From the IMG/VR virus record IMGVR_UViG_3300025057_000035, positions 1 to 29,022 of that record: a stretch of 29,022 bases of DNA, one strand, 5' to 3'. The position numbers and the translations under genes were made by a program. Positions within the stretch are counted from its first letter, which is position 1. Every line of letters begins with the position of its first letter. Positions 1-29,022 of this stretch are shown in pieces. The notes under the pieces were generated by a model, which was given only the letters and a program-made list of their open reading frames with translations, had not been told where the DNA came from and made no database searches. The DNA is from a virus.

Positions 1-1697
1 ATTGCAGCTTTCTGTCTATAAAAAGTGCTAACGACTGGTCTTAACTCTCTATGAAAGTATTCATCGTCTTTTTCTTTATGGTATCTGTACTCATCCCAAA
101 ATTCTGGAGTGAGTTTCTCTTGTTCTGTATCAAACCATTGCTTATCAAAGAATAGTTTGGATTGGTCTACCTCATTAAATAGAATATATCCCTTTTTCCA
201 TAACTCATCTTTCTTCTTCTTGAAATAGTCATTTAGACCTGGGAAGGCATCAAAGTAAGCTTTGTATACAGCTTCTCCCTGTTCAATAGGAATAGATAAA
301 TTGTTTGATATTGTCCAACCATTACCACCATAGTTAATGGCAAAACCTGCAGCTTTAGCAATCTGTCTTAATTCAGGATAATTGGCTTTAATCTCCTTAA
401 GAGATAAACCTTTCAACTCAGGGAATATCTTAGAAGCAACAAAACTGTGCATATCTCCAAGATTCTGTGCATAGAAATGCAACAATCCCTCATCCATAGA
501 CTGATTGGCTAATACAATCTGCTCTTGTCCTGAATAGTCAGCTACAACAAGAGTATTACCCTCTTCTGCAACAAAGCAACTTCTTACTTCTTCTGCAGCA
601 GGGATATTTTGGAAGTTTAGAGTCTGTACACCTGTACTAGAATCTTTACCACCAGAACTGAGTCTCATAGTGTCCATTATTTGAGTAAACTGTGTATGCA
701 GTCTACCAGAGGCAGGATTAATCTGGTCAGTTACATTAGTACCATAAGTAGATACTTGTTTTTGCAAACCTTTGTACCTAAGATACACAGGTAAGATAGG
801 ATGTTTATCCTTTTGAGGTCTTATTACAGGGGCCTCGATACTTTTGGATTTCTTTCCATCTTTTTCAACTATTAGGTCTAAACCTAAATCCTCAAAGAAG
901 GGAATGACTTGGTGAGAACTATTCCAATTGATAGCAGAACCAACAGGTAGGAACATGTCCAACTGTTTTTCTTGATACTTTGGAAAATCTCTTATGATAT
1001 AATCATCCAACTCTTTTTCAACCTTCTCTAGCTTTTCAATATTCCTTTTGTATAGAGATAACCACTTCTCCTTGTCCAATTTAAATCCACAGAATTCACA
1101 GTAAGCAAGTACAGGACAATAGGAATTTTGAAGGCGAATAGCCCTCTCTAAACCTAGTCTCTTTACTTTCTTCATCTGCTCTGTGCGAATTTGATTAAGA
1201 TACTTAACATCACGTCCCGCATAAGTAATTACAGTGTCGTCTAGCCCACGGTAATGAATTTGACCACGCACTTCCTTACTAAGCTCAACGTTGCAGTATC
1301 TTTTAACCAAGGCATCAAGACTCATTCTAAGGAATCTTGGTTTACCTAAATTAAGCATTCTTTCCACGAGATATGTATCATACACTTTAGTGCAGACAAT
1401 ATTATTCATGAATAAGAATCTCAAATCAAATTTTGCATTTTGAAATAAGTATGTTTTATCTGACTGTTCAAAAAACTCTTTATAATCAGCAATAGGATAA
1501 TCCTTTTCACTAATTACAAATTGAGTATTTCCGTCACCTATCTGCCAACACAATAGATTTTTAGTCCAAGGGTCAAAACCCTCAGTCTCTGTGTCAACTT
1601 CAACAAACTCCTTATCTTCAAAATATTTTAATGCATCTTCAATAGATGCAAGGGGAATGGACTCTCTCTTCTCCGAATCTCCTACAAAATATATCAC
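1..1697 (-). CDS. polA: DNA polymerase I (family A), 3' end cut by window edge
   Basis: Replicative family A DNA polymerase with a 3'-5' proofreading domain and no 5'-3' exonuclease domain. The N-terminus carries Exo I (VDTETEG, about residue 34), Exo II (FQNAKFDLRF) and Exo III (YAGRDVKYL). The polymerase domain shows motif A (VVADYSGQEQ, about residue 386) and motif B (RQIAKAAGFAINYGG, about residue 450). Motif C lies beyond the left edge. I chose the GTG at 1697 because no ATG occurs before the exonuclease motifs and because a strong Shine-Dalgarno AGGAGG sits 5 nt upstream, overlapping the stop of the preceding gene. This SD is unusually good for a Bacteroidetes-type phage, where most starts here have none. 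Family assignment is firm. That it is the main phage replicase is inferred. Confidence 0.93.
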   Translation of the reverse strand, partial: MIYFVGDSEKRESIPLASIEDALKYFEDKEFVEVDTETEGFDPWTKNLLCWQIGDGNTQFVISEKDYPIADYKEFFEQSDKTYLFQNAKFDLRFLFMNNIVCTKVYDTYLVERMLNLGKPRFLRMSLDALVKRYCNVELSKEVRGQIHYRGLDDTVITYAGRDVKYLNQIRTEQMKKVKRLGLERAIRLQNSYCPVLAYCEFCGFKLDKEKWLSLYKRNIEKLEKVEKELDDYIIRDFPKYQEKQLDMFLPVGSAINWNSSHQVIPFFEDLGLDLIVEKDGKKSKSIEAPVIRPQKDKHPILPVYLRYKGLQKQVSTYGTNVTDQINPASGRLHTQFTQIMDTMRLSSGGKDSSTGVQTLNFQNIPAAEEVRSCFVAEEGNTLVVADYSGQEQIVLANQSMDEGLLHFYAQNLGDMHSFVASKIFPELKGLSLKEIKANYPELRQIAKAAGFAINYGGNGWTISNNLSIPIEQGEAVYKAYFDAFPGLNDYFKKKKDELWKKGYILFNEVDQSKLFFDKQWFDTEQEKLTPEFWDEYRYHKEKDDEYFHRELRPVVSTFYRQKAA

Positions 1698-1706
1698 TAA
1701 TTCCTC

Positions 1707-2375
1707 CTAACTTTTGTATGACAATACGACAATTTCATGCCCAGTGTTTTTGTTTACAAAACTGTCTATTTCTCTAAAACCAAAATAGATTAGGGCATCA
1801 ATTTGGGCTTTTTGACTATCTCTTCTTAGATAGACAATGTTGTGAGTCCTCATTTTAGTTATCTCTTCTAAGATTTCACGTTCCTCACTTGTTATCTTAC
1901 CAGTGCCCCCTTTCACATTATGAGCAAAATCTGAAATAACAGTAGCTCCACAACAATCTGGAACTTGTTCAGCAGCAAAATATCTAAGAGTACCCCCTTG
2001 TGTAATTTTAGGAGCTAACCTGTAATTCTGTGAAGTTGTAACACTTGCGAATATACACATATTACGGATAGCTTCTGCCTCAGCCTTAGTTTTAGCAGTG
2101 CCTAAGATTACTAAACCATTTTCAAAAATAGTTTTATCTCGCTCCTCATCATAGTATACTGGACTTGTCTTAAGACGATCGTAAACTTTACCATTTTCGT
2201 ATATACTTTCTCCATATCCATCAGTATCTTCAAAGGTTACTTTATCACCATTAATGTCAATGAGTAACCCTTTAAATACATCATATGCAGTGTCAGAAGC
2301 AATTGAGGGATAGATATACTTACAAATATACCAATGTCCTACTTTAAGCTTTAAATCACGACAATTTATCTCCAT
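1707..2375 (-). CDS. GNAT-fold-like protein lacking the acetyl-CoA loop
   Basis: 222 residues. The C-terminal half resembles the neighbouring acetyltransferase (2622-3155): both have a P-x-CCG-xxV strand (VPDCCGATV here, MPGCCGIVV there), a long helix, and an end of the form GFREIDSFVNKNTGHEIVVL. The R/Q-x-x-G-x-G/A acetyl-CoA pyrophosphate loop is not visible; the corresponding stretch reads GGTGKITSEE. The N-terminal 100 residues look like a small beta-rich domain I do not recognise. It is probably a divergent or non-catalytic GNAT paralogue. Its start overlaps the end of the 92-residue gene by 10 bp and its stop overlaps the polymerase SD, so all three appear translationally coupled. Confidence 0.75.
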   Translation of the reverse strand: MEINCRDLKLKVGHWYICKYIYPSIASDTAYDVFKGLLIDINGDKVTFEDTDGYGESIYENGKVYDRLKTSPVYYDEERDKTIFENGLVILGTAKTKAEAEAIRNMCIFASVTTSQNYRLAPKITQGGTLRYFAAEQVPDCCGATVISDFAHNVKGGTGKITSEEREILEEITKMRTHNIVYLRRDSQKAQIDALIYFGFREIDSFVNKNTGHEIVVLSYKS

Positions 2376-2644
2376 CTTACTACAGTTATGAGGTGAAGCA
2401 TTTTAGTTCGGAATTTATGTAGTACATTGACTTCATAATCCAAATTAAGCTCCTTTCTCAGTTCCTTGTTAGAGGTTTTCCAAATAGGCACAATTACATG
2501 GCTTTTCTTTCTACCTCTTGTGATTTTTCTGTTGTTGCCTGTAGGCATCTTATATCTACGAAGCCTCCGCGAGGGAAACTCTTGGCGTAGAATCTGTCCT
2601 GGCCTCAGGTGCAGAATGTCTTCATGTGTTACGGTCCTGTTCAT
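2366..2644 (-). CDS. Small basic protein of unknown function
   Basis: 92 residues, very rich in Arg and Lys (for example RRLRRYKMP and RKITRGRKKS), so it may bind nucleic acid; no family recognised. The start overlaps the end of the upstream GNAT gene by 23 bp and the end overlaps the next gene by 10 bp. This tight packing on the coding strand is the main support that it is real. An antisense reading frame over the same bases is discarded as a shadow. Confidence 0.65.
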   Translation of the reverse strand: MNRTVTHEDILHLRPGQILRQEFPSRRLRRYKMPTGNNRKITRGRKKSHVIVPIWKTSNKELRKELNLDYEVNVLHKFRTKMLHLITVVRWR

Positions 2645-3155
2645 TGAGATTGTAAATATGAACTCCTAAATCATTCCCTGTTCTAGGGTTATTGAACGTA
2701 TTGACGAGTTCCCATTCATTACGTTCCAAAATTTTTTGTTGTGGTGTATTACTGAGGATAGTGGTACACATTAAACATCCAAATCCATTAGCTCTCGCTA
2801 TGTCTTTACGAAGTTCATTAAGAATAGTACCAATACCTTTACCTCTGTACTTTGGGTCTACAGTAGACCCTGTAGAGACAACTATTCCACAACATCCGGG
2901 CATTTGTCTCATGGTAAATTCTGAAATTACTTTACCACTAAGAGTGAGTAATCTGAAAGTCTGCCTACTTGAGTAATCATACCCATAGTTTAACTTAAAG
3001 GTATAACCATTCCCGTAATCTCTGACAACAGCCCAGCCGTGCCCAAGAATATCAGTTAGTTGTTGTTCATAAGGTTTTAAGACATCTTGTCTTTTACTTG
3101 TAACCTGTTTGACAACTCTTTTGAGCTTTCTAAGCCCTCGATTTAAACTAGCCAT
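2622..3155 (-). CDS. GNAT family N-acetyltransferase
   Basis: 178 residues from the ATG at 3155. It contains a clear GNAT motif A (YRGKGIGTILNELRKDI) after the strand MPGCCGIVVSTGSTVD, which fits acetyl-CoA binding and an acetyltransferase reaction on an unknown substrate. The reading frame stays open upstream, but only by reading through the T-arm and acceptor stem of the tmRNA, so the start is placed just after that RNA. No SD is seen. It lies directly downstream of the tmRNA and is coupled by overlap to the 92-residue gene. The substrate cannot be told; phage GNATs have been linked to host protein modification, but nothing here shows that. Confidence 0.85.
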   Translation of the reverse strand: MASLNRGLRKLKRVVKQVTSKRQDVLKPYEQQLTDILGHGWAVVRDYGNGYTFKLNYGYDYSSRQTFRLLTLSGKVISEFTMRQMPGCCGIVVSTGSTVDPKYRGKGIGTILNELRKDIARANGFGCLMCTTILSNTPQQKILERNEWELVNTFNNPRTGNDLGVHIYNLNEQDRNT

Positions 3156-3170
3156 TTCATAAGTTTTTAG

Positions 3171-3575
3171 TGGACCTGAGGGGAGTCGAACCCCCGTCCA
3201 GCGTAACATCAAATATACAAATTATACATGCTTAAAAATTAGGGCTGAATCTGGAATTCAACCTCCACCAGGGTAGTGATAACAGCTAAACCTACGGGTC
3301 TTTCAAGGATACTGTCACTCCAAATTTATACTCTCCTTATCCTTTTTCGAGTTAAATTTTACCCCTTTTCTGTTCCTAGGTAGGGATAACACCTGCTGCA
3401 TTACGCTACTGCTACTTCACGCTCTGCAACTACCATAGTTGAGATGAACTCTTCTACAGTAGTGTTAGATAAACTGTTTCCAGTTATTTGTTAATTTACG
3501 AGATTCAAGTCAGAGTAAATCAATCTGACTGCATGTTCATATACTCTCAGATACCTGTCAATTCCAGTCAGGCCC
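3171..3575 (-). ncRNA. ssrA: Transfer-messenger RNA (tmRNA) for trans-translation
   Basis: About 405 nt. The ends form a 7-bp tRNA-like acceptor stem: 5' GGGCCTG pairs with 3' CAGGTCC, followed by discriminator A and no encoded CCA. Just inside the 5' end is the tmRNA hallmark GACTGGAATTGACAGG. At the 3' end is a T-arm with loop TTCGACT. A long-range helix 2 is supported by ACATGC/GCATGT, and an 8-bp hairpin (GGTTGAAT/ATTCAGCC) fits a pseudoknot-domain stem. An open tag frame runs from about GGA AAC (resembling the Bacteroidetes resume site ACT-GGC-GAA) to GTA-GCG-TAA. The predicted tag begins GNSLSN and ends EVAVA, about 26 residues, long for a tmRNA tag. The mature 5' G coincides with the last base of the upstream TAG stop, so the RNA is probably cut out of the operon transcript. 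Confidence 0.9.
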
Positions 3576-3955
3576 TAAAATAGTTTCTTCTGTAAACTGG
3601 CTTCAAAGCCGTATAAGAAGATTTTCACATTTAATCCAGCTAAGTTAGCCAGATTTATCATGTGTTTTGTTCCTTTTGAACGTCCGTCCCAAAATACTAC
3701 CAATGCATCAGCATAGTCAGCCATTTGTTTGTTACGGATATATCCTGCAGATTTACCATGTTTATCCCAGTCTGCAGGAAACTGACGAAGGGGAATAGAA
3801 TGCTCTTTGGCAAACTTTTCCCCCAATCTATCAGCTCCTCTTGCAGTGCCTGAGACAATCTCACTTATCTCAGCAATATCGTAGTTATTTAACAATATAT
3901 GCTTAAGATGAGCATAGTCTGTAAAGTCTCTGCTACCTGCAATTATGAGTTTCAT
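3575..3955 (-). CDS. SLOG-domain protein, DUF2493/YspA-like
   Basis: 126 residues from the ATG at 3955. It opens with MKLIIAGSRDFTDY and has SGTARGADRLGEKFA and a final VVFWDGRSKGTKHMI strand-loop. These are the Rossmann-like nucleotide-binding features of the SLOG superfamily members named DUF2493/YspA. Members are thought to bind nucleotides or nucleotide-derived signals, and several sit in phage genomes. The substrate is unknown. The start codon overlaps the stop of the broken zinc-ribbon gene (ATGA). The last base of its TAG stop is the first base of the tmRNA. Confidence 0.85.
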   Translation of the reverse strand: MKLIIAGSRDFTDYAHLKHILLNNYDIAEISEIVSGTARGADRLGEKFAKEHSIPLRQFPADWDKHGKSAGYIRNKQMADYADALVVFWDGRSKGTKHMINLANLAGLNVKIFLYGFEASLQKKLF

Positions 3956-4068
3956 TCGAAAGGTATTGAATACTCTTGACAATAATTACAGATATTCATT
4001 CCTCCCACATCTGGAGTACCTGTTGGAACCTAGCCAACAGTGTATTCTTGACAATATGGACAAATCAT
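3952..4068 (-). pseudogene. Zinc-ribbon mini-protein interrupted by an in-frame TAG
   Basis: Frame of 38 sense-or-amber codons: MICPYCQEYTVG, then TAG at 4030-4032, then VPTGTPDVGGMNIC and NYCQEYSIPFE, TGA. Without the TAG it encodes two matched CxxC knuckles (CPYC and CNYC), each followed by QEY, as in a zinc ribbon. Its ATG overlaps the upstream stop (ATGA at 4065-4068) and its TGA overlaps the next start (ATGA at 3952-3955). Such exact fitting on both sides shows the whole 117 nt is, or recently was, one gene. The interruption may be a fresh nonsense mutation, a sequence error, or amber read-through. No amber-suppressor tRNA is present in this window. Confidence 0.7.
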
Positions 4069-4316
4069 TCTTTTGGTTTATAAACTGGGTCAAATCTTCT
4101 AACTGTAAGGTTAGGAAGATGGTCTTTGTGAAAGTTCTCAACTCTCATTAAGAAACTTCTGAAAGAAATTCTGACCAGACCTTGTGGTACTGTGACAGAT
4201 TCTTTCCCTCTAAATTTTCGAGTCAATTTCTCTACTAATTTAGGAACTTTAGGATAATTCTTGATTCTCCTACGGTAATAGTTCCACTCCGCAACTTGGG
4301 CTTTTGTGATTTCCAT
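4065..4316 (-). CDS. Small basic protein of unknown function
   Basis: 83 residues from the ATG at 4316, which overlaps the TAA stop of the lytic transglycosylase gene as TAATG. The longer upstream frame is rejected because of this coupling. The protein is basic and helical near the N-terminus (AQVAEWNYYRRRIKNYP) with no recognised domain. Its stop overlaps the zinc-ribbon start as ATGA, so it belongs to the same polycistronic run. Confidence 0.7.
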   Translation of the reverse strand: MEITKAQVAEWNYYRRRIKNYPKVPKLVEKLTRKFRGKESVTVPQGLVRISFRSFLMRVENFHKDHLPNLTVRRFDPVYKPKE

Positions 4317-4861
4317 TAGTTGTACTTTTCGAAGTTCATTTTGGACATGAATTTTCTCTCTAGTTTTGTCCATTTACTAGGAGACTTCCATCTACCTCTT
4401 GCATAAATATAGCGAGCTTTTCTCCATGAGCTGTCTCCTAAGAGATAGCAATCTTTGGACATTGCTATACATGCAATCAATAGATTCTTTCTGGTCTTCT
4501 TGGTGAGACCTAACCTTTTAGAGTATATCCTCCATGTGGAGTTTATCATTTGTAAATCTCCGTGAGAAGATTCACCTGGGACATACCATGGCCCTATGAT
4601 GAAGTTAGAATCATTAGGATTTCTCCATCCTGATTCATTCATCCCTACATCATAAATGTATTTTTTAGGCACATTAAAACTGTCACAGTAGTACGCTACC
4701 TGTTTGAATATCCATCCTTCAGGTAGGTCAAGTTCTACAGGTTTGAGTATCACTGGAGTAGTGACCTTTGCAGGTTCTACAACCTTCCTGTTTTCTTTGC
4801 GGGATGCAAATATAAACAAAAAACAGAGTAATATCAAACCAATGTTTCTGATTATTTTCAT
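4316..4861 (-). CDS. Membrane-anchored lytic transglycosylase-like protein (SLT fold)
   Basis: 181 residues. Residues 5-20 form a hydrophobic signal anchor (IRNIGLILLCFLFIFAS), then a short proline-rich linker. The catalytic-type domain has VPKKYIYDVGMNESGW with the likely catalytic Glu76, SHGDLQMINSTW corresponding to the GxxQI element of SLT lysozyme-like folds, and a final helix with ARYIYARGRW matching the A-x-x-Y-N/A-x-G block. It probably cleaves peptidoglycan glycan strands from the periplasmic side. The gene lies in the metabolic left arm and not with the lysis genes, so a role in wall remodelling or superinfection control is possible. A consensus-like promoter is embedded in its 5' end. 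Confidence 0.75.
   Translation of the reverse strand: MKIIRNIGLILLCFLFIFASRKENRKVVEPAKVTTPVILKPVELDLPEGWIFKQVAYYCDSFNVPKKYIYDVGMNESGWRNPNDSNFIIGPWYVPGESSHGDLQMINSTWRIYSKRLGLTKKTRKNLLIACIAMSKDCYLLGDSSWRKARYIYARGRWKSPSKWTKLERKFMSKMNFEKYN
4807..4838 (-). promoter_or_regulatory. Candidate Bacteroidetes-type promoter inside the 5' end of the transglycosylase gene
   Basis: On the minus strand TTTG (4835-4838), exactly 20 nt, then TATATTTG (4807-4814): a full match to the Bacteroidetes -33/-7 form. It lies within codons for the hydrophobic leader, whose T-rich codons could create it by chance. If active it would drive the downstream small genes, the SLOG gene and the tmRNA. Confidence 0.4.
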
Positions 4862-4862
4862 G

Positions 4863-4922
4863 TTATAACCAATTAGGTGGGTCGTGATTTTCTACATAAT
4901 TACATGGCATATCAATACACAT
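4863..4922 (-). CDS. Possible 19-residue micro-protein
   Basis: ATG TGT ... TTA TAA encodes MCIDMPCNYVENHDPPNWL. It starts inside the last codons of the metallophosphoesterase gene, overlapping by 11 nt, and stops one base before the transglycosylase ATG, so it fills the gap exactly. There is no other evidence; chance is not excluded. Confidence 0.35.
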   Translation of the reverse strand: MCIDMPCNYVENHDPPNWL

Positions 4923-5583
4923 TTGTATTGGCATCATGGTGGTCTACTTCGACTAATTCTTTATTACGAAGTAGTTCCATAATATGAGAATAGCTAATAG
5001 GACCATAATATCCAAATTGGTTGAAAATAGTATCAACTCCTACATCCATAGCTTTACGTTTGTAATAGTCTGGTGTAGTGTGATACATAGAATTGTGGCA
5101 ATGACCATGAAGATGTATCCATCCTTTCATATGACCATTCCACACAAAGAGTGGATAGTGACAAAGTACGAAATTATACTTCTTAGCTTTTTGTTGACGA
5201 CCATTAACAATTGGTTGAGCCTCTACAATTGTCAATTCAAGTAATTCATGAACTGATTTGAAAAGATGTTTATAGTGAGCTCTAATCCAATGGTCATGGT
5301 TTCCAAATACTAAATGCACATTTTTACATAGAATTCGGTCAAGAAAATGAGGAATCTGAGTCTTATCACCAAAAGCAAAGTCACCTAAATGAATAAGAGT
5401 GTCATTGGGTTGAACTCTTTTATTGATTTCCTCTAGAAGAAGAGTATTCATATACTCTAGATTTTCGTTCATATCACGCATACCACCCTTTTTCCACTTA
5501 CTGATACCTTTTACAATATTAGTATGGTTAAAATGAGTATCTGATGTAAACCAGATATTACCATCATTTGTATTTAATCGCAT
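4912..5583 (-). CDS. Calcineurin-like metallophosphoesterase
   Basis: 223 residues from the ATG at 5583; the frame is open further up, but the better start follows the kinase overlap. All five metal-site motifs are visible in order: SDTHFNH, HLGDFAFG, FGNHDHW, LCHYPLF and HGHCHNS. It should be a two-metal phosphomonoesterase or phosphodiesterase. The start overlaps the end of the polynucleotide kinase gene by 20 bp, and the RNA ligase is two genes upstream. That set (kinase, metallophosphatase, ligase) is the same as the three domains of bacterial Pnkp, so a 2',3' or 3' RNA phosphatase role in RNA repair is a reasonable inference. A general phage phosphoesterase remains possible. Confidence 0.88.
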   Translation of the reverse strand: MRLNTNDGNIWFTSDTHFNHTNIVKGISKWKKGGMRDMNENLEYMNTLLLEEINKRVQPNDTLIHLGDFAFGDKTQIPHFLDRILCKNVHLVFGNHDHWIRAHYKHLFKSVHELLELTIVEAQPIVNGRQQKAKKYNFVLCHYPLFVWNGHMKGWIHLHGHCHNSMYHTTPDYYKRKAMDVGVDTIFNQFGYYGPISYSHIMELLRNKELVEVDHHDANTNVY

Positions 5584-6037
5584 GAGGATTGTTTTGTAGC
5601 TTGTGATACATATCCAATTGTCTTTCAAGTATCTCTTTGCCTACCTTACGAATACGTAGGGTCTGACGCTCTAATAGAGTACCCATATCAGCATCGAAAT
5701 ACTTGTATTCCACATCAATTCCCTTATCTTTCAAGACATCATATCTTTTAAGGTATTTGAGTTTTAGATGTGTAGCATCAACAATGACTGTTTTGTTTAG
5801 ATTAAGAGAGCTGTGTATCAATATATTTTCATATATTGTAACTTCTTTCTCTCTTGCAGGAAAGTCATGTCGAAGGTAATACTCTTTAATGTTATCTTCA
5901 AGATAACCAAAGAGTAACTCGCGAATCTTGTCCCTATTGACAATAACAACATTGTTAGGGTCTTTTATATGGGCCTCATGAGCCCAGGTAGATTTACCTG
6001 AGCCCGAAGGTCCAATAAGTATGATTAACTTAGGCAT
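5564..6037 (-). CDS. pnk: 5' polynucleotide kinase, P-loop domain only
   Basis: 157 residues. The P-loop is GPSGSGKST (residues 9-17), followed by VNRDKIRELLFG, which matches the substrate-binding NRD element of T4 Pnk, then VDATHL and the lid-like RIRKVGKEILERQL. It should transfer the gamma phosphate of ATP to a 5'-OH RNA or DNA end. T4 Pnk is about twice as long and has a C-terminal HAD 3'-phosphatase; that domain is missing here, which fits a division of labour with the overlapping metallophosphoesterase. The start overlaps the upstream stop as TAATG. Confidence 0.88.
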   Translation of the reverse strand: MPKLIILIGPSGSGKSTWAHEAHIKDPNNVVIVNRDKIRELLFGYLEDNIKEYYLRHDFPAREKEVTIYENILIHSSLNLNKTVIVDATHLKLKYLKRYDVLKDKGIDVEYKYFDADMGTLLERQTLRIRKVGKEILERQLDMYHKLQNNPHAIKYK

Positions 6038-6432
6038 TATGACATTACGGTTTGTAACTGTTTTAAAACTTCTTTCAGATGTTTGTTATTATCATAGATA
6101 CCCATGAAGGCATCTTGAGAGATATTTTGTCGTTCAAAGAGATTCTTCACAATAAAAGAATCGCTAAAGAACCTAGATTTACATTGAGTAAGTACCTCTG
6201 CAAACTCACCATCTGAAGTCATAAGTGTACAAAGATAACCATCATTTGTCTTCTTTAGAAGAACATATGGATGATTGAAGATTGGATGCATAAATATATC
6301 ACCAACTTTGAATTGTTCAGGTGTACCAAGATGTTTATCTTTTGGAAGAGACTGTATCCAACGAAACAGTTCATCTCTTGTAGGTAAATTTTGCATCTCA
6401 CGCAATTTCTCTAATAGGTCATCACGTTTCAT
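6037..6432 (-). CDS. Hypothetical protein between RNA ligase and kinase
   Basis: 131 residues, no family recognised. The N-terminal 30 residues are helical and charged. The middle (QFKVGDIFMHPIFNHPYVLLKKTNDGYLCTLM) looks like a small beta barrel, and the C-terminus is helical. It overlaps the RNA ligase stop by 4 nt (ATGA) and the kinase start by 1 nt, so it is expressed with the RNA-repair enzymes. It could be an accessory factor, but nothing in the sequence shows a function. Confidence 0.7.
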   Translation of the reverse strand: MKRDDLLEKLREMQNLPTRDELFRWIQSLPKDKHLGTPEQFKVGDIFMHPIFNHPYVLLKKTNDGYLCTLMTSDGEFAEVLTQCKSRFFSDSFIVKNLFERQNISQDAFMGIYDNNKHLKEVLKQLQTVMS

Positions 6433-7736
6433 GCGGTATCCTCAATATTAGATTCTCCTGCATCAAGTTGTTTAGTCTCAAATTCAAGAAATTCAAAGCT
6501 TTTCAACTTATAAATCTCATATTCATAGAGTCTTTCAACTCTGAGACATATACCTTCAGCAGGAACCTTGTTGTTACACCTAAAACATCTTTCACCATTA
6601 GCATAGTCATCCTCTAAATTAGAGATGAATTTTTCATGCCAATACTCACCAGTATGCAGTTGAGGATATAAATCTCTCGCTTTACCTGTAAAATACCTGT
6701 AAGATGGATTCAATCTGTTTCTCAAACAGAACTCAACTATCTGTGGTGTAGACAACTCCATAACTACTCCATTTGGATTAGTATAAGTTATTCTATACAC
6801 TTCAAGTTTGTGTTCTCCTGGTCTGCAACCATAATCAAATGGTTTTTGAATGAAATTTCCTTCCTTATCATAGCCTATCATCTCTCCATAGAGAGTAAAG
6901 CCTTTAGGAATTTTGTATCCAATCTCATCTTTGATGTCTTTCCACAAATCATAGCCATAGAAGTGGTCTTGTCCCTTTGGGTCTTCGAACTGTTTATTCT
7001 TAACTACTCGTCTTGAACCATAGACCAAATCATACTCTTCTGTTTGTATCTTAACACCAAGATTAAGGAGTACTTTCTCAATCCAATTTAACTTCTTCTT
7101 TACTAGCACATTACTGACCCACCACGAGGTTCCATGTGTCTTATAGGTAATAGAGATAGTATCTGATGGCTTGATATTAGACATGTATTTTCTGAGATTA
7201 TCAGTATCTACATGTAAATGTACTTGTCCCTCAATCAGTCTTGACAGGGCTGGTTTTTTGCCTTTTTTGTTAGGTGGTCCATCATGTTTGTTGACCTTTT
7301 TGATGTATTTCTTGAGAAGCAACTTCTCATTGATAGTATCAAACTCAGTATTAACAAAATCTGATGGATTTTTATTGACACCAGCCCATTCAAATACATG
7401 ATTAGCTGGTACAATATATCCCATACTCCTCTCACCTCTGAGGCTCATGGCTTTGACTCTACAATGCTTTTCAAAGAACCCACCTTCATCTGGTTCTGTA
7501 TTGAGAGTCTTGTCTCTAAAACTATTAGTCTTAGAAAGAAAGTCTTTATTAATCTGACACTCCACAGGAAAGTATACATAGATATCTCCATCTTTTGCTT
7601 TCATGTCAGTGATTACATTTTGAAAGTCTATGAGACAGGTTTGTAGCCTATCTGCATTAGAATGTTTCTGTAATCCCTTTAGTTTAACAACCTTAGCTAA
7701 ATAGTTAGGGTTAAACTGGTCGCTTTTCTTGAGCAT
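6429..7736 (-). CDS. RNA ligase with N-terminal OB-like domain (DRB0094/Rnl5-like)
   Basis: 435 residues. Covalent nucleotidyltransferase motifs are visible: motif I KTHGTSWW with the AMP-accepting Lys199, a motif III/IIIa region GFTLYGEMIGYD, motif IV EGICLRVE (about residue 395) and motif V LKSFEF. The N-terminal 130 residues resemble the OB-like domain of the Deinococcus DRB0094 RNA ligase type, with HSNADRLQTC and VYFPVECQI. It seals RNA ends using ATP. A CxxC...C region (CFRCNN) sits between motifs III and IV. It heads the cluster with kinase and phosphoesterase, which suggests tRNA or other RNA repair after nuclease attack. Confidence 0.88.
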   Translation of the reverse strand: MLKKSDQFNPNYLAKVVKLKGLQKHSNADRLQTCLIDFQNVITDMKAKDGDIYVYFPVECQINKDFLSKTNSFRDKTLNTEPDEGGFFEKHCRVKAMSLRGERSMGYIVPANHVFEWAGVNKNPSDFVNTEFDTINEKLLLKKYIKKVNKHDGPPNKKGKKPALSRLIEGQVHLHVDTDNLRKYMSNIKPSDTISITYKTHGTSWWVSNVLVKKKLNWIEKVLLNLGVKIQTEEYDLVYGSRRVVKNKQFEDPKGQDHFYGYDLWKDIKDEIGYKIPKGFTLYGEMIGYDKEGNFIQKPFDYGCRPGEHKLEVYRITYTNPNGVVMELSTPQIVEFCLRNRLNPSYRYFTGKARDLYPQLHTGEYWHEKFISNLEDDYANGERCFRCNNKVPAEGICLRVERLYEYEIYKLKSFEFLEFETKQLDAGESNIEDTA

Positions 7737-7749
7737 TCTTAATTAAGTA

Positions 7750-7965
7750 TTAATCCGCTTCAACTATATAATACCAAACAAGTATGATATTCAAGATTAT
7801 CCAAGTAACAACGGGGACAGCTTGTCTACCATCAGGAGCACACTCATGCCAACAAAGGACATTAGACTCTCCCCAAGTAATTGAAGCCCCTATCCAAAGG
7901 GTTAGGGTAAAGGCTATAAAAGCAATTATTACCTTTTTTCTAACTAAATTATTACGATAACTCAT
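7750..7965 (-). CDS. Small two-helix membrane protein
   Basis: 71 residues with two predicted transmembrane segments (about residues 11-31 and 50-68) and a Cys-containing loop between them (NVLCWHECAPDG). No family recognised. The start overlaps the stop of the 50-residue gene upstream as ATGA, and the RNA ligase starts 13 nt downstream. Confidence 0.65.
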   Translation of the reverse strand: MSYRNNLVRKKVIIAFIAFTLTLWIGASITWGESNVLCWHECAPDGRQAVPVVTWIILNIILVWYYIVEAD

Positions 7966-8114
7966 AGATTTTTGATTATTGGTTCTTTACCTCCCTCAAA
8001 AACTATCCAAATTGTGCAACAGGGAAGTATATTGATGCACAGTCTTTTGTTGAACTTTGAATAGTGGAGCCCTATCCAGAAACTCCACCATCGAAAAAGA
8101 AATCCTGCTTTCAT
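7962..8114 (-). CDS. Small 50-residue protein, Trp-rich
   Basis: Begins MKAGFLFRWWSFWIGLHYSK and ends GGKEPIIKNL. It has a short hydrophobic aromatic N-terminal region and a second hydrophobic patch (INILPCCTIWIVF), so it is probably membrane associated. It is short, but both ends are ATGA overlaps: start with the stop of the 110-residue gene, stop with the start of the next. That is strong evidence for a real gene. Confidence 0.6.
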   Translation of the reverse strand: MKAGFLFRWWSFWIGLHYSKFNKRLCINILPCCTIWIVFEGGKEPIIKNL

Positions 8115-8443
8115 GATATAAAGTATTTCCAATATTCTTTTACTGCTGAGGCAAATTCTTCAAGATTTTTTCCACCAGAAACTGTTCCACCCATAGTTCT
8201 ACATAAAATACCCTTAATGATAGGATAATAATTATCTCCACTATATAGACCATTGTCAGGACTTAAGAAACCATACATTTTCTTATATGAAAAATCTATA
8301 GTTCCAATAGAAGAATCTTCCCAAAAGCTAACACCATTAATTTTAAGTGTTCTTTTACCTCTAAAGTTAAGTTTAGGAGAATAACCTTCCCAAACTCTTT
8401 CTTTAAAGTTCAGTTGCCAATCTTTTAGTTCTTGTAAAGTCAT
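8111..8443 (-). CDS. Hypothetical protein downstream of tRNA-Leu
   Basis: 110 residues from the ATG at 8443 (MTLQELKDWQ). The frame is open further upstream, but only through the T-arm of tRNA-Leu, so the inner start is right. Soluble, mixed alpha/beta, no family recognised. The first gene after the tRNA pair in the leftward run. Confidence 0.7.
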   Translation of the reverse strand: MTLQELKDWQLNFKERVWEGYSPKLNFRGKRTLKINGVSFWEDSSIGTIDFSYKKMYGFLSPDNGLYSGDNYYPIIKGILCRTMGGTVSGGKNLEEFASAVKEYWKYFIS

Positions 8444-8457
8444 TATTGTTTTTTTAG

Positions 8458-8543
8458 TGCAGGAGGAGGGAGTCGAACCCTCACGAACATTACTGCTCAC
8501 AGGATTTTAAGTCCTGCGTGTCTACCAATTCCACCACTCCTGC
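8458..8543 (-). tRNA. tRNA-Leu (anticodon UAA)
   Basis: 86 nt with acceptor GCAGGAG/CTCCTGC, D-arm GTGGAATTGGTAGACAC, anticodon arm CAGGA-CTTAAAA-TCCTG, a long class II variable arm and T-loop TTCGACT. No encoded CCA. It reads UUA, a common codon in this AT-rich genome. Confidence 0.95.
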
Positions 8544-8547
8544 ATAC

Positions 8548-8632
8548 CACTAGAGAAAGTATTTCAACTCTCTGTAGGCGACTATATTTATCATCTATAA
8601 TTATTAAATCCCTACGCCTGTGCGACCTAGTG
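8548..8632 (-). other. Structured spacer between the two tRNAs, tRNA-sized
   Basis: 85 nt between the tRNA genes. The ends pair (CACTAG with CTAGTG), and inside are AGGCG/CGCCT around a large AU-rich loop and AGAGA/TCTCT with a GT/AC extension. This gives a three-way-junction shape, but there is no tRNA T-loop, D-arm or 7-nt anticodon loop. It could be a decayed tRNA, a processing spacer or a small RNA. Confidence 0.35.
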
Positions 8633-8635
8633 TTG

Positions 8636-8709
8636 TACACCCAATAGGAGTCGAACCTATAACCTACAGCTTAGAAGGCTGTCGCTCTATCCAATTGAGC
8701 TATGAGTGT
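8636..8709 (-). tRNA. tRNA-Arg (anticodon UCU)
   Basis: 74 nt: acceptor ACACTCA/TGGGTGT, D-arm GCTC-loop-GAGC, anticodon arm ACAGC-CTTCTAA-GCTGT, T-arm ATAGG-TTCGACT-CCTAT, discriminator A, no encoded CCA. It reads AGA, the Arg codon favoured by AT-rich phages. Confidence 0.95.
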
Positions 8710-8724
8710 ATATAGAGATAAACT

Positions 8725-8823
8725 CTATATGTCTTTTTGCATCCATTTGATTATCTTGCGAATTGCAATGAATACTAGGCAAAGACAGCCTAAATAGATT
8801 ATACTAACTGTTGTTATCCCCAT
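8725..8823 (-). CDS. 32-residue single-helix membrane peptide
   Basis: Begins MGITTVSIIYLGCLCLVF and ends KWMQKDI: one transmembrane helix followed by a basic tail. It overlaps the end of the DUF3307-like gene by 10 nt and sits just upstream of tRNA-Arg on the same transcript. No family recognised. Confidence 0.5.
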   Translation of the reverse strand: MGITTVSIIYLGCLCLVFIAIRKIIKWMQKDI

Positions 8824-9188
8824 AATAGAATCAAATAAACGGTTAGAATAATCCTTATGTTGTGTAGTAATTGGTCAAGACCCATTACATTTACAGCTTC
8901 CCACATTCTGTCTTCTTGAAGATATCTGGTTGATACACGGCTTGTAATACTATCAATAATGTAGTGAGTTACAAGAGTTATGGGTATAAACAACCACATC
9001 CAATGAGTAAAACCTACTCCTACAGTAAGAATAAGAATAAGTGGAATATAAGAGAATGAGTAAATACTCACATGTCTTATTAGAGTATCTAGCTGACTAG
9101 ACTTACTTTGCCTAGTGTCTAAATCCTGAAGGATATAGTCTGCCAAATAATGATAGACCAAAAATCCAATGATTAATGCTGTATACAT
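8814..9188 (-). CDS. DUF3307-like integral membrane protein
   Basis: 124 residues with three or four transmembrane segments. HYLADYILQD near the N-terminus, VTHYIIDSIT in the middle and VMGLDQLLHNIRI near the C-terminus match the spaced His/Asp pattern of DUF3307 proteins. Their function is unknown; they are frequent in phages and bacteria. It starts just after the terminator behind the NAMPT gene, so it may have its own promoter, which I could not identify. Confidence 0.7.
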   Translation of the reverse strand: MYTALIIGFLVYHYLADYILQDLDTRQSKSSQLDTLIRHVSIYSFSYIPLILILTVGVGFTHWMWLFIPITLVTHYIIDSITSRVSTRYLQEDRMWEAVNVMGLDQLLHNIRIILTVYLILLWG

Positions 9189-9191
9189 TTG

Positions 9192-9220
9192 AAAAAAAGG
9201 GGAGACCTAAGCCTCCCCTT
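9192..9220 (-). terminator. Rho-independent terminator after the NAD-salvage pair
   Basis: On the minus strand GGGGAG-GCTTAGGT-CTCCCC followed by a run of T. It lies 9 nt after the NAMPT-family stop codon. Confidence 0.85.
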
Positions 9221-9228
9221 GCGACAGT

Positions 9229-10707
9229 TTAAACCAAGGCTGCGACACGCTCCCTGATTTGGGTTAAAGTTGTTGGGTTGAAGAATAGTCCATCCTCATA
9301 GATTGTTTGGAGTTCCCCCTCTCTTTCTTCTAACCAACTTACTTGGTCTTTTAATACAAGACCATCAGCGGTTTTCACAACTTGAAGTAGTCCCTTGGCA
9401 CTCTTTTTAGTTCCGTCATCAGTAATAGGGTCTTTGTAGATTTCTCTACCAATTACTTTTCCCTCGGCATCTGTAATTTCTACATAAGTTGCTTTCATAG
9501 CAAAACCAAAAGTGTCACGAGTGTTGAACTGGTAAGTAAAGCTTCCTATGCCCAGTACCACGTTAGTACTTGCAAAGCCTTTCTGTTCCAACCGTTGACA
9601 TATTTCTTCAGCTCTTTCCAAGGTGATAGAGTCTCCATAGATTGCTCCAATCTTAGGATTTAGAACTTTGTATCCCTGCTCATTTACAGTTCCACCAAAT
9701 TCATCCCAAAGGAGTTCAATTACACCTTTGTGTTCAGGTAAAGTTTTCATGTCTTCTCGGTCATCCATTACAGTTCCACAAAGGATGTCAGCAGGATTAC
9801 CAGAATCAGGACGAATGACAATTTTACCATCTCTTGCAAGAATTTCATCATGTAATTCAGGCAAATAAGCTGTCAACACTTTCCACAAGTCCCATGTATC
9901 AGATACAATGGAGAGAATACCTTTAGGAAAGATAGACATAAGCCTACGAAATGTGTCAATTTCAGTTTCATGACCACCAGCACACATCACTGAGTGCTCG
10001 GTAGCATTTACTGAGTAAATCACTCCATCAGGTTCACGATAGTATTTTCTGGCGCCATGTATTGTTGGCAAACTATCAGAACCTAAGAAGCTTGTTGCAT
10101 GACCTAATCCTGAACTAATGACAGCTTCGAGGGAGTCCATGCCTCTCATAGAGAAATCATGTCCTTGAAAATCCACAAAGCCGACATTATCAGCATCGGT
10201 CTTGAGTGCCCATTTAGTGAGTACTTTCTTGAACTCAAGGGCAATTGTTGCGGATGTAATAGGTTTCCACAACAAGTTGGAGATTAAAGTCTCCAGGAAG
10301 TTTGTCAACCAGAAGAACTCTTCATAAGTATTCTTAATGGTTAACACGGGTACACCAATGGGACACAACGTTCCTTCTTCCAAGGCTTTCATTTCAATAG
10401 GGAGAAAACCTAAATCCCACAGGGCTTCGATATGAGAGACATCATAATCCATACCTAGGTACATGGAATACTCGTCTTTAATCTCATTACAGACTGCTCT
10501 TTTGGGTTGATTGAAGAAATCACGTTGAAAACCATCGTGTATTTGATGCATGACCATTTGGAGTCCAAAGACAACTACGCTGTCTATTCCATTTGGTGCA
10601 TACTTATTGCTTCGAGGTGTAAAGTTGGATACAACCAAACTTGTTCCCTCTGGATACATAGGCATGTGACCTGTTTTGTACCCATCAGTTCCTAAAAATG
10701 GATTCAT
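9229..10707 (-). CDS. nadV: Nicotinamide phosphoribosyltransferase family enzyme (NAMPT/NadV or Namat)
   Basis: 492 residues, the family's usual length. Signature blocks: GTDGYKTGHMPMYPEGT at the N-terminus, FVDFQGHDFSMRG, NATEHSVMCAGG with the active-site His, KIVIRPDSGNP for the phosphoribosyl site, and IYGDSITLERAEEI. Classical members make NMN from nicotinamide and PRPP. In the NARP1 phage pathway a homologue (Namat) joins nicotinamide directly to ADP-ribose pyrophosphate to give NAD+. The start overlaps the stop of the PRPP-synthetase family gene (ATGA). No NMN adenylyltransferase is seen in the window, which fits NARP1 but does not prove it. Which product is made cannot be read from motifs alone. 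Confidence 0.92.
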   Translation of the reverse strand: MNPFLGTDGYKTGHMPMYPEGTSLVVSNFTPRSNKYAPNGIDSVVVFGLQMVMHQIHDGFQRDFFNQPKRAVCNEIKDEYSMYLGMDYDVSHIEALWDLGFLPIEMKALEEGTLCPIGVPVLTIKNTYEEFFWLTNFLETLISNLLWKPITSATIALEFKKVLTKWALKTDADNVGFVDFQGHDFSMRGMDSLEAVISSGLGHATSFLGSDSLPTIHGARKYYREPDGVIYSVNATEHSVMCAGGHETEIDTFRRLMSIFPKGILSIVSDTWDLWKVLTAYLPELHDEILARDGKIVIRPDSGNPADILCGTVMDDREDMKTLPEHKGVIELLWDEFGGTVNEQGYKVLNPKIGAIYGDSITLERAEEICQRLEQKGFASTNVVLGIGSFTYQFNTRDTFGFAMKATYVEITDAEGKVIGREIYKDPITDDGTKKSAKGLLQVVKTADGLVLKDQVSWLEEREGELQTIYEDGLFFNPTTLTQIRERVAALV

Positions 10708-11612
10708 CTGTTATCAGGGTTAAAAAGTTCAATTACATTCAAATTATCAGGCTTTTCCTCAATAGTACCATCCTCATCAACAACATGCATATAGTAATCA
10801 TATGTGCTATTGGTGGTGTATACTCTATCAAAGTAACGTACTACTGAATCTTTACCTAAGTTTTGTACAGTCATATGACTGACAGCCAGGAATAATCTTC
10901 CTGCATTTCTCTCTCGTAATAATTTGGCTAAACCTTTAAAGGTTCCACCATATACGCAAATATCATCAACAATGAGTACATCCTTACCCTTAAAGTCATT
11001 GACTGAAAGAATTTGATGTAACTTACCATCTACACGAGATTTAGACGCAGAGTGAACCTTACCTCCCCATCTTAGCCTTTTAACTGTATCCATAAGAGGC
11101 TTATAACCTCCTGCATCAGCAGCTAAAAGATGAACAAGAGGATACAGTCTTTCATTTACAGTTGTAATATAATGGTCATGTACCCACTCTGCAGGTAAAT
11201 GATATACATTTATTGCTAAGTCTTGAAGTACTTTCTCAATGAAAGTATAATTCTTTAAGATTGCGACATTATTCAAACCCATTTCCACTGCTTGAGGATT
11301 GTGTGGATGATAAATAACATAAATATCTACATCTAAAGAATTAAGAAAATCAAGAACTATCTTGAGACTATAAGAATACCGCCCAAATCTTGAGTCAGCC
11401 TGTGCATCAATAAGACGAGGAAGAGTTACCTGTAGCTTTCTACGATTCATTGAATCATATTGTCTAAAAGCATCAACATACTGTGCTAATTGCCACAGTT
11501 GTTCATAGTTTTGGATGCGCCATACTATCTCTGATTTTTTAGCATCATCAGTTCTGAAATAAGATGTACCATCAGGATAATTGTGCATCAATATAGGTTT
11601 ATCACTCATCAT
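10704..11612 (-). CDS. prs: PRPP synthetase family enzyme (Prs or NARP1 Adps)
   Basis: 302 residues; start at the ATG of 11612 or the adjacent ATG at 11609. Family landmarks: YPDGTSYFR (canonical F-x-DGE), RLIDAQADSRFG, HPHNPQAVE in place of the usual DLH-x-x-Q, AADAGGYKPL and the PRPP loop LIVDDICVYGGT (213-224). Classical Prs makes PRPP from ribose 5-phosphate and ATP. In NARP1 the Prs-like Adps pyrophosphorylates ADP-ribose instead. The altered DLH and DGE elements show divergence from housekeeping Prs. It is coupled to the NAMPT-family gene by a 4-nt overlap and overlaps the upstream secreted-protein gene by 11 nt. Confidence 0.88.
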   Translation of the reverse strand: MMSDKPILMHNYPDGTSYFRTDDAKKSEIVWRIQNYEQLWQLAQYVDAFRQYDSMNRRKLQVTLPRLIDAQADSRFGRYSYSLKIVLDFLNSLDVDIYVIYHPHNPQAVEMGLNNVAILKNYTFIEKVLQDLAINVYHLPAEWVHDHYITTVNERLYPLVHLLAADAGGYKPLMDTVKRLRWGGKVHSASKSRVDGKLHQILSVNDFKGKDVLIVDDICVYGGTFKGLAKLLRERNAGRLFLAVSHMTVQNLGKDSVVRYFDRVYTTNSTYDYYMHVVDEDGTIEEKPDNLNVIELFNPDNR

Positions 11613-11991
11613 CTTCTTCTTTACAAGCTATAAACTTGAATTGTAAGTTACATTCATTGTTGGCTAATACACACTTGTACGGTGAAATGAAAAGTTTCAC
11701 CTGTGTATCATTTGGGGCTGTACCTTTTAGAATAAAATATTCATCTTTAAAGCTGAACATCTTATCTAATGTGTACACTCGTTGTTCACCATTAAAATAT
11801 AGTGTAAAACTGTCTAAGTCCACACTCAGAGTTATTGAAGCTGGTTGTGCTGGTGAACAAGTATCTACACATGATGATTTAACATTAGAGTTAAAACAAA
11901 ATGCAGTACTATCATAATCGTATTGTACGATTTGAGAAAAGCTAGTCCATGTAAAGCAGGACAATAGTAGGGTGAAGAAAAATGCTTTCAT
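11602..11991 (-). CDS. Secreted Cys-containing protein of unknown function
   Basis: 129 residues with a signal peptide (MKAFFFTLLLSCFTWTSFS, probable cleavage before Q). The mature part has six Cys (AFCFN, SSCVDTC, YKCVLANNEC, IACKE) that could form disulfides, and a beta-rich middle. No family recognised. The last codons overlap the PRPP-synthetase family start, so it is co-expressed with the NAD pair, though no functional link is visible. Confidence 0.7.
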   Translation of the reverse strand: MKAFFFTLLLSCFTWTSFSQIVQYDYDSTAFCFNSNVKSSCVDTCSPAQPASITLSVDLDSFTLYFNGEQRVYTLDKMFSFKDEYFILKGTAPNDTQVKLFISPYKCVLANNECNLQFKFIACKEEDDE

Positions 11992-12003
11992 ACATTCTGA
12001 GTT

Positions 12004-12033
12004 AAAAAAGCCCTCATATTTCAGAGGGCTTTG
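12004..12033 (-). terminator. Rho-independent terminator after the SPFH gene
   Basis: Minus-strand AAAGCCCTC-TGAAATAT-GAGGGCTTTTTT, a 9-bp stem ending in a T run, 30 nt after the SPFH stop. Confidence 0.85.
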
Positions 12034-12063
12034 TCCAATTATGAAACTATTCTATGTATTACC

Positions 12064-13377
12064 CTATTTGGATAAACTTTTCTCGATGTCCATGAGCATT
12101 TTAATACCCAAGGCATCCATTGGTGATGCTCCACCATTGCCTCCACCTGTCACTACGACATTTGGCACTTTTACTTTGGCTAACTCAGCAGCAATACCAA
12201 CCCGAGTCTTATAGTCCCATTCAGCCTCTTCCTGAGGCGTGAGACCAGCAGCACGGAGAGCTCGGTTTGCAGCAGCCTTAGCATCTTGCTCTCGTTGTAC
12301 TTTGAGTGCAATATACTTAGCCTTTTCTGCATTTTCCTGTTCTACCTGTTTTGCTTTACGAGCCCGAATTACTGACTGTCTCTCATCAGCTTCCTCTTTG
12401 GCAGTTACTTCAGCAATAAGCTTTCGACCCTTTACAATGGCCTCTTGCTCTTCCTGTTGTGCTGTAATGAGTCGCTGTTTCGAGGTAGCTTCATCTGCTG
12501 CTGCATCAATCTTATCCTTAAGCTTAGCATAAATACGCTTGTCATAGCTTACACGGTCAATTGATGCAAATGATGCAAACAGATTGTACTTCTGAATGTC
12601 AGATACAGTTCGGAGAATATTACCATTTTGGTCACGTTTCTCATCAGTAATGATGTAAGTCTTTGTGGAAGAATCAGGTAATGTCTTCACCTTAGTTTCA
12701 GTTACCAAAAGAACCTGTCCATTACGGAGTTGGTCTTGGAAATAGTCTTTTAATTGTGACTGTCCTCCAGAATAATGTTCTTCTGATGTCATCCGTTGAC
12801 ATGAGTAACTGGCCGTTTCTTTCTGATACTGGATAAGAGTAGTTTGTTTTAAGTTATCAATGTTGTTATAAGTTGTGTGTAACTCCAACATGTCAACCTC
12901 ATTAACAGGTAAATCCCATTTCACAGTATGAGAAACATAGGCATTATCACCTTCTGCAAATGTAGCGGAGTGTCTTTTCTCCCAATAATCTGCTTCTTGT
13001 GACCGTTTATCCTCTGCTGATACTTGTACAGTTACGTTATTAGGCCAAGTAGTTACCTTAGAGAAGAACCCACACCAATACCATCCAGGAGTGAATTTTA
13101 CCCACAGGTCACCATCGACAGTCTGAACAACTTGTCTATTACCAGCATCATTGTTAGCTAAGGGGTTTGAAATCCCTGCAACAATTAGTAAGATGGAAGC
13201 AAAGAATAAACTTACAATTCCACCACGACTTAAGCTAAGACCTCCAAGAACTCCAGGCTTAACCCGTTTACCATTCTCTTCACGTTGGGCATTAGCCTTG
13301 TCAATTTGTTTGTTAACTGAACTTACAGCCAACAGGAACACTGCAATGAGTAGTCCCAATACACCGAGTAGTGTCAT
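12064..13377 (-). CDS. SPFH/band-7 (prohibitin/flotillin-like) membrane protein
   Basis: 437 residues with two N-terminal hydrophobic segments (about 2-20 and 53-70). Then comes a band-7-like beta region (TVDGDLWVKFTPGWYWCGFF...TWPNNVTVQVS) and a long Ala/Glu/Arg/Lys-rich coiled coil (about 285-395: EADERQSVIRARKAKQVEQE), followed by a Gly-rich C-terminus (VVTGGGNGGASP). This is the usual order of SPFH proteins, which assemble into membrane rings or microdomains. Similar proteins occur in large phages with no settled function; membrane remodelling or defence against superinfection have been considered. It appears monocistronic, with a terminator on each side. Confidence 0.82.
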   Translation of the reverse strand: MTLLGVLGLLIAVFLLAVSSVNKQIDKANAQREENGKRVKPGVLGGLSLSRGGIVSLFFASILLIVAGISNPLANNDAGNRQVVQTVDGDLWVKFTPGWYWCGFFSKVTTWPNNVTVQVSAEDKRSQEADYWEKRHSATFAEGDNAYVSHTVKWDLPVNEVDMLELHTTYNNIDNLKQTTLIQYQKETASYSCQRMTSEEHYSGGQSQLKDYFQDQLRNGQVLLVTETKVKTLPDSSTKTYIITDEKRDQNGNILRTVSDIQKYNLFASFASIDRVSYDKRIYAKLKDKIDAAADEATSKQRLITAQQEEQEAIVKGRKLIAEVTAKEEADERQSVIRARKAKQVEQENAEKAKYIALKVQREQDAKAAANRALRAAGLTPQEEAEWDYKTRVGIAAELAKVKVPNVVVTGGGNGGASPMDALGIKMLMDIEKSLSK

Positions 13378-13409
13378 ACAATAATTAAATATAGGTTAGA
13401 AATTATACT

Positions 13410-13434
13410 AAAATAAGGGGAGTTACCTCCCCCT
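13410..13434 (-). terminator. Terminator upstream of the SPFH gene
   Basis: Minus-strand GGGGAG-GTAA-CTCCCC followed by TTATTTTAG, just after the stop of the 89-residue gene. Confidence 0.75.
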
Positions 13435-13449
13435 ACTTCAATACATAAA

Positions 13450-13719
13450 TTACAATCCAAGCAAATCCTTGATGAAATCATCAAATGTATGCTCTGTTAC
13501 AGGTGGTTCAACAATGGTTGTAAGCCATGTTCCTGCCATTTTGAGCATGTCAAATACAGGGGTTTTGAGGACTTCAGTGACAGGTCTTTTTTTACCAAAG
13601 CCATCATACACACTGATTTTGAATACTTGCTCATTTGAAACAACATCGGAAGTTGGTTCAGCCACAAATCTATGCCCTTCAAGCACAAATTCATATTCAT
13701 TCCAGACTAGCCTACTCAT
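13450..13719 (-). CDS. Hypothetical 89-residue protein
   Basis: Starts at MSRLVWNEYEF (13719), overlapping the end of the lipoprotein gene by 8 nt. The open frame extends upstream, but that part is the lipoprotein gene read in another frame. Mixed beta then helix (FDMLKMAGTWLTTIV, FDDFIKDLLGL). No family recognised. Confidence 0.65.
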   Translation of the reverse strand: MSRLVWNEYEFVLEGHRFVAEPTSDVVSNEQVFKISVYDGFGKKRPVTEVLKTPVFDMLKMAGTWLTTIVEPPVTEHTFDDFIKDLLGL

Positions 13720-13927
13720 AATCATCAAACCAGTCCTCCTCAACCTCTTCTTGTTCTTGATTACCCTTCTTTTCATCTTCTTTTTTGAAATCTTCAATTG
13801 GGTAATAAGGTTTTTCATCCTTTTGTTGCTCAACAGTGGATGTCTGTTGGTTCTCTTCAGTGGTCTCACCACAAGGAACACATGCTACAGCAAAGAACAG
13901 TAGCATTAGTAATGTCAGATATTTCAT
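13712..13927 (-). CDS. Small acidic lipoprotein
   Basis: 71 residues from MKYLTLLMLL (13927). The hydrophobic leader ends in FAVAC, a lipobox, so Cys18 is the likely lipidated residue. The mature part is Glu/Gln/Lys-rich and disordered, ending EEDWFDDYE. Small lipoproteins of this kind in phages often serve in superinfection exclusion, which is only a guess here. Confidence 0.72.
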   Translation of the reverse strand: MKYLTLLMLLFFAVACVPCGETTEENQQTSTVEQQKDEKPYYPIEDFKKEDEKKGNQEQEEVEEDWFDDYE

Positions 13928-13997
13928 AATCTTAAGAATGGGGCTTAAAGAGTATTCAATAACACTAGAATCCACCCCTTAGAACTCTTGTTCTATT

Positions 13998-14462
13998 CTA
14001 AAATTCATGACAATCATATAAAGGCATGACAATCATATAAAGGTCTGAAAAATATTTAGACGGGTCACTGTCTTTCAATTTACAAACCTCATATAACATT
14101 TTAAATTTTTCTTGACCTAATGCTGTCAATCCACTTTCATTCCAATGTGCTGATTTATCATGCAATCCTTGTAGATAATTCCAAAACATAGGGTCTGTCA
14201 AATGCTTTACGTCTTCTTTGAGAGTAATCTTTGATATACAACGTGTGGCAGACTTACCCTCCAGTTCTTTCAGTTTTTTGTAAGATTTTGGGTTAACATG
14301 ACGTGCAAATGCACATTGTTTGTTGTCAGGACCAAAATATAAACAAACTACCTCTTCTTTTCCGTCATCATCTATATCTGTCCTGGTACTTCTACGAGAA
14401 GGGTCTTCGGAATAAAACTCTACAGTTTCTTCCAATACTTGTAAGTATGTTTTCTTTTTCAT
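13998..14462 (-). CDS. Hypothetical protein with a C-terminus altered by a tandem duplication
   Basis: 154 residues from the ATG at 14462. It is soluble and mixed, with CLYFGPDNKQCAFARHV in the first half and a helical second half; no family recognised. The last codons run through a 19-bp tandem duplication (14006-14043). Removing one copy would give the ending MIVMNFRIEQEF and a TAA at 13979-13981, instead of the present MIVMPLYDCHEF. Confidence 0.65.
   Translation of the reverse strand: MKKKTYLQVLEETVEFYSEDPSRRSTRTDIDDDGKEEVVCLYFGPDNKQCAFARHVNPKSYKKLKELEGKSATRCISKITLKEDVKHLTDPMFWNYLQGLHDKSAHWNESGLTALGQEKFKMLYEVCKLKDSDPSKYFSDLYMIVMPLYDCHEF
14006..14043. repeat. 19-bp perfect tandem duplication
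   Basis: Two adjacent copies of catgacaatcatataaagg (14006-14024 and 14025-14043). Since 19 is not a multiple of three, the event shifted the frame at the end of the overlapping gene. It looks recent, because the copies are identical. Confidence 0.95.
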
Positions 14463-14475
14463 GTTGGTTAATATT

Positions 14476-14500
14476 AAAGACAAGGGAGCCGAAGCTCCCC
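14476..14500 (-). terminator. UUCG-loop terminator
   Basis: Minus-strand GGGAGC-TTCG-GCTCCC followed by TTGTCTTTAATA. It sits between the two-helix membrane gene (14534-14719) and the next gene. Confidence 0.8.
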
Positions 14501-14533
14501 TATCTTAGTTGACATTACTCAATAGCATCACTC

Positions 14534-14719
14534 CTATTGAGCAAAGTAATGAGTCAAAAGTTCTCCTATGTAATAGATAGTTAAAAGACCAGAGATAACT
14601 GTTAATATGAAAAAGAGTATCCCTATTCTAACCTCCATAGCTTCATAAAATTTCCGAAGAGAGATATAAAAAGAAATAAAGGTTAGTACTACTATTGCTG
14701 AAAATGCAAAGGACATCAT
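14534..14719 (-). CDS. Small two-helix membrane protein
   Basis: 61 residues from the ATG at 14719, which overlaps the upstream stop as ATGA. Transmembrane segments at about 3-20 and 32-52, joined by a short charged loop (RKFYEAMEVR). No family recognised. Confidence 0.62.
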   Translation of the reverse strand: MMSFAFSAIVVLTFISFYISLRKFYEAMEVRIGILFFILTVISGLLTIYYIGELLTHYFAQ

Positions 14720-14991
14720 AGTGTCACCTCCCCACCATTTACATGAAGTAAACATACTGGTCTGAACTCGTAATCATGGTCAATCATATTAAATTCACCT
14801 TCGAGTCTAATTACATCGCCAACACTAGTGTTGCGAATACCTAACTTTTTATAGTCAGGATTGTGGTTCTTAGCTTTAGCAAAAGCATGTTTCATACTAA
14901 CAGCTTTTACTGTTGCCACATGATTAAATGTGACATCAAGTTCTTTGTCCTTGTTGAGGACAGATGAGTGAAGAATTGCGTAATGTTTCAT
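14716..14991 (-). CDS. Hypothetical 91-residue protein
   Basis: Starts MKHYAILHSSVLNKDKELDV and contains HVATVKAVSMKHAFAKAKNHN, then a beta-rich end. No family recognised. Coupled by ATGA to the following two-helix membrane gene. Confidence 0.65.
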   Translation of the reverse strand: MKHYAILHSSVLNKDKELDVTFNHVATVKAVSMKHAFAKAKNHNPDYKKLGIRNTSVGDVIRLEGEFNMIDHDYEFRPVCLLHVNGGEVTL

Positions 14992-15025
14992 TTTATTTTG
15001 AGTTTGTGGTTAGATAAAAGAATTA

Positions 15026-15077
15026 AACTGACTGCATGGGATTCCATACCCATATTGACCGTGAGCCACAGTCAGTT
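15026..15077. other. Long inverted repeat with nested hairpin
   Basis: AACTGACTG (15026-15034) pairs perfectly with CAGTCAGTT (15069-15077). Inside is a second stem, ATGGG/CCCAT. On the minus strand the structure is followed by TTTAATTCTTTT, so it may end or stabilise the transcript of the gene at 15093-15266. The rest of 15000-15092 holds no gene. Confidence 0.5.
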
Positions 15078-15092
15078 CTAAGGGTGATTAAA

Positions 15093-15266
15093 CTAGCAGT
15101 CAGCTAATTCAGAAGTTGTTTTCTTGTATGTATCTCCAAATGTATAGCCACATACTAATCCTGCTAAACAGGCTATGAGCATACTACCCTCTAAGACACA
15201 CCAAATAAATAATATGATGGCAGAGAGAGCTGTTATGAGATAAAAGATAAGGTTAAAAGTTTTCAT
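15093..15266 (-). CDS. 57-residue membrane protein
   Basis: Begins MKTFNLIFYLITALSAIILF and has a second hydrophobic segment around LIACLAGLVCGYTFG, then a polar tail ending SELADC. The start is 5 nt after the stop of the lipoprotein gene upstream. No family recognised. Confidence 0.6.
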   Translation of the reverse strand: MKTFNLIFYLITALSAIILFIWCVLEGSMLIACLAGLVCGYTFGDTYKKTTSELADC

Positions 15267-15271
15267 ACTTT

Positions 15272-15586
15272 CTAGTTGTAAGTGATAAATTGGTAATGCT
15301 TGTTGGATGAGCCACTCACTAATTTGTGATGGCTTTGAGAGTTGTCATAATAAATGGAAATGTCAAAGTTATTTCCAATAATGACAATAGTATCTGTACC
15401 TTTAGGCACAGTAGTAGTTAAATTGAGGTCACCTCTAACATCAAACCAACCTTGTGAAGTTTTGAGACTGTATGAACTACTAGAGTTCACGATTATCTCT
15501 CGCTCCACAAGGTTTGATTCAACATTAATATCACCACATGATAGTAACATCATGATGGCACAAAATGAAAGAAACAAGATTTTCAT
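15272..15586 (-). CDS. Small lipoprotein, beta-rich
   Basis: 104 residues. The leader MKILFLSFCAIMMLLSC ends in a lipobox with Cys17. The mature part is rich in Ser/Thr/Asn and looks like a single beta sandwich (WFDVRGDLNLTTTVPKGTDTIVIIG). It overlaps the upstream gene by 4 nt (ATGA). A surface or periplasmic lipoprotein of unknown job. Confidence 0.7.
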   Translation of the reverse strand: MKILFLSFCAIMMLLSCGDINVESNLVEREIIVNSSSSYSLKTSQGWFDVRGDLNLTTTVPKGTDTIVIIGNNFDISIYYDNSQSHHKLVSGSSNKHYQFITYN

Positions 15587-16017
15587 CCTTTACAGTCTTT
15601 AAGTGAAAGTAAGTAATGTCTTTGAGCTTTCTTATTTCGTTTATCCTGTATCGACTTAAGCTTTTGAGCTTTGATAGATGCGAACACATAGTCTCTAAAG
15701 CATACCTTAGACAATCTCTTAGAGTATTTGTCATAGATATGGTCTTTCCAGAACCAGAAAGGCACAGCATTAAATGTTATTACTGTGTCTTGTTTTTCAG
15801 TAAAGTCTATACCATTACCAGAATACTTAGCAGATGAGATAAATGGACGATGAGTGTTTACATTAACGATTCTGATAAAATACACCTCATTGTCTGGAGA
15901 TGTTAATGTGAAATCAGAGATGAGACCATAGCTTACAAGCCTTAATGTTTGGATGGTTACAAAGATAGTAAATACAAAAATGGCCATATATAATAGCCCT
16001 GTTCTAAAGTTTTTCAT
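15583..16017 (-). CDS. Membrane-anchored hypothetical protein
   Basis: 144 residues: an N-terminal transmembrane anchor (about 8-30, LLYMAIFVFTIFVTIQTL), an extracytoplasmic beta-rich part, and a very basic C-terminus (KAQKLKSIQDKRNKKAQRH). No family recognised. Coupled to the lipoprotein gene by ATGA, so the two may act together at the envelope. Confidence 0.68.
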   Translation of the reverse strand: MKNFRTGLLYMAIFVFTIFVTIQTLRLVSYGLISDFTLTSPDNEVYFIRIVNVNTHRPFISSAKYSGNGIDFTEKQDTVITFNAVPFWFWKDHIYDKYSKRLSKVCFRDYVFASIKAQKLKSIQDKRNKKAQRHYLLSLKDCKG

Positions 16018-16059
16018 GAGTGTGATATTTTGTTAGAGTAATGTAAATGTAAGTGGTAA

Positions 16060-16086
16060 AGAAAGAAAGGGGCTTCACAGCCCCTC
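16060..16086 (-). terminator. Rho-independent terminator
   Basis: Minus-strand GGGGCT-GTGA-AGCCCC followed by TTTCTTTCTTT, about 60 nt after the stop of the 79-residue gene. Confidence 0.82.
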
Positions 16087-16145
16087 TCACTTTGTTAACT
16101 AAACTACTAACTAATAAGTCTACCAACTTACTTGAGTTCTCATTG

Positions 16146-16385
16146 TCAATCAAATGACCACAGTCTAGCTGATGAGATTAATAAATGCATGAGTGCGTCT
16201 GCATCAATGTAAAGATTATTAGAGATTTCTCTCAAAGCACACACATGGGTTAAGCCATGTACTTCACATAGAGACCAGATTAAAGTCTGGCACTTACTAC
16301 ATACTCCATTATAAACTTCCATTTCAGCAATGTCCCTTACGAGGCTAATGAGGTGTCCCCCAACCATTAAACTTACTCTTTTCAT
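16146..16385 (-). CDS. Small Cys/His-rich protein
   Basis: 79 residues from the ATG at 16385; an in-frame TTG lies 9 nt upstream. CSKCQTLIWSLCEVHGLTHVC gives a C-x2-C...C-x2-H...H-x-C pattern that could bind zinc. No family recognised. It is the first gene after the structured non-coding stretch at 16428-16680. Confidence 0.55.
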   Translation of the reverse strand: MKRVSLMVGGHLISLVRDIAEMEVYNGVCSKCQTLIWSLCEVHGLTHVCALREISNNLYIDADALMHLLISSARLWSFD

Positions 16386-16427
16386 TTCAATCAACTACTT
16401 TGCGAGCAGTATCATGCCTACATATTG

Positions 16428-16680
16428 CAGTAGGATAACTCTATTGTTAGAGCATGTGCGTTAACACTTTGGCTTAGTTGCATAGAATTAAAATTTCTAC
16501 TCCTATATAAAATCTTGGACAGGACGTGGTTAACGCTTGTATGTCATGCTATCTTTTGGATAGTTTAGACACCAACGCCCCGTTGTAGCTGTCACACTAC
16601 GTTAATAAACGAGAGTTACCTCATCTATTAATGAACACAACTTACCATGCTTGACAACATGTTTCGGTCATATCCTACTG
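16428..16680 (-). ncRNA. Candidate structured non-coding RNA, about 250 nt
   Basis: The gap from 16386 to 16713 has no credible reading frame but strong pairing. CAGTAGGATA and TATCCTACTG (16671-16680 with 16428-16437, 10 bp) close the domain. Inside are GCGTTAAC/GTTAACGC (16529-16536 with 16458-16465, 8 bp), hairpins CTATC/GATAG, TAGAA/TTCTA and CTCTA-loop-TAGAG, and GTAG/CTAC. Flanking genes are read leftward, so the minus strand is assumed. No match to tRNA, RNase P, 6S or group I core was recognised. Size and setting recall the ornate phage RNAs near tRNA genes, but identity is open. Confidence 0.45.
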
Positions 16681-16713
16681 ATTACTTATTGATTCACCTT
16701 TTGGCTTCACTCA

Positions 16714-16926
16714 CTACCCACTGATTCTGAGGGTAGCCATACTCATCTGATAAGACTCTGTATGGATTTCAGCTTGCTTACATGGACTGTGCAGAGTACA
16801 GCACAAAGACTTTAATATAGGAATAGTCTTCATTTTATCCTCATCACTGAGGTTATCCTTACGACAATAAGCTGCCGTGTCATTTAGTAGTCTATCAAGT
16901 AGACTTAACGCACACACCATGAGCAT
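16714..16926 (-). CDS. Doubtful 70-residue protein
   Basis: ATG at 16926. The frame reads like a helical soluble protein in the middle (LLDRLLNDTAAYCRKDNL, then SDEDKMKTIPILKSL). However, its DNA also forms several hairpins (AGTCTA/TAGACT, AAGACT/AGTCTT, CTACCC/GGGTAG over the stop codon) and it lies next to the structured region. It may be a real gene or the 5' part of a longer RNA. Confidence 0.4.
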   Translation of the reverse strand: MLMVCALSLLDRLLNDTAAYCRKDNLSDEDKMKTIPILKSLCCTLHSPCKQAEIHTESYQMSMATLRISG

Positions 16927-16960
16927 CTAAACTCTGAGGGTATGACAATGTGTGCTTGAA

Positions 16961-16976
16961 GGGAGAATACTCTCCC
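16961..16976 (-). terminator. Weak terminator-like hairpin
   Basis: Minus-strand GGGAGA-GTAT-TCTCCC then TTCAAGC; the T run is poor. It follows the gene ending at 17005. Further on, GCACACA and TGTGTGC flank 16915-16956 as another inverted repeat. Confidence 0.4.
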
Positions 16977-17004
16977 TCCCTCACTCAACCAATTGGTAAT
17001 AAAA

Positions 17005-17268
17005 CTACCAATTTCTTTGTTTGCCAAACTTCAACACTCTAGGTGAGAAGAATTGAGCAGCCTTCCAAGCTCTTTTGAGTTCAAGGAAGTATGATAGGTC
17101 TGTAATGAGGACGAGACCTATTAGAATGTATTGTGCATAGTGGTTGTCTAACTCTACAAGGTAGAAGAAGAGATAGATGTAGATAATTGTGATTATCCAC
17201 AGTATGCAATTGATGAAGAAGACAACACGAAACTTCATGTATCTCCATGCATGTTTAAACTTTTTCAT
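17005..17268 (-). CDS. Small membrane protein
   Basis: 87 residues with two transmembrane segments (about 12-35 and 43-60), a basic N-terminus (MKKFKHAWRYMKFR) and a basic tail (FSPRVLKFGKQRNW). The start overlaps the previous stop (ATGA). Its layout is close to that of the neighbour at 17265-17519, so the two may be diverged paralogues or partners. Confidence 0.65.
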   Translation of the reverse strand: MKKFKHAWRYMKFRVVFFINCILWIITIIYIYLFFYLVELDNHYAQYILIGLVLITDLSYFLELKRAWKAAQFFSPRVLKFGKQRNW

Positions 17269-17519
17269 GAGGTGTGATGTTTATAGTTAGTCAAGGCAGA
17301 TTTGGCAAATCCCCAATTGAGTTGGAGAAGATAGGCAGCAAGAGCTGAACCAAAAAGACTCATGATGATGAAGAAGATTGCATCTCCTGAGAATGGTATT
17401 TCTACTAAGAAGATGTAGATTGTCAAACCAGATAGCATCCACATGAGGATAGCTATGATGGCAACTTGTCTGAACTGTCTAACAGTCCAAGCAAATCTTA
17501 GGATTGTGATGAATGTCAT
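17265..17519 (-). CDS. Small membrane protein
   Basis: 84 residues from the ATG at 17519 (MTFITILRFAWTVRQFR); an upstream in-frame TTG is less likely. Two transmembrane segments (about 18-38 and 45-65) and a tail LNWGFAKSALTNYKHH. The N-terminal amphipathic RFAWTVRQFRQ is matched by KHAWRYMKFR in the next gene. No family recognised. Confidence 0.65.
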   Translation of the reverse strand: MTFITILRFAWTVRQFRQVAIIAILMWMLSGLTIYIFLVEIPFSGDAIFFIIMSLFGSALAAYLLQLNWGFAKSALTNYKHHTS

Positions 17520-17659
17520 AATGTCTTTTTTAAAGAAAGAGAACAAGGCGGTAGTGCTCTCTTGTTGTCAATTTTCCACCACTATTCACTCATAATAAAT
17601 AGTATTGACTTTTGTACAAGCGTCCTCGTACCCCTATATCTTGAAGTAATTGGGGGTTG

Positions 17660-17866
17660 TCATAGTTCTAACAACCCCAAATTGTTTTCTTGAAATTCTT
17701 TCAATTCTTTTTCTGCTTTTGCCAATCTTTCTAAATGATAAGATGCAATTGTTGTGAGGCCTAATTCAAAGGCTGCGAGATGATGTCTTTTGTAGTACAT
17801 ACATCTGTTAATGAGGGAAGATTCTATTTGTCTTGCCTCAATTGAGAGTTCTGTGATAGCAATCAT
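17660..17866 (-). CDS. Small helical protein
   Basis: 68 residues, almost all helix, with a coiled-coil-like end (LERLAKAEKELKEFQENN). The stop codon is inside an inverted repeat (TTGGGGTTGT...ACAACCCCCAA) with no clear T run. Between this gene and 17519 lie about 140 bases with no gene that I can see. Confidence 0.55.
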   Translation of the reverse strand: MIAITELSIEARQIESSLINRCMYYKRHHLAAFELGLTTIASYHLERLAKAEKELKEFQENNLGLLEL

Positions 17867-17940
17867 TGGTATAATGTTTATGAGTAATTAGCTATTAATT
17901 AGTAGTAGATTAAGATAAGAGAAGAGATAGAAAAGAGTGT

Positions 17941-17964
17941 AAAAGGGGTTTGGAAATCCCCCCA
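17941..17964 (-). terminator. Weak terminator-like hairpin
   Basis: Minus-strand GGGG...CCCC followed by TTTTACA. It sits in the spacer 17867-18035, which has no recognisable gene. Confidence 0.4.
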
Positions 17965-18026
17965 ACCACACATCTTCTCTGTCTCCTCTCCACTTTTATC
18001 TATCGTGTCTAAGGGTTTCTAGAGAC

Positions 18027-18048
18027 CAAAGGGGTTTATACAACCCCT
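18027..18048 (-). terminator. Terminator overlapping the stop of the 141-residue gene
   Basis: Minus-strand AAGGGGTT-GTAT-AAACCCCTT then TGGTCTCT. The stop codon TAA forms part of the loop and stem. Confidence 0.55.
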
Positions 18049-18461
18049 TGTGCATCTGCCAACAGTTGCTGTGCAGCAGCATTGTTGTCAGTTGAAGATT
18101 CAATGCCTTGTTTCTGCAATGCTTGCAGCATGGCAATTGCCTCCTTGCGTCCACCGCCCAATTGTACACCCTTCTCGTGGAATCTGTAGGTATACTGTGG
18201 TGTAACACCATCATCCTGCATCTTCACGTTGCCATTCTCATCATACAGTAGCACCATGGTGCGGTCGTAGTTGAGTACTTCGTCACCTGATGCATAGGTG
18301 TCACCACTGTTGAGTGTTCCATCAGTTTGGGCCCAGCCCATTGATGTGTCTGATACTAGTCCCTTAGCAGTAGTCTGCTTGCGAAACTCTGTCCAATGCA
18401 GATTTCTCTCTGCAAGTTGTTTGACCTTGGACAATCCTGTTCTTCCGATTTTAATTTCCAT
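18036..18461 (-). CDS. Hypothetical protein, first gene of the leftward arm
   Basis: 141 residues from MEIKIGRTGLSKVKQ (18461); the open frame extends 13 codons further up. Helical N-terminus, a Gly/Asp/Thr-rich middle (LNSGDTYASGDEVLNYD), VLLYDENGNVKMQDDGV and a Gln/Ala-rich helical end. Its codon use looks more GC-rich than that of its neighbours (GAC, GGC, CTG, GCC common), which may reflect high expression or another origin. No family recognised. It faces the divergent region and would be the first gene transcribed leftward. Confidence 0.7.
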   Translation of the reverse strand: MEIKIGRTGLSKVKQLAERNLHWTEFRKQTTAKGLVSDTSMGWAQTDGTLNSGDTYASGDEVLNYDRTMVLLYDENGNVKMQDDGVTPQYTYRFHEKGVQLGGGRKEAIAMLQALQKQGIESSTDNNAAAQQLLADAQGVV

Positions 18462-18616
18462 TGAATTAAATAAATTGATTAAACATTTGACCCTATTCAA
18501 GGCAGGGGGTCTTCTCCCGCACTTTTAAGTAGGGGGGCTGTTTAATTGGCTCCTCTCCATCTCCATTCTCTTTCCAACTTTAAAATTTTTGTATAATTTT
18601 TTTCCTTACAACTTCA
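18462..18616. promoter_or_regulatory. Divergent intergenic region between the two arms
   Basis: About 190 bases separate the leftward start (18461) and the rightward start (18653). G runs (aggggggctg and cagggggtct) alternate with AT-rich DNA. The rightward promoter is at 18617-18648. No clear TAnnTTTG box was found for the leftward gene. This is the switch point of transcription direction. Confidence 0.6.
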
Positions 18617-18648
18617 TTTGTAATTGTAAGAGAGATTATGTATATTTG
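18617..18648 (+). promoter_or_regulatory. Bacteroidetes-type promoter, leaderless
   Basis: TTTG (18617-18620), 20 nt, TATATTTG (18641-18648), then tagt and the ATG at 18653. Only 4 nt lie between the -7 element and the start codon, so the transcript would begin at or next to the ATG. Confidence 0.85.
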
Positions 18649-18652
18649 TAGT

Positions 18653-18832
18653 ATGATTGAATTAAATAAGAAAGATGATAATCCTATTTATGGTGGCACC
18701 CTCTCAAGGTATCTTCAAGAAGGACATGCTAAAGAGGTAAAGTATATTGACTCTAATGGAGACTATGTACTTAAGCATATTATAGATTGGACTCACTTTC
18801 ATAAATGGAGAGAAGAAAATGGGTACCTTTGA
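18653..18832 (+). CDS. Small protein, first gene of the rightward arm
   Basis: 59 residues from the ATG at 18653 (MIELNKKDDNPIYGG), placed there because of the leaderless promoter; a start 15 nt upstream would lie inside the -7 box. It ends with HFHKWREENGYL. No family recognised. The stop lies 14 nt into the next gene. Confidence 0.7.
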   Translation: MIELNKKDDNPIYGGTLSRYLQEGHAKEVKYIDSNGDYVLKHIIDWTHFHKWREENGYL

Positions 18833-18968
18833 CCAGTTTTATATAGATATATTCTCAGAGATGTTGCAAAGTAAGGAGCAACAGTTGAGGATGGAGGGGC
18901 TCAGAGGAGAAGAACTTAAGAAAGCCCTGGAAGATTACGAAGAAAGATTGATTAAAGATTATATGTGA
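18819..18968 (+). CDS. 49-residue helical protein
   Basis: Begins MGTFDQFYIDIFSEMLQSK and ends DYEERLIKDYM; charged and helical. It overlaps the upstream gene by 14 nt and its TGA overlaps the next ATG as TGATG. No family recognised. Confidence 0.6.
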   Translation: MGTFDQFYIDIFSEMLQSKEQQLRMEGLRGEELKKALEDYEERLIKDYM

Positions 18969-19369
18969 TGAAAGTGATGGGAGAAACTATAGATGCTAAG
19001 TTGGTTAGGATGACTCTGGAGGAGTATAGTAAGTTTCAAGAGTATTTGCAACAGGAAAAGGTGAAAGAAGATTACCCTTTTCTATTTGAGAAAATGAGTC
19101 AAATGATGGATTCAGAAATTAAAAAGACTCAACAGGAAATAGAGAACTTTAAGAACACTATGGAAGAGTGGAATATGTTTAAGGAAGGAGGAGCACCTAA
19201 CTTAAATATTACTCAAGATAGCACTCTTGATGAAGTTAAGGCTCATATGAGGTATTTTTGTCCTGGATTAGAGGATAAGGAGATTTCAGATAAGCTGGCA
19301 AAGCATTATAGAGAGAGTCATATTACTACTGTAGGAGATTATGTTTGGTTTGTAGATGAAAAAAGTTAG
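18968..19369 (+). CDS. Coiled-coil protein of unknown function
   Basis: 133 residues from the ATG at 18968. The first 75 residues are Glu/Lys/Gln-rich helix, likely coiled coil. A compact C-terminal part (LDEVKAHMRYFCPGLEDKEI) follows. Linked to the preceding gene by the TGATG overlap and 3 nt before the nuclease gene. Confidence 0.65.
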   Translation: MKVMGETIDAKLVRMTLEEYSKFQEYLQQEKVKEDYPFLFEKMSQMMDSEIKKTQQEIENFKNTMEEWNMFKEGGAPNLNITQDSTLDEVKAHMRYFCPGLEDKEISDKLAKHYRESHITTVGDYVWFVDEKS

Positions 19370-19372
19370 AAG

Positions 19373-19750
19373 GTGGCAAATAGAAATAGAGATAAAGGAC
19401 ATAGATTCGAGCGTTGGTGGGCGAGGGTATTTAGAGAAGAGTTAGGTTTTAAGTTTTGTAAGACCTCAAGGCAAGCATCCAGATTACTCGATGATTGCGG
19501 AGTAGACTTAGATGGAATTCCATTTAACATTCAATTGAAGAATGGTTATGTAAAGGGAATTAATTACACTAAACTGTTTGAGGATATTGATGCGAAGCTT
19601 AAAGAGAATTACATGCCAGCAGACCCTAGACATGTATTCCCTTCTATTGTGATTCACAAGAGGGGAAGGAAGGAGAGTGAACACCATGTAGTTATGCAAG
19701 CTAAGGATTTTAGAAAATTGATAGAGATGGCATTTAAGAATAAGAACTAA
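19373..19750 (+). CDS. PD-(D/E)XK nuclease, Holliday-resolvase-like
   Basis: 125 residues; GTG start at 19373. NRDKGHRFERWWARVFREELGF supplies the N-terminal Glu helix, then SRQASRLLDDCGVDLDG with the metal-binding Asp and FNIQLKNG with the Q-x-K that replaces E-x-K. The order Glu, Asp, QxK fits small Hjc or VRR-type nucleases that cut branched DNA. It lies just before PhoH, so a role in recombination or packaging-linked resolution is reasonable. Confidence 0.75.
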   Translation: MANRNRDKGHRFERWWARVFREELGFKFCKTSRQASRLLDDCGVDLDGIPFNIQLKNGYVKGINYTKLFEDIDAKLKENYMPADPRHVFPSIVIHKRGRKESEHHVVMQAKDFRKLIEMAFKNKN

Positions 19751-19947
19751 TGTGGTATGCTATATTGAGATTGAGTCTGCTGGGTTTAGTGTTGATACTA
19801 GTCATTGGGCAGATATTAGGTCTCACTATAGCATTATCAGTTTTGTTTGTATTTGTTAGAGTGTTATTGACAGCAATATTCTATATATCAATTCCAAAGA
19901 TTATACTGTATTTAACAGATATGTATGGAAAAAAGAAAAAACACTGA
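19750..19947 (+). CDS. Small hydrophobic membrane protein
   Basis: 65 residues, two nearly continuous transmembrane segments (about 5-30 and 32-55) and a basic tail (DMYGKKKKH). The start overlaps the nuclease stop as TAATG; its end overlaps the PhoH start by 23 nt. Confidence 0.6.
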   Translation: MWYAILRLSLLGLVLILVIGQILGLTIALSVLFVFVRVLLTAIFYISIPKIILYLTDMYGKKKKH

Positions 19948-20584
19948 GAAGAGAGTGCCAAAAGGAGAGATAACATTTAAGTTACAGTTAACAGAAGAGC
20001 AAAAAGAAGCTAAGGCTAATATCTTGGCTAACACTATTTCAGTTCTAACTGGAGTTGCAGGGAGTTCCAAAAGCTTCCTTGCTTGTCAAGTAGCATTGGA
20101 TATGTTCTTTAAAAGGCAGATTAATAGAATCTCCTTTTGTAGACCTACAGTTGCTACAGAGGATTTGGGTCACCTTCCAGGGACTCTTGAGGAGAAATAC
20201 TTTCAATGGTGTCTACCTCTTATAGATAATATGTATAAGATGTATGACAAGCAGAAGATAGATGAGATGATTCATCAAGGTGATATTATCTTTAGACCTC
20301 TGCAGTTTGTTGCGGGAGTTACATTTGATGATGAAGTGGCTATTATGGATGAAGCACAGAATGCAACTAAGGAGCAGATGGTGAGATTCCTTACTAGGAT
20401 AGGGCCAAACGCTAAGGTATTGATTACAGGAGACCCCGCACAGATAGACCTAAAGCAGAAGAGTCGTTCTGGCTTGCAGAGGTTGATTGATGTGGAGCAT
20501 AAGATAGATAAACTTTATGTGGCTCATCTGAAGGGTAACTATAGAAATGATATTGTGAGAGAGGTTTTGACACACTACGCATAA
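19925..20584 (+). CDS. phoH: PhoH-like P-loop ATPase
   Basis: 219 residues. Walker A GVAGSSKS (43-50), FCRPTVATEDLGHLPG, Walker B VAIMDEAQNA and sensor-like LITGDPAQIDL: the full PhoH set. These are ATPases related to the helicase fold, with suggested RNA-linked roles, and are common in phages. It is the last gene before the promoter and structured RNA at 20.6 kb, and I see no hairpin terminator after it. Confidence 0.93.
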   Translation: MEKRKNTEKRVPKGEITFKLQLTEEQKEAKANILANTISVLTGVAGSSKSFLACQVALDMFFKRQINRISFCRPTVATEDLGHLPGTLEEKYFQWCLPLIDNMYKMYDKQKIDEMIHQGDIIFRPLQFVAGVTFDDEVAIMDEAQNATKEQMVRFLTRIGPNAKVLITGDPAQIDLKQKSRSGLQRLIDVEHKIDKLYVAHLKGNYRNDIVREVLTHYA

Positions 20585-20601
20585 TTTTTTTCAACTTATT
20601 C

Positions 20602-20632
20602 TTGCATATATCACAAGAATAACTTATATTTG
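20602..20632 (+). promoter_or_regulatory. Bacteroidetes-type promoter for the structured RNA region
   Basis: TTG (20602-20604), 20 nt, TATATTTG (20625-20632). Unlike the other two, no start codon follows closely; the next gene begins about 270 nt downstream. Confidence 0.82.
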
Positions 20633-20640
20633 TATATTGT

Positions 20641-20906
20641 TAGATGCAATACCAGCATTTCAGCTCCGAGGGCCAGAAGGTAGTTAGGGGCTTAGACGTC
20701 GGATTAGTAAGCTTAAATAAAGCTGAGGTTTTCTCCGATACTAACAAAAGGCTTGATAACGAGCAGTAGGTGCGAGACTAGATTAGACATAGGTAAAGGT
20801 CTCCTGAATTAACAGGTGTTTATTAGTCCCAGGTTATAACGCACTGCCTACTAGCGAAGGTAAAAGCTGAAAAAGACAGGAAAGAGAGATTTCTATAGGG
20901 TAGAGT
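20641..20906 (+). ncRNA. Candidate structured non-coding RNA or long structured leader
   Basis: About 265 nt without a gene, just after a consensus promoter. TTTCAGCT (20658-20665) pairs with AGCTGAAA (20865-20872). AGTAGG-TGCG (20765-20774) pairs with CGCA-ctg-CCTACT (20840-20852). GACTA (20776-20780) pairs with TAGTC (20824-20828), and between them is the hairpin CCTG-AATTAA-CAGG. Further helices are GCTCC/GGGGC, TTAGTA/TACTAA and AGCTT-AAAT-AAGCT. The GAGACTAGAT ... TTAGTCC pair resembles the P7 strands of group I introns, but no matching P4-P6 was found and no exon is apparent. It could be a free RNA or the leader of the gene at 20907. Confidence 0.55.
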
Positions 20907-21125
20907 ATGTCTAAAGAGAATTACAGTAGGGTTGTTGAGATATTTGAATATGTTGTCAACGAATCTAAAGCAGAGTATGTTAGGAAACTGATGAAGGATT
21001 TAAAAAGTCCTTTGGCGGAGGAGGGGATACTGGCTTCGTACAGAATGGATACTAAGACAAACGAATATGTAATTATGCTCTTGGATATTAAAACAAGGCT
21101 CAACACTATATTAATAGGACAATGA
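20907..21125 (+). CDS. Hypothetical 72-residue protein
   Basis: Begins MSKENYSRVVEIFEYVVNES, an amphipathic helix, with a beta end (NEYVIMLLDIKTRLNTILIG). No family recognised. Its TGA overlaps the ATG of the 16-codon ORF (ATGA). It is preceded by the structured RNA, which may regulate it. Confidence 0.62.
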   Translation: MSKENYSRVVEIFEYVVNESKAEYVRKLMKDLKSPLAEEGILASYRMDTKTNEYVIMLLDIKTRLNTILIGQ

Positions 21126-21172
21126 AAAATTTAGGCGGGGGTTGCGGATGTGGCTCCAAACCAAAACGATAA
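21122..21172 (+). CDS. 16-residue Gly/Cys micro-protein
   Basis: Encodes MKNLGGGCGCGSKPKR. The ATG overlaps the previous stop as ATGA and the TAA overlaps the next ATG as TAATG, so it bridges two genes without a free base. C-x-C with flanking Gly and a basic end. No family recognised; a coupling peptide or metal-binding peptide are possible. Confidence 0.5.
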   Translation: MKNLGGGCGCGSKPKR

Positions 21173-21471
21173 TGAACTTAAGAATTAACACAGTGGAAAA
21201 AACTATCGAGGTTTTAGATGCACTCAGCTTTGAGGAGTTGACTGCATTTATTGAACTCAATAACTATCGCGACTTTACTATTGTTAGTAGAGCGAGTGAT
21301 ACCATTGTGTCCAGTCCAAACTATATCCCCTTTATAGGCGGGAATGGTAATTGGGACCAACTTGATTGGGTTGTAACGTGTGATAATCAACATATTGAAC
21401 AACTACTCAAGGTGGACACAGGCGGGCCTTCAATAGAGGAGTTAGAGGATACCTCTACCACTGATGACTAG
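21172..21471 (+). CDS. Hypothetical 99-residue protein
   Basis: Start at MNLRINTVEKTIEV (21172), chosen for the TAATG overlap; a longer frame upstream uses a TTG. Helical then beta, with an acidic tail (SIEELEDTSTTDD). No family recognised. The last gene before a strong terminator. Confidence 0.62.
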   Translation: MNLRINTVEKTIEVLDALSFEELTAFIELNNYRDFTIVSRASDTIVSSPNYIPFIGGNGNWDQLDWVVTCDNQHIEQLLKVDTGGPSIEELEDTSTTDD

Positions 21472-21490
21472 AAATAGTCTCTCTATTAGG

Positions 21491-21518
21491 AGCCCCCTCT
21501 AACCCAGGGGGCTTTTTT
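21491..21518 (+). terminator. Strong rho-independent terminator
   Basis: AGCCCCCT-CTAACCC-AGGGGGCTTTTTT. It closes the transcript from the 20.6 kb promoter. Confidence 0.92.
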
Positions 21519-21535
21519 GAATATTTAAAAGGACT

Positions 21536-22360
21536 ATGAAACTCTCAGTAAACAAAATTCTATATCATTGGTACAGTAAAGTAAATGAGAACTGCAAGTA
21601 TTGGTATTTTCAATTTAGTCTTGCACTATTACTTCTAATAAGTGGAGTATTTTCAGCTGGAGCTACTAATTTAGTAGGATGTCCAGATAGTACGTATTGT
21701 ACAGATAGTATTATTGTATTGTGTTATGATAGCAATGCTTATCTAGACACTGTTGACCAGGTACAATTCAAAGTTATTGGCACAGGAACTTGGTTTATAG
21801 AGAGTGTCGACAGTGTTGTTGGTGGATGTTTATTTATAAGCAACCCTTCTCTTGATTGTGATACTGATATTTTCTCAAATCTTAAATTTGATGATAAGAA
21901 TGGTACTCGAATAGGGAGCTGTAGCGGTCAAAATATACCCTTACCTGTTGAATTAATTAGATTTACTGCGGAAAGAATTGGAACGGCTGTTTTAATAGAA
22001 TGGGCCACCGCTTCTGAATTTAATAATTCTCACTTCCTACTTGAGAGGTCTACTGACTATACAGAATGGAAAATAATCAATGTGATACCTTCTGCAAATC
22101 CATTCAGCAATCAAGTCTTAACTTATAGTTATCTTGATAGAGAAGCGCACAAAGATGTTACCTATTACTATTCTCTTACTCAAGTGGATTTTGATAATAC
22201 TACAACTAACTATGGATTAACTGTAGTCAATGGAAGTGAGTTTGAATATCCTGTAGAACAGTCACTTGTTTACGATATAATTGGAAAAGAACTTAGTACG
22301 GCTACTGATTATAGAATTATAAGAAGGAATGGGAAAGTTAAAATCATTGTTAAACATTAA
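21536..22360 (+). CDS. Secreted protein with T9SS-cargo-type domain (moron)
   Basis: 274 residues. An N-terminal signal sequence has its hydrophobic core at about 27-45 (FSLALLLLISGVFSAGA). A Cys-rich region of about 90 residues follows. Then comes the block LPVELIRFTAERIGTAVLIEWATASEFNNSHFLLERS...YSYLDREA...YYYSLTQVDFDN, which is typical of Bacteroidetes surface proteins exported by type IX secretion. The last 35 residues (VYDIIGKELS...NGKVKIIVK) resemble a short T9SS C-terminal sorting domain. It stands alone between two terminators, with only 18 nt to the upstream one and no promoter seen there. Probably host-derived cargo; surface decoration or receptor masking is a guess. Confidence 0.78.
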   Translation: MKLSVNKILYHWYSKVNENCKYWYFQFSLALLLLISGVFSAGATNLVGCPDSTYCTDSIIVLCYDSNAYLDTVDQVQFKVIGTGTWFIESVDSVVGGCLFISNPSLDCDTDIFSNLKFDDKNGTRIGSCSGQNIPLPVELIRFTAERIGTAVLIEWATASEFNNSHFLLERSTDYTEWKIINVIPSANPFSNQVLTYSYLDREAHKDVTYYYSLTQVDFDNTTTNYGLTVVNGSEFEYPVEQSLVYDIIGKELSTATDYRIIRRNGKVKIIVKH

Positions 22361-22397
22361 TAATGAGATATTTTGTATTTGGTGCTTATAACAAAAG

Positions 22398-22420
22398 AAG
22401 ACCCCACGAGGGTCTTTTTT
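22398..22420 (+). terminator. Rho-independent terminator after the moron
   Basis: AAGACCC-cacga-GGGTCTTTTTT, about 40 nt after the stop. Confidence 0.9.
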
Positions 22421-22451
22421 ACGTTATAAGAGAAAAACTTATAAAAAATAC

Positions 22452-22482
22452 TTGCATGGTATTATATTTTATCTTATATTTG
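22452..22482 (+). promoter_or_regulatory. Bacteroidetes-type promoter of the late operon, leaderless
   Basis: TTG (22452-22454), 20 nt, TATATTTG (22475-22482), then tact and the ATG at 22487. Same geometry as the promoter at 18.6 kb. It appears to drive the whole run through the terminase. Confidence 0.88.
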
Positions 22483-22486
22483 TACT

Positions 22487-22705
22487 ATGATTTCAAAAGA
22501 GAATCAGAAAAGGTTCAGAACAATTGGGGAACAAATCCTAGCCCAAATACAGTGGGAACGAGAAGAAGCTGATAGAAGGGAGAAGAAAAGAAGGAACTGT
22601 AATCACGAAGAGTATGACACCTACACAGAGTGTATTGATTATCACAAGAGAGACTTTGGTACATTTTGTAAAAACTGCGACGCTCTTTTAGATTCAAATG
22701 GATAA
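22487..22705 (+). CDS. Small zinc-binding-type protein
   Basis: 72 residues. The first 36 are a charged helix (EEADRREKKRRN). The second half has C-x-H...C...H...C-x2-C (CNHEEYDTYTECIDYH, FCKNCDALL), a probable zinc site. The start is set by the leaderless promoter. The stop directly abuts the tRNA-like gene. Confidence 0.75.
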   Translation: MISKENQKRFRTIGEQILAQIQWEREEADRREKKRRNCNHEEYDTYTECIDYHKRDFGTFCKNCDALLDSNG

Positions 22706-22775
22706 TGCGGGGAGAATGAGTATTCCAGCTGGTCTCATAAGCCAGCCTCCGTGGGTGCGACTCCCACCTCCGCAA
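22706..22775 (+). tRNA. Unusual tRNA-like gene with CAU anticodon
   Basis: 70 nt: acceptor TGCGGGG/CTCCGCA, discriminator A, anticodon arm CTGGT-CTCATAA-GCCAG with CAU, T-arm GTGGG-TGCGACT-CCCAC. The D-arm is minimal (GAAT-GAGT-ATTC) and lacks the GG of a normal D-loop, and the T-loop has G in place of T at the second position. It would read AUG (Met) or AUA if modified. It may be a working odd tRNA, a decaying one, or a tRNA mimic used as a processing signal. Confidence 0.7.
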
Positions 22776-22788
22776 CTAAAGAAAACAA

Positions 22789-23025
22789 ATGGGAAAACAA
22801 AGATATAAACTTAGAATACCTGCGGAAATTACGGACCAAGGGTATTTTACTCGAAGACCTAATCCCACAAGAATGCATACAGCTTATTATGAGGTGCATA
22901 TTACAGAAGCCTCAGAGCTGACCCCAGACGAATGGATGGCTATTGTAGATAAAATGGCTAACATTGGTGGGATGGGAAATCTGAGAGTAGAGAAGATTGG
23001 AGAGGAATATGATACTGAGGAATAA
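22789..23025 (+). CDS. Hypothetical 78-residue protein
   Basis: MGKQRYKLRIPAEITDQGYF, then TPDEWMAIVDKMANIGGMGNLRVEKIG; a small alpha/beta protein. No family recognised. It overlaps the next gene by 17 nt. Confidence 0.65.
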   Translation: MGKQRYKLRIPAEITDQGYFTRRPNPTRMHTAYYEVHITEASELTPDEWMAIVDKMANIGGMGNLRVEKIGEEYDTEE

Positions 23026-23386
23026 ACAAGAGGTTAGCTTAAAGAATTTTTACAAGGAGTTCTTGAGTCATGTATCCAATAGTCTACCTTCTAATAGGAG
23101 ATTGACTAAGATGGAGCTTGAAGTCTTGACTGAATTTTGGGCTCTTGAGGGTGAACTGGTAGAACTTGATAGGTTCTCTACCTCTGTTAAGAAACATATC
23201 AGAGAAAATGTCTTCAAGTTTAAGAATTATACTGGACTTGAAAACTACATAAGTCAACTGTATAAGAAGGGATATATAGTTAAAAAGGATGGAAAGAAGA
23301 TAATCAATCCTAACTATGACCTTCCAAAAGAAAGAATTAGGAATCAAGGAAAGTTTACGTTAGTATATGAGTACGAGATTGCATGA
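23009..23386 (+). CDS. Helical hypothetical protein, possible winged helix
   Basis: 125 residues from the ATG at 23009, preceded by GGAGAGG. RRLTKMELEVLTEFWAL and NYISQLYKKGYIVKKDGKKIINP look like helices followed by a wing, which suggests a winged-helix DNA-binding fold. This is from pattern only. Coupled to the HU-like gene by ATGA. Confidence 0.65.
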   Translation: MILRNKQEVSLKNFYKEFLSHVSNSLPSNRRLTKMELEVLTEFWALEGELVELDRFSTSVKKHIRENVFKFKNYTGLENYISQLYKKGYIVKKDGKKIINPNYDLPKERIRNQGKFTLVYEYEIA

Positions 23387-23673
23387 TAGATTTAAATAAA
23401 CTAGCCGAAAACCTGGAATGGAGTGATAAGAAAGCAACCTACTTCTATCACTCCCTCTTTCAAATGATTTTGGAGGAGATGAAGAATCCTGAGATGAAGA
23501 CGATTCATCTGCAGAACTTTGGTAAGTTCTATGTCAAAAAGAACAGGATTGATAAGGTGATACAAGCTTACATCAAACGTATCAGAAATGGTGAGGGAGA
23601 TGAAGAGTATAACAAGGAAAGAATTAGAAGCTTATGGAAGGCTCGGCAAGGTAAAAGTTATAGAAGAATATGA
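23383..23673 (+). CDS. HU/IHF-like DNA-binding protein
   Basis: 96 residues. The N-terminal helix-turn-helix dimer part (MIDLNKLAENLEWSDKKATYFYHSLFQMI) is followed by KTIHLQNFGKFYVKKNRID, the HU/IHF beta turn that normally reads GFGTF. The long basic C-terminal part differs from ordinary HU. It would bind and bend DNA, possibly for packaging or genome compaction. Confidence 0.65.
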   Translation: MIDLNKLAENLEWSDKKATYFYHSLFQMILEEMKNPEMKTIHLQNFGKFYVKKNRIDKVIQAYIKRIRNGEGDEEYNKERIRSLWKARQGKSYRRI

Positions 23674-23990
23674 TAGAGGTCAAGATGCTAGTTGATTTTT
23701 ATGATGATGTTGAGGTAGAAATAGAAGTTGAAAATGAAGAAGGTGAGTTGGTAACAGTTACGGAGACACAGGAAGTGATGGTCAAAAAGGATAAGGTAAT
23801 CAAGAGGATGACTGAACCTTATGCACTTTATCCAAGACAATGCTTTAAAAGAGATGGGTCTTTATATAGAGATCGAACAACTGTATATGATGACCTTACC
23901 AAGGAGGTATATGTAATTAAGGGTTCTTATAATAGTATTAAGAAGATGTTAGAAGGAGAATCCACTAAAGTAGGTTTTAAAAAACAATGA
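23670..23990 (+). CDS. Hypothetical protein with acidic beta N-terminus
   Basis: 106 residues. The first 35 alternate hydrophobic and acidic residues (DDVEVEIEVENEEGELV), then a basic part with ALYPRQCFKRDGSLYRDR. No family recognised. ATGA overlaps at both ends. Confidence 0.65.
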   Translation: MIEVKMLVDFYDDVEVEIEVENEEGELVTVTETQEVMVKKDKVIKRMTEPYALYPRQCFKRDGSLYRDRTTVYDDLTKEVYVIKGSYNSIKKMLEGESTKVGFKKQ

Positions 23991-24367
23991 TAAACACAAT
24001 TGAAGATTTAGTAACAGCACTGAAACAACTCGAAGTAAGGGCGCACGCATGGGAGTGGAATACTGATAATGCAGCAGAGATTGATGCGATTGATGAATTC
24101 TATAACAGTCTACACTCCCATCTCGAAGACTTCGTAATTCTATCTATTGGTAGATTCGGGCTGAAGGAAGAAGGAATAGGGTTCGAGGATTTGAGTTATC
24201 AGCCGTATTCTCAAGAGTATGTCGATTGGATATTAGAGAAGCTGGAAGAGTTTCTTATCAATCACTTAAAGAATCCACAAACAGATTTCACTCCAGAGTT
24301 GGAAGCTGTAATTGTGAAGATGATTCGAGACATTACTAAGTTTAACTATGCAATGACTATTAGCTGA
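23987..24367 (+). CDS. Helical hypothetical protein
   Basis: 126 residues, nearly all helix and acidic (IDAIDEFYNSLHSHLEDFVI, YVDWILEKLEEFLINHL). No family recognised. Overlaps the HU-operon neighbour by 4 nt and the next gene by 1 nt (TGATG). Confidence 0.65.
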   Translation: MINTIEDLVTALKQLEVRAHAWEWNTDNAAEIDAIDEFYNSLHSHLEDFVILSIGRFGLKEEGIGFEDLSYQPYSQEYVDWILEKLEEFLINHLKNPQTDFTPELEAVIVKMIRDITKFNYAMTIS

Positions 24368-24657
24368 TGAAGTTATCAGACATTACATTAAAGAACGTAA
24401 AAGCATTCATCCAGGGCAATGCCAGACTATTAGGAGATAGGTTTGGAATGGTGGATAAGCATGTGCAGGAGCAAGTAGCTTGGAGAGCAACTTTGTGTAC
24501 TGACTGTGCAGAAGCTGGAGAATGTAAAGTATGCGGATGTTCTGTACCTGGAAAATGGTATGTGAATAAAAGCTGTAATGATGGAGAGAGATTCCCAGAT
24601 ATGATGGATGCTGAAACCTGGGAGAAGTATAAAAACGAAAACAATATAGAAATATGA
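24367..24657 (+). CDS. Cys-cluster protein, probable zinc or Fe-S binder
   Basis: 96 residues. Helical first half, then CTDCAEAGECKVCGCSVPG and NKSCNDGERFPDMM: six Cys in C-x2-C-x5-C-x2-C-x-C...C spacing. A metal site is likely, possibly zinc. The stop overlaps the GroES-like start (ATGA). No named function. Confidence 0.68.
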   Translation: MKLSDITLKNVKAFIQGNARLLGDRFGMVDKHVQEQVAWRATLCTDCAEAGECKVCGCSVPGKWYVNKSCNDGERFPDMMDAETWEKYKNENNIEI

Positions 24658-25046
24658 GTATTAGTGAAGATTTACCTATCAGTAGGTTAAGAGGAGACAA
24701 GTTGATTGTGCGTAGGTATGAATATCCTAAGCAAACAGATTCAGGACTTATTTTACCTGACAGTTATCAAAAGTTGAAGGAAGATGTACATGTGACACAC
24801 GACTTGCCAAAGTTTCAAAACAGGGGAGAAATCATTGCTATTGGAGATGGTGTTGAGGATGGAGTTTATGCGTTAGGGGATGTTGTACATTTCCAACCTA
24901 ACTTTTATACCCAAGCTATTTTTGATAAAAGTGACATGGGAATTATCTTAGACAAGAGTCCTTATGTAGACAACGCCGAGGTTATTGTAGATGCTACAAA
25001 CGGCGTAGACTGGATTGAGAAAGTAGAATTAGCAAGTGCTGAATAA
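24654..25046 (+). CDS. GroES-like co-chaperonin
   Basis: 130 residues. ISRLRGDKLIVRRYEYPKQT corresponds to the GroES N-terminal strand, SGLILPDSY to its SGI(L)LP element, RGEIIAIGDGVEDGVYALGDVVHF to the G-x-V-x-A-V-G-x-G...GD-x-V core. It is longer than the usual 95-100 residues, with a long segment (about 40-55) where the mobile loop would be and an extra C-terminal tail. It probably replaces or adapts host GroES to fold capsid protein, as T4 gp31 does. No GroEL is seen in the window. Confidence 0.8.
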   Translation: MSISEDLPISRLRGDKLIVRRYEYPKQTDSGLILPDSYQKLKEDVHVTHDLPKFQNRGEIIAIGDGVEDGVYALGDVVHFQPNFYTQAIFDKSDMGIILDKSPYVDNAEVIVDATNGVDWIEKVELASAE

Positions 25047-26028
25047 GTTATTAGATATAGAGTTTTATAAACGGACGGGTCATGCAGTATTAGCTTGTGT
25101 GACCCTTCTGTATTTAACCGTAGCCTATATCTTTGGGGTGGATGTAAATATGAGTATCTTTGCAGACCTCACAATTATAGCAGGTTCCTTGGTATTGTTA
25201 CCAAGAATTAAATTGAGTGGAGTAGAAAGTTCCTCTCGTCTTGATAGAAATATCTTCGGGTATTTCTTTTTAGGTATTATAGTATTTGTGGCAATAGGAG
25301 ACTCTCACGGATTCCTCTCCTTGCCAAAGGATTCAAAGGTTGAGTTCTTTAGTATTATCGCACAAATATGTATGGTTCTTTTCGGAGTATCTAAGTTTGA
25401 GGTATCACGAAATGCCATTGAATCCGTAAAGGATGCTCTCAACTGGAGAAGAGGATACGCATCCATGATGTCCTCTTATTATGAGGACGTGTCCAATGGT
25501 GTTGAGGTAGATGAACCAGAGGCAGAGAAAGCACAGGTTAAATTGGAGAAAGAAACTGCTGAGATGGCAGAGGGAGTCCCACAAGGTAACCTACTCGCAG
25601 CTATGCAGAAGTATAGAGGAATGTGTGAGATTAAAGGTGCTGGACATAATAAGAAATTGATTAAGTTAGCTAAGATGGCTGGCTTTGATTGGTACAATAA
25701 GGATGAAATTCCTTGGTGTGCCGTGATGATGAATATCTGTTGTATGATTGCAGGTGTAAGGGGAACTCAATCCGCTATGGCTAAGAGCTTCTTAAGATGG
25801 GGACGAGAAGTCTCACTTGAAGAAGCTAGGAAGAATATAGGTAGAGTAATTGCTGTATTCCATAGAGGCGAGAGTTCCAAAGACCCGTCTGGGCATGTAA
25901 CTGCTGTAGAGGCTATTGCTCCTGATGGAAAGAGTATTATTGGTATTGGTGGTAATCAGGGAGACTGTGTAAAGAGCTCTAAGATGCGAATTGATACTTG
26001 GAGATTTATTTCATTTAGAATGATATGA
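25036..26028 (+). CDS. Endolysin with four-helix membrane domain (holin-endolysin fusion candidate)
   Basis: 330 residues; GTG start at 25036, overlapping the GroES-like stop by 11 nt. Transmembrane segments at about 17-35, 40-57, 72-88 and 104-118. A charged linker (150-180) leads to a papain-like amidase/peptidase domain of the TIGR02594/CHAP type, with EIPWCAVMMN (Cys228) and SGHVTAVEAI (His287) as the likely catalytic pair and IGIGGNQGD near the end. It would cut peptide bonds in peptidoglycan. Membrane part and enzyme in one chain is unusual. Confidence 0.8.
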   Translation: MLNKLLDIEFYKRTGHAVLACVTLLYLTVAYIFGVDVNMSIFADLTIIAGSLVLLPRIKLSGVESSSRLDRNIFGYFFLGIIVFVAIGDSHGFLSLPKDSKVEFFSIIAQICMVLFGVSKFEVSRNAIESVKDALNWRRGYASMMSSYYEDVSNGVEVDEPEAEKAQVKLEKETAEMAEGVPQGNLLAAMQKYRGMCEIKGAGHNKKLIKLAKMAGFDWYNKDEIPWCAVMMNICCMIAGVRGTQSAMAKSFLRWGREVSLEEARKNIGRVIAVFHRGESSKDPSGHVTAVEAIAPDGKSIIGIGGNQGDCVKSSKMRIDTWRFISFRMI

Positions 26029-26513
26029 TAGGAGTATATTTGTTTTTAGGAGTATTATTAAGTAGTCTACTTCACATTTATGTAGAGGCTAGATTGGACA
26101 AAGCCACCAGAGATAGGGGAGAATCAGTTAATCATGTACTTGGAGCATCCATTTATTTGATAATGGCGTTACTATTAGGGGTAGTAGTAAAAGACCATAC
26201 TAACATTCTTACAGGTATAATGGGAGCTATTACTTCACTGTCAACGAGATTACTATTCTTTGACCAGATATATAATACCCTGACTGGTAAGCCAAGATGG
26301 TACAGAGGTACTGTATCTTGGTGGGACACTAAATTTTATATTCCAAGGATTCCTAGATATGCTATCTTTTTCTTGAGTACACTATTCTTTGTAGATAGAC
26401 TTTATGAGATTTATGGAGATGTAGTATCATGGACATTGGCAGGAATGGTTGCATTAGGAGCTATACTTGGAATGATTGTACATTCAGTAAGACAATTAAA
26501 TGGAAGAGATTGA
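26025..26513 (+). CDS. Integral membrane protein of the lysis region
   Basis: 162 residues with about four transmembrane segments (3-20, 40-57, 62-78, 112-150) and a conserved-looking loop (FFDQIYNTLTGKPRWYRGTVSWWD). It starts with ATGA coupling to the endolysin gene. It may be a holin or other lysis helper; no family recognised. Confidence 0.68.
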   Translation: MIGVYLFLGVLLSSLLHIYVEARLDKATRDRGESVNHVLGASIYLIMALLLGVVVKDHTNILTGIMGAITSLSTRLLFFDQIYNTLTGKPRWYRGTVSWWDTKFYIPRIPRYAIFFLSTLFFVDRLYEIYGDVVSWTLAGMVALGAILGMIVHSVRQLNGRD

Positions 26514-26769
26514 TAAAATGGTAACGCCAATTAGTAAGGCGATATTAAGAGTAGCTGTATCAGTGTTTCTGATATTCTTAGGATATGCAGTAGTATTGAC
26601 AGCAAAGAGACCTGTGGTTCCACCACAGATAATTGTACCAAAGACATATGATGAAAACGAAAGGAAAATTGTTCAAAAAATGGATAGCATTAGTAAGCTT
26701 CCTGTTGATAAGCAGCGTGAGTTATTCAATGAACTCACAGAGGAATACAGGTCAAGATACCTTGACTGA
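26500..26769 (+). CDS. Type II membrane protein, i-spanin-like
   Basis: 89 residues from the ATG at 26500 (an internal ATG at 26518 is an alternative). One N-terminal transmembrane helix (about 13-33), then a 50-residue charged helical periplasmic part (YDENERKIVQKMDSISKL). Size and layout fit an inner-membrane spanin subunit. The downstream gene starts within its C-terminal coding region in the +1 frame, as in Rz/Rz1. Confidence 0.6.
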   Translation: MEEIDKMVTPISKAILRVAVSVFLIFLGYAVVLTAKRPVVPPQIIVPKTYDENERKIVQKMDSISKLPVDKQRELFNELTEEYRSRYLD

Positions 26770-27040
26770 TGCATATATCAGCCACATACCTGATACTACT
26801 ATACACGTTCCTACTGTTGCTGATAGTATGCTCCTGCCTTGTATTGATTGCTTTCTACGCATTCAGGCTATTGAGGCGGATAAGCAAGCGTGTATTAAAG
26901 ATAATCTTAGATTAGAGATTGAGAATGCAGCTTTGTTCACAGACAAGGTTACATTAGAGATGAAATTACGAAGAACTAGAAGAATTGCTGTTGGCCTCGG
27001 AGTAGGCGTAGCAACTACAGGATATTTATTACTTAGATGA
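26651..27040 (+). CDS. Secreted or membrane-spanning partner overlapping the spanin-like gene
   Basis: 130 residues from the ATG at 26651 (ATG at 26648 also possible). A signal-like N-terminus (KGKLFKKWIALVSFLLISSVSYS), a middle with two Cys (LLPCIDCFLR), a coiled coil (DNLRLEIENAALFTDKVTLEMKLRRTRR) and a C-terminal transmembrane helix (IAVGLGVGVATTGYLLL). 119 nt overlap the upstream gene in another frame. There is no lipobox at the leader, so it is not a classic Rz1. Signal plus coiled coil plus C-terminal anchor resembles a unimolecular spanin. Confidence 0.6.
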   Translation: MKTKGKLFKKWIALVSFLLISSVSYSMNSQRNTGQDTLTDAYISHIPDTTIHVPTVADSMLLPCIDCFLRIQAIEADKQACIKDNLRLEIENAALFTDKVTLEMKLRRTRRIAVGLGVGVATTGYLLLR

Positions 27041-27573
27041 TATTTGACTTAGTAGATAACGAACCGAAGATAACAATTGAAGGTATACATATACCAGAAC
27101 TAAAGGAAGTGTGGGAGGCTGATGAGACCCCAGAAAAACTCAGAGCCTCTCAACTGCTTCCGTATATTTATCATATGTCAGATTATAAATCTGTGTATGC
27201 TAAGTTAGAAACGGAGACAAGGAAGAAACAAGTAGAAGAAGACTACTTAAAACTTCCCTTGAATGAGCAGGAGCAAGCTATGGTAGATGCAGCTATTGAG
27301 AAGTATATGCAACTACAGGAGACTCCAGCAATGAGATTACTTAATGGGGCTGAGCATGCAATGAATAAACTGACTCAGTATTTCTATACAGTTGATTTTA
27401 CTGAAAGAGATATGCAGGGAAGACCAGTTCATTCAGCTAAAGATGTAACAGCTAACATTGATAAACTAGGTAAGATTGTTATCTCACTTAGAGAATTACG
27501 AAAAGAAGTTGAACGGGAACAAGCTACAACCAAGAAGATAAGAAGGAATGTAGTTCCATCACAAATACTATAA
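27037..27573 (+). CDS. Hypothetical protein just before the terminase; small terminase candidate by position
   Basis: 178 residues, helical and acidic with a basic end (TTKKIRRNVVPSQ). The middle has QLQETPAMRLLNGAEHAMNKLTQYFYTVD and AKDVTANIDKLGKIV. The stop is one base before the TerL ATG. Small terminase subunits often lie here and are helical, but no clear DNA-binding motif is visible, so the name is only positional. Confidence 0.6.
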   Translation: MIFDLVDNEPKITIEGIHIPELKEVWEADETPEKLRASQLLPYIYHMSDYKSVYAKLETETRKKQVEEDYLKLPLNEQEQAMVDAAIEKYMQLQETPAMRLLNGAEHAMNKLTQYFYTVDFTERDMQGRPVHSAKDVTANIDKLGKIVISLRELRKEVEREQATTKKIRRNVVPSQIL

Positions 27574-27574
27574 T

Positions 27575-29022
27575 ATGTACGACCCTACCGTAGCGTATAA
27601 AATTGAAGATGAAAAAAGCAGAATACCAGAAGAAGTTCACAACCAAGTTTCTGAACTCTCCCTCTATAATCCTGTGCGTAACCTGGGATTTGATTATCTT
27701 TTCTTTACTGACAGTTCGGTATTCCGTCCTGCAGCAAATGCCTTCGAGGAAAATGAAAGAAATGGAAACCCATGCTACACAACAGCTATTCCAGGGACTA
27801 CACAATACAGAAGATTCTGGGAAAAGGAACTTGACAGATGCATCAACGGATATACCGTCGGCGGGGTCAGGATTACAGGAGAACACTATTTCTATTTAAA
27901 TTATGGAAGAATTGAAAAGAGAACAGAGAGAAAGGATGGAACAATCACAAAGACTGAGGAGTTTCCCGACTTCTTGTCTATGGATTACTACTGGTTCCTT
28001 ACTTTGGAACGTGCAGAAAACCCAGTCAAGTATGGACGCTCGCACATGGACAAAAGAGGAATCATCATGGCAAAAGCCCGTAGAAAGGGTTGGTCGTTCA
28101 AAAACGCAGCTGGTGCTGCTTGGATTTACACGTTTTTTGAAAAGTCTAGGGTTGTTATAGCATCTGAACTAGAAGAGAAAGCACTTAACACTTTCTCAAT
28201 GTTCAAGACGATGCTGAACCATTTGAATAAATATACTGAGTTCAGACATCCAACACTTAAGGATACACAGACATTCATTAGGTCAGGATGGATTGAGACA
28301 AAGAATGGACAAGATGTTGAGGAGGGTTATAAGTCTGAAGTCTTCATTTTAACTCTTAAGGATAAACCAGACAAGGCAGCAGGTCTGTCATGTACTAGAC
28401 TAATCTTTGAAGAGGCGGGACTTATCCATCATCTCAAGAAAGCATTTAGATTCGCGGAACCTACAATGCGAGATGGTAAATATTGGGTTGGAATTCCTAT
28501 TGTGTTTGGTACAGGTGGAGATATGGAAGGTGCAACTCAAGACTTCTCTGAAATGTTCTTAGACCCACAACCATTCAACTTGGAGAGATATGACAATATC
28601 TATGAGTTGCATGAGATGCAGACCAAGTGTGGATACTTCGTAGATGAGATGTGGTATAGACCAGGATGCTCCTATGTAGATGAAAAGGGTGAGATACATT
28701 GGTCAGTAGATGACAATGGTAATGCTAATAGGTGGGTTGCAGAACTTGACCTTGATGAGGAGAGGGTAAATGCCCTTGGTTCCTCTAAAACAGATTATGA
28801 CGTACTTATCACTCAAAAGTGTAAGACTCCTTCAGAAGCATTCTTAACACCTGAAGGTAACGTATTCCCAGTAGCTGAATTGAAAGCTATAGAATTACGT
28901 CTAAGAAAGAATGATAGATATAAGAAGATTGGAACTCCAGGTATACTAGAGTGGGGTAGAGAAGACACAAGACCTGTGGTATTTAAACCTCGTCCAGACC
29001 TGACTCCAAACTACTACTATCC
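27575..29022 (+). CDS. terL: Terminase large subunit, runs off the right edge
   Basis: 482 codons in the window, start ATG at 27575 and no stop before the edge. The ATPase domain has a deviant Walker A (MAKARRKGWSFKNA), a Walker B LIFEEAG and, further on, FGTGGDME as the likely coupling-motif region. The nuclease domain would lie beyond about residue 440 and is mostly outside. It packages DNA into the procapsid. The last gene of the operon seen here. Confidence 0.88.
   Translation, partial: MYDPTVAYKIEDEKSRIPEEVHNQVSELSLYNPVRNLGFDYLFFTDSSVFRPAANAFEENERNGNPCYTTAIPGTTQYRRFWEKELDRCINGYTVGGVRITGEHYFYLNYGRIEKRTERKDGTITKTEEFPDFLSMDYYWFLTLERAENPVKYGRSHMDKRGIIMAKARRKGWSFKNAAGAAWIYTFFEKSRVVIASELEEKALNTFSMFKTMLNHLNKYTEFRHPTLKDTQTFIRSGWIETKNGQDVEEGYKSEVFILTLKDKPDKAAGLSCTRLIFEEAGLIHHLKKAFRFAEPTMRDGKYWVGIPIVFGTGGDMEGATQDFSEMFLDPQPFNLERYDNIYELHEMQTKCGYFVDEMWYRPGCSYVDEKGEIHWSVDDNGNANRWVAELDLDEERVNALGSSKTDYDVLITQKCKTPSEAFLTPEGNVFPVAELKAIELRLRKNDRYKKIGTPGILEWGREDTRPVVFKPRPDLTPNYYY

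Follow-up and report, generated by a model that had tools for sequence, protein, structure and literature searches.

The two genes at positions 9,229 to 11,612 of the window, as the 29,022-nt stretch of viral DNA analysed here is called, very probably constitute a phage NARP1 operon, a known system that in this virus appears to include a distinct branch of Adps. The pathway itself is already known, and rebuilds NAD+ from the leftovers of bacterial suicide defences. According to the predicted scheme, Adps would transfer pyrophosphate from ATP to the free C1 of ADP-ribose, yielding ADPR-PP, and Namat would join nicotinamide to ADPR-PP to give NAD+ directly, without an NMN adenylyltransferase; in this way NAD+ would be refilled after a TIR, SIR2 or SEFIR effector of the host had cut it into ADP-ribose and nicotinamide. 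We infer the substrates, the products (ADPR-PP and NAD+), the timing and the counter-defence role of the pair from sequence.

Both genes lie on the minus strand. The Adps-like gene (10704-11612) encodes a 302-residue PRPP-synthetase homologue of the clade named here HPHN, a predicted ADP-ribose pyrophosphokinase, and the Namat-like gene (9229-10707) encodes a predicted nicotinamide ADP-ribose transferase of 492 residues. As described in the first-pass annotation, the two open reading frames overlap by 4 nt, sharing an ATGA at 10704-10707, and are followed by a strong terminator, recovered here as a Rho-independent hairpin at 9220-9197 (minus strand), in which a stem of 10 pairs closes a loop of 4 nt and a T-rich tail follows. 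Its RNA folds at -18 kcal/mol (z = -3.7), a stability equalled by none of 200 shuffles. The assignment of the proteins to the NAMPT and PRPP-synthetase families also holds, since the former matches PHROG 448, nicotinamide phosphoribosyl transferase (E 6e-188), with the Pfam domains NAPRTase and NAMPT_N, and the latter PHROG 619, ribose-phosphate pyrophosphokinase (E 1e-31), with the domain Pribosyltran. A small gene on the same strand (11602-11991, 129 residues), with a signal-peptide-like start and no match in a PHROG search, overlaps the Adps-like gene by 11 nt, and therefore the pair is probably the tail of a longer transcription unit in which this small gene is included.

The 29-kb virus record is probably a fragment of a genome. 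An IMG/VR record of 65,765 bp (L002/G001) is 100% identical to the window over the 9,001 nt tested, and for this reason it is regarded as a longer copy of the same virus; it was used to widen the search for an NMN adenylyltransferase, the virus genome being still incomplete. The terminase is about 34% identical to terminases of Flavobacterium phages, with crAss-like phages also in the match list, and the head protein, the portal and the terminase match small head-and-packaging PHROGs. Based on these matches the virus, which is uncultured, is probably a Bacteroidota phage related to the crAss-like group. Among phage records, the search for relatives at the nucleotide level returned tRNA matches only. 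The window carries a tRNA-Leu (8457-8543, minus strand), a tRNA-Arg (8635-8709, minus strand) and a tRNA-Met (22706-22776, plus strand), the first two being confirmed by Rfam at its threshold and the last not. A full-length phage tmRNA missed by ARAGORN is located at 3168-3575 (minus strand; Rfam RF00023, 78.1 bits against a gathering threshold of 47); its acceptor stem pairs well, and we read its tag as GNSLSNTTVEEFISTMVVAEREVAVA, followed by UAA. Neither the window nor the longer copy yielded an SmpB.

The Namat-like protein is 52.5% identical to the Namat of Bacillus phage SPbetaL1, and its closest solved structures are PDB 9w5x and 9w5w, which we read, by the fit of numbering and sequence, as those of the SPbetaL1 Namat solved in PMC12774641. 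According to that work a clamp helix distinguishes Namat from NAMPT, with the consensus GSX-Phi-X-Phi-X-Phi-TRD, in which aromatic residues at positions 3 and 7 touch the adenine (PMC12774641). Tested as GSX-S/T-X-Q/N-X-N/V-TRD plus aromatics at positions 3 and 7, the published consensus is found in the window protein as GSFTYQFNTRD (residues 388-398; 9514-9546, minus strand), and is absent from the NAMPTs of phages LucasX, Moby and Muenster and from Xcc and mammalian NAMPT. An adenylyltransferase gene (NadM/NMNAT) adjoins or is near the NAMPT gene in LucasX, Moby and Muenster. The ligand-contact positions compared are identical to those of the SPbetaL1 Namat in 11 cases out of 12, the exception being A362, where S is found, and the NAMPT catalytic core is kept, including the equivalents of SPbetaL1 F189, D215 and R306 and the histidine of the TEHS motif (H238; codon at 9994-9996, minus strand). 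This residue is equivalent to the catalytic histidine of NAMPT, which becomes phosphorylated. Within the clamp-loop region (residues 28-42, NFTPRSNKYAPNGID; 10582-10626, minus strand), K35-Y36 is found where SPbetaL1 has R40, which contributes to adenine stacking and aligns with K35; the authors themselves describe this loop as variable (PMC12774641). In a quick tree, several branches of which are long, six NAMPTs are separated from 54 Namat-type proteins with an SH-aLRT of 100, and the window protein is placed with the Namats.

An AlphaFold2 model of the Adps-like protein was obtained with a pLDDT of 90, and its best solved matches are all PRPP synthetases (Z about 22), far over other phosphoribosyltransferases (about 11), so the predicted fold is that of Prs. 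A PADLOC match to ShosT (E 4e-6), covering 33 residues just past the start of the phosphoribosyltransferase loop, was taken as a sign of shared family only. In a tree built with more care, in which long branches are also present, six cellular Prs are separated from 53 phage sequences with a support of 100/99, and the query lies on a long branch among the latter, which include the SPbetaL1 Adps and the FelixO1 protein. Phylogenies of both proteins had been proposed in the first-pass annotation, and they set the pair with phage Adps and Namats, apart from cellular Prs and from NAMPTs. The Adps-like protein is only 24-32% identical to the SPbetaL1 and FelixO1 proteins, and E. coli Prs, at 27%, is about as distant. 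The position of E. coli R99 is occupied by Ser in the query alone and, given also its long branch, this Adps may be drifting or specialised.

The catalytic set is preserved, H104, D166, K191, R193, D216, D217 and T224 being the counterparts of E. coli H131, D170, K194, R196, D220, D221 and T228. The residues of E. coli Prs that bind ribose 5-phosphate are D170, D220, D221, T225 and T228; in human PRPS2, T225 and T228 hold the phosphate of this site together with the G227 backbone. In the ribose-phosphate loop of the window protein (DDICVYGGT, residues 216-224; 10941-10967, minus strand) Thr225 is replaced by Tyr221, and Thr228 is kept as T224. The equivalent of Thr225 is lost in all 71 phage Adps-like sequences, with G, Y, F, N or A in its place, and the position is T or S in E. 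coli Prs, in five other cellular Prs and in 80 further bacterial Prs, all of them proteobacterial as far as titles tell. A phage Prs-like gene in MT836344 keeps Ser at 225, and its 10.7-kb record has no Namat. We infer that the loss of the Thr225 hydroxyl fits a substrate in which the 5'-phosphate is non-terminal and bears AMP. As this loss occurs in every phage Adps and in no cellular Prs compared, it provides a simple testable hypothesis for the selectivity of Adps, which is stated to be obscure, the structure of the enzyme being not yet solved (PMC12774641). The first-pass annotation had instead stressed departures from housekeeping Prs at the DLH (HPHNPQ) and DGE (YPDGT) sites; these are real, but they do not by themselves indicate an Adps, because the Prs of Sphingopyxis and Criblamydia read FPDGE and DPH.

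The HPHN site (residues 102-105; 11298-11309, minus strand), in which D129-L130-H131 of E. coli Prs become H102-P103-H104, is the mark of a clade of 26 sequences (support 100/100) that includes the query, where HPHN replaces DLHA and the members are 39-53% identical to the query. This clade was met only in metagenomic viruses, and no characterised or isolate member of the branch was found; phage records reach at most 77 bits among the matches listed for the query, and two peptide patterns, which could miss distant copies, detected no HPHN Adps in 84,980 bacterial genomes. The replacements of R96 by Q and of D129 by H (E. coli numbering) occur together in 28 of 28 sequences, comprising the clade and two near-neighbour sequences, and in none of the 31 others, which retain R96 and have D, E or L at position 129. 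This count includes shared descent, and the two changes may represent one coupled event. The branch would be a modest novelty, namely an Adps clade with two ATP-site positions apparently changed together. A bolder proposal, which we consider rather unlikely, is that the HPHN Adps would still pyrophosphorylate ADP-ribose but would be biochemically distinct, its ATP/metal site having been rewired by the coupled changes at R96 and D129 and its donor, metal or regulation perhaps being different, and that it would have displaced the ordinary Adps beside several Namat lineages of environmental phages. Somewhat less likely again is an explanation that overlaps with the NARP1 reading, in which the chemistry of the HPHN enzyme would be altered in its pyrophosphate donor, its metal or its nucleotide-ribose acceptor and Namat would still act as the ligase. 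The joint change at R96 and D129, the monophyly of the clade and its distance from the phage records listed point in that direction; nevertheless, both aspartates of the loop remain, as do H131, K194 and R196, the clamp of the partner Namat is unchanged, and the coupling may be a single event inherited by all members. The same features weigh to some extent on NARP1 itself, since this putative Adps is far from those of SPbetaL1 and FelixO1, sits on a long branch and has ATP-site changes absent from every assayed Adps.

Concerning the remaining step of classical salvage, neither the window nor the 65.8-kb copy of this incomplete genome gave a match to CTP_transf_like (PF01467) at E<=10. Of 18 other relatives, which nearly all share this Adps type, 17 had no NMNAT-type domain scoring above the cut-off, and in the other one (G009) an NMNAT-domain match lies inside a 974-aa frame. 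The lack of an NMN adenylyltransferase gene noted in the first-pass annotation thus extends to the longer copy, but as an argument it is weaker than was stated, given that bacterial hosts carry their own NMN adenylyltransferases. The missing phage enzyme is only consistent with NARP1, and not decisive, because the host enzyme could serve. Indeed, in classical nicotinamide salvage the Prs-like protein would produce PRPP, the NAMPT-like protein would produce NMN and the host adenylyltransferase would complete NAD+, a phage copy being needless. Because the SPbetaL1 Namat retains PRPP-dependent NMN synthesis from nicotinamide in vitro, at about half of the activity of human NAMPT (PMC12774641), sequence cannot tell which Namat reaction dominates. 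Still, we hold classical salvage to be quite improbable: the Namat-specific clamp motif is present in the window protein, the clamp-less NAMPTs of LucasX, Moby and Muenster fall in another clade, and T225 is lost from the ribose-phosphate loop. The preference for NARP1 previously expressed is supported by the clamp motif, both trees, the linkage of the two genes, the loss of the Thr225 equivalent and the lack of an NMNAT-type domain in 65.8 kb. A nucleotide-metabolism module supplying extra PRPP for nucleotide synthesis, with no link to defence, is extremely improbable, for although the same virus encodes a ribonucleotide reductase, the Namat-type ligase is constantly paired and T225 is lost.

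Under the NARP1 reading the two enzymes would act in sequence, and their genes are seen together in about 100 loci. An Adps-like gene is present in 69 of 80 Namat loci on viral contigs, the remaining 11 records running out less than 4 kb upstream of their Namat. Each of the 27 HPHN Adps loci has a Namat within about 3 kb, and six of these loci are on contigs of the 80-locus set. The HPHN Adps form one clade and their Namats do not, a one-clade constraint on the latter being rejected (AU p = 0.0034, in a test that used the quick tree and was run after the first tree had been seen); this disagreement between the two trees suggests that Adps and Namat may have swapped partners from one operon to another. 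In the relative whose Adps is the query's nearest neighbour in the tree, the Namat (L112:12324-13947) is divided between two open reading frames, either genuinely or through faulty assembly. No conserved third gene was recognised: homologues of the SLOG, kinase and upstream small genes of the window are missing from the other loci, and the only often-recurring neighbour is a calcineurin-like phosphoesterase (25 loci, raw count). In the window such a phosphoesterase (4912-5628, minus strand) is found close to the pair together with a polynucleotide-kinase-like gene (5564-6037) and an RNA ligase (6429-7736), and these three could possibly be a set for repairing RNA or tRNA alongside the repair of NAD+; NiceHouse, PaoP5 and phi 3 also have an RNA ligase annotated in the vicinity of the pair. 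The SLOG-family protein (3575-3982, minus strand) corresponds to YAcAr (Pfam PF10686, E 5.5e-15), and genes resembling DprA have been annotated in PaoP5 and KLB3 close to their NAMPT-family genes. In the longer copy, COOH-NH2 ligase, glutamine amidotransferase and amidoligase genes are clustered (L140:8967-14759).

Compared with the NARP1 system of SPbetaL1 (PMC12774641), the window pair shows the same two overlapping genes in equal order and keeps the catalytic residues, and its clamp-helix motif differs at one residue only (SPbetaL1 Y396 is F394 in the window). In contrast, the Adps proteins are just 24% identical, R96 is replaced by Q and D/E129 by H (E. coli numbering), and the clamp-loop R40 is K35. 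Salmonella phage FelixO1 likewise combines a Prs-like protein with a Namat-type NadV, with the clamp GSYTYQYMTRD and a clamp loop, SDKW, that parallels SNKY of the window; however, its Namat is 46% and its Adps 31.5% identical, and its two genes are separated by an HNH gene. In the crAss-like phage Kolpuevirus 'frurule' (OQ198718) the genes are adjacent, the clamp reads GSFTYQFKSRD and the Adps is 33% identical, but the gene order is reversed and the Adps has EPHS with R96, as ordinary Adps do. The NARP2-type salvage systems of LucasX, Moby and Muenster (NAMPT with NadM/NMNAT-Nudix) share the NAMPT family and its catalytic core, whereas their NAMPT has no Namat clamp, their partner is an NMN adenylyltransferase and no Adps is present in the stretch examined. 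With E. coli Prs, the Adps-like protein shares the predicted fold and the catalytic residues listed above, and it differs in that T225, R96, D129 and L130 are all changed. This pair would thus add an environmental crAss-like-related phage to the carriers of NARP1, and defines a new branch of putative Adps.
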